A stretch of DNA of 64,000 nt, from NCBI RefSeq assembly GCF_000374565.1, contig NZ_KB894696.1, forward strand, positions 62,001 through 126,000, given 5' to 3'. The notes beneath the pieces are model-generated. The model searched no databases. It saw only the letters and a list, made by a program, of their open reading frames with translations, and was not told where the DNA came from. This DNA comes from Siminovitchia fordii DSM 16014 = CIP 108821. Lineage in GTDB: Bacteria > Bacillota > Bacilli > Bacillales > Bacillaceae_C. Below, one piece after another: positions 1-64,000 of the stretch. A program made the position numbers and the translations under genes. The first letter of the stretch is position 1; each line of letters begins with the position of its first letter.

Positions 1-69
1 AGGTTTTTTTGACAATAAATAAAGATAGTATCAAAATGAAAGATAATCTTGATATATTGGAGGTTTTTC

Positions 70-363
70 ATGCGCTTGCTGGCCGTTCAGCCATACATAA
101 AAGTTCATAGACAAATTGTTGACGCTGAAATTATCTGCAGGGAGGAAGAGCGGAGAATATATCTTTATCATGACCGTCTCATTACAAAGCACCGAGTCTT
201 CTGTAACAAGGATATATCCGATTTATCATACCGGAGAATAGGGGATGAAGGTGGGTGGTTATATGTACATACGAGCAGGGGAATATTTTCGTACAACGTC
301 CCTTCATCACCGGAATCTTTTATAAAAGCTTTCAGGGTCCATATAAAAAAGGATTACTTTTAG
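70..363 (+). CDS. small hypothetical protein, possibly PH-like
   Basis: The product is a 97-residue soluble, basic protein with no signal peptide or membrane segment. The alternating hydrophobic/charged pattern and the central stretch ending in SYNVPSSPE resemble the single PH-like beta domain of small Bacillus proteins such as the SunI/YnzG family, but this is only a loose impression. The ATG at 70 is chosen because TTGGAGG lies at 57-63, seven bases before it; an in-frame ATG at 49 has no such site. The gene begins near the window edge, so its upstream partner is unknown. Function is not recognised. Confidence 0.55.
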   Translation: MRLLAVQPYIKVHRQIVDAEIICREEERRIYLYHDRLITKHRVFCNKDISDLSYRRIGDEGGWLYVHTSRGIFSYNVPSSPESFIKAFRVHIKKDYF

Positions 364-591
364 GGGAGTGAGGCCCCCCTATGGAAATCAAGCCATACTC
401 CAGTAAAGAATGTCAAGTGCTGGATGAAGAGAGCTTTTTATGATACCCACACTTCCTATTTAAGATGCATCACTCCCATTTATGAAAAAGGTTAACTGAA
501 AAGTTATTATTCGTTGCTTTAGTTCTTTTGTTATTCATTATATAAAACACTCGCTTGTATTTTCAGGTCATCTATTGAGCACTTTTTGAAT

Positions 592-638
592 AAAAAAGCT
601 GATTTTTCCAGTAAGGAAAAACCCGCTTTTTATTTTAA
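592..638. terminator. intrinsic terminator between convergent genes
   Basis: AAAAAAGC at 592-599 pairs with GCTTTTT at 625-631, and an inner stem TTTTTCC/GGAAAAA lies between. A and T runs flank both sides, so it can serve the small gene on the left and the permease gene on the minus strand. Confidence 0.6.
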
Positions 639-712
639 TCTATCATTTAAGCAAAAACCTCACAATTTGAATTCATAGAAAATGTCCATGGATAAAAATC
701 TGACTGCTCTAT

Positions 713-2059
713 TTATTGGGCCTCCTCAAAATTAAGCTCGGGCGGGGGCTGCCTAAACATTTTTGTAAGGTTTAAAAGGTATATAAATCCTAACGCAAAC
801 CAAATTCCACCTACAATAAGTGAATGACTATCCAATTTTAAAAAGAATAAGCCTGTAAGCGAAGCGCCAATTAACGGAATAATAAGATACCGAATCGTCC
901 CCATAATGGATCTCTGATTTTTTCGGAAATAATAGTGCGCGATTACAGAAAGATTAACAAGGGTAAAAGTAAGCAGTGCACCAAAATTGATGAGAGATAC
1001 GGCTAGTGTAAGACTTAAGAAAAGTGAACAAAAAGCAATGGATCCTATAATTAATAGGTTAAATACAGGTGTACGATACTTTGGCGAAAGATACCCAAAT
1101 ATTTTGGCAGGGAGTACACCGTCACGTCCCATTGCATATAAAATACGGGATGCACTTGCCCCTGATGCAATAGCCGATCCGAAGCATGTAATGGTTCCTT
1201 CTGCAAGCATATAACTTACCAAGAAATTACCTCCGATGTACATACCAATTTCTATATAAGAAGCTTCAGGGTCATTAAAAGTTTGGTATTCCGGCCAGGC
1301 AAGCTGTAAAAAATAAGAGCCAAGAATATACAGCACCCCACCAATGATTGTAATAAGATAAATGGCTTTGGGTATAGATTTTTCTGGATTTTTCGTTTCC
1401 TCCGCCAGAGTGGTCACAGCATCAAACCCTAAAAAAGAAAAACATAAAACAGGTATGATAGACATGATTTCCGGCATATCAGAATTTGAATCAATAAACG
1501 GAAGTACAGAAAGGATTGTGCCAGCTCCTTGGCCATTTAGAAGACCCTTAATTGAAAATAGGATGAAAAGGATGAATGATCCAAACTGCAATAACAGAAC
1601 ACCTGTATTAAATTTTGCCGCTAAGGTGATCCCAAGAATATTTACGGTCGTTATGATAATGATAAAGAGAATAATCCAAATGTACATAGGAATAGAAGGA
1701 AAATACGCCCTCATAGCTATTCCCAGGAATAAAGAAGTTATCATTGGACTAAATACATAATCCAATAATATTGTCCAACCTACCATAAACCCAACATGCG
1801 GACTAAAGGATTTTTGCGTAAACGTATAAGCACCGCCTGCAGTCGGAAAGGCTTTCACCATTTGAGCATAGCTATAGGCTGTAAATAACATAACAAGCAA
1901 GGCAATCATATAAGCTGTTGAAATCATCCCATTTGTGCTCTGAACAGCTACTCCATATGTTGCAAATAAAGTTGTTGGGGCCATAAAAGCTAAACCAAAA
2001 AACACAACATATTTTAACGAAAGAGAACGTTTAAGAGTTGGTGAGTTTGTATGATTCAC
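713..2059 (-). CDS. APC-family amine/amino-acid permease
   Basis: A 448-residue integral membrane protein with about twelve hydrophobic segments. The N-terminal segment GLAFMAPTTLF, the motif MVKAFPTAGGAYTF and the central GFDAVTTLAEET followed by NPEKSIPKA are typical of the amino acid-polyamine-organocation superfamily, closest in feel to putrescine importers of the PuuP type. A paralog with the same motifs lies at the other end of the window (62645 onwards). The upstream neighbour on the same strand is a nitrilase-family amidase whose relatives act in polyamine breakdown, so an amine substrate is a reasonable inference. Substrate is not decided by the sequence. Confidence 0.85.
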   Translation of the reverse strand: MNHTNSPTLKRSLSLKYVVFFGLAFMAPTTLFATYGVAVQSTNGMISTAYMIALLVMLFTAYSYAQMVKAFPTAGGAYTFTQKSFSPHVGFMVGWTILLDYVFSPMITSLFLGIAMRAYFPSIPMYIWIILFIIIITTVNILGITLAAKFNTGVLLLQFGSFILFILFSIKGLLNGQGAGTILSVLPFIDSNSDMPEIMSIIPVLCFSFLGFDAVTTLAEETKNPEKSIPKAIYLITIIGGVLYILGSYFLQLAWPEYQTFNDPEASYIEIGMYIGGNFLVSYMLAEGTITCFGSAIASGASASRILYAMGRDGVLPAKIFGYLSPKYRTPVFNLLIIGSIAFCSLFLSLTLAVSLINFGALLTFTLVNLSVIAHYYFRKNQRSIMGTIRYLIIPLIGASLTGLFFLKLDSHSLIVGGIWFALGFIYLLNLTKMFRQPPPELNFEEAQ

Positions 2060-2147
2060 GATTCATTCCCCCTTTCAGGAATTTTCTATCTTCTTTTTAA
2101 ACTATCGTTTCGTTTATCTTCAGGCATATGTCGTTTTTTCTTATGGT

Positions 2148-2352
2148 CCAGGAGAGAAGGGTGGGTCACCCGCCCGTATCCAGTTAATCTGGTATGCTGT
2201 ACGAGCGGTAATGACTCCATCTCTGAATTGTTTCGGTCCTGACACATAAAGCTTACCAATCGATATCTATCTCGTAATGTTTGACATATTCAAGATTTAC
2301 ATTCATGTTATTACGCATTTGATTCCATTGCTGCTCATGCCTTTAGACAAAC
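2148..2352 (-). pseudogene. decayed coding fragment, family not recognised
   Basis: On the minus strand, codons from about 2352 down to 2263 read a protein-like stretch (key residues HEQQWNQMRNN, then VKHYEID) ending in a stop; a one-base shift then continues as KLYVSGPKQFRDG and TARTAYQINWI down to a stop near 2148. The two frames abut, so this looks like the C-terminal part of one gene with a frameshift and no surviving start. It lies between the permease and the amidase and may be a lost member of that cluster. I do not recognise the family. Confidence 0.3.
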
Positions 2353-2363
2353 AATCCACATGA

Positions 2364-3182
2364 TTAGATTCTAATTTCCCAAACTCCCTTTTCAATTTCC
2401 TTTGAAGGTGTATTTAATAGCACCCTGCGCTCTTTCAGATAGTCGTATTGTTGTTTACTTTTCTGAATAAGAGACAAGTCCAGTGATGCTGATAACACCT
2501 CTTCTTCACGTCCCGCTTCAGCAATGATCCGTCCATATGGATCGACAATAACGCTTTCCCCACAAAACGTAATATCCTCATCCTCGAGCTGTCCAAGTCG
2601 ATTCGTCAAAGCGACAAACATTTGATTCTCTTGTGCTCTGGCTTGAACAGCGACGCGGTGCACCGGGCCGTCCCAATTTCCATCTGTTACCAGCAATAAC
2701 TCTGTTCCCATACTGGCAACTGCACGGGCGGTTTCCGGATATTCTATATCGTAGCAAATGAGTATCCCGACTTTTGTGCCTTGCCAGTTGCGGCTCCGAA
2801 AATACTCCCCGGCTTTAACTGCTTTCTCTTCCCCTGCCCACAAATGAGTCTTGCGATAAGAAAGCAACAATCCTGTCGGTCCTACCAAAACCGTTGTGTT
2901 ATAAATGTTTTCTCTCTCTTTTTCATATAAACCAACTACAATTGAGGTATTGGCTTCCCTCGCCTTACGTTCCAAATGGTTCATAATAGGTCCATCTAAT
3001 GGCTCGGCCAATTCACGGCAAACCTCCGGCGGAGGAAATCCCGCAATAAATGTCTCTGGAAACATGATAAGATCGTGAGAATGACCATATTTATCAACGA
3101 CTTGATCCAAACGAGCAAGATTGTTCCCAACATTCCCGTCTTCACAAATGAGTTGAGCCAACGCGATATTTGCCTTTTTCAA
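2364..3182 (-). CDS. nitrilase-superfamily carbon-nitrogen hydrolase
   Basis: A 272-residue cytoplasmic enzyme with the full nitrilase catalytic set: Glu43 in MFPETF, Lys111 in YRKTHL and Cys143 in LICYDIEYPE. Length is normal for N-carbamoylputrescine amidase and omega-amidase-like members, which hydrolyse a linear C-N amide bond through a cysteine thioester. The ATG at 3182 is preceded on the minus strand by AAAGGGAGGATT, a good ribosome site. The gene lies just upstream of an APC permease on the same strand, with a decayed fragment between them, which suggests uptake plus hydrolysis of an amide or carbamoyl amine. The precise substrate cannot be read from the sequence. Confidence 0.85.
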   Translation of the reverse strand: MKKANIALAQLICEDGNVGNNLARLDQVVDKYGHSHDLIMFPETFIAGFPPPEVCRELAEPLDGPIMNHLERKAREANTSIVVGLYEKERENIYNTTVLVGPTGLLLSYRKTHLWAGEEKAVKAGEYFRSRNWQGTKVGILICYDIEYPETARAVASMGTELLLVTDGNWDGPVHRVAVQARAQENQMFVALTNRLGQLEDEDITFCGESVIVDPYGRIIAEAGREEEVLSASLDLSLIQKSKQQYDYLKERRVLLNTPSKEIEKGVWEIRI

Positions 3183-4022
3183 AATAGAATCCTCCCTTTA
3201 ATCAACAAATCATATTTGAATATTAAAAATGATAGAGTGATTTTAGCTAGCATGTGTTTAATGAGAAATCCTCCCTGTTCCTCCAATTTAGAAAGCGCAA
3301 TCATTCTAAACAATAAAGAAACGTGTGTTGTTTTGAGTGCTCTTTGATAAAAGGACATCGATACATCTACTAAATTACGACTATTCCGTTAACCTGCTTG
3401 ATTTGAAGCGCGGTGTTAAATGGAACGGCTACTCCAACAATATCAACATTATCTTTTCTCATCTCATAAACATGTAGTCACCACACACGGGGCGGATTTC
3501 CAGAAAATTTTATGTAAACCTCCTTTTTGACAATTTTTAAATTTTCATATAGTAATACTAAGTTGCAAGAATAATGCCAAATATTCATTTGAAAAAGTAC
3601 TGTATACAGTACTTTTTGATTCGAAATTGAATTAATTCAAGAAAATTTGATGCAAATTTAAATTTTGATTTATTTTTGAATTAATAAATGTTGTTTAGCA
3701 TAGAGATTTGAGGAAGAATGGATTGGTTTTCCTCGCAATAAGAAAGTGCAGAACAACATTGAAGGTGTCACCCTTAGCAAATAGTTTGCGGATCTGATTT
3801 GCTTTGATATCATTCAAGGTTTAGAAAGCTTGTGTGATGATGGCCATGACGAGCATATAAAGCTAACAGCTTTCAGTTTGATTGAGAAAGAAGAGGAATC
3901 CAAATAGAAATATTCTGCGAGAATAACAACTTGGGTCAAAAGAATCAAAGGAAAATCTCAATCTCTTGGCGAAAAGTTATTTTAAGAAGAAATTTTCGAA
4001 AAATTCGTCAAGGAGGGCCACA
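3183..4022. other. 840-bp intergenic region with one decayed ORF
   Basis: Between the amidase and the subtilase the sequence is AT-rich. It holds the amidase leader, a broken reading frame at 3704-3907 listed separately, and the subtilase leader. No RNA gene or clear repeat is visible. Confidence 0.5.
3704..3907 (+). pseudogene. short broken ORF, family unknown
   Basis: One frame from 3704 to the stop at 3905 reads as protein with a single internal TAG at 3782. The readable parts include EEEWIGFPRNKKVQ before the stop and FDIIQGLESLCDD, then LIEKEEESK, after it. There is no start codon with a ribosome site. The even amino-acid mix suggests a gene remnant rather than chance, but I cannot name the family. 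Confidence 0.3.
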
Positions 4023-5450
4023 ATGAAAAAATTCTTTGCCATTATTGCCGGATTCATTCTTTTACTGGGTTTCCTGCCGATCTTGAGCCACGCAGAAGCG
4101 AGCAGCCCGAAAGAGCAGCACTATTCAATCCTGTTTGACAAAAATGCCATTCCTTCGACACTTGAACAACAGGTAAAAAACATGGGTGGAGAAGTGACTT
4201 TTACAGTCCCGGAAATCGGGTTTGCTCAAGTGAAGGTTCCATCGAAGGCGTATGGAAAATTAAAAGGCATGTCAGGTGTCAGTTCAGCCAATCCTTCGGT
4301 CTCCTGGAATTTGCCAAAGTCTCATAATATTAAAGAGAGCGGTATAAATCCCGAAAAAACACCGCTTTGGGATATGCAATGGGATATCCGGCGCATCACT
4401 AATAATGGTGAAAGCTATAAGCTTGGTACAGGCTCCCATGATGTTATTGTCGGAATTGTAGATACAGGAATCGACCGGGATCATCCGGATTTGGTGAAAA
4501 ACCTGATGCCCGGGTCTAAAAACTTTGTTCCGCCTGGAGGATACCAGGGTGAGGAGCCGTATGAAAACGGGGATCCAAACGCATTCGATGACCTCCACGG
4601 GCATGGAAGCCATGTGGCTGGATCCATCGCCGCGAATGGGGGAATGCTCGGTGTTGCTCCGGATACAGGCATCCGGGCTTATCGTGTATTTGGAACAAGT
4701 GCGGCTGAGACCTCTTGGATCGTTTCCGCAATGGTTGCTGCGGCCAATGATGGAGTGGACGTCATTTCCATGAGTTTAGGAGGATTTGATGTCAAGGGAC
4801 AGGTTTTTTATGTTGATCCGGAAACAGGAAAAAAAGAAAATCTCGGAAATGGCGTTGCTGATTTCAAAGCATACAAGCGTGCCATCGATTATGCAACCAA
4901 TAAAGGATCTCTTGTTGTTGTGGCAGCAGGGAATGAGAATTTGAATGCAACGAATAAAAAAGAAGTCATGGATTATATCAATCTTGAACTTGCTGAATCC
5001 GGACTTTATGCGGTTGGTGCAGGGTTTGAAGTGCCGGGAACCATTCCGGGGGTCGTGACGGTTTCAGCCACCGGGCCGAAAGATGTTCTGGCAAACTATT
5101 CAAACTACGGGCCTGGTTTTATAGACATTGCCGCAGTAGGCGGTGATGCCAGAATGTATGATCAATATACGGAAGAAGGCAGATTTGAAGAATATATAAA
5201 CAATCGTTTATTTGAACAAGAGTTCAACTTAAGTACAAGTAATGATGGCTCATACTATTGGTCCATAGGCACATCCATGGCTACTCCGAAAGTATCTGCC
5301 GTCGCCGCTCTGCTAATCGACAAACATGGAAAAATGCCTCCGAAAAAATTGGAAGACCTGCTGTATAAAACAGCCGTTGACCCCGTAAAAGGTACGGATA
5401 AAAAGAACTTTGGATCCGGACACTTAAATGCTTATAATGCGTTAAAATAG
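4023..5450 (+). CDS. secreted subtilisin-like S8 serine protease
   Basis: A 475-residue preproprotein. A signal peptide (MKKFFAIIAGF, hydrophobic core, cleavage near SHAEA) is followed by a propeptide of the I9 inhibitor type and a peptidase S8 domain. The triad is visible as Asp in IVDTGIDRDHPD, His in LHGHGSHVAGS and Ser in IGTSMATPKVSA, and the oxyanion Asn lies in VVVAAGNEN. The ATG at 4023 is preferred over 3966 because AAGGAGG lies at 4011-4017 and the signal peptide begins there. The enzyme should act outside the cell on protein. It has its own leader and stands alone. Confidence 0.93.
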   Translation: MKKFFAIIAGFILLLGFLPILSHAEASSPKEQHYSILFDKNAIPSTLEQQVKNMGGEVTFTVPEIGFAQVKVPSKAYGKLKGMSGVSSANPSVSWNLPKSHNIKESGINPEKTPLWDMQWDIRRITNNGESYKLGTGSHDVIVGIVDTGIDRDHPDLVKNLMPGSKNFVPPGGYQGEEPYENGDPNAFDDLHGHGSHVAGSIAANGGMLGVAPDTGIRAYRVFGTSAAETSWIVSAMVAAANDGVDVISMSLGGFDVKGQVFYVDPETGKKENLGNGVADFKAYKRAIDYATNKGSLVVVAAGNENLNATNKKEVMDYINLELAESGLYAVGAGFEVPGTIPGVVTVSATGPKDVLANYSNYGPGFIDIAAVGGDARMYDQYTEEGRFEEYINNRLFEQEFNLSTSNDGSYYWSIGTSMATPKVSAVAALLIDKHGKMPPKKLEDLLYKTAVDPVKGTDKKNFGSGHLNAYNALK

Positions 5451-5521
5451 AAATCTGAATTTTGATATACAGGTATATGAATCAAGCGGTTGAAATATAA
5501 TATATTAATAAGGAGTAATTC

Positions 5522-6025
5522 ATGGAAAATCATCGGACGAAAACATTGTACGATTATCATGTCTGGGCTAATCAACAAGTGATTGAGCACTTGGAACAAA
5601 TGCCCGAAAAGATTTATAAAGAAACACTTAAAAGTGTCTTCCCATCAATCCATGACGTCCTTGTCCATCTTTATATAGTAGACATTATTTGGCTAGGGAC
5701 GATGAAAGGAAAAAGCTCTCAAGAAACTATGAAGGAAGTAGAACGGCGAAAGCCGGAATTATCAGGTGCCGCAATAGAAGAACTTGAAGTGTTCTATGAG
5801 GAACTCTCAAAAGAGTTTTACGATTTTTTTAGTGAACAAAAAGACCTGGAGCGGGTTATTGTAGCCGAGCATCCAAAATATGGACGATGTGAGTTCGTAC
5901 TTGCAGATCTTATTCAGCATGTAGTTAATCATGGGACGTATCATCGCGGAAATGTGTCTGCGATGCTTCATCAACAAGGTGAACGAGGTGTTCCCACGGA
6001 TTATGTGTTTTTTCTCCTCGAATGA
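5522..6025 (+). CDS. DinB/YfiT-family four-helix protein
   Basis: A 167-residue soluble protein. The start YDYHVWANQQ, the internal HDVLVHLYIVD and the C-terminal HVVNHGTYHRGN give the three spaced histidines that bind a divalent metal in the DinB superfamily. Members act as thiol-dependent transferases (for example with bacillithiol) or are of unknown role. AAGGAG sits at 5512-5517 before the ATG and a strong terminator follows, so it is a single-gene unit. A second, only distantly similar DinB protein is at 28638. Confidence 0.85.
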   Translation: MENHRTKTLYDYHVWANQQVIEHLEQMPEKIYKETLKSVFPSIHDVLVHLYIVDIIWLGTMKGKSSQETMKEVERRKPELSGAAIEELEVFYEELSKEFYDFFSEQKDLERVIVAEHPKYGRCEFVLADLIQHVVNHGTYHRGNVSAMLHQQGERGVPTDYVFFLLE

Positions 6026-6037
6026 TGAAATACGTAT

Positions 6038-6072
6038 AACAACCCACTTTCTATAAGGGGTTGTTTTTTTTG
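6038..6072 (+). terminator. intrinsic terminator after dinB-like gene
   Basis: AACAACCC (6038-6045) pairs with GGGGTTGTT (6057-6065), followed by a run of T. Confidence 0.85.
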
Positions 6073-6184
6073 CTGGAAATCATTGTAATCCAATTGTAAT
6101 ATTTGAAACCCCGGTGTAAAATTGAGAGAGTGGCAGATTCGAAGTTTTTATCTGGCAAACTTTATAAAAAAGGAAGTTTTTCAA

Positions 6185-7624
6185 TTGTCTGGACGGATTA
6201 AATTACCTGGGTGGATTCTTTTGTTTTTGGTGATTTTCCTAATAATCGGCGGAATAGATAGGCTGATAAATGTCTCAATCAAGGCGAAAAGTCAGGAAGA
6301 AATTCAAGAAGAGAAAGTGATCAGCAAATATCCAAAAATCAACCTGAAAACTGTGACAAAGCAGACGGATGAATATACATATTCCATCAATGAACCAGAT
6401 ATAGATAGTGAGAAAGTAAATAAATCTATTAATAAATGGATCAAGGACCAGAAAGAGAAATTTGTAAAAGAAGCCGAGGATAACAAAGAAGTGCAGACAG
6501 ACGGGATGCGCGCCGATCTCAACATCCAGATGGAGACCCACAGAATCACGGAAGATTATTACAGTCTTGTTTTTCGTACATATATGATAAATGGTGGGGC
6601 AAACGGGCAGAATAAGGTGAAAGTCTTCAATATCGATATAGTAAATGACCGCTTTCTTGAAATCGGCGATATTTTGGATTTGAATAAAGATAACATGGAA
6701 GGTATTCAAAAGATTGTATGGGAAGAATTACATAATAATAAGGACATCCAGTCATATTTGCTGGTTGAAGAATTTAATCAGTGGGTGAAGCATCCGGAGG
6801 ACTGGGAATGGTCTATCGATCGGAAGAACTTTTCCTTATACATAGATGAATACAAAATTGCCGCAGGAGCGGCTGGTGCTATTGAAATCGATGTCCCCGT
6901 TAAAAAGATGTATATTTATCTCCAAAAAGACGTTGATTCATTTTTAAAAATGCCGAAAGAGCAAAAGCTAGAAAAAGAGAAAATCATTCAGCAGGAACAA
7001 TTGAAATTGGACCCGAATGGAAAATATGTAGCGCTGACATTCGATGATGGTCCAAGTCCAGATGTAACACCTAGAATACTGAAAGCATTGAAGGAACACA
7101 ATGCAAAAGCGACTTTCTTTATGCTTGGAAACCAAGTGGATTATTATCCGGAGCTGGCCCGGAAGGTGGCGGAAGAAGGGCATGAAATTGGGAATCACTC
7201 AAAAAGCCACCCAAATCTATCAAAATTGGGTCCCAAGAAAATAAAGGAAGAAATGGACTATACAAAGGATAAGATTGCGGAGGCAACAGGAATAACACCT
7301 CATCTGCTGCGTCCTCCCTATGGCGCCTATAATGATCATTTTGTGGAATACTCAAAAGAAAACGGCGATTCTATCATTCTATGGTCTGTGGATTCTTTGG
7401 ATTGGAAGATACGAAATGCTTTTTCAGTGAAGAAGAAAGTCGAAAGCAGCGTGGCTCCGGGGGGCATTGTTCTTATGCACGACATCCATCCTTCAACAGG
7501 AGATTCATTGCCGAATCTTTTGACTCAGTTGGAGCAGGAAGGCTACCAATTTGTCACGGTATCACAACTTCTCAACTGGAAAGAAGAGCAGGGGACAGGA
7601 CCGCATTTTGGAAGCTTGAAATAA
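6185..7624 (+). CDS. membrane-anchored polysaccharide deacetylase, PdaC-like
   Basis: A 479-residue protein. One N-terminal membrane anchor (LPGWILLFLVIFLIIGG) is followed by an extracytoplasmic region of the DUF4163/DUF3298 type and a C-terminal NodB deacetylase domain. The NodB motifs are LTFDDGPSP (catalytic base Asp and metal Asp), HSKSHPN (metal histidines), LRPPYGAY and IVLMHDIHP. This order matches Bacillus subtilis PdaC, which N-deacetylates peptidoglycan or chitin oligomers. TTG at 6185 is chosen because AAAAGGAAG lies at 6168-6176; the longer frame from 6122 has no ribosome site. A second NodB protein without the extra domains is at 34930. Confidence 0.88.
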   Translation: MSGRIKLPGWILLFLVIFLIIGGIDRLINVSIKAKSQEEIQEEKVISKYPKINLKTVTKQTDEYTYSINEPDIDSEKVNKSINKWIKDQKEKFVKEAEDNKEVQTDGMRADLNIQMETHRITEDYYSLVFRTYMINGGANGQNKVKVFNIDIVNDRFLEIGDILDLNKDNMEGIQKIVWEELHNNKDIQSYLLVEEFNQWVKHPEDWEWSIDRKNFSLYIDEYKIAAGAAGAIEIDVPVKKMYIYLQKDVDSFLKMPKEQKLEKEKIIQQEQLKLDPNGKYVALTFDDGPSPDVTPRILKALKEHNAKATFFMLGNQVDYYPELARKVAEEGHEIGNHSKSHPNLSKLGPKKIKEEMDYTKDKIAEATGITPHLLRPPYGAYNDHFVEYSKENGDSIILWSVDSLDWKIRNAFSVKKKVESSVAPGGIVLMHDIHPSTGDSLPNLLTQLEQEGYQFVTVSQLLNWKEEQGTGPHFGSLK

Positions 7625-7632
7625 TAGATTTA

Positions 7633-7662
7633 AAAGGAGCGGCGTAGGCTGCTCCTTTGTAT
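7633..7662 (+). terminator. terminator hairpin after deacetylase
   Basis: AAAGGAGC (7633-7640) pairs with GCTCCTTT (7651-7658). The T tract after it is broken, so strength is uncertain. Confidence 0.6.
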
Positions 7663-7667
7663 TTGTA

Positions 7668-7732
7668 TTGACATGCTTTTATCCTGTATGTTATTAAATT
7701 AGTTACTAGCACTCATTCGGTTAGAGTGCCAA
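7668..7732 (+). promoter_or_regulatory. sigma-A promoter with CIRCE (HrcA) operator for htpG
   Basis: TTGACA (7668-7673) and TTATTA (7691-7696) are spaced by 17 bases. Just downstream, CTAGCACTC (7706-7714), a 9-base spacer and GAGTGCCAA (7724-7732) match the CIRCE inverted repeat TTAGCACTC-N9-GAGTGCTAA at 16 of 18 arm positions. CIRCE is the binding site of the heat-shock repressor HrcA, and its place over the transcription start fits repression of htpG. Confidence 0.88.
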
Positions 7733-7757
7733 CGAATAATGGAAAGGGGATTTTCAG

Positions 7758-9635
7758 ATGGCAAAACAGGCTTTTAAAGCGGAGTCCAAAAGACTGCTTG
7801 ATATGATGATTAACTCCATTTACTCCAATCGAGAAATCTTTTTGCGGGAATTGATTTCCAACGCAAGTGATGCGATCGACAAAATGTATTATAAGGCACT
7901 TACAGATGAATCTTTGACGTTTAACCGTGAGGACTATTACATAAAAATTGATGTCGACAAAGAGAGTCGGACCTTGAAAATTATGGATACCGGGATCGGA
8001 ATGACAGAGGAAGAGCTAGAAAACAATCTCGGTGTCATTGCCAAGAGTGGCTCGCTAGCCTTTAAAAATGAGAATGAGTTAAAAGATGGGCATGACATTA
8101 TCGGTCAGTTCGGCGTCGGTTTTTATTCAGCTTTTATGGTGGCGGACAAGGTGACGGTTTTGACAAAGGCGTTTGGAAGCGGACAGGCGTACAAATGGGA
8201 ATCAACCGGCGCGGAGGGCTACTCAATTGAGCCTTGTGAAAAAGAGAATGTGGGAACTGAAATTATTTTAACGATTAAGGAAAACACCGACGATGAAAGT
8301 TATGATGATTATTTAGAGGAATACCGCTTAAGGTCCATTATTAAAAAATACTCTGATTTCATCCGCTATCCAATCAAGATGGAAGTCACCGAAAGCAGGC
8401 TGAAAGAAGGAAGCGAGAATGAATTTGAGGAATACAAAGAGGAACAGACGATCAACAGTATGGTTCCCATTTGGCGAAAAAACAAAAGCGAATTGACTGA
8501 CGAAGATTACGTGAACTTTTATCAGGAAAAACATTACGGCTTTGACAAACCGCTAAAACATATCCATATCAAAGTCGATGGAACCGTCAGATATAATGCA
8601 ATCCTCTTCATCCCTGAAAATATTCCTTTTGATTATTACTCGAAAGAATTTGAAAAAGGGCTTGAACTGTACTCCAGCGGAGTTCTTATCATGGAAAAAT
8701 GTGCAGATTTGCTCCCTGATTATTTCAGCTTTGTTAAAGGGATGGTTGACTCTGAAGATTTGTCATTGAACATTTCAAGGGAAATTTTACAGCAGGACCG
8801 GCAGTTGAAGTTTATCGCGAAAAATATCCAAAACAAAATCAAACGTGAATTGGAGAGTTTTTTAAAGAACGATAGAGAGAAGTACGAGCTGTTCTATCAT
8901 TCATTTGGCCGCCAGCTGAAGTTCGGAGTGTACAATAATTTCGGGCAGGATAAGGATGTATTGAAGGATCTGTTATTGTTCTATTCTTCCAAAGAAGAGA
9001 AGCTGGTTACACTCGATGAATATGTATCCAGAATGCCGGAAGACCAGAAATATATTTACTATGCGACCGGAGAAACGAATGAAAGAATTGCCAGGATGCC
9101 GCAGACCGAGCTTGTGGCGGACAAGGGGTATGAGATATTATACTTCACAGAAGATGTGGATGAATTTGCGATTAAAATGTTAATGTCCTATAAAGAGAAA
9201 GAATTTAAATCTGTAGCCAGCGGAGATCTGGGCATTGACGAGGAAAGCCAGGAGAAAAAGGAAGCTGAAGAAAAAGAGAACAAGGATCTTCTGGACTATA
9301 TGAAGGAAACTTTATCCGGTAAAGTAAAGGATGTAAAGATTTCCACCCGCCTTAAAAATCATCCGGTTTGCTTGACGGCAGACGGAGAAGTTTCCATTGA
9401 AATGGAAAAAATTCTTAGAGCCATGCCGAATAACCAGGAAGTAAAAGCGGAAAAAATCCTGGAAGTCAATGCAGACCATGATGTATTCAGGTCGTTAAAA
9501 GCCGCTTTCGAACAGGATAAGGAAAAGGCAGCTCTTTACACAAATCTTCTGTATAACCAGGCGCTGCTCATAGAAGGGCTGCAGATTGAAGATCCGATAG
9601 AATTTACAAATAATATTTGTAAAGTTATGGTATAA
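7758..9635 (+). CDS. htpG: molecular chaperone HtpG (Hsp90)
   Basis: A 625-residue cytosolic Hsp90 chaperone of normal bacterial length. The GHKL ATPase domain shows [12 protein letters not shown], the nucleotide-binding MDTGIGMT and [12 protein letters not shown]; the middle domain shows the usual catalytic Arg region in [10 protein letters not shown]; a C-terminal dimerisation domain completes it. A charged [10 protein letters not shown] linker precedes the C-terminal domain. AAAGGGGA lies before the ATG. A CIRCE operator in the leader points to HrcA control, unlike the HrcA-independent htpG of B. subtilis. Confidence 0.97.
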
Positions 9636-9640
9636 ATATG

Positions 9641-9675
9641 GGGCAGCCCCAGAAGACGGGGCCGCCCTCTCTTCA
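9641..9675 (+). terminator. GC-rich terminator after htpG
   Basis: GGGCAGCCCC (9641-9650) pairs with GGGGCCGCCC (9658-9667) with one mismatch, followed by TCTCTTC. The stem is strong but the U tract is poor. Confidence 0.6.
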
Positions 9676-9704
9676 TATATAAAACATTTCAGGAGGTATT
9701 CATT

Positions 9705-10631
9705 TTGTCAAATCCATTTGAAAACTTTACCCCAGATTTTTGTACGTCAGGTACATTTATGAGGCTCCCTTCCAAACGGGATAATCCAAAAGCGGCCATT
9801 TTAGGAATGCCTTTTGATACAGCTGCTTCCTATCGGGCAGGTGCAAGATTTGGTCCACAGGCGATCAGGCAGGCATCTTTAACTTTATCCCCACAAAATG
9901 AATTGCTGAATGTTGCCCCTTTTGAAGATACACAAGCAATCGACATAGGGGATTTACCTGTCATTACCCAAAATATTCATAAAAGCTATGAAATTATGGA
10001 AAATGCGATGCTGGAGCTTATGAAGAAAAATATCATCCCCATTGGGCTGGGAGGGGACCATTCCATTACATTGGCAAGCCTTCGTGCAGCAGCCAAGGTA
10101 TATGGGCCTGTTGCCCTGCTACAGTTTGACTCTCATACAGATACATGGGATACGTATATGGATGAAAAGTACTGGCACGGCTCGCCTTTTATTCGGGCAT
10201 ACGAAGAAGGACTTGTACAGCCCGATAAGGTTGTTCAAATCGGAATGCGCGGCTGGGACATTGATTCCAGTTTAGAATTGGGATATAACGTTATTACGCA
10301 AAGTGAGTTATTCAACCGGGGAATTGACGATGTTGTTCAACAAGTAAAACAAATAATTGGCGACACTCCTTGTTTTTTAACCTTTGATATTGACTTTGTT
10401 GATCCTGCTTATGCTCCCGGTACCGGTACGCCTGAGGTTGGAGGCTTCAGCAGCCACGAAACACTAAAAATGGTCCGTGCGCTTACAGACATGAACTTTA
10501 TAGGGTTTGACCTTGTTGAAGTACTTCCGTCATTTGATCCAACTCAAATAACGGCACTTTTGGCGGCGACCATTGTTCACAACTTTGGAAGCCTGGCAGC
10601 CATTCAATTGAATCAAGAGAGGGTGAAATAA
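9705..10631 (+). CDS. agmatinase/arginase-family ureohydrolase
   Basis: A 308-residue cytosolic binuclear-manganese hydrolase that removes urea from a guanidino compound. The metal motifs are GLGGDHSIT, FDSHTDTWD and TFDIDFVDPAYAPGTGTPE. The second motif has Ser where most members have Ala (DSHTD for DAHTD). The length and the GTGTPEVGGF block fit SpeB-type agmatinase or guanidinobutyrase better than arginase. TTG at 9705 is the start because AGGAGG lies at 9692-9697. It is a single-gene unit between two terminators. Exact substrate is unproven. Confidence 0.88.
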   Translation: MSNPFENFTPDFCTSGTFMRLPSKRDNPKAAILGMPFDTAASYRAGARFGPQAIRQASLTLSPQNELLNVAPFEDTQAIDIGDLPVITQNIHKSYEIMENAMLELMKKNIIPIGLGGDHSITLASLRAAAKVYGPVALLQFDSHTDTWDTYMDEKYWHGSPFIRAYEEGLVQPDKVVQIGMRGWDIDSSLELGYNVITQSELFNRGIDDVVQQVKQIIGDTPCFLTFDIDFVDPAYAPGTGTPEVGGFSSHETLKMVRALTDMNFIGFDLVEVLPSFDPTQITALLAATIVHNFGSLAAIQLNQERVK

Positions 10632-10645
10632 GGAATTCCATTTGC

Positions 10646-10674
10646 AAGTCACTCCTTTTAGAGTGGCTTTTTTT
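10646..10674 (+). terminator. intrinsic terminator after ureohydrolase
   Basis: AAGTCACTC (10646-10654) pairs with GAGTGGCTT (10661-10669) using one G-U pair, followed by a T run. Confidence 0.75.
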
Positions 10675-10893
10675 ATGATTTCTGAAAAGCAAAGATTGTC
10701 AATATTGTAGATAATTTAGATTTCAGACTATACTCTGTCCAACGCTGGACGGATAAATGCAGCGGCACTTAAAATGTTCATAAAGGTGCGACAGTTGGTC
10801 AGCATTCCAGTTCATAAACAGTTTTTTCGAAAAAGGACTAAACAGTTTGTTAATGTATAATAGAAGTGTACCTAAAAGAGGAGGCCATTACGA

Positions 10894-11523
10894 ATGAATA
10901 CAAAATTCATTGCCGAAAAGCTCCCGGACCTTTTTGCGGGGAATACGGTTGACATAGCGAATAAAATAGACAAATCTCAAGATTTCATGGAAGGTGTAAG
11001 GAATCTGATCGAACTCTGCGGAGATGACCCAAATCGGGAAGGCCTGGAGGAAACGCCTTACAGGGTTTTGAAAGCATTCTTGGAATATACGGAAGGGTAC
11101 AAGGAAAACCCTGCTATTCATTTGGAAAAGACTTTTGATGTGAAACATAAAGAGTTGGTTCTAGTTAAGAATATCGAATTTTATTCAATGTGTGAACATC
11201 ACTTTGCGCCATTTTTCGGTGTTGCCCACGTCGGTTATATGCCTGACTTCAAAATTACTGGTTTATCTAAAATCGGCCGGATGGTTGAGGGATATGCGAA
11301 ACGTTTCCAAGTACAGGAAAGACTGACAAACGAGATAGCGGACGCAATCGAGCAAGTTCTGGAGCCCCAAGGGGCAATGGTAGTGATTGAAGCGAAACAT
11401 ATGTGCATGTGTGGAAGAGGAATTAAAAAATCAAACTCATCAACAACAACAACTGCTGTCAGGGGATTATTTGAAGACAGATCGGATGCACGCATGGAAT
11501 TTTTGTCCCTTATTAATCGGTAA
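10894..11523 (+). CDS. folE: GTP cyclohydrolase I, divergent paralog
   Basis: A 209-residue type I GTP cyclohydrolase, which opens the guanine ring of GTP to give 7,8-dihydroneopterin triphosphate. The zinc and catalytic residues are in EFYSMCEHHFAPF and in the later MCMCGRG; GLSKIGRMVEGYAKR and the QERLT helix are family hallmarks. It carries a longer N-terminal leader than B. subtilis MtrA and differs at many positions. It is not next to mtrB or hbs, the usual Bacillus context, but 30 bases before an SDR gene. AGAGGAGG precedes the ATG, and TATAAT at 10856-10861 is a likely -10. A pteridine pathway other than folate is possible. Confidence 0.9.
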   Translation: MNTKFIAEKLPDLFAGNTVDIANKIDKSQDFMEGVRNLIELCGDDPNREGLEETPYRVLKAFLEYTEGYKENPAIHLEKTFDVKHKELVLVKNIEFYSMCEHHFAPFFGVAHVGYMPDFKITGLSKIGRMVEGYAKRFQVQERLTNEIADAIEQVLEPQGAMVVIEAKHMCMCGRGIKKSNSSTTTTAVRGLFEDRSDARMEFLSLINR

Positions 11524-11553
11524 TTGACTCAAGTCTGTGAAAGGGTGAGGGTA

Positions 11554-12315
11554 ATGAGACATGCAGTGATCACGGCGGGCTCAAAAGGGATCGGCCGTAA
11601 GGTTACCGAGGAGTTCCTTAGAAAAGGCTGCAGTGTAACCGTAAATTATAATCGAGATAAAGATAAAATTAACGAGCTTATAAAAGAGTGGGAGCCTTAT
11701 AAAGAAAGATTGCAATTTGTTCAAGGGGACGTCACTCGTAAGGATGATATCGCCAATATTGTTGAAATGACCATGAGTAGATTCGGAAGAATCGATTATT
11801 TGATCAATAATGCCGGGCCATATATTTTTGAGCGGAAAAAGTTAATGGATTACGAAGACAACGAATGGTATGAAATGATTGACGGGAACTTAAATGCCGT
11901 GTACCACTTCTTGAAATTAACCATTCCTGTCATGAGGAAGCAAAGGTTCGGCAGGATTATCACATATGGATTTCAGGATGCGGAGCATTCGCCTGGATGG
12001 AAATACCGCTCTGCTTTCAGTGCAGCCAAAGTGGGACTCGTGTCACTAACGAGAACGATTGCCCTAGAAGAAGCGGAGTATGGGATTACAGCCAATATGG
12101 TCTGTCCCGGGGACATTGTCGGGGAAATGAAAGAAGCCGACATTGAAACAGCAAGACAAATAAAAGATGAACGGACACCAATCGGCAGATCGGGTACAGG
12201 AGAGGATATTGCTCGTTTGATTGGTTTTATTTGCGATAAAGATTCTGATTTGATCACAGGCAGTATTATTTCCGCATCAGGCGGTATCCATGTTGTCAAT
12301 CGATATAAAAATTAA
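11554..12315 (+). CDS. SDR-family protein lacking the canonical catalytic Tyr
   Basis: A 253-residue Rossmann-fold protein of the short-chain dehydrogenase family. The cofactor motif is TAGSKGIGR and the structural motif LINNAGP is intact. In place of the YxxxK active site the sequence is FSAAK (RSAFSAAKVG), and the usual catalytic Ser is replaced in IITYGF; a Tyr occurs eight residues before the Lys. The ATG at 11554 is chosen for the GAGGG site at 11547-11551; TTG at 11524 would overlap no site. It is co-transcribed with the upstream GTP cyclohydrolase, so a pteridine reductase-like or non-catalytic partner role is inferred. The product could still be active through a displaced Tyr. Confidence 0.75.
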   Translation: MRHAVITAGSKGIGRKVTEEFLRKGCSVTVNYNRDKDKINELIKEWEPYKERLQFVQGDVTRKDDIANIVEMTMSRFGRIDYLINNAGPYIFERKKLMDYEDNEWYEMIDGNLNAVYHFLKLTIPVMRKQRFGRIITYGFQDAEHSPGWKYRSAFSAAKVGLVSLTRTIALEEAEYGITANMVCPGDIVGEMKEADIETARQIKDERTPIGRSGTGEDIARLIGFICDKDSDLITGSIISASGGIHVVNRYKN

Positions 12316-12316
12316 G

Positions 12317-12339
12317 ATAGGCTCCGGGCAGGAGCCTAT
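12317..12339 (+). terminator. terminator of the folE-SDR unit
   Basis: ATAGGCTCC (12317-12325) and GGAGCCTAT (12331-12339) form a perfect 9-bp stem with a 5-base loop. The T tract is weak. Confidence 0.65.
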
Positions 12340-12552
12340 TAGTATGTAAGGAAAGTGATGGAACCATGACTCCCTACGAAGATAAACAATGGGTTTTCGC
12401 CAATTTTCTCCGGGATTCCAATCACAAAATCTCTTGCTTCAAAGTTGGATTAAAAAATAAGTAGGATTTTGTCATTTCCCAGGAAATGTAAAGCAAAGTT
12501 GGGAGGCAAATGAAGTATATGATTCTAGGAACAAACCGGCCATTTGCTATAA

Positions 12553-12584
12553 CGAAAAACCCGAATGCCTTCTTGGCATTCGGG
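12553..12584 (-). terminator. intrinsic terminator of the 3D-domain gene
   Basis: CCCGAATGCC (12560-12569) and GGCATTCGGG (12575-12584) form a perfect 10-bp stem; the A run on the plus strand at 12555-12559 gives the U tract on the minus strand. Confidence 0.9.
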
Positions 12585-12594
12585 CTCACTTATA

Positions 12595-13209
12595 TTAATA
12601 ATAGACTTTGATTTTAACAGTTCTTACTCCCCAATTAAGAGCTTTCTTTTTTGTTGGCATATGCAAGTCAATTTTGTTTTTCTTAATGGCACCGCCGGTA
12701 TCTCCTGCGATTGCCATTCCGTATCCTTCCACATATACTTTGGAACCAAGCGGGATTTGTTTTGGATCAACGGAAATGACCTTTGCATTCGGGTTTTTCT
12801 TTAAGTTGATGCCAGTTGCGGTAATGCCACTGCACCCTTTGCAGCCTGCTGTATATGCGGTTGCTTTTACTGTCATAGTTTTATAAGCAGCTTTTTTAGC
12901 CTTTGCTTTCTTGGCCGGTGCTTTCTTAGCTGCAACTTTTTTAGCTGGTGCCTTTTTAGCAGGAGCCTTTTTGGCTTTGGATTTTGCTGCAGGTTTAGTA
13001 ATCTTTAAAACTTGATTTATTCTGATTGTATCGCTCTTAAGGCCGTTCCAGCTTTTAATCTGGTTGACGGTTACTTTGTTCTTATTTGCGATCTTCCAAA
13101 GTGAATCGCCTTTTTTTACTTTATATGTAGATCCAGCGGCTGAAGAAGCTCCTGAGAAACTAAATACTAGAAATAAAGCTGTGATGGCTGATATTACAAT
13201 TTTCTTCAA
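12595..13209 (-). CDS. secreted LysM and 3D-domain cell-wall protein
   Basis: A 204-residue secreted protein. A signal peptide (KKIVISAITALF, ending near SSAAG) is followed by one LysM peptidoglycan-binding domain (YKVKKGDSLWKIANK), a low-complexity Lys/Ala/Pro linker built from repeated APAKKAPAKK-like units, and a C-terminal 3D domain with its conserved aspartates (ISVDPKQIPLG, IAGDTGGAIK, IDLHMPT). Such proteins (YocH, YuiC, Sps-like) act as muralytic or lytic-transglycosylase-like enzymes. TTG at 13209 is used because AAAGGGG precedes it at the right distance on the minus strand and the signal peptide begins there. Confidence 0.88.
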   Translation of the reverse strand: MKKIVISAITALFLVFSFSGASSAAGSTYKVKKGDSLWKIANKNKVTVNQIKSWNGLKSDTIRINQVLKITKPAAKSKAKKAPAKKAPAKKVAAKKAPAKKAKAKKAAYKTMTVKATAYTAGCKGCSGITATGINLKKNPNAKVISVDPKQIPLGSKVYVEGYGMAIAGDTGGAIKKNKIDLHMPTKKKALNWGVRTVKIKVYY

Positions 13210-13581
13210 AATAATGTACCCCTTTGTTCTTTGTAGGGCTAGTATAACAAGCGAATGTAACAATAATGTTTCAAGTGTATAGTATTTGTGTTACAAATGG
13301 AGAATAATGGTTTAATTTCCAGCGTCTTAAACAAGGAGGAGACACTTCAATGCTGCGAATCTAACGTGTTAGTGGGGGATGAGAGAGAAGGATAGCGGGT
13401 TTATATTGTCAAAACGTTTATAAAAGCCTTTTGCTGGGAATCGGAGATTTTATGAACAGTATAGGACTTCCTGAATGGAGGAAAATTACTTGGGCGACTG
13501 AGAAAGGAATTGAAAAAATGCCAGACAAAACAATTCCATAGTGCCCAAGATATTAGGGGATTTCAGTGAAAAATAATCCCC
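13210..13581. other. 372-bp intergenic region
   Basis: It holds the promoter side of the 3D-domain gene and the 3' side of the antiporter gene. A strong AAGGAGGAG site at 13334-13342 precedes only a four-codon frame. A short protein-like frame (ending WATEKGIEKMPDKTIP, stop near 13541) may be a remnant. I see no supported gene. Confidence 0.4.
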
Positions 13582-15594
13582 TTATTCAATATGCTCATAT
13601 AAAGTCACGCTTTCAATGTAATTAATAAATCTCCTTAATTCCCTTGCTTGTTCCCTGCTAATCTCCCCAGACTGATAAAGTTCATGGATCTTTGAACGCT
13701 CTACGTCCATTACCTTAATGCGGAGCTCTTCTTTTTGCTCTTCCATTATTTCCTCATATTGCACAGAAGGCTTTTTTAATTGTTCAGTCAATCTTTCGTA
13801 TTCAAGAATAACCGCGTAGACCATATCTTTCTCTTCAATCTTTTGTGCATTTTCCTTTAATACTTCTAGAGCGGATTGTAATGCTCTGATCTGTATTTGC
13901 TTCCTTACATGTAATTTGGTTTTTTCATCTTTTCTTCTATGCAGGCTATAGCGTTTCAAACCTCTCATAGCTAGTCCGAAGAGATACAAGAATCTGGATC
14001 TGACATTGTTGGAAAGAGCTTCTTCCCGAAGGTTTAGAGATTTTTCAAATGCTTCATAGGCCTCTTCATCCATCCCATTTTTATTCATAAGTTCCTGTAA
14101 ATATTTTCTCTCGGCTTTTAACCCGATTAATCTGATATCTGACATCTTTTGTTGTTCATTAGTATTTTCTTCTGTCCTTTTCCATTTCGGGTGGATATGT
14201 TGCATTTTCACTTTATATTCATTCATTAATTCGTAAGCTGCTGTTTTATTTTCTTCCGCCATTTCCGACCGTAGTGCTTCGATGGCCGCAAGCAGAATTT
14301 TTCTTTTTGCTACGGTTAAATCTCTTTCAGTTTCTTTAGGCTGAACGTCTTGACTTAAAAGCGGCAAAAATGCTGTAGCGGCAATTAAGGTAAATAGTAT
14401 TACACCGGCAGCCAAAAAAAGAATTAGGGAGCGCTCGGGAAAGGCACTTCCCTCCAAAACGATGTATGGAATGGAAAGGACTCCTGCCATTGTAACTGCA
14501 CCCCGAACACCTGTTAAACTGATAAATAAGCTTGTTTTTAAGCTGGGTTTTATAGAGTCGATTGATTGATTTTTCCGGTAAGTGGAATATGAAAAAAGAT
14601 AAGACCACATAAAACGTATTCCTAATATAACAAGCCCAATTAAAATAACGTATAGAATAGCCAAAACGTTTCCTATATTCGGATCCTCCACTGTGGCTAT
14701 CATAGATGAAGGTATATTCAAGCCCAATAAAAGAAAGACAACACCATTTAATATAAAAAGCACAATGGTCCAAATATTTTCCGTCAGGACTTGCTCTTGG
14801 GCGTTTAATACTTCTGTACGTTCTCTTATAATGGTGTGGGCAATGCCAGCCACCACAACAGCAATTACACCTGAGGCGTGAAATAGTTTTTCTGCGATCA
14901 TATAAATAAGGAAAGGAGTTACAATTTGCAGTAATGAATGGAAAGTTACGTCAAGAATTCCTTGTTTTCGCAGTGTAAAACGAATCCACATAATCACAAG
15001 AATAAGAATAAAACCAGATATAGCTCCAGCTAAAAACATATAGGTAAAATCAATCAGAGCTTTTGGCAATGAAAAAAATCCGGTCACGACGGCTGCCACC
15101 GCATAATTAAAAGCAACCAAACCAGATGCATCATTGATTAGTGATTCACCTCTTACCAGATTCAATACCCTTTCGGGAATATGAATCCGCTTTGCAATCC
15201 CGTTTACGGCTACAGGGTCGGTAGGGGATAAAATGGCTGCTAAAGCAAATGCCGCAGCAAGCGGAATAGTTGGAATCAACCAATGTATAAACAAGCCGCC
15301 TCCAATAGTCGTTAACACAACAAGAACAATAGCATTTCCAAAGATAGGGGCTCTCATTTTCCACAATTCCTCACGTGGATAATGTCTACCGTCGTTATAT
15401 AATAGGGGTGCAACAAACAACAGTAAAAACCATTCTGTTTCTAGAGTAAAGGTAAGATCTTTTAGAAAAACAGCCAAAATGATTCCAAAGGCAATTTGCG
15501 TCAATGCAGTTGGAATAAAGGGTATGTAGTGGCTGATTATATTTGAAATTAATAAACAAACGAGCAATAATAATACAATCATTAATAATTCCAT
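13582..15594 (-). CDS. CPA1-family Na+/H+ antiporter
   Basis: A 670-residue protein. About twelve membrane helices fill the first 400 residues, with the CPA1 hallmarks LSPTDPVAV and GESLINDASGLVAF, in which the paired acidic residues carry cation and protons. A long, charged, helical cytosolic tail of about 250 residues follows. Length and layout resemble B. subtilis NhaK/YvgP, which exports Na+, K+ and Li+ for protons. It stands alone; the promoter should be near 15600-15660. Confidence 0.88.
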   Translation of the reverse strand: MELLMIVLLLLVCLLISNIISHYIPFIPTALTQIAFGIILAVFLKDLTFTLETEWFLLLFVAPLLYNDGRHYPREELWKMRAPIFGNAIVLVVLTTIGGGLFIHWLIPTIPLAAAFALAAILSPTDPVAVNGIAKRIHIPERVLNLVRGESLINDASGLVAFNYAVAAVVTGFFSLPKALIDFTYMFLAGAISGFILILVIMWIRFTLRKQGILDVTFHSLLQIVTPFLIYMIAEKLFHASGVIAVVVAGIAHTIIRERTEVLNAQEQVLTENIWTIVLFILNGVVFLLLGLNIPSSMIATVEDPNIGNVLAILYVILIGLVILGIRFMWSYLFSYSTYRKNQSIDSIKPSLKTSLFISLTGVRGAVTMAGVLSIPYIVLEGSAFPERSLILFLAAGVILFTLIAATAFLPLLSQDVQPKETERDLTVAKRKILLAAIEALRSEMAEENKTAAYELMNEYKVKMQHIHPKWKRTEENTNEQQKMSDIRLIGLKAERKYLQELMNKNGMDEEAYEAFEKSLNLREEALSNNVRSRFLYLFGLAMRGLKRYSLHRRKDEKTKLHVRKQIQIRALQSALEVLKENAQKIEEKDMVYAVILEYERLTEQLKKPSVQYEEIMEEQKEELRIKVMDVERSKIHELYQSGEISREQARELRRFINYIESVTLYEHIE

Positions 15595-15840
15595 GTTGTA
15601 AGCCCCTTCAGCATCATTACTTTTTTATATACCCATATTTTCACTCCAATACAAGTATTTATGAAAAAGCAAATCATTTAAATTTTTCTAAATTATTATA
15701 TAAATCCTGCTCAATGGTCGAAAGCTACATCACTTCATTGCATACCAAATAAATTTTTGCTTTTTAAGCTGATAACAGCTATTGACCTTCATTTATATTG
15801 ATTGATAAAATAACGTAGTATCTAAAAAAATAAGCGATGA
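15595..15840. other. divergent leader region
   Basis: An AT-rich spacer between the antiporter and the glycine-riboswitch unit. TTGACC at 15782-15787 and an ATAAAA box at 15805-15810 with 17-base spacing are the likely promoter of the riboswitch transcript. Confidence 0.5.
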
Positions 15841-16004
15841 GGGTTATGGGTAACACTATAACAAGAGCAGCTTCTGGAGAGACCGCGGAAAACGCGGCGC
15901 CGAAGGATTCACAATCTCAGGCAAAAGGACAGAAGAGTAACTTACGGAAGTTTTTGTATGTTATTCTACTATCTTTGAGATTGGAGCAAATCCAATCTTT
16001 TTTT
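15841..16004 (+). ncRNA. single-aptamer glycine riboswitch with terminator
   Basis: The sequence carries the glycine aptamer core: P1 CTTCTG (15871-15876) with CAGAAG (15930-15935), GGAGAGACC, the P3 hairpin CCGCG-GAAAA-CGCGG (15883-15897), then GCGCCGAAGGA and TCTCAGGCAAAAGGACAG. Only one aptamer is present. A short hairpin GTTAT/ATAAC (15843-15862) before it resembles the ghost aptamer that supports singlet switches. The expression platform ends in a clean terminator: AGATTGGA (15978-15985) with TCCAATCT (15991-15998) and a T run to 16004. Glycine binding would decide read-through into the ACT/UPF0210 genes; by analogy with gcvT it probably permits it. Confidence 0.9.
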
Positions 16005-16037
16005 GTTTTCATAAAATATATTTGGGGTGACTTGCGA

Positions 16038-16313
16038 ATGGATAAGAGACGTGCAGTAGTAAGTGTAGTGGGAAAAGATCAGGTCGGCATTATTGCCGGC
16101 GTAACGAAAATACTCGCCGATAATCAGGTGAATGTCCTTGATATAAGCCAGACGATTTTGCAGGATTTTTTTACCATGATGATGGTGGTTGATGTATCCG
16201 GAATAGAAAATTTGGATTCTTTGCAAAAGCAATTTAACGAACTTGGAGAAAAGGTAGGACAAAAAATCAACATTCAACGGGAAGAAATATTTCAATCCAT
16301 GCATCGGATATAA
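16038..16313 (+). CDS. ACT-domain protein, UPF0237 family
   Basis: A 91-residue protein that is one ACT domain: RRAVVSVVGKDQVGIIAGVT opens it, followed by ILADNQVNVLDISQT and FTMMMVVD. ACT domains bind amino acids, and the GcvR-like branch of this fold takes part in glycine regulation. ATG at 16038 is chosen over the long upstream frame because GGGGTGA lies at 16024-16030 and the upstream part of that frame is the riboswitch. It is followed 15 bases later by a UPF0210 gene, a very common pairing. A glycine-sensing role fits the riboswitch, but the biochemical role is unknown. Confidence 0.88.
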   Translation: MDKRRAVVSVVGKDQVGIIAGVTKILADNQVNVLDISQTILQDFFTMMMVVDVSGIENLDSLQKQFNELGEKVGQKINIQREEIFQSMHRI

Positions 16314-16328
16314 GAAGGGGATTTAATC

Positions 16329-17690
16329 ATGAATATAGCATTGACAGAAATGATGGAAACGATCAGAATGGTCCAGATGGAAAATTTGGACATTCGGACG
16401 GTGACAATGGGAATTAGCTTGTCAGACTGTGCAGACTCCGATTTTGCAAAGATGAATAAACGGGTCTACGAAAAGATCACAGGTTATGCCGGCCGCTTAA
16501 AAAGCGTTGCTGAAGAGGTGGAAAAAGAGTACGGGATTCCAATTGTCAATAAACGAATTTCCGTAACACCCATTGCTGAAATATTGGGAAATGCATCAAA
16601 AGATCAGGCAGTCGAACTGGCTAAAACGCTTGATAGAGCAGCTAAGGTGCTTGGCGTAGATTTTATCGGAGGGTATTCGGCTCTTGTACATAAAGGTGTC
16701 ACGAAAGGAGACCAAACACTTCTTGATGCACTTCCCGAGGCGCTTAGCGTGACAGAGCGAGTCTGTGCATCTGTTTCCGTAGCGACAACAAGGACGGGTA
16801 TTAATATGGATGCAGTAGGCGTGATGGGAAAAATCATCAAAGAGGCGGCGGAAAGGACGAAAGACCAAAACGGACTTGCCTGTGCAAAGCTTGTTGTATT
16901 CAGCAATCCTGTTGAGGATAATCCTTTTATGGCAGGGGCTTTCCATGGAACTGGCGAGGGGGAGGTTGTCCTTAATGTCGGCGTTAGTGGTCCAGGAGTT
17001 GTTCTGAATGCTTTAAGGCGTCATCCCGATGCGGATCTTGGTCAGGTGGCTGACGTCATCAAGAAAACCGTCTTTAAAATTACACGCGCCGGCGAATTGA
17101 TCGGCCGGGTGGTAGCGGACCGCTTGGATGTTCCGTTCGGCATCATGGATCTCTCATTGGCGCCGACTAATGCAATGAATGACAGCGTAGCGGAAATCTT
17201 GGAAGAAATAGGTTTGGAAAGAGTGGGAACCCACGGAACAATTGCCGCACTGGCTTTGATGAATGATGCAGTGAAGAAAGGGGGTGCCATGGCGAGCTCC
17301 TATGTCGGTGGGCTGAGCGGGGCGTTCATTCCTGTCAGTGAGGATGAAGGGATGATCCGCGGAATCATGGATGACGCTCTGACCCTATCCAAACTTGAAG
17401 CCATGACGTGCGTCTGCTCTGTTGGATTGGATATGATCGCATTGTCCGGTGATGCATCTCCGGAAACTCTTGCGGCTATCATAGCCGACGAAGCGGCCAT
17501 TGGCATGATCAACAAAAAGACAACAGCCGTCCGTGTCATCCCTGTGCCAGGCAAAAAAGAGGGGGATATGGTCGAATTCGGCGGACTGCTAGGGAGGGCT
17601 CCTGTGTTGGGAGTGAATGCCTTCAGTTCGGAAAAATTCATCCGCCGCGGCGGGCGCATACCCGCACCATTGCAATCCTTGATCAATTAG
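16329..17690 (+). CDS. UPF0210 (DUF711, PFL-like) protein
   Basis: A 453-residue cytosolic protein of the UPF0210/DUF711 family, related in fold to pyruvate formate-lyase-type barrels but without radical chemistry shown. Recognisable blocks are [40 protein letters not shown] and the C-terminal [23 protein letters not shown] lies before the ATG. It is translated from the same message as the ACT protein and is therefore under the glycine riboswitch. The reaction is unknown. Confidence 0.85.
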
Positions 17691-17693
17691 GCC

Positions 17694-17730
17694 AAAGAAA
17701 AACGGCTCCCGGGTTACCAGTCCGGGAGCC
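17694..17730 (-). terminator. terminator hairpin facing the SOD pseudogene
   Basis: GGCTCCCGG (17704-17712) and CCGGGAGCC (17722-17730) form a perfect 9-bp stem. The A-rich run before it gives a U tract on the minus strand, so it best serves the pseudogene; it may also help end the plus-strand unit. Confidence 0.65.
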
Positions 17731-17756
17731 AAATGGCATACGAATTCCCACAATCA

Positions 17757-18346
17757 CTAATACCTCAAAGCGTCTAAATACAATTCATTCACCTTATCCC
17801 AATTAAAAGTGTTCCAATTCCGGTCGTCTGTTTTGATACTTTAAATAATAAGCATGCTTCCAGACATCAATGATAAGCAACGGCTTTTTCCCGGCTATTA
17901 AAGGGGTGTCTTGATTTGCAGTGTTTATGACTTGTAATTCATTGCCATCGAGGACAAGCCACCCGTATCCCTGCAGAACCGGGAAATTGAGGCTTTGGAG
18001 AGCTTATTTTTAAAGTTATCAAAGGTTTTAAAATAATAGTCAATGGCTTTGGCTATATCACCTCCTTTAGGGCTCATGACTTCCCAAAACAGGCTGTGGC
18101 AATAATCCCCCCGCTGTTATTTCTTACATCTGTTTGTACTTCTATGCAAAGACGGCAGGTTGCTGAGCAGATATTCTATAGGTCTGCTTTCAAGGTCCTC
18201 GTAATCTTCCAACAAGGTATTTAAATGTCGGATATATGTTCCATGGTGTTTATCATGATGAGTTTCCAATGTCTGGGTATCTATGTATGGCTCCAGGTTC
18301 GTCATAATCATAGATTAACGCTGGTAAAACAAATGAGGACATTCAT
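17757..18346 (-). pseudogene. Fe/Mn superoxide dismutase, broken by frameshifts
   Basis: Minus-strand frames spell most of an iron/manganese superoxide dismutase in order: [64 protein letters not shown] and NWDKVNELYLDALRY. These pieces lie in different frames, with shifts near 18305, 18120, 18100, 17970 and 17830, so no full product can be made. Metal-ligand residues are still readable, and the usual DVWEHA has become DVWKHA, so decay is moderate. The intact pattern of the family is 4 segments of this order. A functional superoxide dismutase must lie elsewhere. Confidence 0.88.
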
Positions 18347-18602
18347 ACAATCTCCTTCCATTTCTCTAAAAGTTTCCCAGATGCAAAATTCCTGCAGGAA
18401 TATTGAAAAATCAATTCCCTTTAATAAAATAGGTAAATAGTTTGACTTTTAATTTACGGGTTCATTTATAGGGCAGTGATGTGGGCTATTTTCTGTGAAA
18501 ATGGACTTTCGTGCCGGAATAGGCAGCAATTGTTGCACAGCAGTATGGGGATAGGGCAAAATATAAAATAGAGGGGAAAATCAATCTAAAGGGAGGACTC
18601 GA
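18347..18602. other. spacer upstream of the PsiE-like gene
   Basis: An AT-rich region between the diverging pseudogene and the PsiE-like gene. No further feature is supported. Confidence 0.4.
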
Positions 18603-19043
18603 ATGATCAAAATAAAAAAAGATATTTCATTTGTCCAGTTAATACCAAAAGTACTTCAAGCAGTATTAAACATTTCTCTAGTATTTCTAGCTATGATCTT
18701 ATCCATTTTATTAGTTCAGGAGTTAATCATTTTCGGTCAAATCCTGTTCAAAGAACAGAATAGTGATTATAAACTCTTTCTGGCAAATATACTTTTGTTC
18801 TTTCTATATTTTGAGTTTATCACAATGATTGTCAAATATTTTAAGGAAGACTACCATTTCCCTCTGAGATATTTTCTTTATATAGGGATTACGGCAATGA
18901 TTCGCTTGATCATTGTTGATCATGATCATCCTGTCAACACGTTATTTTATTCTATTGTTATTCTCATATTGATCATTGGTTATTTCATTATGAATATCAC
19001 GCCTCGAGAGAGGCCTGACAGCAGATGGTTTTTCAAAAAATAA
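18603..19043 (+). CDS. PsiE-family membrane protein
   Basis: A 146-residue protein with four predicted membrane helices. The layout and the motifs LLFFLYFEFITMIVKYFKEDYHFPLRYFL (shown here only in part as FEFITMIVKYF and HFPLRYF) and TAMIRLIIVDHD match the PsiE family, first named as phosphate-starvation-inducible in E. coli. GGGAGGA precedes the ATG. It appears to stand alone. Physiological role is unknown. Confidence 0.8.
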   Translation: MIKIKKDISFVQLIPKVLQAVLNISLVFLAMILSILLVQELIIFGQILFKEQNSDYKLFLANILLFFLYFEFITMIVKYFKEDYHFPLRYFLYIGITAMIRLIIVDHDHPVNTLFYSIVILILIIGYFIMNITPRERPDSRWFFKK

Positions 19044-19136
19044 AGCTTTCATTAAACACAGGGAAACCGCTCTCTGTGGTTTTGTTCGTTTAAGAAGGAC
19101 TTAGCAATGAGGTCCCATCAGGAGGTCGGATTTCGT

Positions 19137-19685
19137 ATGAAAATAAATATTAAAGAGAACACTTTGGAATTAATGCTTGGAGACATTACGAAGCAAGCGA
19201 CTGAGGCTATTGTAAATGCTGCGAATGGAACACTGCTGGGCGGAGGCGGGGTTGACGGGGCGATCCATAAAGCGGCCGGTCCTGAGCTATTGGTTGAATG
19301 TAAAAGGATTCGAAAGGGTTTGCTGAAAGGCGAGCTTCTTTCAACTGGAAAGGCTGTTATGACAGGAGGATATAGCCTTCCTGCCAAGTTTGTGATCCAT
19401 ACGGTAGGGCCTGTCTGGCAGGGAGGGGCGAATGATGAGGAAAGGCTTCTCTCCGACTGTTACCGAAATTCACTCCAACTATCCTTAGACAATAATATCA
19501 ATAGTATTTCTTTTCCTTCCATCTCTACAGGGGTATATCGTTTTCCTGTGAAGCTGGCATCTGAAATTGCCCTTCGTTCAATCCTTGAATTTCTGGATCA
19601 AAATCATTTGGGAAAAGTCATCATGATGCTTTATTCGGAAAGAGACTTTGATGTGTATCAATCATCGCTAAAAAAACTCTTATAA
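19137..19685 (+). CDS. macro-domain ADP-ribose hydrolase
   Basis: A 182-residue protein that is one macro domain. LGDITKQATEAIVNAAN, GGGGVDGAIHKAAGPEL and SISTGVYRFP form the ADP-ribose pocket of MacroD-type enzymes, which remove acetyl or ADP-ribosyl groups from O-acetyl-ADP-ribose and proteins. ATG at 19137 is preferred because GGAGGT lies at 19121-19126; ATG at 19107 with AGAAGGA upstream is a possible alternative that adds ten residues. No DarT-like toxin or sirtuin is next to it, so it is likely a housekeeping hydrolase. Confidence 0.88.
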   Translation: MKINIKENTLELMLGDITKQATEAIVNAANGTLLGGGGVDGAIHKAAGPELLVECKRIRKGLLKGELLSTGKAVMTGGYSLPAKFVIHTVGPVWQGGANDEERLLSDCYRNSLQLSLDNNINSISFPSISTGVYRFPVKLASEIALRSILEFLDQNHLGKVIMMLYSERDFDVYQSSLKKLL

Positions 19686-19738
19686 AAAAAGCGGGTAATT
19701 AATTAGGAGCACCTAATGAATTAACCCGTAATTTTTTC
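19684..19738. terminator. bidirectional terminator, macro gene and sinI-like gene
   Basis: GGGTAATTAATTAGG pairs imperfectly with CCTAATGAATTAACCC across an AGCA loop, with A and T runs on the two sides. The stop codon of the SinI-like gene lies inside the stem. Confidence 0.75.
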
Positions 19739-19849
19739 TGTCCTCACCTGTGCTTTAAATAAAAACTCTCTGACCTCTTCCATTGTTAATCCCATTTGCT
19801 TCGCGAGCATGATCAGTTCCACCCATTCTTGATCCAATGCCACTTTCAA
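19721..19849 (-). CDS. SinI-like anti-repressor, 42 aa
   Basis: A very short minus-strand gene. The product contains LDQEWVELIMLAKQMGLT followed by MEEVREFLF, which follows the SinR-binding helix-loop-helix of B. subtilis SinI (LDQEWVELMVEAKE, then EEIRKYL). SinI dimerises with the SinR repressor of biofilm genes and blocks it. The TTG start at 19849 is set by AGGAGGGGG just upstream. No sinR-like gene is visible in this window, so its partner acts in trans. The short C-tail (KAQVRTEKITG) differs from SinI. Confidence 0.8.
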   Translation of the reverse strand: MKVALDQEWVELIMLAKQMGLTMEEVREFLFKAQVRTEKITG

Positions 19850-20063
19850 AGGGGCCCCCTCCTTATGTATCTGTAGCTCCTAAACTCACTTTATCTTACA
19901 AAGGTTAAAAGTAAGTTAAAAAACTATAATATTGGGAAAATTTCTTTATTTTTTTGAAATAGAAAAACTGCCTATATCCTTATAATGAGATTTGGCAGCG
20001 TTTTTTAAAGAAATTTTAAAGAAAATGACGTTTTTTGTTGGGAAAATTTTAGAGGGGAAATCT

Positions 20064-20753
20064 TCATTTCTTATTGTCTATGGAAAGTTTATAACCAAAT
20101 CCTCTCTCTGTCTGTATGTATTTTGGATTTCTGGGGTTATCCTCGATCTTTTTCCTTAGTGTACTTAAATTCACTTTGACTGTCTTTAGGTCTGCCTTTG
20201 AATCCATTCCCCATATTTGGTCATATAGTTGTTCGGCACTGAATACTCGGTTTGGATTCTGGGCCAAATAGAAGAGGAGCATTTTTTCTTTAATAAACAG
20301 ATTAATTTTCTTGTTCTTTTTATACACTGTTTTATTGGCGAGATCGATTGCCAAATCTCCCAGCTTCAATACATTAGATGCAGTCAGGCTGCTTCTCCTA
20401 ATATTTGCCTTGATTCTGGCAATCAATTCGAAGGTGTCGAAAGGTTTGATGATAAAGTCATCGCAGCCGATTTCAAATCCTTCAAGTTCGGTACTTTTCG
20501 ATTTTTTGCCGGTAATAAAAATGAGCACCCCGTCCGATTTTTCCCTGAATTTCCGGGCAACCTCAAATCCGTTTTGATCCGGGAGTTGAATATCGAGAAG
20601 GAGAATGTCAGGTACCATTTCATCAATTAAACGAAGCCCTTCGGAAGCTCTTGTGGATGAAGTGACAGTAAATCCTTCTTTTTCCAGGTGGATTTTGAGA
20701 ATATCTATGTGTGGATGCTCATCTTCAACAATTAATATTTTAATTGTATTCAT
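20064..20753 (-). CDS. orphan OmpR/PhoB-type response regulator
   Basis: A 229-residue two-domain regulator. The receiver domain has the acidic pocket ILIVEDE, the phospho-acceptor Asp in ILLLDIQLPD, the conserved Thr region FITGKK and Lys in IIKPFD. The C-terminal winged helix (KTVKVNLSTLRKKIED, then YIQTERGFGYKL) is of the OmpR/PhoB type. No histidine kinase gene is adjacent. A good ribosome site precedes the ATG on the minus strand. Targets are unknown. Confidence 0.9.
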   Translation of the reverse strand: MNTIKILIVEDEHPHIDILKIHLEKEGFTVTSSTRASEGLRLIDEMVPDILLLDIQLPDQNGFEVARKFREKSDGVLIFITGKKSKSTELEGFEIGCDDFIIKPFDTFELIARIKANIRRSSLTASNVLKLGDLAIDLANKTVYKKNKKINLFIKEKMLLFYLAQNPNRVFSAEQLYDQIWGMDSKADLKTVKVNLSTLRKKIEDNPRNPKYIQTERGFGYKLSIDNKK

Positions 20754-21155
20754 ACCAACCCTCCCTTCGCATTCCTATTTTAAGGGACGAAGAGGACTCC
20801 CCTCTGTGCAAAAGGCTTAAAGAGGTTCGGGGAAGGATGCAAATCCGTAATCCTCATATAGAGTACAGTGAATAAATCAAGATTAGTATTTAATTATTAT
20901 ATCAATTTAGTCTATTTTATTCATAACTTTACAAATAATGTCGAACGATTTCTGAGGAAAATGAAATTTTGTCAGGTAAAATTAGGCCTAAAGTCTGGAA
21001 AAAATTCCCTGTTTGAATACTCCGGCCAATCTGCTAATTTTTTGGCAATTATAAATGATGTCTGCCCTTTAAACATTTTAATCAAAATGATTGAGTTTTA
21101 ACTACACAGAATATAGTAAGATAAGGAAAACGGGCAAACTTTGGGGGCTATCTTG
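20754..21155. other. 402-bp intergenic region
   Basis: An AT-rich leader between the divergent response regulator and the broken lipoprotein gene. I see no supported gene, RNA or repeat in it. Confidence 0.4.
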
Positions 21156-21533
21156 ATGAAGAATAGGATTGTTGCGGGAATCGCTGCACTTTTCTTTTTT
21201 GTGGGGGGCTGCACCCATAATCAGAAAACAATTGGACAAAAAAACCAATATGAGGCCGGGGATGAAACAGAAATGCTGGCGAAAGTGAAGGGTTTGGTTT
21301 CCAATATGCAATTTCCATTGAAAGTACCAAAAGAAATGTGGTCCATTCCATCAGCGTGACAATCGATGAAGAAAGAAGTATCATGGCGGCTGCTGAACTG
21401 CAAAGCCTTTCCAGTACATTTTCCGGTCAGTGTTGCGGTGAATATATATGTCGATAATGGCAAATTTCAAAGAAATATTGATATAAGCAGGGAAGATTAC
21501 AGTTTCACTCGTTATTTGCCGGCTATGGAATAA
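21156..21533 (+). pseudogene. lipoprotein gene with two frameshifts
   Basis: MKNRIVAGIAALFFFVGGC is a lipoprotein signal with lipobox, and the frame stops at 21357. A one-base shift near 21340 continues as HSISVTIDEERSIMAAAEL, and another near 21430 continues as VAVNIYVDNGKFQRNID to a stop at 21533. Reading the three frames in turn gives one protein of about 125 residues, so the gene appears inactivated. The family is not recognised. Confidence 0.6.
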
Positions 21534-21555
21534 AAAAATTTTTGGGAGCTGTTTG

Positions 21556-22173
21556 ATGATTGACTTTAAACTCGATAAACTTTTATCTATTAAAACAACA
21601 GAGGAACAGCGGATATTTCCCGCTGATCCGCACTACAATCCATATGAGCCAACCCCTTACGCCGCATTGGAACAATTGTTTTCACGGTACAAACTGACTG
21701 CAGGCGATTGCCTTGTAGATATGGGATGCGGAAAGGGAAGGGTCCCTTTTTACGTAAATTACTTTTTCCATACTACCTCTATTGGAATCGAGATGAATCC
21801 CGCATTGTACGAGGATGCACTCAAGAACAAAGTAAGCTACAGCAAAAAAGCAAGGCGGAGGAGGGGAAGTGTCGAATTTCAATGTGTGCTTGCACAGGAA
21901 TATCAAATTCAATCTTGGGATAATGTGTTCTTCTTTTTCAACCCTTTTTCTATACAGATTTTTATGACGGTTCTACAGCACATTTTGAAGTCTGGTGAAA
22001 TGTATCCCCGTACCATAGATTTAATTTTGTATTACCCCTCCAATGAATATGTATACTATTTATCTAATCACACCCAATTCAAGCTTATAGAAGAAGTCCA
22101 GCTTGATTATTATCATGAACGGAATGATCATGAACGGATCTTGATTTTTCGGATGGAAAGAGAGGGAAATTAA
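21556..22173 (+). CDS. class I SAM-dependent methyltransferase
   Basis: A 205-residue cytosolic protein. The SAM-binding loop is LVDMGCGKGRVPFY followed by the acidic GIEMNPALYEDA; the later NVFFFFNPFS replaces the usual D/NPP-type motif. It matches small Bacillus methyltransferases of unknown substrate. GGGAGC lies before ATG 21556 (TTG 21553 is directly adjacent). It ends two bases before a second methyltransferase gene, so both are likely translated together. Confidence 0.78.
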   Translation: MIDFKLDKLLSIKTTEEQRIFPADPHYNPYEPTPYAALEQLFSRYKLTAGDCLVDMGCGKGRVPFYVNYFFHTTSIGIEMNPALYEDALKNKVSYSKKARRRRGSVEFQCVLAQEYQIQSWDNVFFFFNPFSIQIFMTVLQHILKSGEMYPRTIDLILYYPSNEYVYYLSNHTQFKLIEEVQLDYYHERNDHERILIFRMEREGN

Positions 22174-22174
22174 A

Positions 22175-22777
22175 TTGAAGAACAAGTGGCATGAACGTTT
22201 TGATACGGAAGAATATGTTTATGGCGAGGAAGCGAATGCTTTTATCAAGAGTAAAGCCGACCGGCTGGAGGGCTGCCTGTCTGTTGTTTGTTTTGCCGAA
22301 GGGGAAGGGAGAAATGCAGTCTTTTTAGCCAAGGAAGGCCATAAGGTGACAGCTTTGGACTATGCGGAGAGCGGTATTCAGAAAACACAAAGGTTGGCAG
22401 AAAAAAATGATGTGGAAGTGGAGACAAAGAAAGTGGACCTCCTGGAGTACGAAGCAGAGGTTGATCAATTTGACGCCGCAGTCATGGTATTCGGGCATTT
22501 TTATAGCCAAGATCAAAAAAAAGTTTTTGATAAAATGTTGAAAACGGTCAAGCCTGGCGGAGTGATCATACTTGAGGTGTATTCAAAGGAGCAAATTGAA
22601 TATGGAACAGGCGGCCCTCGCGATGTGGATATGCTGTATGACCCGCGAGATATCCTTAAATGGAGCAGTGGCCATCACATTTCGCACTTTTTCTATGGGG
22701 AACAGCTTAGAAAAGAAGGAAAACTACATACAGGAAAAGCACATGTCATTCAATTGGTGTTGAAAAAGAACAGATAA
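22175..22777 (+). CDS. TehB-like class I methyltransferase
   Basis: A 200-residue protein beginning KNKWHERFDTEEYVYGEEAN, the usual opening of the TehB/tellurite-resistance-like methyltransferases. The motif I is VVCFAEGEGRNAVFLA, motif II TALDYAE and post-I FDAAVMVFGHF. Starts at TTG 22175 with GAGAGGGA upstream inside the preceding gene. Substrate is not known; relatives methylate small metalloid or thiol compounds. Confidence 0.8.
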   Translation: MKNKWHERFDTEEYVYGEEANAFIKSKADRLEGCLSVVCFAEGEGRNAVFLAKEGHKVTALDYAESGIQKTQRLAEKNDVEVETKKVDLLEYEAEVDQFDAAVMVFGHFYSQDQKKVFDKMLKTVKPGGVIILEVYSKEQIEYGTGGPRDVDMLYDPRDILKWSSGHHISHFFYGEQLRKEGKLHTGKAHVIQLVLKKNR

Positions 22778-22890
22778 TGGAAACACTTCCATTAGATCCT
22801 CCTACAGGTTTTTCGTGTGTTATATTTTAACAGAAAAACTATTAGTACAAGGAAAAATTTCTCTATTAACCCGAGCTGCTCTCCACATTC

Positions 22891-22992
22891 CTTTTGGCAA
22901 AAGTGGTCATTGCAGATTTTAATATAGAAGGCGTAAGAGAAGCTGCTGTACGAATCATCACCAAGGTTATATGGCAATCCGCCGGTCGCTGA
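22891..22992 (+). pseudogene. short SDR-like relic
   Basis: A frame from 22891 to the stop at 22990 reads LAKVVIADFNIEGVREAA, typical of the second beta strand of a short-chain dehydrogenase, but the start and the rest are missing. It is a small remnant in the spacer before the MOSC gene. Confidence 0.35.
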
Positions 22993-23135
22993 CTTCAATA
23001 ATTTATTTCAAAAACAAAATCAGATACCACATGAAAGAGCAGGGTAGGGAAAATCATCTTGCTCTTTTTTGGCATTCTTTTTGAATGAAAGTTAAAATAT
23101 AACCATCAAGGGAGCAGGGGGATGGAGAGCTGAAA

Positions 23136-23843
23136 ATGGATATTTTATTGGAGAAGGTCTTTAGAGGCAAACCGAGGACCGTTGGAGTAAAGGATGCCGT
23201 CCATCCAATGGACCGCGAGTGGAGAAGTGGGATTTTCAAAGAGCCTGTTGAAGTGCCCATATGGCTGGGGAAAACAAACTTGTCCGGAGACGGTCAGGCA
23301 GATCTGAAACACCATGGCGGTCCTGAGAAGGCAGTGTTTGCCTATCCTTCCGAACACTATTCATATTGGCAAAAAGAGCTGCCTGATACAGACATTTTTC
23401 CTGGTGGAATGGGGGAAAACTTTTCGTTAAAAAATCAACTGGAGGACTCCGTTTCAATCGGAGATATTTTTAAAATTGGTGAGGCGATTATTCAGGTATC
23501 TCAGCCGCGGCAGCCATGCTGGAAGCCCGCACGGCGATTTAAAATAAAAAATTTGGCTCTGCTATTACAAAAGTCAGGCCGTACTGGCTGGTATTGCCGC
23601 GTATTGCAAGAGGGTTACGTAGAGGCGGGGCAGACATTGACATTGATTGATCGGCCATTTCCATATTGGACAATTGAAAAATGTAATACAATCATGCACA
23701 TGGACAGAGATCATTTGGAAGAGGCAAAATTGCTTTCCCAATGCGAACTTCTGTCGATAAATTGGAGAACTACTTTGAAGAACCGGGTGGAAAAAGGAGA
23801 AAGCCCGGATGTTCGGAAAAGAGTGATTGGGCCGAATGGATGA
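23136..23843 (+). CDS. MOSC-domain protein, YiiM/YflK-like
   Basis: A 235-residue protein. The MOSC beta-barrel shows DGQADLKHHGGPEKAVFAYP, FPGGMGENF and the conserved cysteine in VSQPRQPCWKPARRF; a short C-terminal three-helix domain follows. YiiM-type proteins bind molybdenum cofactor and reduce N-hydroxylated bases and drugs. The lack of a fused ferredoxin domain means an external electron donor. It is a single-gene unit. Confidence 0.85.
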   Translation: MDILLEKVFRGKPRTVGVKDAVHPMDREWRSGIFKEPVEVPIWLGKTNLSGDGQADLKHHGGPEKAVFAYPSEHYSYWQKELPDTDIFPGGMGENFSLKNQLEDSVSIGDIFKIGEAIIQVSQPRQPCWKPARRFKIKNLALLLQKSGRTGWYCRVLQEGYVEAGQTLTLIDRPFPYWTIEKCNTIMHMDRDHLEEAKLLSQCELLSINWRTTLKNRVEKGESPDVRKRVIGPNG

Positions 23844-23925
23844 TTCACAAAAAAGCTTTTTCTTGAAGGGATACCACCTGAATTTTGCGTTACAATTAAC
23901 TATGAGCTTCTAAGAAAGGATTCAG

Positions 23926-25776
23926 ATGACCTTGGACCTTATTTTGACATTCATCATTTTGGCTGTCACTATCATTTTATTCATGTCCAACAGGATACGG
24001 GCGGACTTGGTGGCGGTTATGGCATTGCTGGCATTTGTTCTTACGGGGATCTTAAGTCCGACGGAAGCCCTTGTTGGCTTTTCCAACTCGGTTGTTATTA
24101 TGATTGCGGGATTGTTCATTATCGGTGCCGGAATTTTACGTACTGGTCTTGCACAGATGGCCAGCAACTTTGTACTCCGTTCTGCTGGAGATAACGAGAA
24201 CAGGCTTTTTGTCATTCTTCTTGTTATCGTAGCACTTATCGGAACATTTATGAGCAATACGGGAACGGTTGCCATTATGCTGCCGATTGTAGTGAGTATT
24301 GCAATCAGTATAAAAAGTACACCATCGAAATTTTTAATTCCACTATCGTATGTGGCAAGCTTTTCCGGATTATTGACGCTCATTGCGTCTCCTGCAAACC
24401 TGATTGTAAGTGAGACACTTGCTGAACATGGCTATAAAAAGTTAGGCTTTTTTGATATTACACCAGTCGGTCTAGTTGGAGTCATTACGGGAATTATTTA
24501 TTTATATTTTGTTCGTAATAAATTTCTCCCTAAAGGGAAAAACCGGGGAAGTGCTGAGGACGAGCATCAGCTGTCGCCTGAAAAGCTTGCCGATGACTAT
24601 CAATTGGGGGGCAGGCTGTTCCGTGTAAGAGTACCGGATGAATCGGAAATGGTCAATAAAAAACTGACTGAATTGAAGACTCCGGAAAATTACCAATTAT
24701 ATATTTTGAAAATTGTCCGGAGGTCCGCGGAGGGTCTGAATTTATTGCCGATGACCTACCATGAAATGGCCGGACCGAAAAGTGTTATCCAACCGAAGGA
24801 TATTCTTTACGTGCAGGGAACATTGGAAAACATTGAAAAAATGGTAACAGATTTCGGTTTAATGTTTGAAGAGGAGGAGTCCGAGGCCGACGAATTGGTG
24901 TCAAAACAACTCGGTATCGCGGAAGTCCTGTTGACGCCTCATTCGAAATTAATTAATGAGACGGCCAAAAGTATCGGATTCCGTGAGAAGTATAATTTGA
25001 ATATCTTGGGTATTAACCGCCAGGGGCAATATGTTTTAAAAGAACCGTCAAAACAGCGCCTTCGTTTTGGAGATGCACTGCTAGTTCAGGGTTCTTGGGC
25101 TTCGATAGAGCTGCTTGCAAGGGAAACAAACGATGTAGTCGTTGTCGGACAGCCGCAGGAACATGCCAGTGCGGCGTCTGCAAGCGGAAAAGCGCCCATC
25201 GCTGCGGGGATTATTTTATTGATGGTATTCCTTATGGTTTTTGAGATTTTTCCTACAGTCATTTCTGTTTTAATTGGTGCGGTGTTAATGATTTTGACTG
25301 GCTGTCTCCGGAATATGGATGACGCCTACAGTCAAGTAAACTTTGAGACCATCGTACTAGTTGCCGCCATGCTTCCGATAGCGACAGCCCTGGAAAAAAC
25401 GGGCGGAATTATGATCCTGTCGGAAGGGATCATTAAGACGCTTGGCGGTTTGGGCAGTTTGGGGGTATTTGCCGGCATTTATTTACTTGCTATGACATTC
25501 GGCCAATTCATCAGCAATACGGCAACAGCAGTCCTGTTTGCACCTATCGCCATGAATGCAGCATTAACGATTGATGCCAATCCGTATACATTTTTAATTG
25601 GAGTGGCCGTCGCATCAAACATGGCCTTTGCGACTCCGGTTGCCTCTCCTACAAACGCAATGGTCATGACGGCGGGAGGTTACAAAGTCTCTGATTTCGT
25701 CAAAATCGGTGTGCCATTGATGGCAGTGGTCTTTGTCGTCATGCTGTTTGCCATCCCATTCTTCTTTCCGTTGTAG
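23926..25776 (+). CDS. SLC13-type permease with two RCK_C domains
   Basis: A 616-residue membrane protein. Two halves of membrane helices (about 1-210 and 420-616) surround two TrkA-C/RCK_C domains (about 225-305 and 320-410). The paired hairpin motifs SNTGTVAIMLP and SNTATAVLFAP, followed by SPANLI and SPTNAMVM, are those of the divalent anion/sodium symporter fold. Bacterial relatives carry dicarboxylates or sulfate. AGAAAGGA lies before the ATG. Substrate is not determined. Confidence 0.85.
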   Translation: MTLDLILTFIILAVTIILFMSNRIRADLVAVMALLAFVLTGILSPTEALVGFSNSVVIMIAGLFIIGAGILRTGLAQMASNFVLRSAGDNENRLFVILLVIVALIGTFMSNTGTVAIMLPIVVSIAISIKSTPSKFLIPLSYVASFSGLLTLIASPANLIVSETLAEHGYKKLGFFDITPVGLVGVITGIIYLYFVRNKFLPKGKNRGSAEDEHQLSPEKLADDYQLGGRLFRVRVPDESEMVNKKLTELKTPENYQLYILKIVRRSAEGLNLLPMTYHEMAGPKSVIQPKDILYVQGTLENIEKMVTDFGLMFEEEESEADELVSKQLGIAEVLLTPHSKLINETAKSIGFREKYNLNILGINRQGQYVLKEPSKQRLRFGDALLVQGSWASIELLARETNDVVVVGQPQEHASAASASGKAPIAAGIILLMVFLMVFEIFPTVISVLIGAVLMILTGCLRNMDDAYSQVNFETIVLVAAMLPIATALEKTGGIMILSEGIIKTLGGLGSLGVFAGIYLLAMTFGQFISNTATAVLFAPIAMNAALTIDANPYTFLIGVAVASNMAFATPVASPTNAMVMTAGGYKVSDFVKIGVPLMAVVFVVMLFAIPFFFPL

Positions 25777-25941
25777 GAACAAAAGATTAGAGGTAAACAA
25801 GAGGTTCTTCGTATTCCTGCCATTATAAGAAGGTGGTGGGAAATTTCGAGGAGTTAGGCGTTAAAGCAGGGCAGGAGAATAGCATAGACGCTGGTTTACT
25901 GTAATCTGAGGTTAAGACAATAGAAAAATAGATCTCAATTT

Positions 25942-26475
25942 CGGTCACCATGGCAATGAATTGCTCGTGGTGACCGTCTTTTAGTAAATTCCGAATGTCC
26001 AGTCACGATAAAGCGTTAAAAGTGCCCGTTTTGAGGGTGTATCTCAAAGATTCGGTCACTAAAAAGCGCTAAAAGTGCCCGTTTTATGGTGAATCTTGAA
26101 AGTCCGGTCACTAAAAAGTGCTAAAAGTGCCCGTAAAGTGGTGAATCACGAAAATCCGGTCACTAAAAAGTGCTAAAAGTGCCCGTTTTATGGTGAATCA
26201 CGAAAATCCGGTCACTAAAAAGTGTTAAAAGTGCCCGTTTTATGGTGAATCACGAAAATCCGGTCACTAAAAAGTGTTAAAAGTGCCCGTAAAGTGGTGA
26301 ATCACGAAAATCCGGTCACTAAAAAGCGCTAAAAGTGCCCGTAATGTGGTGAATCTTGAAGATCCGGTCACTAAAAAGCGCTAAAAGAGCCCGTAATGTG
26401 GTGAATCTTGAAAGTCCGGTCACTAAAAAGCGTTAAAAGTGCCCGTTTTATGGTATGTTACAAAACTTCGGTCAC
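25942..26475. repeat. 52-bp tandem repeat array
   Basis: The unit CGGTCACTAAAAAGYGCTAA, continuing AAGTGCCCG and a more variable 20-odd bases, recurs with exact 52-base period at 26053, 26105, 26157, 26209, 26261, 26313, 26365 and 26417, with degenerate copies at about 26000 and 26469. Within a unit CGGTCACT and AGTGCCCG are nearly complementary, so each copy can fold. The variable half alternates between TTTTATGGTGAATC and TAAAGTGGTGAATC-like forms. At the left end CGGTCACCA (25942-25950) and TGGTGACCG (25968-25976) form a perfect hairpin followed by TCTTTT, a probable terminator of the permease gene. No coding frame runs through it. Confidence 0.93.
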
Positions 26476-26606
26476 TATGAGCATCGCCAATGTTTACTTG
26501 TAAATCGGTTTGCTTTCGGAAAAAGGATCCGCTATAAAAGTAAGAAGGCATTGAGGGCAATCATTCTCAGAGATATATGAATATGGCAGGGCCCCTTAGC
26601 GCGCGT

Positions 26607-27467
26607 TTACACATAACGCTTCAACACGGAATCGACTTTCCCGCCGTACATTTCACTAAAAATGTTCAGGTGAACGATTAGGTAATAGAGTTGATATAAG
26701 GGCTTGATCTCCTCATAATAGTCAGCAATTGGAAATCTACTTGCATATGCCTCGTAAAATGCCGACGTGAACCCTCCGAACAGCTCTGTAAAGGCGAGTT
26801 CAAAATGCCTATCTCCGTATAGGAAGGACGGATCAATTAAATAAGGATTACCATCGGGACCCGGCAGCCAGTTTCCCCCCCAAAGATCGCCATGTAAATA
26901 AGACGGAGGGGCCTCATCGGGAATCCAATCTTCCAGCTGCTCAAGTAGCTTTTCCAGACGATCCCGTCGCTTTCCTTTTATTGTCTGCTGCTGAATCCCT
27001 TGTTCAAGTTGTGCCTTAAGCCTCTTGTCGCGATAATAATCCAACCAACTGGAAGAAAGTCCGTTCGGTTGAGGAAGCGTTCCGATAAACGTGTCTTTCC
27101 TGAAACCATGTTTTATTCCGTAATTTTGGTGCATCGCTGCCAACTGTTCTCCCAGTTGTATTTGTGTTTTCGAAGTTTCGCACCCCTCCAGCCATTCCAT
27201 GACCAGAAAAGCTTCCCCCTTCTTATCAGAAAAGGCGAGCACGTCAGGGACAGAGATGGATTTGGTCGATTTGATCAGCCGCAAGCCATCTGCCTCCAAC
27301 TCAAAAAAGCCGCTAGGTGAATTCGCATGATACTTTATAAAATATTTGCTTCTCTCCGTTTCCACAAAAAAACTTTCATTGATGGAGCCGCCTGCAACCC
27401 GCTTTACATTTTTGATTGAAGAACGATCATCTGCTTTGTATAAAGACTGCCGAATGATTTGATTCAT
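26607..27467 (-). CDS. fructosamine/ketosamine-3-kinase family protein
   Basis: A 286-residue cytosolic kinase with aminoglycoside-phosphotransferase fold. The opening AGGSINESFFVET and YFIKYH resemble the glycine loop and ATP lysine; SYLHGDLWGGNWL is the catalytic loop and LIDPSFLYGDRHFELAF the metal loop of fructosamine-3-kinases, which phosphorylate glycated lysines and trigger deglycation. ATG at 27467 is preceded by GGGAGG on the minus strand; the longer frame to 27557 overlaps the leader of the divergent lipoprotein gene. Confidence 0.88.
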   Translation of the reverse strand: MNQIIRQSLYKADDRSSIKNVKRVAGGSINESFFVETERSKYFIKYHANSPSGFFELEADGLRLIKSTKSISVPDVLAFSDKKGEAFLVMEWLEGCETSKTQIQLGEQLAAMHQNYGIKHGFRKDTFIGTLPQPNGLSSSWLDYYRDKRLKAQLEQGIQQQTIKGKRRDRLEKLLEQLEDWIPDEAPPSYLHGDLWGGNWLPGPDGNPYLIDPSFLYGDRHFELAFTELFGGFTSAFYEAYASRFPIADYYEEIKPLYQLYYLIVHLNIFSEMYGGKVDSVLKRYV

Positions 27468-27556
27468 GGAATATCGCCTCCCATTACAATCAATGGTAAC
27501 ATAATGCTCGCAAACAAACGTATATGCTATAAAATAGGATCGGGGGAGGAAGTTCA

Positions 27557-28552
27557 TTGAAGAAATTATCCAATTACTTACTTGTATTCCTTATGATTTT
27601 ATCTGTTTATGGGTGTTCCAAAAACAATGAGATCTATGAAAAGCTCATGGAGCAGGGGGTACACCAGATTGAAAAAGAAGAATACGAACGTGCGGAGAAC
27701 TTTTTTAAAAAAGCGCTGGAGGGAAATCCCAAAGATGAAAAAGCCACTATATTAATTAAACAAACTCAAAAAATGTTAAAAGCCCTAAAGGAATACGATG
27801 AGGGTGATTTTGAAGCTGCAAAGATTTCTGCGGAAAAAGTTAAAAAGCTCAAGGGAGGTTCAGAAACGCTCCAGGAAAAAGCAGAGAGCCTACTGGGACA
27901 GATGGAAGAATTGGAAAAGAAAAAAGAAGAATATACCGCAAGCTATGAAGAGGCGAAGCAGCACTATGAGCAAGGGGAGTTTGATGAATCTCTACGTATT
28001 GTTGATGAGTTTTCGGAAGAGGATCTTAGCCATCCGTTTTTTGGCCATCTTACAGAAAACATTGATATGTTAAAGAGCGATGTAAAGAATGCCAGAGAAA
28101 AAGCACTTGCTGGAGCCGAAGCCAAGGCAGAAGCAGAAGAGAAGGCCAAAGCCGAAGCGGAAGCAAAAGCTAAGGCAGAAGCGGAAAAGAAAGCGGCTGA
28201 AAAAGCCCAACAAGAGAAGGTCGCAGAAAAAAAATCAAAAATAGAAGCAGCACCCAAAGATATCGGTGCGGCTGGGGGATACTGGCTGACAGAAGATCGT
28301 ACAGAAGCGTGCCACCTCACATCTACTTATTTTGCGTGTGCTGTAAAGCAGTCAGATGTTGGCTTTGAAGAGAACATTATTAATATTCATCACATTAGCA
28401 GCACTGAAATAGAATTAACATTGAATAGTGGCTACAAGACCCGCCTTATTTTGGCGGATAAAGATGTTTTGCAAGGGGAAGGTGGCAGGATGAACCGCGT
28501 AAGCAAAGAAGAGGCTAACAGCATTTATGAAGGTTATTATGAGCTGCCGTGA
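27557..28552 (+). CDS. TPR/coiled-coil lipoprotein, function unknown
   Basis: A 331-residue exported lipoprotein. The signal KKLSNYLLVFLMILSVYGC carries the lipobox cysteine. Residues about 30-175 form TPR-like helices (EEYERAENFFKKALEGNPKD), about 180-235 is an Ala/Lys/Glu-rich coiled coil of repeated KAEAEAKA units, and the last 90 residues form a compact domain (GGYWLTEDRTEACHL, with three cysteines). TTG start, with GGGGGAGGAAG upstream. It stands alone and I cannot assign a function. Confidence 0.75.
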   Translation: MKKLSNYLLVFLMILSVYGCSKNNEIYEKLMEQGVHQIEKEEYERAENFFKKALEGNPKDEKATILIKQTQKMLKALKEYDEGDFEAAKISAEKVKKLKGGSETLQEKAESLLGQMEELEKKKEEYTASYEEAKQHYEQGEFDESLRIVDEFSEEDLSHPFFGHLTENIDMLKSDVKNAREKALAGAEAKAEAEEKAKAEAEAKAKAEAEKKAAEKAQQEKVAEKKSKIEAAPKDIGAAGGYWLTEDRTEACHLTSTYFACAVKQSDVGFEENIINIHHISSTEIELTLNSGYKTRLILADKDVLQGEGGRMNRVSKEEANSIYEGYYELP

Positions 28553-28581
28553 TCACGATCCTAGAAAAAAACTGCAAGTTG

Positions 28582-28618
28582 TACGAAAAGGCGTTTGTTT
28601 AAAAAACGCCTTTTCGTA
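28582..28618. terminator. strong hairpin between convergent genes
   Basis: TACGAAAAGGCGTTT (28582-28596) pairs perfectly with AAACGCCTTTTCGTA (28604-28618). A/T runs inside the stem allow action in both directions. Confidence 0.85.
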
Positions 28619-28637
28619 AAATAAAACAGGTGGTGCT

Positions 28638-29096
28638 TCATTTCATCACATACTGCATGGATTTAACAATTCCCAGATGAATGCCGTCATGCCAGGTCAC
28701 GAACTGCAGAGCTGCGTCAACTGTATCAAGCTTCAAATAGCGAATGTCTACAGTTTCGGTTGCCGCATTATCCAACTTTCCATTAAAAAACTCCATTATT
28801 CGCTCACCCTGATTTTTTAAAGCATCCATTATTTCCTCTACAGTAGGTGGTTCTTTGTCCCATTTAAAAGGGCTTGTCCCATCTATAAAAAATTCATACC
28901 ATTCAGGGTAGATGATTTCGTAAGTTTTATCGGCCTTGTTCAAGTAATCCTCAGCCGTAATGTACATATGGCCGGCATTCCACCGGATTGTATTTGGAAA
29001 GCCTTCAATCCGTTCGTCCCAAGTGCCTTCCTTCGTATTTCCCAACGCAATCAATAAAGCGGCGCGAGAATATTCGAACATATTTAATGTCTCCAT
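28638..29096 (-). CDS. DinB-family protein (second copy)
   Basis: A 152-residue protein with the DinB fold: IRWNAGHMYITAEDYL holds the first metal histidine and FVTWHDGIHLGIVKSMQ the second pair. Bacillus members of this group are often of unknown function; some use bacillithiol. It ends close to the shared terminator and has its own leader. It is only distantly similar to the DinB protein at 5522. Confidence 0.82.
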   Translation of the reverse strand: METLNMFEYSRAALLIALGNTKEGTWDERIEGFPNTIRWNAGHMYITAEDYLNKADKTYEIIYPEWYEFFIDGTSPFKWDKEPPTVEEIMDALKNQGERIMEFFNGKLDNAATETVDIRYLKLDTVDAALQFVTWHDGIHLGIVKSMQYVMK

Positions 29097-29478
29097 TTCT
29101 ATCCAACACCCTTTATCCTTGTTTTACAACATTATATTCTAGTGGTACAGGGACTTCCAATCATTTGACTTATTGAATCTTTGTATATCTCTTATATGCC
29201 ACTCGGAACATGGGGCGGAAAGTTGGGATGGTTCTGTGCAATAAACTGGCAAAACCTGAAACCTTTGGTGAAGCATCTCGTATATAAGACTTACATGGAT
29301 GAAAAGGACAAAAAATCATCACATGTCCAAGGAAAAAAGGGTTTCCCTCAATTCTGGAATTTCGTTGCCCTTCAGCAAGAGACACAGATGTTCCCTACTG
29401 GCTGTGTTGAAAAGACTCCGTTTCTTATTGAATGTAAATTTGTTATGACAATTATTTAGAGATTTTTCGACAAAAGCA
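29097..29478. other. 382-bp intergenic region
   Basis: It separates the DinB gene from the HprK-like gene. A plus-strand frame at 29181-29459 lacks a ribosome site and family-like motifs, and I do not treat it as a gene. Confidence 0.4.
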
Positions 29479-29537
29479 TGTAAGCGCTTCAAATAGGGAA
29501 TTATGAGGATGACGTTTCCTCTTTTTTCAAGTATAAT
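29479..29537 (+). promoter_or_regulatory. cre-like site and promoter of the HprK-like gene
   Basis: TGTAAGCGCTTCAA (29479-29492) matches the CcpA catabolite-responsive element at 13 of 14 positions. TATAAT lies at 29532-29537 with a weak -35 (ATGACG) 17 bases upstream. The cre-like site therefore sits just upstream of the -35, a position more often linked with activation than with road-block repression. Confidence 0.6.
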
Positions 29538-29577
29538 CCTGAATCATAGGGTATTCAGATATGGAGAGTGCATCAAT

Positions 29578-30492
29578 GTGAAAACGATAACAGTTAAAGA
29601 CTTGATCAATAGATTTTCTTTGGAGGTTTTGGCAGGGGAGGATCACCTGGACCGAAAAATTACAACAAATAGAGCACACCGTCCAGGCTTGGAGTTTGTG
29701 GGCTATTTCGACTTTTTCCCTACTGAACTTGTGCAAGTGCTCGGAGTAAAAGAGCTCACTTTTTTAAAAAGGCTAAGCGATGAGGAGCAGAAGTTGCGGA
29801 TAGGGAACATCGTGAATTATCACCCTCCATGCTTCATCATCACCGCACAGCAGGAAAGCCTGGGCTATTTGACGGAATACTGTGTTCAGGAAGGGATTCC
29901 CTTGCTTCGTACGGATGATGATCCGACATCGGAATTCATCAGGAAGCTGGATGCCTACTTGTTAAAGGCGTTGGCTCCGGAAATGGCTATCCACGGTGTT
30001 TGTGTCAATGTTTCGGGCATCGGGGTTCTGCTTCGGGGTAAATCGGGCATTGGAAAAAGCGAGACTGCCCATACATTAATACGCAGGGGGCATCGGCTTG
30101 TAGCAGATGATATTGTCGCATTGAAAAAACTAGGACCACAGACACTCCTAGGCACGCACGACAATCATACGAGAGAGTTGCTCGCCTTAAGAAGTATCGG
30201 TCTTGTCAATGTAGTGCGCCTGTATGGCAGGGAGGCGTTTCAGGACCAGACAAGGATCGTCCTGGATATTGAGCTGACAAAATGGGAGGAGGACTCCCTG
30301 AACAATGAATTGGAGCTAGAGCCCCAGTTCACCGACTACATGGGGGTCAAAATTCCCCATATTGAAATCCAGCTCCAGCCAGGCCGCGATGTAGCGGGCC
30401 TCATTGAAGCAGCTGCCAACAACTGGTATCTCCAACGTGAGGGATACAGCGCAGCAGAAGAATTCTCAAAACGGCTGGGAATCGATCATTAA
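29578..30492 (+). CDS. HPr kinase/phosphorylase, divergent paralog
   Basis: A 304-residue enzyme of normal length. The N-terminal domain (RPGLEFVGYFDFFP) precedes the P-loop GKSGIGKSETAH, the LVADDIV block and the signature ALRSIGLVNVVRLYGREAF. HprK phosphorylates or dephosphorylates Ser46 of HPr and Crh in carbon catabolite control. The sequence differs strongly from B. subtilis HprK and the gene is not next to lgt, the usual place, so it may be a second copy. GTG at 29578 follows GGAGAG at 29563-29568. A cre-like site upstream suggests CcpA feedback. Confidence 0.85.
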   Translation: MKTITVKDLINRFSLEVLAGEDHLDRKITTNRAHRPGLEFVGYFDFFPTELVQVLGVKELTFLKRLSDEEQKLRIGNIVNYHPPCFIITAQQESLGYLTEYCVQEGIPLLRTDDDPTSEFIRKLDAYLLKALAPEMAIHGVCVNVSGIGVLLRGKSGIGKSETAHTLIRRGHRLVADDIVALKKLGPQTLLGTHDNHTRELLALRSIGLVNVVRLYGREAFQDQTRIVLDIELTKWEEDSLNNELELEPQFTDYMGVKIPHIEIQLQPGRDVAGLIEAAANNWYLQREGYSAAEEFSKRLGIDH

Positions 30493-30504
30493 TATAAACG
30501 GAAA

Positions 30505-30541
30505 AAACAGACGGAAGCTTTGTGCTCCGTCTGTTTATTTT
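30505..30541. terminator. bidirectional terminator, hprK-like and cba units
   Basis: AAACAGACGGA (30505-30515) pairs perfectly with TCCGTCTGTTT (30526-30536); A and T runs lie on either side. Confidence 0.88.
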
Positions 30542-30566
30542 CGGGGTACTCACCTCAATATCCTAC

Positions 30567-30650
30567 TCAATCGGTTGCGCTTTTAATTTCAACTGCTATC
30601 ACCATGGTGACCATTGTGACGATAAGCATGGAAGATACGACCATGAACAT
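30567..30650 (-). CDS. 27-aa membrane microprotein, last gene of the cba operon
   Basis: A tiny minus-strand frame encodes MFMVVSSMLIVTMVTMVIA followed by VEIKSATD: one hydrophobic helix and a short polar tail. Its ribosome site AAGGAG overlaps the stop codon of cbaA with nine bases to the ATG, and the operon terminator follows. This tight coupling suggests a real small oxidase-associated peptide. No family is recognised. Confidence 0.55.
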   Translation of the reverse strand: MFMVVSSMLIVTMVTMVIAVEIKSATD

Positions 30651-30663
30651 ATGGATCAACTCC

Positions 30664-32316
30664 TTACCAAGTGATGAATCCTCTGGAACCTGGAGGTGCA
30701 TGCTGGATCATGTCGGCTAGCGGCAGTGCATAGGCCATGACAATGAGTACTAATGCAATACCGACCCATACTCCCCAGTTTTCCAAGAATTTGGCTGTGT
30801 GTGATGTATCACTTTCCGCGATTGGAAATTCAATAAAATCTTTTTCTTCCTGTACTTTAGGGGTGACAAACATTAGGTTTGCTACGATATAGACCAAGAG
30901 CATGGCTGAGAAGAATAAGATTGTTCCGCCGATGGCCATTGTGACATGGTTTGATAATATTCCATGGAACCAGTCTGCTGCAGATTCGTTGCCATTATAT
31001 CCAGAATAGGCTGTTCTCCGCGGAGCTCCAAGGAGACCCAGTAAATGCTGCGCAGTTGACATGAGAAGCATCCCTATAGCCCAAGACCCAATTTGAATGT
31101 GGGCAAGCTTTTGCAAGTGCTTTGGAAATTCCCTGCCTGTCAAATAGGGAATCAGCCAGAATGTAATGCTCATAAATGTCATGGCAACCGGTGTTCCCAC
31201 TGTAATATGGAAGTGTCCCACTACCCAAAGTGTATTGTGTACAAGCTCGTTCAATTGAAAACTTGCATTTATGATTCCGCCTGCACCGCCCGGAATGAAG
31301 AACAGCATCGCGATGAAGAGGGAAGAAAATCGTACATCTTTCCAAGGGAGCTTTCTGAACCATCCGAACACCCCTGTCCCGCCTTTACTTCTTCCAGAGA
31401 TTTCAAATGTAGCGAACATGGAAAAGGCAGTCATCAATGTCGGGATAATTACCATGAACGTCAGTACGACCTGTAAAAATTTCCAGAAGCTATCGATCCC
31501 CGGCTCTGTCAACTGATGGTGAAATCCGACAGGGAATGAGAATAGAATGAACAGAATAAATGAAAATCTAGCAAGTGAGTCACTGAACACTTTGGTACCG
31601 ATAATCTTTGGCATGACGACATACCAGGCCATATAAGCAGGCAGCAGCCAGAAATAAACAAGCGGGTGGCCGAAATACCAGAATAAAGAACGGCTCAATT
31701 CAACATTGATCGTATCTGTCCACCCAAATGCCCATGGAAGGTACTGGAAGACAACAGTTGCCACTACACCCAGGCAGGCAATCAGCCATAAGAGGAGAGT
31801 GGCCGTCGTCATATAAGCAAACAACGGGCTGAAATTTCCTTTGTTCTTTTTCTTCCAAGCGATAAAATGTCCGAGAAGAGCAAAGCTGGATAACCATGTT
31901 CCAATAATGAATAAAGCCAATCCGAGGTAATACCAACCGCTTGCTTTCAATGGAGCATAGAACGTATATAGTACTGATGCTTTCCCTGAAATGATCATCA
32001 CAGTTGCCATTGTGGTCCCAATGGCTGTGACCCACAGACCAAGCCAAGCGAACAGACTCACTTTTGGCCCGAAGGCCCCCAGTGTTTTACTCATGCCGGC
32101 AATCAGGAAGGCAAAGATAAAGAATGTTGTAAAAATAAGAGCCAATAATACGCCGTGTGCCGTCAAGATCTGGTAATAGTCCAAAAAGTTGGGCAGTTGC
32201 AAAGCATCATTTCTGATGAAAACCTGCAGCAAACCGCAAAAGGTCCCGATGATAAATGCGATATAGGCAATCCCGATATTCCATAACGCAAGCTTTCTGT
32301 CTTTCATTGCCATCAT
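30664..32316 (-). CDS. cbaA: b(o/a)3-type cytochrome oxidase subunit I
   Basis: A 550-residue haem-copper oxidase subunit of family B with twelve or more membrane helices. WYFGHPLVYFWLLPAYMAWY carries the Cu-B histidine and cross-linked tyrosine region; HDTLW-type spacing appears as ELVHNTLWVVGHFHITVG with further haem/Cu ligands. It reduces oxygen to water while pumping protons. Its ATG overlaps the cbaB stop (ATGA). A perfect FNR box upstream of the operon points to induction when oxygen is low, as expected of a high-affinity ba3 oxidase. Confidence 0.93.
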   Translation of the reverse strand: MMAMKDRKLALWNIGIAYIAFIIGTFCGLLQVFIRNDALQLPNFLDYYQILTAHGVLLALIFTTFFIFAFLIAGMSKTLGAFGPKVSLFAWLGLWVTAIGTTMATVMIISGKASVLYTFYAPLKASGWYYLGLALFIIGTWLSSFALLGHFIAWKKKNKGNFSPLFAYMTTATLLLWLIACLGVVATVVFQYLPWAFGWTDTINVELSRSLFWYFGHPLVYFWLLPAYMAWYVVMPKIIGTKVFSDSLARFSFILFILFSFPVGFHHQLTEPGIDSFWKFLQVVLTFMVIIPTLMTAFSMFATFEISGRSKGGTGVFGWFRKLPWKDVRFSSLFIAMLFFIPGGAGGIINASFQLNELVHNTLWVVGHFHITVGTPVAMTFMSITFWLIPYLTGREFPKHLQKLAHIQIGSWAIGMLLMSTAQHLLGLLGAPRRTAYSGYNGNESAADWFHGILSNHVTMAIGGTILFFSAMLLVYIVANLMFVTPKVQEEKDFIEFPIAESDTSHTAKFLENWGVWVGIALVLIVMAYALPLADMIQHAPPGSRGFITW

Positions 32317-32792
32317 GGTTCATACACCTCAATCTCTGTAGACATAAAATGGTGGCCTGCTCCACAATATTCGTTGCAGAGAACTAAATATTTTCCTGGT
32401 TTATCGAAAATATAGCTTTTATGGGTGATCCTTCCAGGGACAGCCATCATGTTCACTTTCGTGTTATCGATTGTAAAGCTGTGCACTACATCTGTACTCG
32501 TTAAGGTAAAAATGATTTCTTTTCCTGCTGGAACTTTTACATCTGGAGGATTGTATCCGAAAGCCTGGGCAACTATCACCACTTCGTATCTGTTTTCATC
32601 GATCTGTCTGACCCCCGGCTTGTCAAAGGGAGCCGTTTCGTTGACTTTTTCGGGGTCAATCGTGTCCATTCCGCCTGCAGGTTCATGTCCGTGTGCAAAG
32701 GCGGTGAAACCGACAATGCTTAAAAACACGGCAAGCGATAAAATGCCAAAAATCAACCATATCTTTTCGTATTTGTGAAAATGCATAAACAC
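32313..32792 (-). CDS. cbaB: b(o/a)3-type cytochrome oxidase subunit II
   Basis: A 159-residue membrane-anchored subunit with one N-terminal helix and a cupredoxin domain outside. The Cu-A ligands are visible: His in VVHSFTID and the CNEYCGAGHHFM motif with two Cys, His and Met. It takes electrons from cytochrome c and passes them to CbaA. It overlaps cbaA by four bases and follows a short subunit gene. Confidence 0.93.
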   Translation of the reverse strand: MFMHFHKYEKIWLIFGILSLAVFLSIVGFTAFAHGHEPAGGMDTIDPEKVNETAPFDKPGVRQIDENRYEVVIVAQAFGYNPPDVKVPAGKEIIFTLTSTDVVHSFTIDNTKVNMMAVPGRITHKSYIFDKPGKYLVLCNEYCGAGHHFMSTEIEVYEP

Positions 32793-32808
32793 TCACCTTC
32801 TTCAGTTT

Positions 32809-32931
32809 TTATCTGGCAACATAAAGGAAATATGTTGCAAACCACATTATGATAATAATGATTCCAACCCCAAAAACACTGACAAGCGTTCCTTTAAGAT
32901 TTGGCTCCGCACCATGTCTGTTTTTAGCCAT
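32809..32931 (-). CDS. cbaD: cytochrome oxidase subunit IIa-like (CbaD), 40 aa
   Basis: A 40-residue protein with one membrane helix: KGTLVSVFGVGIIIIIMWF followed by YFLYVAR. Size, the GTLxSVFxVGxxI pattern and the place directly before cbaB match the small subunit IIa of ba3 oxidases. AGGAGGG lies just before the ATG on the minus strand. It is the first gene of the cba operon. Confidence 0.8.
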   Translation of the reverse strand: MAKNRHGAEPNLKGTLVSVFGVGIIIIIMWFATYFLYVAR

Positions 32932-32992
32932 TTGACACCCTCCTATATGCTCATCATTTACTCAAATAGTACTACCGAAAATATTTCGCCAC

Positions 32993-33008
32993 TGTGATAA
33001 AAGTCACA
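32993..33008 (-). promoter_or_regulatory. perfect FNR box upstream of the cba operon
   Basis: TGTGA-TAAAAG-TCACA is an exact match to the TGTGA-N6-TCACA site of Bacillus Fnr. It is 62 bases before the cbaD start codon on the minus strand, which fits activator binding near the promoter. The fnr gene lies 3.1 kb away. Confidence 0.8.
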
Positions 33009-33112
33009 CTTCATACTGAATTCACAAGACCTTCATAAGTACTTCAAAATTTAGACAAAAAGAAAAGCCCGCGGATGGCGAGCTTAGTAGCATGTAGCAA
33101 AAAAGTATTGTT

Positions 33113-34270
33113 TCAGTTAAAAAAAGCACATTTTAACTGAAAATCGATTCTCTTCTTTTGGATTCTTTTTTCGAGCATGCGGTCGAAGATTTCCACCACA
33201 CCTTTGGGGCTTTTTAATTCGATTTCCTCATGATAAGTGGTGATCGACTGCTTCCATCGTCCCATTTTAATTTCATCCGCTAAAGTATTTTTCAATTGCT
33301 GTTCAAGTGGGGTATGTTCTTCAAGTTCAAAGACAAGGTGATGCTTCTTTAAATAGTTCATGTTGATTTTTTCTTGGCCCGGAAGCATGGAATGAATGAA
33401 TATGGGAACTTCCTTTTGCAGCGCTTCGCTGATTGTGACGCCGCCAGGCTTTGTAATGATGGCATCCGCCTGTTCATAAAGTTTGTTCATCGCCTTCCTA
33501 GAAGAAATATAGGATAGGGGCTGGATACGTTCGTTGTTCCAAGAATGGATTTCCTCGTAAAGTGGCTTGTTCTTCCCACAAAGCACTAAGTAATCATAAT
33601 GAGAGGATTCGCTTAGTTCCTGTACAAGGGTCAATATTTTTCCCAGACCGCTGTTTCCTCCCGCAATTAATATTCGGGGGCGCTTTATAGCATTCTCTTG
33701 TTTCTCGCTTTTTAAAATTTCCTCGTGAACCGGAATGCCTGTAACAATCATCTTATGCGCAGGTATACTGGATGATAGTGTTTCTTTCACTTCCCGGCAA
33801 GGAAGAAAATGGGCATCAATCCCTTCCTTTCCCCAGATGCCGTTTACAAAGAAATCTGTATAGACGTTAATAACCGGAACATTGCACCTCTCAATTCTTT
33901 TTATTTTGCTTAAAAGATAGGAGGGGAAGCTTTGTGTACAAACGACCATATCAGGGGCTTCTTCTGTTAACAGCTGTCTCATTTTATTCATGAAGAAAGA
34001 TTGATGCCACCTGAAAAAATAATCGGTTTTGGCTGGGGTGGAAAAAACATTTTTATAAGCATGATGGTATGTTTCGGGTGCGTAGCGGATCCATTTCAAA
34101 TAACAATTGGTCACTAGCTTTTCCAATGTTTTATTCGTATAGCTTACCAGGTCGACCTTTTTGCATATTGTGCTGTTGGAATATTTTTGTATTGAATCCA
34201 TTAAAGCGTCAGCCACTTGATGATGCCCGGAACGCAGTTGCAGAAGTGGCAAAAATAGAATTTTTTTCAT
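33113..34270 (-). CDS. MGDG-synthase-type glycosyltransferase
   Basis: A 385-residue GT-B glycosyltransferase related to UgtP and monogalactosyldiacylglycerol synthase. The opening LFLPLLQLRSGHHQVADAL is the acceptor-binding GxGH block in altered form; PRILIAGGNSGLGKI and ADAIITKPGGVTISEAL bind the nucleotide sugar. It probably glycosylates a lipid or lipid-linked acceptor at the membrane. ATG at 34270 is chosen because GGGAG lies 10 bases upstream on the minus strand; the longer frame runs into the dedA gene. It is the third gene of a deacetylase-dedA-glycosyltransferase operon. Confidence 0.82.
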   Translation of the reverse strand: MKKILFLPLLQLRSGHHQVADALMDSIQKYSNSTICKKVDLVSYTNKTLEKLVTNCYLKWIRYAPETYHHAYKNVFSTPAKTDYFFRWHQSFFMNKMRQLLTEEAPDMVVCTQSFPSYLLSKIKRIERCNVPVINVYTDFFVNGIWGKEGIDAHFLPCREVKETLSSSIPAHKMIVTGIPVHEEILKSEKQENAIKRPRILIAGGNSGLGKILTLVQELSESSHYDYLVLCGKNKPLYEEIHSWNNERIQPLSYISSRKAMNKLYEQADAIITKPGGVTISEALQKEVPIFIHSMLPGQEKINMNYLKKHHLVFELEEHTPLEQQLKNTLADEIKMGRWKQSITTYHEEIELKSPKGVVEIFDRMLEKRIQKKRIDFQLKCAFFN

Positions 34271-34337
34271 CTGCTTCATCTCCCGTCCTGTTTGAATACA
34301 TACCCGTTGTGAAAGAGATTTAACAAAAGGAGGGTTC

Positions 34338-34940
34338 TCATGAATCAGTTGGCTGTTGTTTCTTTTTCCTATATAACTTGATTCCTGTGTAGCCGAAAAA
34401 GGCAATAAAGAAAAAGACCCCAAAGTATGGAGCGTATTTAGGGTTGAGATGAAAGGTATTGCCAGCAAGGAGTCCCGCTAAAATCAAGGGAAATGTCCAA
34501 AATACAGTTCCCAGAAGGGACAAGAGGCAAAATGACCGAAATGGTATTTTGGCTATACCCGCAAAATAGGGGCTTACCTGGCGGATACCCGGCATGTAAA
34601 AACCGAATAAAATGGTCTTATGGGTGTTTCTCCTATATTTCGATCTCACCTTTTTCCAGCGTTCCATAGTGATTCCAACATATTTTCCGTATCTATTTAT
34701 GAACGGACTGCCGATATACTTTCCCAATCCAAATGCTGCAAGCATTCCCAAAAAGGCACCCAGAAAAGCACTGAAGGCGGCCAATTCGAGTGATAGCTTA
34801 TTCTCGCCGACCAATACACCCACTAGAAAAAGTAAGGATTCTTCAGGGGCAGGCACACCGACGATCCCAAGAAACAGAAATAAGAATATGATCAAGTATC
34901 CGTATAGGTAGATATAATCAAGCAGTATGTCAATGCTCAT
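34338..34940 (-). CDS. DedA-family membrane protein
   Basis: A 200-residue protein with five to six membrane helices. The family motif appears as GVPAPEESLLFLVG near the N-terminus and GFYMPGIRQVSPYFAGIA in the second half, with the conserved Arg and Pro. DedA proteins flip lipid carriers such as undecaprenyl phosphate or phosphatidylethanolamine. Its start overlaps the deacetylase stop by 11 bases, and a glycosyltransferase gene follows, so a lipid-linked saccharide is a plausible cargo. Confidence 0.88.
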   Translation of the reverse strand: MSIDILLDYIYLYGYLIIFLFLFLGIVGVPAPEESLLFLVGVLVGENKLSLELAAFSAFLGAFLGMLAAFGLGKYIGSPFINRYGKYVGITMERWKKVRSKYRRNTHKTILFGFYMPGIRQVSPYFAGIAKIPFRSFCLLSLLGTVFWTFPLILAGLLAGNTFHLNPKYAPYFGVFFFIAFFGYTGIKLYRKKKQQPTDS

Positions 34941-35658
34941 AATGGCCTCTTCTGTCCATATTTGAAGTTTCTAGTGTAATAAACTGTCTGCCTTCCTTTA
35001 CACTTTCCTTGAGGAAAACTTCCAGGTTTTCAATCATATATTTTGGTGCATTCTCATCAGCCCCAATCGTTTCTCCACAATCGTGCAGGAGAATGATGGA
35101 CCCGTCATCCGGCACCTGTCTCAAATCACGAAGGAGGGTGTGCTCACTTCTTTCTGCCTTCCAGTCCCCGAAAATATGTGACCATATGACAATCTCATAG
35201 TCTTTGGCGATTTGATTCGTAAATAGATTAAAATGCCCCCATGGAGGGCGGTAGAAGCACGTCCTTTTTCCGGTCAATCTCCGGATGACCTTTTGGGTCC
35301 TATTCATTTGCTTCTTTAACTGAAAGGGTGTTATAGACCAATTAGATACATGTTGATAATGATGAATGCCGATCACATGACCTTCCTGATGCATTCGCCT
35401 GATGATCTCCGGATATTTTTCCGCTTTATGGCCGACAACAAAAAAAGCAGCTTTTACACGATATCTCTTCAGAAGGTCCAGCAGCATGATTGTAAATTCC
35501 GGATGAGGACCGTCATCAAAGGTCAAAGCAATGCCTTTTTGACCCTTTATCCTCTTTGTAATTTCTTTTCCGCTTACCCTTATGGCAATCGTCGGGATTA
35601 TTGAATAGCTTGTAAACAACAGAGCCACTGCAGCCAAGCAGAGGATAAAAACGTCCAT
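34930..35658 (-). CDS. membrane-anchored polysaccharide deacetylase
   Basis: A 242-residue protein. One N-terminal hydrophobic segment anchors a NodB domain with LTFDDGPHPEF, the metal pair IGIHHYQH, YRPPWGHFN and IILLHDCGE. It removes N- or O-acetyl groups from a carbohydrate outside the membrane. It is the first gene of the operon with dedA and the glycosyltransferase. The substrate could be a glycolipid rather than peptidoglycan, given those partners. Confidence 0.88.
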   Translation of the reverse strand: MDVFILCLAAVALLFTSYSIIPTIAIRVSGKEITKRIKGQKGIALTFDDGPHPEFTIMLLDLLKRYRVKAAFFVVGHKAEKYPEIIRRMHQEGHVIGIHHYQHVSNWSITPFQLKKQMNRTQKVIRRLTGKRTCFYRPPWGHFNLFTNQIAKDYEIVIWSHIFGDWKAERSEHTLLRDLRQVPDDGSIILLHDCGETIGADENAPKYMIENLEVFLKESVKEGRQFITLETSNMDRRGHYEH

Positions 35659-36142
35659 GGTTTCGTCCCGCTCACTTTATTTTAAGTTATTCGTTTGATT
35701 TCTCTATTCCCCCTTAACAAAGAACTAAGCATATTGTTTAGATAAAAGTGCAAGCGGCGGCTGTTTGTCTATCGTGGTTCGACCAAAGGAAGTGACTCTG
35801 ACGTGGTAAGGAAGTGCGAAAGTGCCTGCTGAGCGGTGATACGCATAAGACGAGTACTGAAGAAGATGTAATTTTCTTCAGCAGCGATTTACCGGCTGCC
35901 TCCAGATAGAGGTCCTGTGGGTTCGCTTGAACTAGAATATCCTGATACGGAGTTGGCCACGTCATTAACAATGATTACAACTTAGGTATTCTTCCTCAAA
36001 CATAAGAAAGACCGCGACAAATATGTCGTGGCCTTAGTTAAGGGCCCATAATGGGCCTCAATTTGTTTTATTTCCGTTTTTTCCTCCTGAATCATATGTA
36101 ATTCAGAATAATCGTGCTAATCTATGATTCCGCCCCATTACT
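35659..36142. other. 484-bp intergenic region with several dyads
   Basis: No supported gene. GACCGCGACA (36009 region) pairs with TGTCGTGGCC as a stem, GGCCCAT-A-ATGGGCC (about 36043-36057) is a tight palindrome, and CTGAAT-N8-ATTCAG (36087-36106) is a third. The first is a plausible terminator for fnr on the minus strand. A minus frame at 35738-35971 has no ribosome site. Confidence 0.45.
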
Positions 36143-36829
36143 TTAGTCTATCCTGCAAATCTCCACAGGACAATTTTCACAATGGATTTCGTCTTTTAGG
36201 TATTGCAGGTCGCAGACAAAAATTTTTCCGTCTTCCATTTTAATGATTCCGTCGTTTTTTAAACCGTTTAACAGGCGGTTGACGACTTCGCGGCTCATAC
36301 CGCAAAAATTGGCAAGTTCCTGGTTTTTAAGTGGGAGATCAATCAGAATCCCACCATTTTTTTGAATGCCGTAACTATTTGTCATGCGGATGAGTGTCGA
36401 ATAAAGAGCGCCTTTTTTTCCATGTAATATAAGGTCCCGGAATTTGGATTGGGTCTTCTGTTGTTCGGTACCCATCATTTGTAAAAAACCGATGGCAAGG
36501 CTTGGGGTAAGAAAAAGTTTCTCTTCCAGCTTTTGCTTCCCGATTTTTATACACTTGCAGTCTTCAATCACTTTCGCTTGGACCCTATAGGTGGAAAGAG
36601 CACAAAACAGACGGATTTCGCTTATAAAATCTCCCTCGCTACAAATCCGGAAAGTGATTTCCCGACCGTCGGGCGTTATTTTTCCTATCTTGATTTTCCC
36701 TGAACGGATATAGAATATGCCATCGGCAAGCTCTCCTTCACGGAACAGATAGCTGCCTTTTTTATATTCCTTTTCTTTGTTTTCAATCGATAGGAGTTCC
36801 TTCAAATCGTTTGGATAATTGTCACTCAT
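36143..36829 (-). CDS. fnr: Fnr-type oxygen regulator with C-terminal Fe-S cysteines
   Basis: A 228-residue CRP/FNR-family activator. A cyclic-nucleotide-like sensor domain (GSYLFREGELADGIFYIRSG) is followed by a winged helix with CGMSREVVNRLLNGLK as recognition helix. Three cysteines sit at the very C-terminus in HCENCPVEICRID, the arrangement of the [4Fe-4S] cluster of B. subtilis Fnr, not the N-terminal one of E. coli FNR. It should activate genes with TGTGA-N6-TCACA sites when oxygen is low; one such site precedes the cba operon nearby. GGAGGACTTCC lies before the ATG on the minus strand. Confidence 0.9.
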   Translation of the reverse strand: MSDNYPNDLKELLSIENKEKEYKKGSYLFREGELADGIFYIRSGKIKIGKITPDGREITFRICSEGDFISEIRLFCALSTYRVQAKVIEDCKCIKIGKQKLEEKLFLTPSLAIGFLQMMGTEQQKTQSKFRDLILHGKKGALYSTLIRMTNSYGIQKNGGILIDLPLKNQELANFCGMSREVVNRLLNGLKNDGIIKMEDGKIFVCDLQYLKDEIHCENCPVEICRID

Positions 36830-36855
36830 GGAAGTCCTCCCGCCAATAATAAAAA

Positions 36856-36885
36856 ATACATTCTAAATGTATCTTTATTATACCA
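36856..36885 (-). promoter_or_regulatory. fnr promoter with palindromic operator
   Basis: On the minus strand an extended -10 (TGGTATAAT, with TATAAT at 36877-36882) is followed at once by ATACATT-TAG-AATGTAT (36856-36872), a perfect dyad over the expected transcription start. Place and symmetry suggest a repressor site; the half-sites are similar to those reported for the nitric-oxide sensor NsrR in Bacillus. Confidence 0.55.
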
Positions 36886-36969
36886 TGGAAACGTGGAGCC
36901 TACAGCCATGTATGTTTGTTTTTTAGGCTATTTAAACGGGTATGAGCATCTATGCAGGGAGTGACGGCT

Positions 36970-37704
36970 ATGAATAAAGAAAATCCGATTATTGGTGTTA
37001 CATCAAACCTTGAATTTGTCAGGGACAATATTAGTTATACATTGTATTACAGCTATCTTGAGGCTGTAATAAAAGCGGGGGGCACTCCGATCGTCTTAAC
37101 ACTTGGCAATGAGGAAATAACCAACGAATGGGTGAGGATGATTGACGGGGTTTTACTAACCGGGGGAAATGATATTCATCCGATGCATTATGATGGGAAC
37201 TTTCATCCTGAACTTGGCCTTCTCACACCGAAGTTGGATAAGTCAGATATGATGATTGTTAAAAAAGCTTACGAAAACCGGATTCCAATGCTCGGGATAT
37301 GCCGAGGGTCCCATCTGATCAACGTGGCTCTCGGCGGTACATTGTTATCAGACATCGATTCCCAACTTGAGAATCCAGAAAATCATTTGGATAAAGGAAA
37401 CCGCAATTCTTTGCTGAGTCATAAAATAAAAATAGAAAGGGATAGTATCTTGTATACGATTTGCGAAGAAGAGGAAGTAGAAGTAAACAGCTTCCATCAC
37501 CAGGCTATTGACAAACTTGGCAGCGGTCTGAAATGTACAGCTCATGCTTTTGATGGAGTCAAGGAAGCTTTTGAAAGTGAAGATGGAAATATCATGGGAA
37601 CACAATTTCATCCAGAAGAGTTGAGAAAGTTTGACCGCCGGATGCATGATTTTATAAGACTCTTCATTGATAACTGCCGAATCCAGAAAACGCTCCGAAA
37701 CTGA
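36970..37704 (+). CDS. gamma-glutamyl-GABA hydrolase family protein
   Basis: A 244-residue class I glutamine-amidotransferase-like hydrolase (peptidase C26). The nucleophile Cys is in MLGICRGSHLINVALGG, and the His/Glu pair in GTQFHPEEL; LTGGNDIHP is the family's oxyanion block. PuuD-type members cleave gamma-glutamyl-aminobutyrate in putrescine breakdown. ATG 36970 follows GGGAGTGA at 36958-36965. Divergent from fnr and apparently alone. Substrate is inferred from family only. Confidence 0.83.
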   Translation: MNKENPIIGVTSNLEFVRDNISYTLYYSYLEAVIKAGGTPIVLTLGNEEITNEWVRMIDGVLLTGGNDIHPMHYDGNFHPELGLLTPKLDKSDMMIVKKAYENRIPMLGICRGSHLINVALGGTLLSDIDSQLENPENHLDKGNRNSLLSHKIKIERDSILYTICEEEEVEVNSFHHQAIDKLGSGLKCTAHAFDGVKEAFESEDGNIMGTQFHPEELRKFDRRMHDFIRLFIDNCRIQKTLRN

Positions 37705-38230
37705 ATCATTTGGGAAGTTTATATTATTCTCTGTAGAATGATTACTTTATCTTTAAAAATGTTTGCGAAATCATTCGTTTTTGTTTCCTCGGTAGGGGAT
37801 AGAAGTAATTTATTTTGTGATAACTATGTTTTAAATGTTATTCCATACTTCCGCAGTCATTACTGAAGTTCCGCTCACATTTGCTTTTTCAAGAAAATCC
37901 GACAAATTCCACCATTTTTGTCGGGTATTTCTCCCTCTTTTTACAGTACATAGTGCTTCAGAAACATAGGAATCGCCATAACTTTCGAATCCCTCGTAGG
38001 GTGGATCATATATGTCGATCATTACTGGTTAATTGAACTTATTTTGCCTTAATAGGCCTCAATAATGACATGTATCAACAAATTTAAACCTAGCCCTACA
38101 AATTGGAACAAATATTTCACCAAGGGAACAGCTCTCTTAGTTTAAATCCATTCTATCACGCTCCCCCATTAGAGGTGTTTTTATAGTTTTCGAATCACTG
38201 AGATTACCTGGTAAAATAGTTAAATCTGTA
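37705..38230. other. 526-bp spacer before the partition cassette
   Basis: No supported gene. A minus frame at 37831-38022 (63 codons, with CTVKRGRNTRQKWWNLSD) has no ribosome site and no known family. AT content rises towards the iteron array. Confidence 0.4.
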
Positions 38231-38378
38231 TGTAAACAAAAATGTATACATGTAAACAAAATAAGATGATTTGTACACGATAAACGTATACATGTTTACA
38301 AAGTAGTACACATAGCGTTATATCAACATGTGTACATATAAGGTAAACATGTGTACAAGTAAACGAATAATGTTTACA
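38231..38378 (+). repeat. parC-like array of phased iterons
   Basis: Motifs of the form TGTNNACA recur at about two-turn spacing: TGTAAACA at 38231 and 38251, TGTACAC at 38272, TGTTTACA at 38293, TGTACA at 38331 and 38352, and TGTTTACA at 38371, with ACACAT near 38309 filling the middle. The longer word ACATGTGTACA occurs twice, 21 bases apart (38326 and 38347), and TGTAAACAAAA twice, 20 bases apart. Such an array just before a parM-like gene is the usual form of a plasmid centromere bound by ParR, which also represses the promoter. Confidence 0.75.
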
Positions 38379-38401
38379 AAATGTCTGGGGTGAAAGTGTC
38401 A

Positions 38402-38430
38402 TTGACCTGAATAAGAAATTCAGGTAATCT
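38402..38430 (+). promoter_or_regulatory. parM promoter with operator in the spacer
   Basis: TTGACC (38402-38407) and TAATCT (38425-38430) are 17 bases apart. CCTGAAT-AAGAA-ATTCAGG (38406-38424) is a perfect inverted repeat that fills the spacer, so a repressor there would block RNA polymerase. Confidence 0.65.
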
Positions 38431-38492
38431 TTAATCATACTTATAGAAATTTCCAAGTGGCAGTTTCGCAAAAGAAAGGATGATAGTCATAT

Positions 38493-39668
38493 ATGGAAAA
38501 AACAAGACTTGCTGCAATTGATGTTGGAAATGATTCCTTAAAAGGGATTTTCGGTGAGATGGATTATGAGATTAATATTCCTAATATCGTAGCGATAGAT
38601 GTGGAGGATCGTCCAGTCATCGGATTGGAAGAACTGGACAACCAAGAGCCGTTAGACGGGTTACATATACGTTTACATTCCCCTTCTTTGCAGGAAAACG
38701 GTGCTGTTTACCGTGTAGGCCATTTGGCGACCAGGAGCGGAAATGCGACAGAATTGGATCCGGGAAGCAGCAAATCGGAAGAAGACCAAACGCTGGTCAT
38801 GATGTTCACAGCGCTGGCTCTTGATGCTGTTCGTGACGAGAACAAGAAGGTTTTCAAGCAGAGCAATAACGTTGTCGAAGCAACTTATACTTTGGGGACA
38901 GGACTGCCTTTAAGAGAAGTAAAAGAAGGAAAAGATGTAGGTTACCGCTCAAAATTGTTAGGTTCTGTGCATCAGGTTGAGTTTTTGGTAACTCCAAAAT
39001 ATCAAGGAATCAAGGTGAATATTAAATTTGAAGAAGTGAAAGTTTATCCGGAAGGTTTTGCGGCTTTCATCAATCTGGTCATGGATAATGATTTGAAAAT
39101 TATCAACAAGGAACTGATTGATAAAAGAATCATTATCCAGGATATCGGTGGATTATCAACAGATATTGCGGTGATTAAGAATAGAAAAGTAGATGATGAC
39201 CGCGCTCAGGGCTTCAATCTTGGAGTGTCCGAGTCCCTTGATGCCATTCGAGAGGAAATCCGTTCAAAATATGGCGTTGAACTCGACAGCCGAAGGGATG
39301 TAGTAGAGATCATCACGAAAAAGAATGATAGAAACCATATTATGGTCAAAGGAAGTCGGACAAGTGTCCATGAGATCGTCGACCGGATTCTCCTCGACCT
39401 CGCTAAAAAGCAATATCGCCACTTGAGAAATGTTTGGCAAAGAAACTCCCAAACAGAAATCGCCTACTTTATCGGCGGAGGCTCGATCGTTTTGAAGGAT
39501 TATTTGAAAGCATTGAACAATAATTTGGACGGATACAATATTGACTTTTTTGAAGATGAAAAAGAGAGTGTCTGGATGATGGCAAATGCATACTATAAGT
39601 TGGTCGCCGACTTTGCCAAAAAGAATCAAAAAGAGGCAAAAGAAGAGAAAAAAGCGGTTAAAAATTAA
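38493..39668 (+). CDS. ParM/StbA-family actin-like ATPase
   Basis: A 391-residue cytosolic protein of the actin/Hsp70 fold. The nucleotide motifs are clear: phosphate-1 AIDVGNDSLKG, phosphate-2 IIIQDIGGLSTDIAVI and adenosine YFIGGGSIVLKDYL. Size and motif spacing match ParM-type filaments that push apart plasmid copies. AAAGGATGA lies before the ATG. It is followed nine bases later by a ParR-like gene and preceded by a centromere-like array, giving the order parC-parM-parR. The tail is a Lys/Glu-rich helix. No other plasmid genes are nearby. Confidence 0.88.
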   Translation: MEKTRLAAIDVGNDSLKGIFGEMDYEINIPNIVAIDVEDRPVIGLEELDNQEPLDGLHIRLHSPSLQENGAVYRVGHLATRSGNATELDPGSSKSEEDQTLVMMFTALALDAVRDENKKVFKQSNNVVEATYTLGTGLPLREVKEGKDVGYRSKLLGSVHQVEFLVTPKYQGIKVNIKFEEVKVYPEGFAAFINLVMDNDLKIINKELIDKRIIIQDIGGLSTDIAVIKNRKVDDDRAQGFNLGVSESLDAIREEIRSKYGVELDSRRDVVEIITKKNDRNHIMVKGSRTSVHEIVDRILLDLAKKQYRHLRNVWQRNSQTEIAYFIGGGSIVLKDYLKALNNNLDGYNIDFFEDEKESVWMMANAYYKLVADFAKKNQKEAKEEKKAVKN

Positions 39669-39677
39669 TAGGGTGAT

Positions 39678-40256
39678 ATGATGAAGGAAACGGGGATGAA
39701 GAGGGGGCAGCCAATCACATTCAGGATCCCTTCCGATACGCCTGACCATATATTAAAGCAACTGCAAAGGCTAAAGGAAACAGAGCGGAGGAATTTCTCA
39801 AGCAAAATTGCTTCGATTGTAATGGCAGGAGTAAGCGAATCATTGACCAAGCAAAGGGAAACTCTGACCATTCCGCTGCCTAGGGGTTTGAGCAAAGAAC
39901 AGCGCGACTGGCTAAAACACGAACATTCGGAAGCTTTGCTGGGAAACATTGTTTACCAATTATTGTCTGATCCGGTTAGGGCTGTTTCAATCCTGGCATC
40001 ACTTAATAGCAATTCCCTGGAGATTGACGAAGCTCTGTACTTGCAGGAGGAAGCCGCATCCCTAGAAGAAGACCATCTTGAGCCGCAACCTTCTGAGGAA
40101 AATGAACTCACAGACAGTAGACGCCAATCTGATATAGATGATTTAGATAATCTTGATTGGAGTCAAATCAACATTGAGGCAGATCCACAGGGAACGGAAG
40201 AAGCCGAATTGGAAGATGATCCGTTGGCGGATTTTCTGGCACAGATGAATAAATAA
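39678..40256 (+). CDS. ParR-like DNA-binding adaptor
   Basis: A 192-residue protein. The N-terminal 50 residues (GQPITFRIPSDTPDHILKQL, then RRNFSSKIASIVMAGV) read as a ribbon-helix-helix DNA-binding domain, as in plasmid ParR. The second half is a long acidic, probably unstructured tail ending in a short hydrophobic helix (DDPLADFLAQM), the place where ParR proteins contact the ParM filament end. AGGGTGAT precedes the ATG at 39678 (a second ATG follows directly). A terminator closes the two-gene unit. The assignment rests on context and layout more than on motif identity. Confidence 0.7.
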   Translation: MMKETGMKRGQPITFRIPSDTPDHILKQLQRLKETERRNFSSKIASIVMAGVSESLTKQRETLTIPLPRGLSKEQRDWLKHEHSEALLGNIVYQLLSDPVRAVSILASLNSNSLEIDEALYLQEEAASLEEDHLEPQPSEENELTDSRRQSDIDDLDNLDWSQINIEADPQGTEEAELEDDPLADFLAQMNK

Positions 40257-40262
40257 TAGTTA

Positions 40263-40298
40263 AAACAAGGGGACATGCATTCATCCCCTTGTTTTTCT
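40263..40298 (+). terminator. terminator of the parM-parR unit
   Basis: AAACAAGGGGA (40263-40273) pairs with TCCCCTTGTTT (40284-40294), then TTCTTTTT. Confidence 0.88.
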
Positions 40299-40501
40299 TT
40301 TTATCATAACTGTGACGTCTTCTGTAAAGTTTTATAAAAATAAATCCCTTCCGTCTTTGTGTTCTAGTAATCTTTCAGACCGATATAACGAAGTTCATTA
40401 AAAAAATTTAAATATATCATTAAAATACTTCAAATATACTTAATGGAAATGACTAGTTATAATTTGTATACATATTATTTATGCAAATACAGGAGGTTTT
40501 C

Positions 40502-41623
40502 ATGAACAACAAAGAAGCGGTAAACAAGAAAAGGTCCAATAAAAGGTTTCCTTTTTATAGATTTAAAGGAACCCACCGTGAAATTGGTTTACAGCATGGT
40601 GAAGCGTGCAGGGATTTGATTGAGCGTCATCTAGGTCTTGCAGTTGATAGGCTCCAAAGGCAGCATGACATAGCTTTGCCAGAAATATTGGAGGAGACAC
40701 TTAAATACAGAAAATACGTTAAGGAATATTCTCCGTTTTTAGATGATGAGATTGTCGGGATTGCTAAAGGAGCAAATATTTCTATTGAAGAAGCATACTT
40801 ACTCCAAGTTCGTGCAGAAATCAATCGCTGTTTCAAAGCAGAAAATGAATGTACGACTTTTGCGGTGGCTCCTGAATCTACAAAAGAAGGCGCTACCATT
40901 ATTGGTCAAAATGCTGATCTTCCGGAATTTTACTCTTCTATATCCATTATAAAAGAGGTAGAGCCTGAAGAAGGAAAAGCGACTTTAATGCTGACTCCCG
41001 CAGGCCAAGTATCCTATATAGGTATTAACAATTCCGGGATGGGTGTCTTTGCTAACTTTTTAGAATGCGAGGGATGGAGGGAAGGTTATCCGCGCTATAT
41101 GTTTTCCAGATTTGCATTGACGCATGATTCCGTAGAAGATGCGGTAAAGGGACTTCGAAGTCTTACTCGTGCTTCATCGCGTAACTTAATTATGTCCGAT
41201 AAAAATGGTGTAATCGCCAATTTGGAAACGACGGTTACGGAGGACGCTCTTCTAAATCCAAAGAACGGAATACTGGCGCATGCCAATCATTATCTGTCTG
41301 ATGAATTAGCGAACAAGGAGCGGTCTAAAGGTCATCTATTAAATAATTCCAAAATTCGGCAACAGCGAATGGAGCAATTATTACTAGAAAAAAAGGGTGA
41401 AATAACTGTAGATATCATGAAGGAGATCATGAGGGACAGGGAAAACTATCCGAATTGTTTATGCCAAGTTCCCGGGGACGAGAGTATGCAGGCACCTGGA
41501 GACAGCGGTGGGGATATTGTAACATTCGCATCAGTGATTGCTGAACCTGAATCTGGAAGAATGTGGGTTGCAATGGGACCGCCAAATGAATATGAGTACC
41601 ACTCTTATTCATTTACACGTTGA
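40502..41623 (+). CDS. C45-family autoproteolytic hydrolase/acyltransferase
   Basis: A 373-residue N-terminal-nucleophile enzyme like isopenicillin-N acyltransferase. The propeptide is followed by ENECTTFAVAPE, where cleavage before the Cys should free the catalytic thiol; IGQNADLPEF and YIGINNSGMGVFAN are family blocks. Bacterial relatives hydrolyse penicillin V, acyl-homoserine lactones or other N-acyl amino acids and peptides. AGGAGG at 40491-40496 fixes ATG 40502. No signal peptide is seen, so it acts in the cytosol. A peptide-type ABC importer follows, suggesting uptake then amide cleavage of an acyl-peptide. Confidence 0.85.
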   Translation: MNNKEAVNKKRSNKRFPFYRFKGTHREIGLQHGEACRDLIERHLGLAVDRLQRQHDIALPEILEETLKYRKYVKEYSPFLDDEIVGIAKGANISIEEAYLLQVRAEINRCFKAENECTTFAVAPESTKEGATIIGQNADLPEFYSSISIIKEVEPEEGKATLMLTPAGQVSYIGINNSGMGVFANFLECEGWREGYPRYMFSRFALTHDSVEDAVKGLRSLTRASSRNLIMSDKNGVIANLETTVTEDALLNPKNGILAHANHYLSDELANKERSKGHLLNNSKIRQQRMEQLLLEKKGEITVDIMKEIMRDRENYPNCLCQVPGDESMQAPGDSGGDIVTFASVIAEPESGRMWVAMGPPNEYEYHSYSFTR

Positions 41624-41740
41624 TAAAATATCTCTTTGTGGAGGTGGTAACGTTTGTACCACTTTCTTTGCACAAAACCATCAATGCTGATTCGATGAAA
41701 ATTGTATTCGCTTGCAAGATCATGAAAAGGGGATGAAATA

Positions 41741-43306
41741 ATGAAAGTAAGTAAAATGGTATGGATGATGTGCATTTTTTCCATTGTTGCTTTGGTCGCC
41801 GGATGTAAGTCAACTGATACAAATTCTCGTGCTGATTCTGATATTGGTAAAGAATTAATTGTAGCATACCCCAGTCAGCCGCCATCCTTGGATACTCATA
41901 CGAATACGACAACTGCAACGTCAAATATCGGTAAGAATATTTTCGAATCATTAGTAGCTATGGATTCCCAATATGGCGTGCAGCCCATGCTTGCTGATTC
42001 ATGGGAAGTAAAAGAGGATGGTCGCGTCATTGAATTTACATTACGTGAGGGTGTCAAATTTCATAACGGGGAAACAATGACGGCTAAAGATGTTGTCGCT
42101 TCCATGAACCGGTGGCTTGAGAATTCCAGTTCTGCGGCAGAAACGTTTGATGACGCCTCTTTTTCAGAAATTGATGATCGTACAGTTAAGCTGGAAATGT
42201 CACAACCTACTGCAACCGCTTTAATTGTGCTTGCCTATTCTGGAGGAGAGTTAGCAAGCATTATGCCCGCTTCTGTCATTGAAAATATTAAGAATGATAA
42301 GTTAACGGAATTTATAGGGACCGGGCCTTTTCAATTTGAGTCTTGGCAACAGGATCAACAGATTCATTTGAAGAAGTTTAAGGATTATTCCAGCCGAGAA
42401 GAAGCGGCTGATGGATTGTCGGGAAAAAAAGAAGCTTTGGTTGACGATTTGTATTTTAAATTTGTCTCCGATTCTTCTACTAGACTTGCTGGAATACAGT
42501 CTGGAGAGTACGACGTGGCACATAGTATACCGTACGATAGCACCGACCAGCTTAAAGATAATCCAAACGTTAAATTATATTCTTCACCGAATACAATATT
42601 AAACATTTATTTGAATAAGAAGAAGGGCTTGTTCTCTGACATAACTGCAAGGAAGGCACTTGCAACAGGCATTGATAAAGAGGCTATTTTAAAGGCTTCC
42701 TTTGGTGACCCTGAAAATTACGAAAAGACTCACCATATGATGATGTACCATCAAGAAGGCCAGTGGTCCAGTGATGTCGGAAAAAATGAATATAACATTC
42801 ACGATGTGAATAAAGCTAAGGAATTATTCAAAGAAGCTGGATATAACGGGGAAAAACTTACAATTATGGCCACCAGGGATTACGAATATGTATACAGCTC
42901 CGCCGTTGTATTACAGGAACAATTAAATCAAATGGGAATTAATGCTGAGATAGAAGTCTATGACTGGCCTACTTTTGTAGATAAAAGGGAGGATCCGGAT
43001 AATTATGATATTACCATCATTCCTAATACTGCGAAGCCAGAACCATCTTCTCTCGCATTCATGAGATCGGATTTCACTGGCTGGACTGACAGTGAGGAGT
43101 TAAATGGAATTTTAGGAGAGTTTCGCCATGCTCCTTCATTGGAGGAAGCACAAAAAAAATATAACGACTTGCAGGCTTGGTTTATCGAATATATTCCAAT
43201 CATTAAAATTGGTGATGTAAATTCCATCTATGCTTCAAGAGATAATATTTCAGAAATCGAATATGTGGATGGAGCTATTTATTGGAATGTTACAAAGTCG
43301 AAGTAA
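41741..43306 (+). CDS. peptide/nickel-type ABC transporter binding lipoprotein
   Basis: A 521-residue SBP_bac_5 (DppA/OppA) lipoprotein. The lipobox is VALVAGCKS after a short signal. LREGVKFHNGETMTAKDVVAS and the later IGTGPFQFESW are typical of the family. It captures a di- or oligopeptide-like ligand outside the membrane and hands it to the permeases downstream. A stem-loop after the gene may keep its level above that of the permeases. Confidence 0.93.
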   Translation: MKVSKMVWMMCIFSIVALVAGCKSTDTNSRADSDIGKELIVAYPSQPPSLDTHTNTTTATSNIGKNIFESLVAMDSQYGVQPMLADSWEVKEDGRVIEFTLREGVKFHNGETMTAKDVVASMNRWLENSSSAAETFDDASFSEIDDRTVKLEMSQPTATALIVLAYSGGELASIMPASVIENIKNDKLTEFIGTGPFQFESWQQDQQIHLKKFKDYSSREEAADGLSGKKEALVDDLYFKFVSDSSTRLAGIQSGEYDVAHSIPYDSTDQLKDNPNVKLYSSPNTILNIYLNKKKGLFSDITARKALATGIDKEAILKASFGDPENYEKTHHMMMYHQEGQWSSDVGKNEYNIHDVNKAKELFKEAGYNGEKLTIMATRDYEYVYSSAVVLQEQLNQMGINAEIEVYDWPTFVDKREDPDNYDITIIPNTAKPEPSSLAFMRSDFTGWTDSEELNGILGEFRHAPSLEEAQKKYNDLQAWFIEYIPIIKIGDVNSIYASRDNISEIEYVDGAIYWNVTKSK

Positions 43307-43458
43307 CGTTTTTAAAAAATATTGAGTGCAGGTGATTCAATTCAATTCACAAACTGAATTGCTGCCGTTGCTGAATGTGGCCTCTCGCAGAGTGTCTTTT
43401 GTTTTACTTTTGTTAGCATTTTTAAGTTTCAATTATACCGCTCTATATAAAAAGGAAT

Positions 43459-43497
43459 CCCCGATCACCGATAATTATGGAATGATCGGGGTGCTTT
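43459..43497 (+). terminator. intercistronic hairpin after the binding-protein gene
   Basis: CCCCGATCA (43459-43467) and TGATCGGGG (43483-43491) form a perfect 9-bp stem with a weak T tract, likely a partial terminator or mRNA-stabilising structure. Confidence 0.65.
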
Positions 43498-43521
43498 ATT
43501 AAAGATTTGGGGGGACAGACT

Positions 43522-44472
43522 TTGTGGTCATATATATTGAAAAGAACTTTGTCTTTAATACCAATACTGTTCATCGTGTCCCTAGTGATATTTTTCATTA
43601 TACATTTAACACCTGGCGATCCCGTTTCTTATATGTTGGGAGATGAAGCGACGGAAGAACAGATTGAAAACGTTCGTGAGGAGATGGGGTTAAATCTTCC
43701 TCTCTATGAGCAGTATTTTCATTGGATTGCGAATGTGCTTAAAGGAGACTTCGGTGTCTCATTTCATATGAATACAACCGTTTTAGATGCTATTGTTACC
43801 CATGTCGCTCCTACCTTGTCTCTTGCTGTTTTTGCCCAGATTATTGCTTTGCTCATCGCCATACCGCTTGGAATCATCGCTGCCATTAAAAGGGGAACGG
43901 TGGTGGATCAGGCGGTGATGGGTTTATCGTTATTAGGTATGGCTGTACCAAGTTTTCTATTGGCACTATTTTTGGTTTTGTTGATTGGCGTTCACTTGCA
44001 ATGGCTTCCAATAGCAGGATATCAACCTCTAAGCAGCGGACTTTGGAATCATTTGAAATATTTAATCTTACCCGCAATATCATTAGGTTCCATTCAAGCT
44101 GCGCTCATTGCCAGAATGACTCGGTCCTCCATGCTTGAAGTATTGAATAATAACTATATTAATATGGCACGTTCAAAAGGGGTCAGTGAGAGAAAAGTTA
44201 TCTATAGCCATGCTCTTCACAATGCGTTTCTTCCCATATTAACAGTAATCGGACAGACATTTGGTGCATTGGTAACAGGAGCAGTTATCACAGAAACTAT
44301 CTTTAATATTCCTGGATTGGGCCAACTGATCATTAATTCAGTAGAACGAAGAGATTACACGGTTATACAAGGAATTGTTCTTTTTGTGACTTTCATATAT
44401 GTCATGCTTAATTTGTTAATAGATTTGCTATATGGTGTTGTAGATCCGAGGGTTCGTTTGGATGAAAAATAA
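43522..44472 (+). CDS. peptide-type ABC transporter permease (DppB-like)
   Basis: A 316-residue permease with six membrane helices. The N-terminal IFFIIHLTPGDPVSYMLG is the OppB/DppB signature, and the cytosolic loop YINMARSKGVSERKVIYSHALHNA (seen here as ARSKGVSERKV) is the EAA motif that docks the ATPase. TTG at 43522 is used for GGGGGGA at 43509-43515. Pairs with the next permease. Confidence 0.92.
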   Translation: MWSYILKRTLSLIPILFIVSLVIFFIIHLTPGDPVSYMLGDEATEEQIENVREEMGLNLPLYEQYFHWIANVLKGDFGVSFHMNTTVLDAIVTHVAPTLSLAVFAQIIALLIAIPLGIIAAIKRGTVVDQAVMGLSLLGMAVPSFLLALFLVLLIGVHLQWLPIAGYQPLSSGLWNHLKYLILPAISLGSIQAALIARMTRSSMLEVLNNNYINMARSKGVSERKVIYSHALHNAFLPILTVIGQTFGALVTGAVITETIFNIPGLGQLIINSVERRDYTVIQGIVLFVTFIYVMLNLLIDLLYGVVDPRVRLDEK

Positions 44473-44512
44473 TATGTATCATTATTCCGTTTTGTAATAG
44501 GGGGCGTGAGTT

Positions 44513-45457
44513 TTGAATGGATCAGAGGCAAAGGAAATGCTAACTGCAACGAAGAAAAAGTTGATCAGTGAACAACGATCTCTTTTAACAAGGCGCTTTT
44601 TTTCAAATCATTCAATGATGACAGGTTTAATTATCTTAAGTTTTTTAATCATTATTTGTATTGCGGGCCCTGCTATTACCAACTATACTCCTTTTGAAAT
44701 GGATGTGGAAAAGAGGTTAAATGGTCTTGATTCCACCTATTTACTTGGAACTGATAATTATGGAAGGGATTTATTGACCAGGGTCATTTATGGTGCGCGT
44801 GTCTCAATGGGTGTAGGTTTTCTGGTTGCTTTTATCACTTCCGTACTGGGAGTGATCATAGGGCTATATGCCAGCTATTACAAGGCATTGGATCATATCC
44901 TTATGAGAATAAGTGACGGATTGATAGCCATACCGGGTATTTTATTCGCCATTGCATTGATGGCGGCATTGGGGCCTCGTACAGAAAATGTTGTGATAGC
45001 TTTAAGTATCGTATTTACACCTTATGTAGCACGAGTTGTCCGATCAGCCGCTTTGGTTGTAAAAGAACAGACGTATATTGAGGCAATGAAAGCCCAAGGG
45101 GCAAGCTCAACACGTATTATTTGGATGCATATTGCGCCTAATGTATTATCGCCGCTTATCGTTCAGGCAACATTTATTTTTGCAGATACGATTATTACGG
45201 AGGCTGGCTTAAGCTTTCTCGGAGCCGGTGTTCCTACTCCAAATCCAAGTTGGGGAAATATTTTGTATGATGGAAAGCTTGTCATATTTAATGCATGGTG
45301 GATGACAGTTTTTCCGGGGATCATGATTATCATGGCTGTTATTGGTTTGAATCTACTAGGCGATGGAATAAGGGACATCATGGACCCGCATTATAAAAAA
45401 ATTAGATTCAAAAAGGCTTTTAGATTAAAGCTTAATAGGGGAGAGAAGAATGACTGA
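44513..45457 (+). CDS. peptide-type ABC transporter permease (DppC-like)
   Basis: A 314-residue permease of the DppC group, with a long N-terminus, LLGTDNYGRDLLTRVIYGAR and the EAA loop EAMKAQGASSTRIIWMH. The TTG at 44513 has GGGGGCGTGAG upstream. The last eight bases overlap the next gene, so translation is coupled. Confidence 0.92.
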   Translation: MNGSEAKEMLTATKKKLISEQRSLLTRRFFSNHSMMTGLIILSFLIIICIAGPAITNYTPFEMDVEKRLNGLDSTYLLGTDNYGRDLLTRVIYGARVSMGVGFLVAFITSVLGVIIGLYASYYKALDHILMRISDGLIAIPGILFAIALMAALGPRTENVVIALSIVFTPYVARVVRSAALVVKEQTYIEAMKAQGASSTRIIWMHIAPNVLSPLIVQATFIFADTIITEAGLSFLGAGVPTPNPSWGNILYDGKLVIFNAWWMTVFPGIMIIMAVIGLNLLGDGIRDIMDPHYKKIRFKKAFRLKLNRGEKND

Positions 45458-46469
45458 GACTCTTTTAAAGCTGGACAAACTAAAGACCCATTTTCATACA
45501 GAAAGAGGCATGGTAACAGCTGTTGATGGGATTTCCTTTGAAGTAAGCAAAGGAGAAATCGTCGGTTTAGTTGGAGAATCAGGTTGTGGAAAAAGCGTGA
45601 CGTTACAATCTATCCTCAGATTATTGGACGAAAGGTCAGTCGAATATGAGGGAGAAGTGAACTATAAAGGGAAGAACCTGTTGAATTGTGACAAAAGGGA
45701 AATGCAACATATCCGTGGGAATGAGATCTCAATGATTTTTCAAGACCCATTAAGTTCATTAAATCCTGTACAAACCATTGGAAGGCAAATCTCGGAGCCC
45801 ATCATGATTCATCAAAAGGTGTCTAAAAAGGCAGCAAAAAAGGAAGCCGTCAATTTACTGCGACTAGTTGGAATCCCCAATCCTGAGGCAAGAATCAATG
45901 AGTATCCACATCAGCTTTCAGGTGGTATGCGCCAAAGAGCGATGATAGCGGTTGCCCTGGCATGTAAGCCTTCACTTTTGTTGGCTGATGAACCAACCAC
46001 AGCATTGGATGTTACGATACAATCACAAATATTGAAATTAATAAAAGATTTAAATGAAGAGCTGGATATGGGAGTCATTTTTATAACACATGACTTAGGG
46101 GTGGTAGCAGAATTATGTTCAAGGGTTATTGTTATGTATTTGGGAGAAATCGTAGAAGAAGCAAGTATTCAGGAATTGTTTACCCGTCCCTTACACCCAT
46201 ATACACAAGGTCTTATCAAATCCATTCCCAAAATTGACGGTAACCGTTCTGAGGAATTATATGTTATTAAAGGGACCGTACCCTCGTTATCTCAGGTCCC
46301 CAAGGGCTGCCGTTTTGCAAACCGGTGTTTATATGCAAATAATAAATGTTTCGATGCTCCTCCTCCTACATATACAGAAACAAATTCGCAGAAAGTGAAA
46401 TGCTGGCATTATAAGGAAATCCAGGAGAAGAAGGAGGCGGTTCATCGTGAAATTGCAAATACAAAATGA
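45450..46469 (+). CDS. peptide-type ABC transporter ATPase (DppD-like)
   Basis: A 339-residue ATPase. Walker A is [10 protein letters not shown], the signature LSGGMRQRAMIA and Walker B LLADEPTTALD. The C-terminal oligopeptide domain has the CRFANRC cysteines that form an Fe-S site in some members. Overlaps the upstream permease by eight and the downstream ATPase by 23 bases. Confidence 0.95.
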   Translation: MTETLLKLDKLKTHFHTERGMVTAVDGISFEVSKGEIVGLVGESGCGKSVTLQSILRLLDERSVEYEGEVNYKGKNLLNCDKREMQHIRGNEISMIFQDPLSSLNPVQTIGRQISEPIMIHQKVSKKAAKKEAVNLLRLVGIPNPEARINEYPHQLSGGMRQRAMIAVALACKPSLLLADEPTTALDVTIQSQILKLIKDLNEELDMGVIFITHDLGVVAELCSRVIVMYLGEIVEEASIQELFTRPLHPYTQGLIKSIPKIDGNRSEELYVIKGTVPSLSQVPKGCRFANRCLYANNKCFDAPPPTYTETNSQKVKCWHYKEIQEKKEAVHREIANTK

Positions 46470-47469
46470 GAAGAATGAAAGGGAGCCCATTAAGAAGAAT
46501 AAGCTGTTGGAGGTGAAAAACTTAAAGAAACACTTTCCTGTAAAACAAGGGTTTTTAAATATCGGAAAGAAGCAAATGTCAGTAAAAGCCGTAAATAATG
46601 TTACGTTTCATATTTATGAAGGTGAAACATACGGTCTAGTCGGTGAATCGGGATGTGGAAAAAGTACAGTCGGACGCTCGTTATTGAGATTAATAGAACC
46701 GACTGATGGGAAGGTACTTTATAACGGGCAAGATATTCTAAACGCATCTAAAAAGAACATGTTGGATATCCGACAGAAAGTTCAAATGGTATTTCAAGAT
46801 CCGTATTCTTCTCTTAATCCCAGGAAAAGAATTGGAAAAATTGTTGAGGAACCGTTGATTATTCACAAAATTGGGATTGCTGATGAGCGTTCGGATGTCG
46901 TGATGGAAACCTTAAGTAAAGTAGGCCTTCAATTAGAGCATTATTATCGGTACCCACATGAATTTTCAGGAGGACAAAGGCAGAGAATCGGACTTGCGAG
47001 GGCGTTGGTGCTGAATCCAAAATTGTTAATAATGGATGAGCCTGTTTCCGCACTAGACGTATCTATTCAATCACAAGTCATTAACCTGTTGAAAAAATTA
47101 CAAAAGGATATGTCATTAGGCTATTTGTTTATTTCCCACGACATGAGTGTGGTCCGATATATGGCCGATCGAATCGGCGTGATGTATTTGGGGGAATTGG
47201 TGGAAGAGGCACCAACAGACGAACTATTTGCCAACCCAATGCATCCATACACGAAAGCCCTTCTTTCAGCAGTCCCTTCTCCAGATATTGAAAGAAAAAA
47301 AGAAGAAATTGTGCTTAAGGGGGATCTGCCTTCCCCGATGAACCCGCCAGCTGGCTGCAAATTTCATACTAGATGCCCTTTTGCCCAAAAGGAGTGCAAA
47401 CAAAATGCTCCTAAAAAGCATAAGATCACCGAAGGTCACTATGTAGCATGTCACCTATATAAAGAATAG
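46447..47469 (+). CDS. peptide-type ABC transporter ATPase (DppF-like)
   Basis: A 340-residue ATPase with Walker [14 protein letters not shown], signature [15 protein letters not shown] and Walker [13 protein letters not shown], plus the C-terminal [11 protein letters not shown] region. GTG at 46447 follows AAGGAGGCGG inside the previous gene. It completes the five-gene importer. Confidence 0.95.
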
Positions 47470-47511
47470 CAGCGAAAAAACGCCTAACACCACACTATAT
47501 TAAACCGTGAT

Positions 47512-48381
47512 TTATAACAATGGTGGAGCTGATTGAAAATATTCAATCAGTTTTTTTACGATTACAAGTTCTTTGGATTCATTACTGCACATGAGCCATG
47601 TGTTGATTGTCATGGGAGTACCGTCTTTAAACACGATGTTTTGCTGAAAAAAGTCATCCTGATCATTAAGGAATATGCTAGGAATGATCGCGTATCCATA
47701 TCCAACCTTGGCAAGAGCTTTGACCGTTTCATAATCATCGATTTCTGTATTGATAAGTGGCGGTGTTTCAAAATTTTCATACCACCATGACTCGATTCTT
47801 CGGTTAAAATTTGAAGGATATTTATAGTGAATCCGAGGGACTTTCGGCAAATCATCAAAATGAATTTTGTCTTTGGAGATGATGCAAATATTCTCAGTTT
47901 CAATAAGATATTTGTATCCCGGCCAGTTAAATTCACCGCGCACAATACCAAGATGGATTTTCTCAGCAGCCAGCAGTTGGAAAATCTCTTTTGTTAAGCC
48001 AGCATTTAAGTGTATTTTTACCTGAGGGTACATATTTAGGAAGTATTTCAAAACTTCAGGAAGCCGATATCTTGCATAGATTGTGGAAGCACCTATTCTT
48101 AATGTTGCATTGATATCCAGAAGGTAGTCTTTAAGCAATTGTAATTCGGTAATTTTTTTATTTGCATATTGAACTAAGTGTTCCCCTTCAGGCGTGAAAT
48201 ATATCTGTTTGCCATTTTTTCTTAGAATGGGAACTTCAAATTTTTGCTCCAATTGCTGGATTCGATAAGTCAGTGCGGGTGGTGTAATAAACATTTTTTT
48301 CGCAGCCCGCCCAAGATTCATTTCTTCATATACATATTTTAGTAGATAACAATCTTTTTCATCCATAAATACATCACTCAT
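47512..48381 (-). CDS. LysR-family transcriptional regulator
   Basis: A 289-residue regulator. The helix-turn-helix is NLGRAAKKMFITPPALTYRI, followed by a periplasmic-binding-like effector domain. It lies convergent to the ABC importer and may control it or the C45 gene, but LysR proteins more often act on divergent genes and nothing divergent is here. The start at 48381 (MSDVF) has a poor site; ATG at 48366 (MDEKD) behind GAGTGATG is an alternative. Confidence 0.85.
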   Translation of the reverse strand: MSDVFMDEKDCYLLKYVYEEMNLGRAAKKMFITPPALTYRIQQLEQKFEVPILRKNGKQIYFTPEGEHLVQYANKKITELQLLKDYLLDINATLRIGASTIYARYRLPEVLKYFLNMYPQVKIHLNAGLTKEIFQLLAAEKIHLGIVRGEFNWPGYKYLIETENICIISKDKIHFDDLPKVPRIHYKYPSNFNRRIESWWYENFETPPLINTEIDDYETVKALAKVGYGYAIIPSIFLNDQDDFFQQNIVFKDGTPMTINTWLMCSNESKELVIVKKLIEYFQSAPPLL

Positions 48382-48673
48382 TTGCTGGAATTCACATATA
48401 TTTTTTCATATCTATTATATAAATACTTTATCATCTAGTTCATTTTAAAGATAGCGCTTTCCTTTCCGGCAGGAAGATACTGATTCTTACATAAATTTAT
48501 TCTGTCTGAAATGGTTTTAATTCGGAACAATACAAGTGAAAAATTAACATATCGGGACCAGTCACACGACAGTACTAGATTTACAAAAGTCGGCAAAGAC
48601 TTAATCCAAATGATTCCTTTAACCGACTTCTCCATGCAGGATACATCATCCTGTATGTTCTTGGACATCCAAT
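48382..48673. other. 292-bp spacer
   Basis: Leader of the lysR gene and 3' end of the phosphatase gene. No further gene is supported. Confidence 0.4.
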
Positions 48674-49096
48674 TTATTCATACATTCTTTTCAGGGCTTC
48701 TTTAAAAGGGGCTTTTATTTGAATGACTGGGCGGATGGCCTTCGCTTTTTCTTCAGCTTCTTCAACCGTATCTGCCAAGCCTAGTTCGAGCAATGTCGCA
48801 GCGGCAATAGTTCCTGCCCTTCCACGGCCGGTATTGCAATGAAAATAAACATTTTTACCGTCTTTATATGATTGAAGAACTGCATTTACAGCTGCTTTGA
48901 TCGATTCATCCTGATCTTCTTTTTCATCCACGATAGGCTGATGAACGCTTAATTCACTTGGAAGTCCATTCTTAGGATTGGTACGCAAGTCATAGATCAC
49001 ATCAATCTTTTCATTTTCGAGTAATTGTTCGATAGCATCTACTCCCCCGATAAAAATTCTGCCCGGTATAAGCTCTTCATATCGCTTCTCTGTCAT
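48674..49096 (-). CDS. dual-specificity/tyrosine phosphatase-like protein
   Basis: A 140-residue protein with the cysteine-phosphatase loop HCNTGRGRAGT (HCx5R) and the general-acid region in DLRTNPKNG. It likely removes phosphate from a protein or small molecule in the cytosol. ATG at 49096 (MTEKRYEEL) follows GAGGTG on the minus strand; the start at 49114 has no such site. Confidence 0.8.
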   Translation of the reverse strand: MTEKRYEELIPGRIFIGGVDAIEQLLENEKIDVIYDLRTNPKNGLPSELSVHQPIVDEKEDQDESIKAAVNAVLQSYKDGKNVYFHCNTGRGRAGTIAAATLLELGLADTVEEAEEKAKAIRPVIQIKAPFKEALKRMYE

Positions 49097-49215
49097 TTCG
49101 ATCACCTCGTTCAAAAGTATACCAGCTTATGGTTGTTATTTCAGTATAGGCTAAAAGGCCAATGTCACTTCATACAAAAATTATTATACTATTCAAGAGA
49201 GGGAAGTGGATAAAG

Positions 49216-50628
49216 ATGATTAAAAAAGCTATTATCATTCTATTTGTGTTCTGTATGGCTTTGGCTGGCTGCCAGCAGGCAGAGAAAAAAGGTGACCCTG
49301 AAACAAAAGATAAAGCAGTTGAAACAAATGCCCGGGAAGCTACAGGAAACGAAAAAGAAGAAGTAGAGTCCTACAGCTTGAAGGGTGAAGAGATCGAGAA
49401 AGAACCGGCTGGGGAATTATTCCAAAAATTCATAGGCAAAAAAGAACTTGCCGAAAATGATGAGTATTCCAAAGCGGCAGATGAAGCTGTGGCAGAATAT
49501 ATAAAAGAAATTAAAAGCACAGATACTAAAGATTGGGACGCTGAACAGTGGGCGAAATCAATTATTGTTCATCTGCGTACTGATGTGAACGGAACTATAC
49601 AGCCGATCAAAGATTTTGAAGTAAAGTATGATGAACTCAAACTGCCTGACGGAAGGCTTCTCCAGGATGTCAGCGAAGAGGAGCTCAACGAAGAGGTTGA
49701 TAAAGTTAATGTTGCTGTTTTAATTGATGCCAGCGGAAGCATGAAAGCTGATGTCCCGGGCGGAAATAAAATGACTTTGGCCAAATCAAGCATCAAACAG
49801 TTTTCAGAAAGTCTGCCTGATAATGTCAATGTATCCCTGTCTGTATTTGGCCATAAAGGGACGGGTGCGGATCAGGACAAAAAGCTATCATGCGAGAGCA
49901 TTGAAACGGTATATGCATTAAAGAATTATGATCAAAAAGAGTTTTCCGATGCATTGGATCGATTCGATGCAAGTGGATGGACTCCGCTTGCTTCAGCCAT
50001 TCAGCGAGCGGAAAAAGAGTTGAAAGCTGCCAGTGACGACCAGACAAAAACGTTCATATATATTGTAAGTGACGGTGTGGAGACATGCGATGGAGATCCT
50101 GTCAAGGCAGCAAAGGACGCCAAGAAATCAATGACAGATCTGCAGATCAATATTATCGGGTTTGATGTTGATAATGAAGCTGACCGTCAGCTGAAAGAGG
50201 TTGCGAGTGCAGGAGGCGGAAAGTACACGTCCGTGAATAATAAGCAGGAATTGGATGAACAGATTACGAAGAATTGGAAGGAAAGTCTGGGTAAAACTAC
50301 CTGGCGGTTCTGGCTTGCAGGAAATATCAATGATATCAACTGGGCATCAGTTGGAATGTCCAACGAACTGCGAGGATTGCAGAACAATCACATCACTTCC
50401 CGCAACAGGGAGCTCAATTGTATGAAAGCTGCCTTGAGCGAGCTGTTAAGCAACGATTTGGTAGATTTGAACACAGAGAATGCAATCTCAGATCTTATAT
50501 TTGAAAGAACCGATGCAATCAAGGAATATGCAGATGGTGTTCATTCAGAAAAACATGATGAAATCTATGATACAGCCGACAGCCTGAAAGAGAAAGCTGA
50601 TCAAATAACAAAGGGTCTTGATTTATAG
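49216..50628 (+). CDS. VWA-domain lipoprotein
   Basis: A 470-residue exported lipoprotein. The signal KKAIIILFVFCMALAGC carries the lipobox. A charged region precedes a von Willebrand factor A domain with the MIDAS motif LIDASGSMKAD, the later Thr in SGWTPLASAI and Asp in IVSDGVETCDGD, so it should bind a metal and a ligand. An extended helical C-terminus follows. ATG 49216 follows GAGGGAAGTGG. A terminator closes the gene. Partner and role are unknown. Confidence 0.82.
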   Translation: MIKKAIIILFVFCMALAGCQQAEKKGDPETKDKAVETNAREATGNEKEEVESYSLKGEEIEKEPAGELFQKFIGKKELAENDEYSKAADEAVAEYIKEIKSTDTKDWDAEQWAKSIIVHLRTDVNGTIQPIKDFEVKYDELKLPDGRLLQDVSEEELNEEVDKVNVAVLIDASGSMKADVPGGNKMTLAKSSIKQFSESLPDNVNVSLSVFGHKGTGADQDKKLSCESIETVYALKNYDQKEFSDALDRFDASGWTPLASAIQRAEKELKAASDDQTKTFIYIVSDGVETCDGDPVKAAKDAKKSMTDLQINIIGFDVDNEADRQLKEVASAGGGKYTSVNNKQELDEQITKNWKESLGKTTWRFWLAGNINDINWASVGMSNELRGLQNNHITSRNRELNCMKAALSELLSNDLVDLNTENAISDLIFERTDAIKEYADGVHSEKHDEIYDTADSLKEKADQITKGLDL

Positions 50629-50634
50629 AAAACC

Positions 50635-50658
50635 AAAGGGACAGCAGTCCCTTTTTTT
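50635..50658 (+). terminator. terminator of the VWA lipoprotein gene
   Basis: AAAGGGAC (50635-50642) pairs with GTCCCTTT (50647-50654), then a T run. Confidence 0.88.
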
Positions 50659-50760
50659 AATGGGCAAACATGCCAAGGGGCATGGTCCTAAAGGTGGATT
50701 GACGCTTTCGAAAGATTCTAATAGTATAAAACTACTAATCTAGGGATAGGAGAGATCGAT

Positions 50761-51738
50761 GTGAGAAACCGCATTTTCGTTTCAATGGTTATGGCTCTTC
50801 TGTTGTTGTTCGCTGCTGCAGGCAGTTCCTCTGCTGCTACTGTCACCTACCACCCCTCACTCATTCACAAGACAGGAAAAATGGCATATGAACATACAAA
50901 TTATTTAACATATACGGTGGGGGCACGTGTGGCAGGATCGGCGAAAGAGGAAGAGGCGAGGGATTATATTGAGAGCCAGTTCAAGCGCATGGGCTATACT
51001 ACCAACGTCCAGCCTTTTTCATATACCAACAGGGGAACGGTAGTCCATTCTTCTAACGTGATTGCTTATAAGAAAGGGAAGTCCAGCAAGGAAATTATTG
51101 TCGGAGCACACTATGATTCTGTTGCTGCTGGAAAAGGAACGGACGACAATGCTTCAGGCGTAGGCGTCATGCTTGAGGCTGCTGAGGTATTAAAGAAAAT
51201 CAATACTCCCTATTCTATTAAATTTGTTGCTTTTGGTGCAGAAGAGGCAGGGCTGAGAGGGTCAAATTACTATGCTGGCCAAATGACAGCAGAAGAGATT
51301 GAAAATACAGTAGGAATGATTAACTTGGACAGCCTGGCTGTCGGTGATCATATGTATGTGTATGGAAGCACAGGGGAGAAAGGGTTTATCAGGGATCAGG
51401 CCTTGAAAATTGCAGAGAAGAAAAAGTTGGATATTGGAACGAACCCTGGCTTAAATCCGGCTTATCCGGCTGGAACGACAGGGGACTGGAGTGATCATGC
51501 GCCATTTAAACGCCTGGGAATTCCGTATGGTTATTTCGAAGCTACCAATTGGGAAATCGGTGACATAGATGGCTATACACAAACCGTTAAACATGGCAGT
51601 GTGTGGCATACGCCAAATGATACACTGGAGTTTATAGAAAAAGAGTTTCCGGGCAGAGTTGAAGAGCATTTGGAAACATTCAGCCAGGCTTTAACTGAAC
51701 TCTTGAAGTTCTTCGGAAAGACGAGTACATCTAAATAA
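50761..51738 (+). CDS. secreted M28-family zinc aminopeptidase
   Basis: A 325-residue secreted enzyme. After a signal peptide ending near SSAAT, the M28 fold shows the zinc ligands in GAHYDSVAAGKGTDDNASG, the catalytic Glu in FGAEEAGLRGS, and later Asp and His ligands in MINLDSLAV and VWHTPNDT. It should trim peptides outside the cell. GTG at 50761 follows AGGAGAG. A second M28 protein with an extra PA domain is 0.8 kb downstream. Confidence 0.9.
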   Translation: MRNRIFVSMVMALLLLFAAAGSSSAATVTYHPSLIHKTGKMAYEHTNYLTYTVGARVAGSAKEEEARDYIESQFKRMGYTTNVQPFSYTNRGTVVHSSNVIAYKKGKSSKEIIVGAHYDSVAAGKGTDDNASGVGVMLEAAEVLKKINTPYSIKFVAFGAEEAGLRGSNYYAGQMTAEEIENTVGMINLDSLAVGDHMYVYGSTGEKGFIRDQALKIAEKKKLDIGTNPGLNPAYPAGTTGDWSDHAPFKRLGIPYGYFEATNWEIGDIDGYTQTVKHGSVWHTPNDTLEFIEKEFPGRVEEHLETFSQALTELLKFFGKTSTSK

Positions 51739-51742
51739 TATG

Positions 51743-51771
51743 AAAAAGTCAGCTGTTAAGCTGACTTTTTT
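51743..51771. terminator. bidirectional terminator, M28 gene and bioY
   Basis: AAAAAGTCAGC (51743-51753) pairs perfectly with GCTGACTTTTT (51760-51770). It overlaps the end of the bioY frame. Confidence 0.9.
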
Positions 51772-52322
51772 GCTGTAAACAATATATTGGCGTTGGCCAG
51801 CCTATTGCGGACTAATACCCCGATCCATGAGGCAAGTGCTGCTTTAATTAATCCCACAACGATAAATGGAGCAAATCCACCGGCGAAAGCTGCCTCCCAG
51901 CTCAAGTTCGCTCCTACTTTTAACCAAGCTGTCCCGAAGCTTAGTGTAATCAGCATGCCTACAGTGTTGGCCGCCATAGCATGAATGAAATTAAAGGACG
52001 TTCTCTCTAAATACCAACCAATGAAGAAAGCAGTTGGGATAAACCCGACGATAAACCCGCCAGTTGGTCCGATTAGGACGGAAAGACCTGCGGAAAAACC
52101 AGCAAACACAGGGATGCCGACTGCACCTAGCAATATGTAGAGAAGGACGGAAACTGTACCGTGTCTCGATCCCAGAATGGTTGCGGCCAATCCGATCGCC
52201 AATGTTTGTCCTGTAATTGGAACAAGAGGCAATGGGATGGTGACCTGAGCTAAAATCCCGATAATGGCTGCAAAAATGGCAGTTATAATCATCATTCTTA
52301 ACTTTTGTTGTTCCTGAAGCAT
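51756..52322 (-). CDS. bioY: biotin transporter substrate-binding protein BioY
   Basis: A 188-residue membrane protein with six helices, the S component of a biotin ECF transporter. IPLPLVPITGQTLAIGLAA, GAVGIPVFAGFSAG and IGPTGGFIVGF are the conserved BioY blocks that form the biotin site. EcfA/EcfT partners are elsewhere. A 12-bp perfect inverted repeat upstream (52334-52367) looks like a BirA operator, so the gene should be repressed when biotin is plentiful. Confidence 0.94.
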   Translation of the reverse strand: MLQEQQKLRMMIITAIFAAIIGILAQVTIPLPLVPITGQTLAIGLAATILGSRHGTVSVLLYILLGAVGIPVFAGFSAGLSVLIGPTGGFIVGFIPTAFFIGWYLERTSFNFIHAMAANTVGMLITLSFGTAWLKVGANLSWEAAFAGGFAPFIVVGLIKAALASWIGVLVRNRLANANILFTAKKSA

Positions 52323-52333
52323 ACAACTCCTCC

Positions 52334-52367
52334 TAATGTAAACTTTTTTTATCTTAAGTTTACATTA
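52334..52367 (-). promoter_or_regulatory. BirA-type operator of bioY
   Basis: TAATGTAAACTT (52334-52345) and AAGTTTACATTA (52356-52367) are perfect inverted arms around a 10-base spacer, matching the TGTAAAC-N14-GTTTACA shape of Bacillus BirA sites. It lies 12 bases upstream of the start codon region, over the likely promoter. Confidence 0.8.
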
Positions 52368-52570
52368 TAAATCTATTATTAAATGGTTGGTTTGTCAAAT
52401 TCTTTTCTGAGATTCTTTAGTAGGAATTAAAGGAAGTGAGTGAGAGATATGTCATACATTTTTGAAAATTATATAGGTGAATAGATTCATTTTAGCGTTA
52501 TTGGAAAGGGAAGCTACTCAAAAGGGAGAATATAGTTTGTAGTAACGACATATTCAAGGAGGTAATAGAT

Positions 52571-53914
52571 TTGAGAAAAGGAAGAAAAAGATTTTCACTT
52601 TTGCTTTCTGTGTTTTTATTAACCTCTAGTTTTTATTTTGGGTCTGTACAATCTTCTATTGTCCAAGCTGCCCCAGAAAAATCAAACCCAAGCGCCAAGG
52701 CTTTCGACCAAAAGGTCATTGCCAGGGTTGATTCAGAACGAATATATAAGGATATCCACCATCTCTCGGAAAAAATTGGACCTAGGGTTACCGGAACAAA
52801 AGAGGAGAAGCAGACAGCGGAATTTATAAAGAAACGTCTTCAATCATATGGATATAATGTTGAAGTCCAGGAGTTCAACATTCCTGATCAAATGATCGGC
52901 CATTTACTGGCTGGCGGAAACCAAATTGACATCAATATTCCGGCAGGTTCCGCAGCAACGGCCAAAGAGGGGCTGACCGCTGAGCTATATGATGCAAAGC
53001 TTGGAAAGCCAGAAGATTTTACAGCGGAAGTCGTTGGTAAAATTGCTCTTATTTCAAGAGGGGAGTTCAGTTTCCAAGAAAAAGTGGCAAATGCGGTGGC
53101 TGCTGGAGCTGCGGGTGTACTTATCTACGATAATATTGATAGTCCTGGTCCCTTGAACCCATCCATTGGAGGAGAAACGTCGGTTCCGGTTGGCGGAATA
53201 TCCAAAGCGAGTGGCCTGTCCTTATTAAATGATATTGCTTTGCAGGGAAAAACGGTGACATTCACTGTTGAAAAGTTGGGAAGTGCCACATCACAGAATA
53301 TTATTGGAACAAGGAAGCCTAAAAAAGGTTCGGGTCATGATATAGTTCATGTATCGGCTCACTTTGATAGCGTCCCATTTGCTCCGGGGGCAAATGATAA
53401 CGCTTCGGGAACTTCAGTGGCACTTGAACTGGCGCGAATCTTGAAGAGCTATCCTATTGATAAGGAACTGCGCTTTGTTTTTGTTGGCGCAGAAGAAATC
53501 GGGCTCGTCGGATCGGAACATTATGTAAGCCAATTAAGCCAAGATGAGGTGAAGCGAAGCATTGCCAATTTTAATATGGATATGGTCGGTACGGACTGGG
53601 AAAATGCTACTGCGATCTTTATGAACGCGGTAGACGGCAAGGCGAACATTGTGAGTGAGACGGCTTTGGCTACGGCAAAACGAATCGGTACACCTTCTGA
53701 GCTGATATTGTACCAGCGTGGATCATCGGACCATGTATCTTTCCATGATGCAGGGATACCGGCAATTAACTTCATCAGGCGTGAGCCAGGAACGGCCAAC
53801 CTGGAGCCGTATTATCATACACCTCAAGATACTATTGAACATATTAGCAAAGAACGCCTACAAGAGGCAGGAGAGCTTGTTGGGGCATCCATTTATAGCT
53901 TAATCAGAAATTGA
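52571..53914 (+). CDS. secreted M28 aminopeptidase with PA domain, YwaD-like
   Basis: A 447-residue secreted enzyme. Signal peptide (KRFSLLLSVFLLTSSFYFG, ending near VQAAP), an N-terminal cap, a protease-associated domain inserted at about residues 120-245 (GKIALISRGEFSFQEKV), and the M28 catalytic core with VSAHFDSVPFAPGANDNASG and VFVGAEEIGLVGS. B. subtilis YwaD has this layout and cleaves leucine-type residues and dsRNA-unrelated peptide substrates. TTG start behind AGGAGGTAA. Terminator follows. Confidence 0.9.
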   Translation: MRKGRKRFSLLLSVFLLTSSFYFGSVQSSIVQAAPEKSNPSAKAFDQKVIARVDSERIYKDIHHLSEKIGPRVTGTKEEKQTAEFIKKRLQSYGYNVEVQEFNIPDQMIGHLLAGGNQIDINIPAGSAATAKEGLTAELYDAKLGKPEDFTAEVVGKIALISRGEFSFQEKVANAVAAGAAGVLIYDNIDSPGPLNPSIGGETSVPVGGISKASGLSLLNDIALQGKTVTFTVEKLGSATSQNIIGTRKPKKGSGHDIVHVSAHFDSVPFAPGANDNASGTSVALELARILKSYPIDKELRFVFVGAEEIGLVGSEHYVSQLSQDEVKRSIANFNMDMVGTDWENATAIFMNAVDGKANIVSETALATAKRIGTPSELILYQRGSSDHVSFHDAGIPAINFIRREPGTANLEPYYHTPQDTIEHISKERLQEAGELVGASIYSLIRN

Positions 53915-53920
53915 TAATAA

Positions 53921-53957
53921 AACAGAAGCCGTTGTGTTATAACGGCTTCTGTTTATT
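53921..53957 (+). terminator. terminator of the PA-domain peptidase gene
   Basis: AACAGAAGCCGTT (53921-53933) pairs perfectly with AACGGCTTCTGTT (53941-53953). Confidence 0.88.
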
Positions 53958-54097
53958 GTGGTTCAGGAGATTATAAAACGCCAGGTAGGGAATGACATTC
54001 TTTACACAGTATGCTACATACAGCTTTATGCCGATAAGCAGGACCCCTCGGGTTTTCTTCGGTTTTAATGCAATAAGCAGGCGATTGCGCGTTTGTT

Positions 54098-55345
54098 CTA
54101 GAGATACATTTTTAAGCAGTCTTTTAATCCATTTATAAATCGTTCGCATTCTTCCAGTGTGTTATACGGAGATAGTCCAACTCTGAGCCAGCCGTCATAT
54201 TTCATTACATCCAGCTTATTGGCAAGCTGATAGGCGTAAAAATTTCCGTTGGCGGCAAAAATGGTATGTTCATCTGCTAAATATTTACTGATAGTACTTG
54301 AAGGGATTCCGCTAACGACGAATGAAATGATAGGTGTCGATGGTACATGACTCGGAGGAATGAACATTTTTACCCCTTTTATTTTTGAAATCTCGTCTTT
54401 TAAAAATGAAGCCATTTGATGTTCCTTCTGCTCAAATAGCTGATAGGCATTTACAATTTTTTGCCTCTTTGATTCACCTTCTCCAAAGCTTTCAATGAAT
54501 TCAACTGCACCAATCATGCCCGAAATCCCTTCATGATTTTGAGTACCTGTTTCCATGGAGGAAGGATGTTCATTGTGTGCAGGTATCAATTTATACGGTT
54601 TATATTTGGACAATAAATCAGGGTCCATAGAGGCAAATCCTATATGCGGACCAAAAACCTTGTAGCCTGAACCCAGTACAAGATCGGCTGACAGTGCTTT
54701 TTGGTCGACGGCGATATGAGGGATGGCCTGGACCGCATCTATAACAGTGAGTGCTCCTACCGTTTTGGATGCTTCTATGTATGGCTTCACATCATTAATG
54801 GTGCCTACACCGTTGGAGGCAAGTCCGAGGAACACAGCTTTTGTCTTTGAATGGATCAACGTGTCAATAGCAGAGTTATCCAATGTTAAAGAGTCCACAT
54901 CCACCGGAATCCGTCTAATCATCATGCCCTTTTCTTCAGCGATTTGAACCCATGGATCGACATTAGCGGAATGATCCAATTCGGTAACGACAATTTCATC
55001 TCCTGCTTTCCAGTCCCGCCCAATCATCCTTGAGATTGAATAGGCAAGTGATGGCATATTATTCCCAAAAAAGACACCGCTTTCATAACCGTTCACAAGT
55101 GCAGCAATTTCTGCCCGCGCCTGGGAAAGGATAGCTTCTGTCTCTTCGCTCGTAGGAAAGAGACCGTCACGGTTGGCCATTCCACTCTCAATATAGTCCA
55201 TCATCCGGTGGATTGATGGCTGGCACATTTGTGTTCCGCCGGGTCCGTCAAAATACACCACTTTTTTTCCTTTAAGAGTTCGATTCAGTGCCGGAAATTG
55301 ATCGCGTATTTTTGCCAAGGTCAATTTATTTTTAATATTTTGCAC
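54098..55345 (-). CDS. class V aminotransferase, cysteine desulfurase-like (VC1184 type)
   Basis: A 415-residue PLP enzyme. YFDGPGGTQMCQPSI opens it, GNNMPSLAYSISRMIG and VVTELDHSANVDPW form the cofactor pocket, and the Schiff-base lysine is in LGSGYKVFGPHIG. The layout is that of the VC1184-type subgroup annotated as cysteine desulfurase-like; the mobile-loop cysteine of true desulfurases is not evident, so sulfur transfer is not assured. AAGGAGGCTGC precedes the ATG on the minus strand. It stands alone, between the methionine operon and the peptidase. Confidence 0.82.
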   Translation of the reverse strand: MQNIKNKLTLAKIRDQFPALNRTLKGKKVVYFDGPGGTQMCQPSIHRMMDYIESGMANRDGLFPTSEETEAILSQARAEIAALVNGYESGVFFGNNMPSLAYSISRMIGRDWKAGDEIVVTELDHSANVDPWVQIAEEKGMMIRRIPVDVDSLTLDNSAIDTLIHSKTKAVFLGLASNGVGTINDVKPYIEASKTVGALTVIDAVQAIPHIAVDQKALSADLVLGSGYKVFGPHIGFASMDPDLLSKYKPYKLIPAHNEHPSSMETGTQNHEGISGMIGAVEFIESFGEGESKRQKIVNAYQLFEQKEHQMASFLKDEISKIKGVKMFIPPSHVPSTPIISFVVSGIPSSTISKYLADEHTIFAANGNFYAYQLANKLDVMKYDGWLRVGLSPYNTLEECERFINGLKDCLKMYL

Positions 55346-55439
55346 TGTGCAGCCTCCTTATTTATGGATTATTTTTATATTAGCATGAATTTTTCTTATA
55401 TGTTAGAAAAATTGAAATAGTTGATGATTTTACCAAATA

Positions 55440-55470
55440 AAAAAAGCTCAATAAAAATTGAGCTTTTATT
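55440..55470 (-). terminator. terminator of the metQNIQ operon
   Basis: AAAAGCTCAAT (55442-55452) pairs perfectly with ATTGAGCTTTT (55457-55467); the A run on the plus strand supplies the U tract. Confidence 0.85.
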
Positions 55471-55498
55471 TGGTGCAATGGGTACTTCGCTTTTTTAA

Positions 55499-56326
55499 TT
55501 ACCACCCAGGAATAACAGATCCTTTGTATGTGTCTTCGATGAATTGCTTAATTTCATCTGATTGATATACGTCTAAAAACTTTTTAATCGCTTCATCGTC
55601 TTTGTTTTCCGCTCTGGCTGCTACAATGTTGACCCATGGAGAATCTTTATCTTCGATAAAGATGGAATCTTCGGTTGGGACGAGCCCACTTTCAATTGCA
55701 TAGTTGGAATTAATGGCTGCCGCACCCAACTCATCCAACTGGCGGGGAATTTGTGCAGCTTCTAACTCTACAAACTCATAATCATTTTTATTCTCTTCAA
55801 TATCTTTGACGGAAGGAGTTTCACCGACACCTTCTTTAAGTTTGATCAAACCCGCTTTTTCGAATAAAAGAAGGGCACGTCCACCGTTTGTTGGGTCATT
55901 CGGCAATCCAAGTTTTGCGCCTTTTTTTAGTTCGCTGAAATCCTTGACTTTATTGGAATAAACGCCCATTGGGGTAGTAATGGTATTTCCAACCTTCACG
56001 ATATCGTAGTTACGGTCTTCTTTCTGTTCGTTTAAATAAGGTTCGTGTTGGAACACATTCAGATCAAGGTCTCCTTGAGACAATGCTTCGTTCACGATTG
56101 GGTAGTCAGAAAAAGTTTTAATGTCAATTTCCAAGTCTTGCTTTGCTGCGAGTTCTTTCACTTGCTCCATGATTTCCTCATGTTCTCCGGCTGTAACACC
56201 TACAATGAGCTTTCCGTCGCTGAGCAGCCCTTCGGCTTTATCATCAGATTCCTTTTTGCTTCCGCCGCACGCTGCAAGGGCCGCAATCAATAAAATAAAT
56301 AGGCTGGATAATATCCACTTTTTCAT
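55499..56326 (-). CDS. metQ: methionine-binding lipoprotein MetQ (second copy)
   Basis: A 275-residue NlpA/MetQ lipoprotein. The signal KKWILSSLFILLIAALAACG has the lipobox; GLPNDPTNGGRALLLFEKAG and DSPWVNIVAAR are family blocks. It binds methionine for the MetNI importer. ATG at 56326 follows AGGAGAT on the minus strand; the upstream part of the longer frame is leader. It is the last gene of the operon and closely resembles the first, so a duplication. Confidence 0.93.
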   Translation of the reverse strand: MKKWILSSLFILLIAALAACGGSKKESDDKAEGLLSDGKLIVGVTAGEHEEIMEQVKELAAKQDLEIDIKTFSDYPIVNEALSQGDLDLNVFQHEPYLNEQKEDRNYDIVKVGNTITTPMGVYSNKVKDFSELKKGAKLGLPNDPTNGGRALLLFEKAGLIKLKEGVGETPSVKDIEENKNDYEFVELEAAQIPRQLDELGAAAINSNYAIESGLVPTEDSIFIEDKDSPWVNIVAARAENKDDEAIKKFLDVYQSDEIKQFIEDTYKGSVIPGW

Positions 56327-56526
56327 GATGAAAATCTCCTTTTCTTTTCTTTGTAATATTCCTTCATAACTTATGGAAATAATCCAATCGGGCATCGGGC
56401 AAATCTTCCAGTGTCAACGCCTTGGCCCTCACAAACTTCACACTTCTGCATTACGATAAGTCGACATGGAATCCTTTCCGTGTTTTCCAAATCTCTTTGT
56501 GAAGTGTTCAAGCTTTCCGTCGCTGT

Positions 56527-57198
56527 TTAATCTTTTTTCAACCTGGCAGCCAATCGGTTGCCGAGAGACTGCAAACCTTGGACAAGAATAATCAAGAGGA
56601 TAACCGTTACATACATCACGTCAACTTCGTAACGAAGGTGGCCATACCGGTATGCAAGATCACCGAGTCCTCCGCCGCCGACCAGTCCTGCCATCGCTGT
56701 AGCGCCTATAAGGGAGATGGTCGCAATGGTTAATCCAAGCACAATGGAAGAGCGGGACTCCCGTACGAGTACATGCCAAATGATATGCCTTGTTTTGATT
56801 CCCATTGCTTCATATGCTTCAATGACACCCCGGTCGACCTCAAGCAGGGCAGTTTCCATCAATCTGGCGATATAAGGTGCAGTATAAATGACCAAAGGAA
56901 CAATTACCCCTTTTACCCCAATAGATGTACCGACAAGAAACTTTGTAAAAGGAAGGATAAAGAACAATAGGATAATAAATGGTATGGAACGTACGATATT
57001 GATAATGATGTTCAAAAGCCCAAATACAAATTTATTGCTTAACGCTTTTCCAGGTCTTGTCAGCACAAGCAAAATTCCCAAAGGAAGGCCGATCAAAATG
57101 GCAATTCCAAGTGAAATTCCAGTCATTTGAAAGGTTTGAATGATAGATACCCAAATATCCTCGCCCCAATTATCAAGAAACTCTTGTATTTGCGTCAT
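56527..57198 (-). CDS. metI: methionine ABC transporter permease MetI
   Basis: A 223-residue permease with five to six helices and the ABC contact loop EAYEAMGIKTRHIIWHVLV; LVGGGGLGDLAYRYG is a family block. Its start overlaps the metN stop by 26 bases, so the two are coupled. Confidence 0.95.
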   Translation of the reverse strand: MTQIQEFLDNWGEDIWVSIIQTFQMTGISLGIAILIGLPLGILLVLTRPGKALSNKFVFGLLNIIINIVRSIPFIILLFFILPFTKFLVGTSIGVKGVIVPLVIYTAPYIARLMETALLEVDRGVIEAYEAMGIKTRHIIWHVLVRESRSSIVLGLTIATISLIGATAMAGLVGGGGLGDLAYRYGHLRYEVDVMYVTVILLIILVQGLQSLGNRLAARLKKD

Positions 57199-58210
57199 TG
57201 ATGTTCACACCTTCCACTTTCACTTGATCATTCTCCAAGTATTTTATCGCCTTTTGAATGTCGGACGGCTCTCCTTTGAAATGAACAACAAGCTGTCCAA
57301 AAGATTCATTTTTTAACTGAGTAATGCTCCCTGATAAGATATTCGGATAAATATCGAACTTTTTGCTTACCATTGCCAGTGCGGGCTCTCCGGATGATTC
57401 CCCAAAGAAAGAGAGTGTGGCAACTTGGCCGGTCTCATTTAAATTAGCAAGAATATCAGCAGGAATCTTATGGGAAAACAGGCTGTTGACAAATTTCCTC
57501 GTTGTCGAATGTTTCGGAGCAGTGAAAATATCCTTTGTTTTTCCTTCTTCAATTACTTCTCCGTTTTCCATTACTGCAACACGGTCACAAATTCGCTGGA
57601 TGACGTTCATTTCGTGTGTAATCAATAAGATAGTGATTCCCAGCTCTTTATTGATTTTTAACAGCAAATCCAAAATAGCTTCTGTTGTATCAGGGTCAAG
57701 TGCACTTGTCGCTTCGTCGCTTAAAAGAATCTCCGGTTCATGGGAGAGGGCCCTTGCAATCGCCACCCTTTGTTTCTGTCCGCCGGATAGCTCAGAAGGG
57801 TAGGCGCCGTGCTTTTGTTCCAAGCCGACAATTTTTAAATATTTATCAACGCGTTCTTCTACTTCTTTTTTGCTTAGTCCGGTAAGCTTTAATGGAAGTG
57901 CGACGTTGTCGTATACCGTAGCCGTTTTTAATAGGTTAAAGCCTTGGAAAATCATTCCGATATCGCCACGGGCTTTGCGCAGGTTGTTTGTGGATAGCTT
58001 TGTCAAATCGACATTTTTTACTTTTACAGACCCTGCATCGGGCTTTTCCAAAAGATTCACACAGCGGATCAACGTACTTTTTCCAGCGCCACTATAGCCG
58101 ATTACGCCATATATTTCGCCTTTTTTAACGGAAAGAGATACGTTTTTCAATGCGTGAATCGCACCTTGTTTACCCTGAAATGTTTTAGTGATTCCCGCGA
58201 GTTCTATCAT
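57173..58210 (-). CDS. metN: methionine ABC transporter ATPase MetN
   Basis: A 345-residue ATPase with Walker A GYSGAGKSTL, signature LSGGQKQRVAIARAL, Walker B ILLSDEATSALD and the C-terminal NIL regulatory domain (SFGQLVVHFKGE) that binds methionine and slows transport. ATG at 58210 (MIELAG) follows AAGAAGGAG; the start at 58231 has no site. Confidence 0.95.
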   Translation of the reverse strand: MIELAGITKTFQGKQGAIHALKNVSLSVKKGEIYGVIGYSGAGKSTLIRCVNLLEKPDAGSVKVKNVDLTKLSTNNLRKARGDIGMIFQGFNLLKTATVYDNVALPLKLTGLSKKEVEERVDKYLKIVGLEQKHGAYPSELSGGQKQRVAIARALSHEPEILLSDEATSALDPDTTEAILDLLLKINKELGITILLITHEMNVIQRICDRVAVMENGEVIEEGKTKDIFTAPKHSTTRKFVNSLFSHKIPADILANLNETGQVATLSFFGESSGEPALAMVSKKFDIYPNILSGSITQLKNESFGQLVVHFKGEPSDIQKAIKYLENDQVKVEGVNINDANTRVS

Positions 58211-58310
58211 GTGTATGGCTCCTTCTTGCATTTATTTTACCGGTTACGACGTATGGGAAAGTTTACAAAAGGGCAGCTGCCTTTAAGGCAGGCTGCCTGG
58301 CTTAATTCTC

Positions 58311-59153
58311 TTACCAAGAGGGAATGACTGATCCTTCGAATGTCTCATCAATAAATTGTTTCACTTCATCAGATTGGTACACATCTAAAAACTTTTGAAT
58401 GGCTTCGTCGTCTTTTGACTCAGCTCTGGATGCAACGACATTCACCCATGGTGAATCTTTTGATTCAATAAAAATGGAATCTTTAGCTGGTTTAAATCCG
58501 TGTTCAATGGCAAAGTTTGTATTGATTGCAGCAGCATCAAGCTCATCCAATTGCCTTGGAAGCTGGGAGGCTTCCAGTTCTACAAACTCAAAGTTATTTT
58601 TGTTCTCCTCAACATCCTTGACTGTAGGTGTATTCCCGGAACCGTCTTTCAATTTAATTAATCCGGCACTTTCAAATAAAACCAGGGCACGTCCTCCATT
58701 TGTAGGGTCGTTTGGTAAACCGAGTTTTGCTCCTTTTGGCAGTTCTTTAACGTCTTTTACTTTTGTTGAATAAATCCCCATAGGGAAAGTAAGTGTTTTA
58801 CCGACTTCGACAAGTTCCAAATTCCGGTCTTCGTTAAATTGCTCCAAATAAGGAATAGTCTGGAATACGTTAAGATCCAGATCTTTTTCGTCTAAGGCGA
58901 TATTCGGCATAATATAGTCTGTGAATACCTTGACCTCAATATCCAAATCCTTTTCTGCAGCAAGTTCTTTGACTTTCTCAAGGACTTGTTCGTGAGGGCC
59001 AGCAGTAACACCAACGGTCAATTTGCTGTCACTGAGAAGTCCTTCTGCTTTTTCATCTTTATCTCCACTAGCTTCCTCTTTGCTGCCTCCACCGCAGGCT
59101 GCAAGAGCTGCAATCACCAAAATGAATAAACTGGATAATAGCCACTTTTTCAC
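58311..59153 (-). CDS. metQ: methionine-binding lipoprotein MetQ (first copy)
   Basis: A 280-residue MetQ lipoprotein (lipobox ALAACGGG) with GLPNDPTNGGRALVLFESAG and DSPWVNVVASR. It is the first gene of the operon and follows the SAM-I riboswitch. It shares most of its blocks with the copy at 55499. Confidence 0.94.
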   Translation of the reverse strand: MKKWLLSSLFILVIAALAACGGGSKEEASGDKDEKAEGLLSDSKLTVGVTAGPHEQVLEKVKELAAEKDLDIEVKVFTDYIMPNIALDEKDLDLNVFQTIPYLEQFNEDRNLELVEVGKTLTFPMGIYSTKVKDVKELPKGAKLGLPNDPTNGGRALVLFESAGLIKLKDGSGNTPTVKDVEENKNNFEFVELEASQLPRQLDELDAAAINTNFAIEHGFKPAKDSIFIESKDSPWVNVVASRAESKDDEAIQKFLDVYQSDEVKQFIDETFEGSVIPSW

Positions 59154-59300
59154 GATGCTTTTCCTCTTTTCTTTGTATATTGATCTTTTTAATCGAGTTT
59201 ATGACAGTTTATAACTATTATAGTGTTCATTTGATAGATTCATTTTTTTGTGCTCCACGCTCCTCCCTTCGGGATCTCGTGTGGAAATCTCCTGCGAATC

Positions 59301-59475
59301 AAAAAATGCCTCTCGCACAGAGAGGCATGGATATACACAAAAGTACTCACGCACTCTCTTATTTTTCAAAATACAAAGTATTTTGCAGGATTTAGCACCT
59401 GTTCTTGTTTGGAACAAACAAGAATGGTTGCCGGGTTTCTCAGGGCCAGTCCCTCCACCGCTCTTAATAAGAGAT
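59301..59475 (-). ncRNA. SAM-I (S-box) riboswitch with terminator
   Basis: On the minus strand the leader reads CTCTTATTAAGAG (59461-59473), GGTGGAGGGACTGGCC, GAAACCCGGCAACC, AGGTGCTAAATCCTGC and closes P1 with ATAAGAG near 59355. This is the SAM-I aptamer. The terminator ATGCCTCTC/GAGAGGCAT (59306-59328) with a U run at 59306-59301 follows. High S-adenosylmethionine should stop transcription of the methionine importer. Confidence 0.96.
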
Positions 59476-59737
59476 TTCCAAATGAAATTGTTATCAATGA
59501 TCATATACCTATGTAAAAGAAATGTCAATACTATTTGAGCATAATATTGTCGAATTTTGTACTTCCAATCTATGGATTAATCACTGAATTCCACAAAAGA
59601 GCCTTACATTTTCTGTTTCGAAGCATATTGTTAATGACTGGTTGTAAGGTGGGTCACCCCGGAGCAACTCACTTTCCGCAACCTAATTTAATTCGAGTGT
59701 ATAAAGACTGATTTACATGATAAAAGGTCAGACGGGC
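59476..59737. other. intergenic region between divergent units
   Basis: About 260 bases between the riboswitch promoter and the sigma-54 unit. It contains the S-box promoter and a GGTTG/CAACC-closed imperfect stem (about 59638-59682). No gene is supported. Confidence 0.4.
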
Positions 59738-59779
59738 ATTCAGTCAAAAATGACTCAAAATAATCAATTTTGACTGAAT
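59738..59779 (+). promoter_or_regulatory. upstream activating dyad of the sigma-54 promoter
   Basis: ATTCAGTCAAAA (59738-59749) and TTTTGACTGAAT (59768-59779) are perfect inverted arms; a nested AGTCA/TGACT and TCAAAA/TTTTGA repeat lie inside. It is centred about 80 bases before the -24 element, the usual distance for an enhancer-binding activator. Confidence 0.6.
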
Positions 59780-59800
59780 CTTTGTTCTGCCTTTTTTAAT

Positions 59801-59826
59801 AAAAGCCTGTAAATTAGGCTTTTTGA
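59801..59826 (+). terminator. short U-tailed hairpin between dyad and promoter
   Basis: AAAAGCCT (59801-59808) and AGGCTTTT (59816-59823) form a perfect 8-bp stem ending in T. It would stop transcripts entering from upstream and insulate the sigma-54 promoter. Confidence 0.5.
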
Positions 59827-59838
59827 TAAACCGACCGG

Positions 59839-59857
59839 TTGGCATAGTAATTGCAAA
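59839..59857 (+). promoter_or_regulatory. sigma-54 (SigL) promoter
   Basis: TTGGCAT-AGTAA-TTGCAA matches the -24/-12 consensus TTGGCAC-N5-TTGCW with GG at 59841-59842 and GC at 59853-59854, exactly ten bases between. It lies about 70 bases before the aldehyde dehydrogenase gene. Confidence 0.85.
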
Positions 59858-59936
59858 TATTAAAAGGGTGACGACAAAAAAGGGGCAATTGAAACAGGCA
59901 ACGGCACCCCTTGAAAACTAAAGGAGGAAATGGATA

Positions 59937-61427
59937 ATGTCAGTTACTTCAACAGTCATTGAGCTAAAAAACTATATCAACGGTGAATGGAGAGCAGCAA
60001 ACGGGGAAGATGTAAATATTGTGATCAATCCGGCAAACCAAGAGGTCATTGCCAGAGCTCCAAGAGCAACAAAAGAGGAGACAGAGGAAGCAATCGCGGT
60101 TGCGAAGGAAGCATTTGAAAGCGGTGTCTGGTCTGGTCTGACAACGTATGAACGAGCAGCTTATTTAAATAAAATTGCAGATAAAATTGAAGAGAACCTT
60201 GATGAGCTTGCAACACTGGAAGTAATGGATAATGGAAAAATAAAAACAGAAGCAGAGTTTGATATTGCAGATGCCGCCTCATGTTTCCGTTACTATGCCG
60301 GATTGATCATGGCACCTGAAGGTGAAACATATCAAGTGCCTGAGGATGTGCAGGCGATGGTCGTCAAAGAGCCTGTTGGGGTGGCAGGACTTATTGTTCC
60401 ATGGAATTTCCCAATGTTGATGAGTGTTTGGAAGATTGCTCCGGCTCTCGCGGCAGGCAACACAATCGTTTATAAGCCAGCAGAAGCGACTCCTATTACT
60501 GCAATGAAATTGGTTGAAATCATTGAAGAAGTTGGCGTGCCAAAAGGTGTAATGAATCTAGTGATGGGCAGAGGGTCAGTTGTCGGACAGACAATTGCAG
60601 AAAGCAAAGACGTTGATCTAGTATCATTTACTGGAAGCACTGAAGTTGGGCGCGAAATCATGAAAGCAGCCGCAGGAAACTTGAAAAAGATTTCTCTTGA
60701 ATTGGGTGGAAAATCACCAAACATCATCTTTGCGGATGCGGATTTTGAGACGGCAGTAGACTATGCTTTAATGGGAATCTACTACGGAACTGGACAAGTA
60801 TGTTCAGCAGGGAGTCGTATTTTAGTAGAAGAGAGCATTTACAATAAATTCGTAGAGAAATTTGTCGAACGTGCAAAACAAATCAAAGCTGGACCTGGTT
60901 TGGATGAAAACTCACAAATGGGTGCGATTAACAGTGAGGCTCAAATGAATACGATTTTAAAATATATTGAAATTGGCAAACAAGAAGGGGCCACGTTGGC
61001 ATGCGGAGGCAACCGTTTAACTGAAAATGGATTAGATAAAGGGTTTTTCATTGCACCGACTGTATTTGTAAACGTCACTTCCGACATGCGTATTGTGCAG
61101 GAAGAAATTTTTGGCCCGGTCGTTACGATCCAAAGCTTTAAAGATGAAGAAGAAGCCATCAAGCTTGCGAACGATACGGACTTTGGCCTTGCTGGTGGTG
61201 TTTTCTCAGGCGATGGAGCAAAAGCAATGCGTGTCATCAAAAAAGTTCGTGCTGGAATTACGTGGGTAAATTCATTCGGTACAACCTATAACGAAGCGCC
61301 TTGGGGCGGTTACAAACAGAGTGGAATTGGACGCAGCCTTGGAACATACGGATTGGATGACTTCCAAGAAATCAAGCAAATCAATATTAATCTTGATGTA
61401 CAGCCTGCTGGATGGTTTCCAAACTAA
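59937..61427 (+). CDS. NAD-dependent aldehyde dehydrogenase, betaine-aldehyde type
   Basis: A 496-residue cytosolic enzyme of the usual aldehyde dehydrogenase length. VPWNFPMLMSVWKIAPALAAG and SFTGSTEVGREIM bind NAD, the general base is in LELGGKSPN and the nucleophile Cys in YGTGQVCSAGSR; the C-terminus APWGGYKQSG is intact. It is close in character to betaine-aldehyde and other omega-amino aldehyde dehydrogenases. AGGAGG lies before the ATG. As first gene of a sigma-54 unit with a Rieske oxygenase and a permease, it probably oxidises the aldehyde made when the oxygenase removes or cleaves an amine. Confidence 0.93.
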   Translation: MSVTSTVIELKNYINGEWRAANGEDVNIVINPANQEVIARAPRATKEETEEAIAVAKEAFESGVWSGLTTYERAAYLNKIADKIEENLDELATLEVMDNGKIKTEAEFDIADAASCFRYYAGLIMAPEGETYQVPEDVQAMVVKEPVGVAGLIVPWNFPMLMSVWKIAPALAAGNTIVYKPAEATPITAMKLVEIIEEVGVPKGVMNLVMGRGSVVGQTIAESKDVDLVSFTGSTEVGREIMKAAAGNLKKISLELGGKSPNIIFADADFETAVDYALMGIYYGTGQVCSAGSRILVEESIYNKFVEKFVERAKQIKAGPGLDENSQMGAINSEAQMNTILKYIEIGKQEGATLACGGNRLTENGLDKGFFIAPTVFVNVTSDMRIVQEEIFGPVVTIQSFKDEEEAIKLANDTDFGLAGGVFSGDGAKAMRVIKKVRAGITWVNSFGTTYNEAPWGGYKQSGIGRSLGTYGLDDFQEIKQININLDVQPAGWFPN

Positions 61428-61434
61428 GACTTTG

Positions 61435-61464
61435 AGAAGTGCATCTTTGATTGGATGCACTTCT
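61435..61464 (+). terminator. hairpin between dehydrogenase and oxygenase genes
   Basis: AGAAGTGCATC (61435-61445) and GATGCACTTCT (61454-61464) pair perfectly. With little T after it, it probably trims or tunes the message rather than ending it fully. Confidence 0.6.
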
Positions 61465-61529
61465 TATCATCATTTTAAGACTCTGAAGGATAAGCATATT
61501 TTTTAAAAACATAACTGGGGGATTAAGAA

Positions 61530-62648
61530 ATGAAAGTAGATATGACACACAGATATAAAGCAGATCCACAGGAATCATATACACTTCCGTCACACTTTTA
61601 CACAAGCGAAGACATTCTTAATAAGGAAAAGGAAGAAATCTTTTATAAAAATTGGATTTTCGCCGGTCATGTTGAAAAAGTGGATGCTCCTGGCAAATAT
61701 TTCACTTTTAAAATTTTTGATCAAAACATCATGATCGTAAGGGGAAAAGATCATATTGTTAGAGGCTTTTATAATGTATGTCCACACCGGGGACATGAAT
61801 TGGTGGAAGGGGAAGGAAAGAAATCAGTCATTTCTTGTCCTTATCATGCATGGACCTTCCATTTGGATGGACAGTTTAATCAAGGCCGAGCAGTGGATCA
61901 AATCAAAAATTTTGAACAAAAAGATGCCTGTTTAACGCCTGTTAATATTGAAGTGTTTCTGAACTTCATTTTTGTCAACCTGGACCCGAATGCCCGACCC
62001 ATTCGGGAAATGATGCCCGAGTTGGAAGAAACCATACGCACCAAAATTCCTGAAGTGGAAAACCTGACTCTGGCGAAAAGAATCCGCTACGATATAAAAG
62101 GAAACTGGAAAAACGTAATAGACAATTATCTTGAGTGCCACCACTGCCAAGTGGCTCATCCTGAGTTTATTAAACAAATAGATATGAATAGTTACGAAAT
62201 CAGCCCGAAAGAGTACTATATTGCCCAAACGAGCAGAGGGAAGGGTTCCTGCAGCATTCCGGGCGAACTGAAGATGGCAAGCGAGGAGACATATTTATCC
62301 TTATGGTTATGGCCAACCTTGGCTCTTGACATTATGCCTGGTGAGCCGGGAATCATCATCATGTATATCGAGCCAGTCGGTCCCGAGGAATCTATTGAGT
62401 ATTTGGAGTTCTATTTCATGTCAAAAGAGCCGACCGAAGAAGGTTGGGAGAGCATCAAGTATCAGGATGAAGTGCTGACTCCAGAGGATATCAGCCTGGT
62501 TGAAAGTGTACAACGGGGACTGCGTTCAAAAGGGTACACTGATGGACGCTATGTGATTGATAAACAGAAGACATCGATCAGTGAGCACGGTGTCCACCAC
62601 TTCCATGGTTTAGTATTGAATGCATTAGAGGGGGTCAGAACCTCATGA
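61530..62648 (+). CDS. Rieske non-haem iron oxygenase, quaternary-amine type
   Basis: A 372-residue alpha subunit. The Rieske [2Fe-2S] ligands are in CPHRGHEL and CPYHAWTF; the mononuclear iron site is DNYLECHHCQVAHPEF. The residue bridging the two centres is Glu (ECHHC), as in carnitine (CntA/YeaW) and glycine-betaine (GbcA) oxygenases, where ring-hydroxylating enzymes have Asp. No reductase gene is seen before the window ends. GGGGGATTAAG lies before the ATG. The stop overlaps the next start (ATGA). Likely substrate: a quaternary or N-methylated amine such as carnitine, betaine or choline (inferred). Confidence 0.85.
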   Translation: MKVDMTHRYKADPQESYTLPSHFYTSEDILNKEKEEIFYKNWIFAGHVEKVDAPGKYFTFKIFDQNIMIVRGKDHIVRGFYNVCPHRGHELVEGEGKKSVISCPYHAWTFHLDGQFNQGRAVDQIKNFEQKDACLTPVNIEVFLNFIFVNLDPNARPIREMMPELEETIRTKIPEVENLTLAKRIRYDIKGNWKNVIDNYLECHHCQVAHPEFIKQIDMNSYEISPKEYYIAQTSRGKGSCSIPGELKMASEETYLSLWLWPTLALDIMPGEPGIIIMYIEPVGPEESIEYLEFYFMSKEPTEEGWESIKYQDEVLTPEDISLVESVQRGLRSKGYTDGRYVIDKQKTSISEHGVHHFHGLVLNALEGVRTS

Positions 62649-64000
62649 CCGAACAGCAAGGCTTAAAAAGAAGGTTAAAGTTCATTCATGTTTTTATACT
62701 TGGACTGGCTTTGCTTACACCAACGACCGTTTTTGATACTTTTGGAATAGCGTCCCTCGCCACGGGGGGACACGTTCCATTGGTATACATGTTCGCGATG
62801 GTTGCCATCCTTTTTACCGTATTCAGCTATGTTCATATGGTTAAGGCATTTCCAAGTGCGGGATCGGCTTACACATATGTTCAAAAAACATTTCATCCCA
62901 ATCTCGGGTTTATGGTGGGGTGGTCAGCCCTGTGCGATTATCTCTTTTTGCCTATGCTGTATGCGTTGGCCATCAAAATCTATATGGCTGCTTATTTTCC
63001 GGGAGTACCGGCATGGCTATGGGTGGTCATCCCCATTGTCATCATCAGTGTGGCAAATCTCTTTAATGTAAAAGTGGCTGTATCACTCAGCACCGTTTTT
63101 GTATTTGCGCAGATATTGATTACTGTTATTTTTATGGCTCTTCTTATTAAAGGGCTTGCGAACAGTTCAGAAACGGACAATATCTTTTCTCTGGAGCCTT
63201 TATTTTCCGCAAACCTGACTCTTGCGGGTGTGTTGGCTGGAGTTACCATACTGGCTTATTCCTATATTGGATTTGATGCAATCAGTACATTGGCAGAAGA
63301 AACGATCAATCCAACAAAAACTGTCCCCAGAGTAATGATCGCCTTGGCTCTGTATATCGGAATTACTTATACGGCAGTAACCTACTTCATGCAGGTCGGC
63401 TACCCGGATGCTTCCGTATTCATAGATCCCGAATCAGCCGCTGCGGAAATAGCGCCGCAAATCGGAGGCATGTTATTTGCTTCGGTATTTCTTGTCGTCA
63501 TTATTTTGTGTAACATTTCCGGTGGAATTTCAGCACAGTTAAGTATATCGAGGTTATTGTATGCAATGGGGAGGGACAACGTAATCCCTAGGAAAGTATT
63601 CGGCTATGTTACACCAAGGTCACGTGTCCCCATTTACAATATTATCATATCGGGATTGGTAGCAATGACAGCTGTATTCTTTGATTTGGTCACCGCTGCT
63701 TCATTCATCAGCTTTGGAGCTTTTACAGCATTCACTTTTGTTAATTTATCTGTAATCGTTTTTTATTATGTGAAAAGTAAAAAGCGGTCTGTAAAGGAGA
63801 CGTTCATGTACTTGATTTCCCCGATTATTGGAATTGGCTTCCTGATCATTATGTGGTTTAGCATGGATCTGCGGGCTTTAATTTTGGGTATTTGCTGGAA
63901 TGTGGCCGGATTCATTTTTCTGATGTATATTACGAAGATGTTCAAAAAAACTGCCCCGATGTTCAATTTTGACGAGGAAGAAATTCCGGCAAAGGAAAAT
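62645..64000 (+). CDS. APC-family permease, cut by the window end
   Basis: An open frame of 452 codons with no stop before the window edge. It carries GLALLTPTTVFDTFG, MVKAFPSAGSAYTYVQK, YIGFDAISTLAEETINP and the C-terminal MFKKTAPMFNFDEEE, nearly all of the permease at 713-2059, whose ending PPPELNFEEAQ aligns with this tail, so only a few residues are missing. The ATG overlaps the Rieske stop, so the carrier likely imports the oxygenase substrate. About twelve membrane helices. Confidence 0.9.
   Translation, partial: MTEQQGLKRRLKFIHVFILGLALLTPTTVFDTFGIASLATGGHVPLVYMFAMVAILFTVFSYVHMVKAFPSAGSAYTYVQKTFHPNLGFMVGWSALCDYLFLPMLYALAIKIYMAAYFPGVPAWLWVVIPIVIISVANLFNVKVAVSLSTVFVFAQILITVIFMALLIKGLANSSETDNIFSLEPLFSANLTLAGVLAGVTILAYSYIGFDAISTLAEETINPTKTVPRVMIALALYIGITYTAVTYFMQVGYPDASVFIDPESAAAEIAPQIGGMLFASVFLVVIILCNISGGISAQLSISRLLYAMGRDNVIPRKVFGYVTPRSRVPIYNIIISGLVAMTAVFFDLVTAASFISFGAFTAFTFVNLSVIVFYYVKSKKRSVKETFMYLISPIIGIGFLIIMWFSMDLRALILGICWNVAGFIFLMYITKMFKKTAPMFNFDEEEIPAKEN

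Follow-up and report, generated by a model that had tools for sequence, protein, structure and literature searches.

The stretch of DNA analysed here (the window: 64,000 nucleotides from Siminovitchia fordii DSM 16014 = CIP 108821) carries at positions 38231-40298 a repeat array, the gene of an actin-like ATPase, the gene of a ParR-like protein and a terminator-like hairpin, in this order. We consider this cassette to be, probably, a native chromosomal ParMRC system (cParMRC) whose centromere lies near oriC and which would act on the origin region beside ParABS. An earlier note on this DNA had proposed a chromosomal ParMRC-type cassette with all its parts, and the array, the ATPase with its three invariant motifs, the ParR-like gene and the terminator bear out that proposal. 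Across many Bacillus-like bacteria, the cassette has long been inherited with the chromosome, and it is of a type that is usually plasmid-borne.

The putative parC-like centromere spans positions 38231-38378. It contains, between 38232 and 38377, 12 sites of the form GT[AGT][TAC]AC, i.e., GTNNAC sites of the types TGTATACA, TGTAAACA and TGTGTACA, with spacings of 8, 12, 13, 21 or 24 bp, and these sites partly form abutting dyads, for instance GTATACATGTAAAC. The recurrence of sites at 8, 12 and 20 bp suggests a repeat unit of approximately two helical turns. The array upstream of the ATPase gene described in the earlier note is far denser than chance would have it: positions 38201-38400 hold 12 sites, whereas 2000 dinucleotide shuffles average 1.8 sites and never exceed 7. 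In the relatives that we fetched (the best 80 of 424 loci), the best 200-bp segment upstream of parM holds between 4 and 15 sites, with at least eight in 74 of the 80 loci and at least five in 79; locus L056 has four. Among all other segments of these 80 loci, 14 of 24,324 reach five sites, and these 14 all belong to second arrays, which five loci carry at a distance of 1.3-3.9 kb upstream from parM. The sequence of the array is what one would expect from the centromere of a type II partition system.

The ATPase, cParM, is a protein of 391 amino acids encoded on the plus strand (38493-39668). Its residues D10-G12-N13-K17, D217-G219-G220-T223-D224 and G328-G329-G330 do not vary among the 38 aligned sequences, the protein from the window included; we take these three nucleotide motifs to be the phosphate-1, phosphate-2 and adenosine motifs. 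Two Pfam profiles, Alp7A_like_C (115 bits; cut-off 22) and ALP_N (41.3 bits; cut-off 26.3), match above their thresholds, the C-terminal model PF21523 stays below its own (21.7 bits; cut-off 27.4), and the score with the NCBIfam ParM equivalog PRK13917 (30.5 bits) is far under the cut-off of 417; the protein also matches the PHROG family phrog_691, 'partition protein'. No bacterial MreB family was matched, the only hit of this kind being archaeal MreB-like_C with 48 bits, so that the ATPase does not qualify as a bacterial MreB, in line with the earlier reading of the protein. Foldseek searches with an AF2 model of cParM, a poor one (pLDDT 50.7, derived from a 38-row alignment) from which the closed beta-barrel subdomain typical of ParM proteins cannot be read, retrieve ParM structures as the top matches and MreB structures from rank 20 downward. 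A sequence search of solved structures returned marginal ParM matches only (Dh-cParM1, E = 0.34). Motifs and profiles, all of them read from the protein sequence, confirm that the ATPase belongs to the ParM/Alp7A branch, as is to be expected from the actin-fold ATPase of a type II partition system.

Nine bases downstream of the parM reading frame, precisely the distance given in the earlier note, follows the open reading frame of the ParR-like adaptor (39678-40256, plus strand, 192 amino acids). Its start may alternatively lie at the next codon, position 39681, where M2 is an invariant methionine. The protein appears to be composed of a ribbon-helix-helix-like segment at its N-terminus (residues ~9-52), a second helical domain (~73-124), a variable acidic linker and a conserved C-terminal tail, FLAQMNK. 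The motif FLxxMN plus one further residue ends all 81 chromosomal ParR proteins inspected (the window and 80 loci), in 76 of them as MNK, and is absent from all seven plasmid-encoded ParR proteins, which have an acidic tail instead. The search of both proteins against curated families that the earlier note had suggested was successful for cParM, which falls into the Alp families, but not for the ParR-like protein, which matched nothing in Pfam, NCBIfam or PHROG. Its first ~100 residues are 28-42% identical to hypothetical proteins on Bacillales plasmids (22 records), and the genes of the latter adjoin ParM genes in each of the seven plasmid loci inspected. Neither the comparison of its weak AF2 model (pLDDT 64.4, pTM 0.27) with known folds nor the sequence search of solved structures gave a meaningful match; with the models being weak and no fold being matched, the ribbon-helix-helix assignment is a sequence-based one. 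An intrinsic terminator-like hairpin with a 14-pair stem, AAAACAAGGGGA...TCCCCTTGTTTT, and a T-rich tail would end the operon (40262-40298, plus strand); the scan output places the hairpin at 40262-40295 and on the minus strand, where the same stem is read. At the other end of the cassette, the best-scoring sigma-A-like promoter pairs in 80 regions upstream of parM did not exceed those of shuffled sequences. We make no claim for TTGACC-17-TAATCT (38402-38430), a pair noticed by eye and absent from the scan output.

The cassette is embedded in ordinary genes, coding for a Crp/Fnr-type regulator, a peptidase C26, a C45 acyltransferase and an oligopeptide importer, in agreement with the neighbours that had been named from the letters. 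Likewise, no replication, mobilisation or integrase family scored above its Pfam cut-off among 31 open reading frames of the window, two from the cassette and 29 flanking it (~21.5-56.4 kb), so that the earlier statement on the lack of such genes nearby stands; the 29 flanking frames yielded no prophage gene either, and two of them had no match at all at E 1e-5. The carrier of the cassette, contig C12 of the window's genome (G000; 126,722 bp), appears to be chromosomal, judging from these neighbours and from a gene order common with the region left of the origin in the relative G030, which makes a plasmid contig unlikely.

A close parM (at least 74% identity) is present in 55 of 100 related genomes, that of S. 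fordii included, and missing from 45; G005, a member of the window's own genus, is among the genomes without it. Of 398 genomes drawn evenly from the class, 24 have a close parM (E <= 1e-100) and 374 do not. In each of the 110 loci fetched, 30 of them beyond the best 80 and some from a genome already covered, parR adjoined parM, and the frames are open in all fetched copies. Synteny, another point raised in the earlier note, is hence preserved within the cassette, the gene pair staying together behind its array in the best 80 of 424 loci, and the neighbours differ: we count 53 upstream and 49 downstream families as immediate neighbours in 79 of the 80 loci, a number that spurious reading frames would inflate as the families were built from crude frames of at least 100 amino acids. 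Some neighbours recur across genera: 14 of 80 loci have a gene resembling a peptidase, by eye peptidase T, and 7 of 80 have one resembling HPr kinase, a pattern consistent with one old place whose surroundings have turned over. The parM-free genome G017, a congener of G009, is collinear with the latter on both sides of the place of the cassette, with the flanking anchors 10.8 kb apart in G009 versus 3.1 kb in G017. A tblastn search of 240 kb of G017 found no parM or parR, just one chance match of 17 residues, and no segment with more than three sites; 160 kb of G046, a parM-free genome from another genus, was likewise devoid of both genes and had one segment with four sites. Genes and array are gained and lost together.

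ParM has diverged at about the pace of DnaA. The mean pairwise distance among 28 genomes is 0.174 for ParM and 0.179 for DnaA, and the two sets of distances are correlated (Mantel r 0.66; none of 2000 permutations as high). Two of 30 genomes had been dropped from this comparison, G010, whose ParM was missed by the motif filter, and G009, whose dnaA is broken by the record start. The ParM and DnaA trees have only 10 of 25 splits in common, and some transfer is therefore possible. Within the window's genus, dN/dS ranges from 0.011 to 0.045 for ParM and from 0.042 to 0.175 for ParR (10 pairs each, with several dS values near 1). To judge from these comparisons, inheritance of the cassette is mostly vertical and under strong purifying selection.

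These data bear directly on the notion, voiced in the earlier note, that the cassette might be the relic of an integrated plasmid, taken here as one that decays and serves no purpose today. Kinship with plasmid-encoded ParM (best ~44% identity) and ParR proteins (best ~42%) would suit such an origin. However, the DnaA-like rate and the low dN/dS of ParM, the retention of array and ParR tail across genera, the open frames in all fetched copies, the joint absence of the whole unit from G017, the recurring chromosomal zone described below and the lack of plasmid genes among the flanking frames searched contradict this reading, which we regard as extremely improbable. Recent integration of a plasmid was rejected on related grounds: the 29 flanking reading frames hold no Rep, mobilisation or integrase gene, close plasmid relatives are wanting (no ParM of at least 60% identity among 72,556 plasmid records), ParM diverges like DnaA, and selection is purifying.

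The position of the cassette speaks for a possible role at the origin. A close parM is present in 71 genomes in total (55 from the 100 relatives and 24 from the 398-genome draw, eight being common to both), and dnaA was located in all of them; in 41, from 26 genera, parM and dnaA reside on one contig. With dnaA drawn from left to right, parM lies to its left and is transcribed away from it in all 41 genomes, at a distance of 30.5-280 kb (median 86 kb); G009, G039, G069 and G267 count as 'left' only if their records are circular. In the 15 of these genomes with main contigs of 3.3-5.5 Mb, the distance amounts to at most 6.6% of the contig. As the 41 genomes are kin, they do not represent independent trials. 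In G021 and G094, parM and a gene of the ParB family lie on one contig, in matching order and orientation. Another 28 of the 71 genomes have parM and dnaA on separate contigs and are uninformative, among them the window's own, with parM on C12 and dnaA on C13. For the window, the comparison is with a single 280-kb stretch of G030 left of the origin. In crude calls, 13 of 98 reading frames of C12 have reciprocal best hits there, and eight of these line up as a single chain whose order is as expected; it includes the HPr-kinase-like gene, two oxidase subunits and the Fnr-like gene and ends in parM and parR. The remaining five pairs deviate from this order or probably link paralogues. In addition, 36 of 95 frames of C13 have reciprocal best hits in the same stretch, mostly near dnaA. 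If C12 and C13 abut, parM of the window would be situated at least ~210 kb from dnaA. Hence, the cassette is linked to the origin wherever it can be mapped in the relatives, and for the window itself such a linkage can be inferred.

Clusters of the array's dyads are confined to the surroundings of the cassette. The window's genome has seven places with the dyad GTDHACAWGTDHAC, four in the cassette and three isolated, and dyad clusters are restricted to ~2 kb around parM in this genome and in 10 near-complete relatives; G010 has a second cluster 1.9 kb upstream, and G009 and G014 each have only one dyad place at the cassette. Total matches to the dyad pattern, a rough proxy for the motif, are below those of a reversed-pattern control in eight of the 10 genomes, so that only the clustering is informative. 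For this pattern, a spread of ParR sites over the chromosome in the manner of parS is unsupported in the 11 genomes.

Could the filaments serve the chromosome in a manner unrelated to origin movement, for instance in cell shape or the envelope, combined with self-regulation through the array, with the position near the origin being merely historical? Plain vertical descent could indeed keep the cassette origin-proximal without a function there, and published cParM proteins form filaments with no role assigned in the text available (PMC12270681). On the other hand, a multi-site array has been retained alongside the genes, and the 11 genomes showed no further dyad cluster beyond ~2 kb of parM; we judge this possibility to be improbable. 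The suggestion of the earlier note that a plasmid-type machine might serve to move or position the chromosome gains weight from the origin linkage in the relatives; that the cassette acts at the origin is what we infer from it.

Since ParB-family genes are present in all 100 relatives, and 45 of these and 374 of the 398 genomes of the class draw lack the cassette, we view it as an auxiliary device of part of the group. Spo0A is encoded in 99 of the 100 relatives, the exception being G045, which also lacks parM; neither Spo0A nor ParB separates the genomes with parM from those without it. This bears on a sporulation-specific device that would anchor or pull the origin region into the forespore, a task comparable to that of RacA. 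Origin linkage suits such a capture, and all 55 parM-bearing genomes possess Spo0A; yet the latter is equally common in relatives without parM, which renders the pattern non-discriminating, and the scan for sigma-A-like promoters did not rise above shuffles. We deem a sporulation-specific device unlikely.

In plasmid ParMRC systems, the array becomes covered with ParR, whose tails are thereby offered to the tip of the ParM filament, and capture of the ParR tail by ParM is known from work on plasmid R1. By analogy, the chromosomal ParMRC would operate as follows. Dimers of cParR would load onto the array just upstream of parM, as the repeats and the kinship of ParR suggest, and their FLxxMNK tails, to judge from their conservation, may capture the end of the cParM filament. 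ATP-driven growth or shrinkage of this filament would then push apart or anchor the two new origin-left regions, a cargo that would be copied soon after initiation; both pushing and holding of the sisters are conceivable. Bound to the array, ParR may in addition control the operon, and the cassette would add to the ParB systems without replacing them. In its full form, the model foresees a second, actin-powered segregation engine that pushes apart or anchors sister origins in many Bacillaceae and neighbouring families via a single dedicated centromere zone, situated left of oriC at a distance of 30-280 kb; we advance it tentatively and give it slightly less than an even chance.

The relation of the cassette to mobile elements deserves separate consideration. 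In a tree of the window's ParM, 49 of the 80 chromosomal ParMs, seven plasmid ParMs (taken from seven of 56 plasmid records with a match) and one ParM from a viral collection, a branch with a support of 100/100 sets the chromosomal ParMs apart from the seven plasmid ParMs, several of which are long branches. Close ParM relatives are found on two contigs of the viral collection. One phage-like IMG/VR element, which also encodes an endolysin, an integrase and a replication-relaxation protein, has a ParM of 73% identity nested within the chromosomal clade. This ParM groups next to Neobacillus jeddahensis; the support is weak and its branch long. A short GTATAC/GCATAC array precedes it, and the longer IMG/VR contig encodes a ParR with a similar tail, FFAVMNK, ~23 kb from ParM if the contig is circular. 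The ParM seems to have been acquired from the chromosome of a host. Considering that the ParR tails differ and that the repeats of the plasmids are few and of the GCATAC type in four of seven cases, chromosomal and plasmid systems appear to be insulated from each other; the IMG/VR element blurs this insulation. Array, ParR and ParM might, alternatively, guard the cell against extrachromosomal elements by interfering with or out-competing plasmids and phage-plasmids with the same centromere (incompatibility), the origin position being inherited. The IMG/VR element with its nested ParM, its array and its tail speaks for this idea, and the patchy presence of the cassette suits an accessory role. 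However, the differing tails of all seven plasmid ParR proteins and the GCATAC-type upstream regions in four of seven mean that most plasmids would hardly be recognised by the chromosomal system, and close mobile relatives are rare, with those two viral-collection contigs and no plasmid match reaching the 60% mark; a guarding function is in our estimation rather unlikely.

A native chromosomal ParMRC linked to the origin, evolving at a DnaA-like rate and equipped with one centromere zone in many genera offers a concrete test case, and Heyndrickxia coagulans and Cytobacillus are tractable and harmless hosts for it. If the cassette moves origins, an actin-driven engine is added to bacterial chromosome segregation; if it does not, a widespread and strongly selected filament system has another chromosomal task.

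Among its nearest known counterparts are the plasmid-borne ParM/StbA proteins of Bacillales with their short ParR partners (seven systems, e.g., that of pBM69 from Bacillus methanolicus MGA3). They share the gene order, their ParM proteins are 40-44% identical to that of the window, and the N-terminal half of ParR is 34-42% identical in six or more of the seven; in contrast, their ParR proteins have 134-151 amino acids and end in the acidic tail instead of FLxxMNK, and their upstream regions carry few repeats (GCATAC-type in 4/7) where the window-type loci have a multi-site array. ParABS (Soj-Spo0J-parS) relies on a Walker-type ATPase and on several parS sites. Both systems have an adaptor near the origin, and ParB-family genes are located left of dnaA where both are listed for the same contig, e.g., in G009, G014 and G016; but ParB-family genes are universal in the 100 relatives, compared with 55 for a close cParM, and cParMRC has one array zone against the several sites of ParABS. 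With Alp7A of pLS20, BtParM and pSK41 ParM, all plasmid systems according to the text available (PMC12270681), the ATPase of the window shares the Alp7A_like_C profile and Foldseek matches (4xe7, 3js6 and 5ec0; weak model), but none of them matched at E 1 in the sequence search of solved structures. AlpAC of the Corynebacterium prophage CGP3 likewise pairs a chromosome-encoded actin-like protein with a DNA-binding adaptor; it is prophage-encoded and is reported to serve viral DNA (PMC4446434, PMC5539076), whereas our cassette has no prophage gene among the flanking reading frames searched. Chromosome-encoded ParM proteins were described in 2025 (J Biol Chem; PMC12270681). The accessible text of this paper presents Dh-cParM1, Cb-cParM and Bt-cParM (Bacillus tropicus; WP_001968526.1, WP_000025611.1), with filaments demonstrated for two of them, and reports that cParMR is conserved within some genera, that Bt-cParM occurs on several Bacillus chromosomes and that no conserved cparC was identified among Clostridium strains. 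Like these, our system combines a ParM gene on the chromosome, outside of a plasmid or prophage, as indicated by the main contigs of the relatives, the gene order of C12 and the flanking reading frames, with an adjoining ParR; it differs in that its ParM is only marginally similar to the solved ones. Origin linkage is not reported there, the main text mentioning neither dnaA nor 'origin of replication' and 'oriC' once, and we found in it no DnaA-like divergence, single-zone array or tail signature; among the matches listed in the open-licence literature (titles and beginnings of abstracts), none concerned an origin-linked ParM in Bacillaceae. Chromosomal ParM proteins as such are thus already known, and what the cassette of S. 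fordii and its relatives adds, within that literature, is the linkage to the origin, the DnaA-like divergence, the array in a single zone and the signature of the ParR tail.

In some of the related genomes, the array of GT[AGT][TAC]AC sites in front of parM is joined by a second array located 1.3-3.9 kb upstream of the gene, as seen in the fetched loci L087 (4218-4353), L059 (6473-6608) and L072 (6652-6747), in L044 and L048 as well, and in the relative G010 (C1:3268899-3268996). Within the stretches fetched for L059, L072 and L087, this second array is not accompanied by a second parM. In one relative, G042, an additional dyad is found ~0.8 kb past the parM 3' end (C1:3264739-3264752), and because of this position, array sites may flank the operon on both sides.

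The window contains an HPr-kinase family gene 8 kb upstream of the cassette (29503-30492). Since a relative of this gene directly precedes the cassette in L038, L081 and L101, it may represent an old neighbour. The ParMs of L038 and L044 cluster with those of Bacillaceae, although the public records bear the titles Paenibacillus bovis DE0126 and Pseudomonas sp. ISL-84; both genomes are possibly mislabelled. The window also harbors a glycine riboswitch (15864-15942, plus strand) and a SAM riboswitch (59356-59473, minus strand).

The chromosome of G084 possesses, together with a ParM of the chromosomal clade, a second, distant ParM-like gene (C1:2539965-2540951; 24% identity), positioned on the opposite side of dnaA at a distance of about 0.67 Mb. 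Other ParM-like genes on chromosomes need not be linked to the origin. Besides dnaA itself, the relative G014 yielded 27 weak partial DnaA-family matches, perhaps transposon-associated AAA ATPases.

A ParM of the chromosomal clade (73% identity), accompanied by a short array, is also present in a phage-like IMG/VR element (L112:4880-6134, L120:13908-14414 and L120:14990-15634), represented by two records of 86 and 116 kb that are alike over the stretch seen. In the longer record, ParR lies far from ParM, adjoins an integrase and carries a similar tail, FFAVMNK. The ParM of this element was likely captured from a host chromosome.
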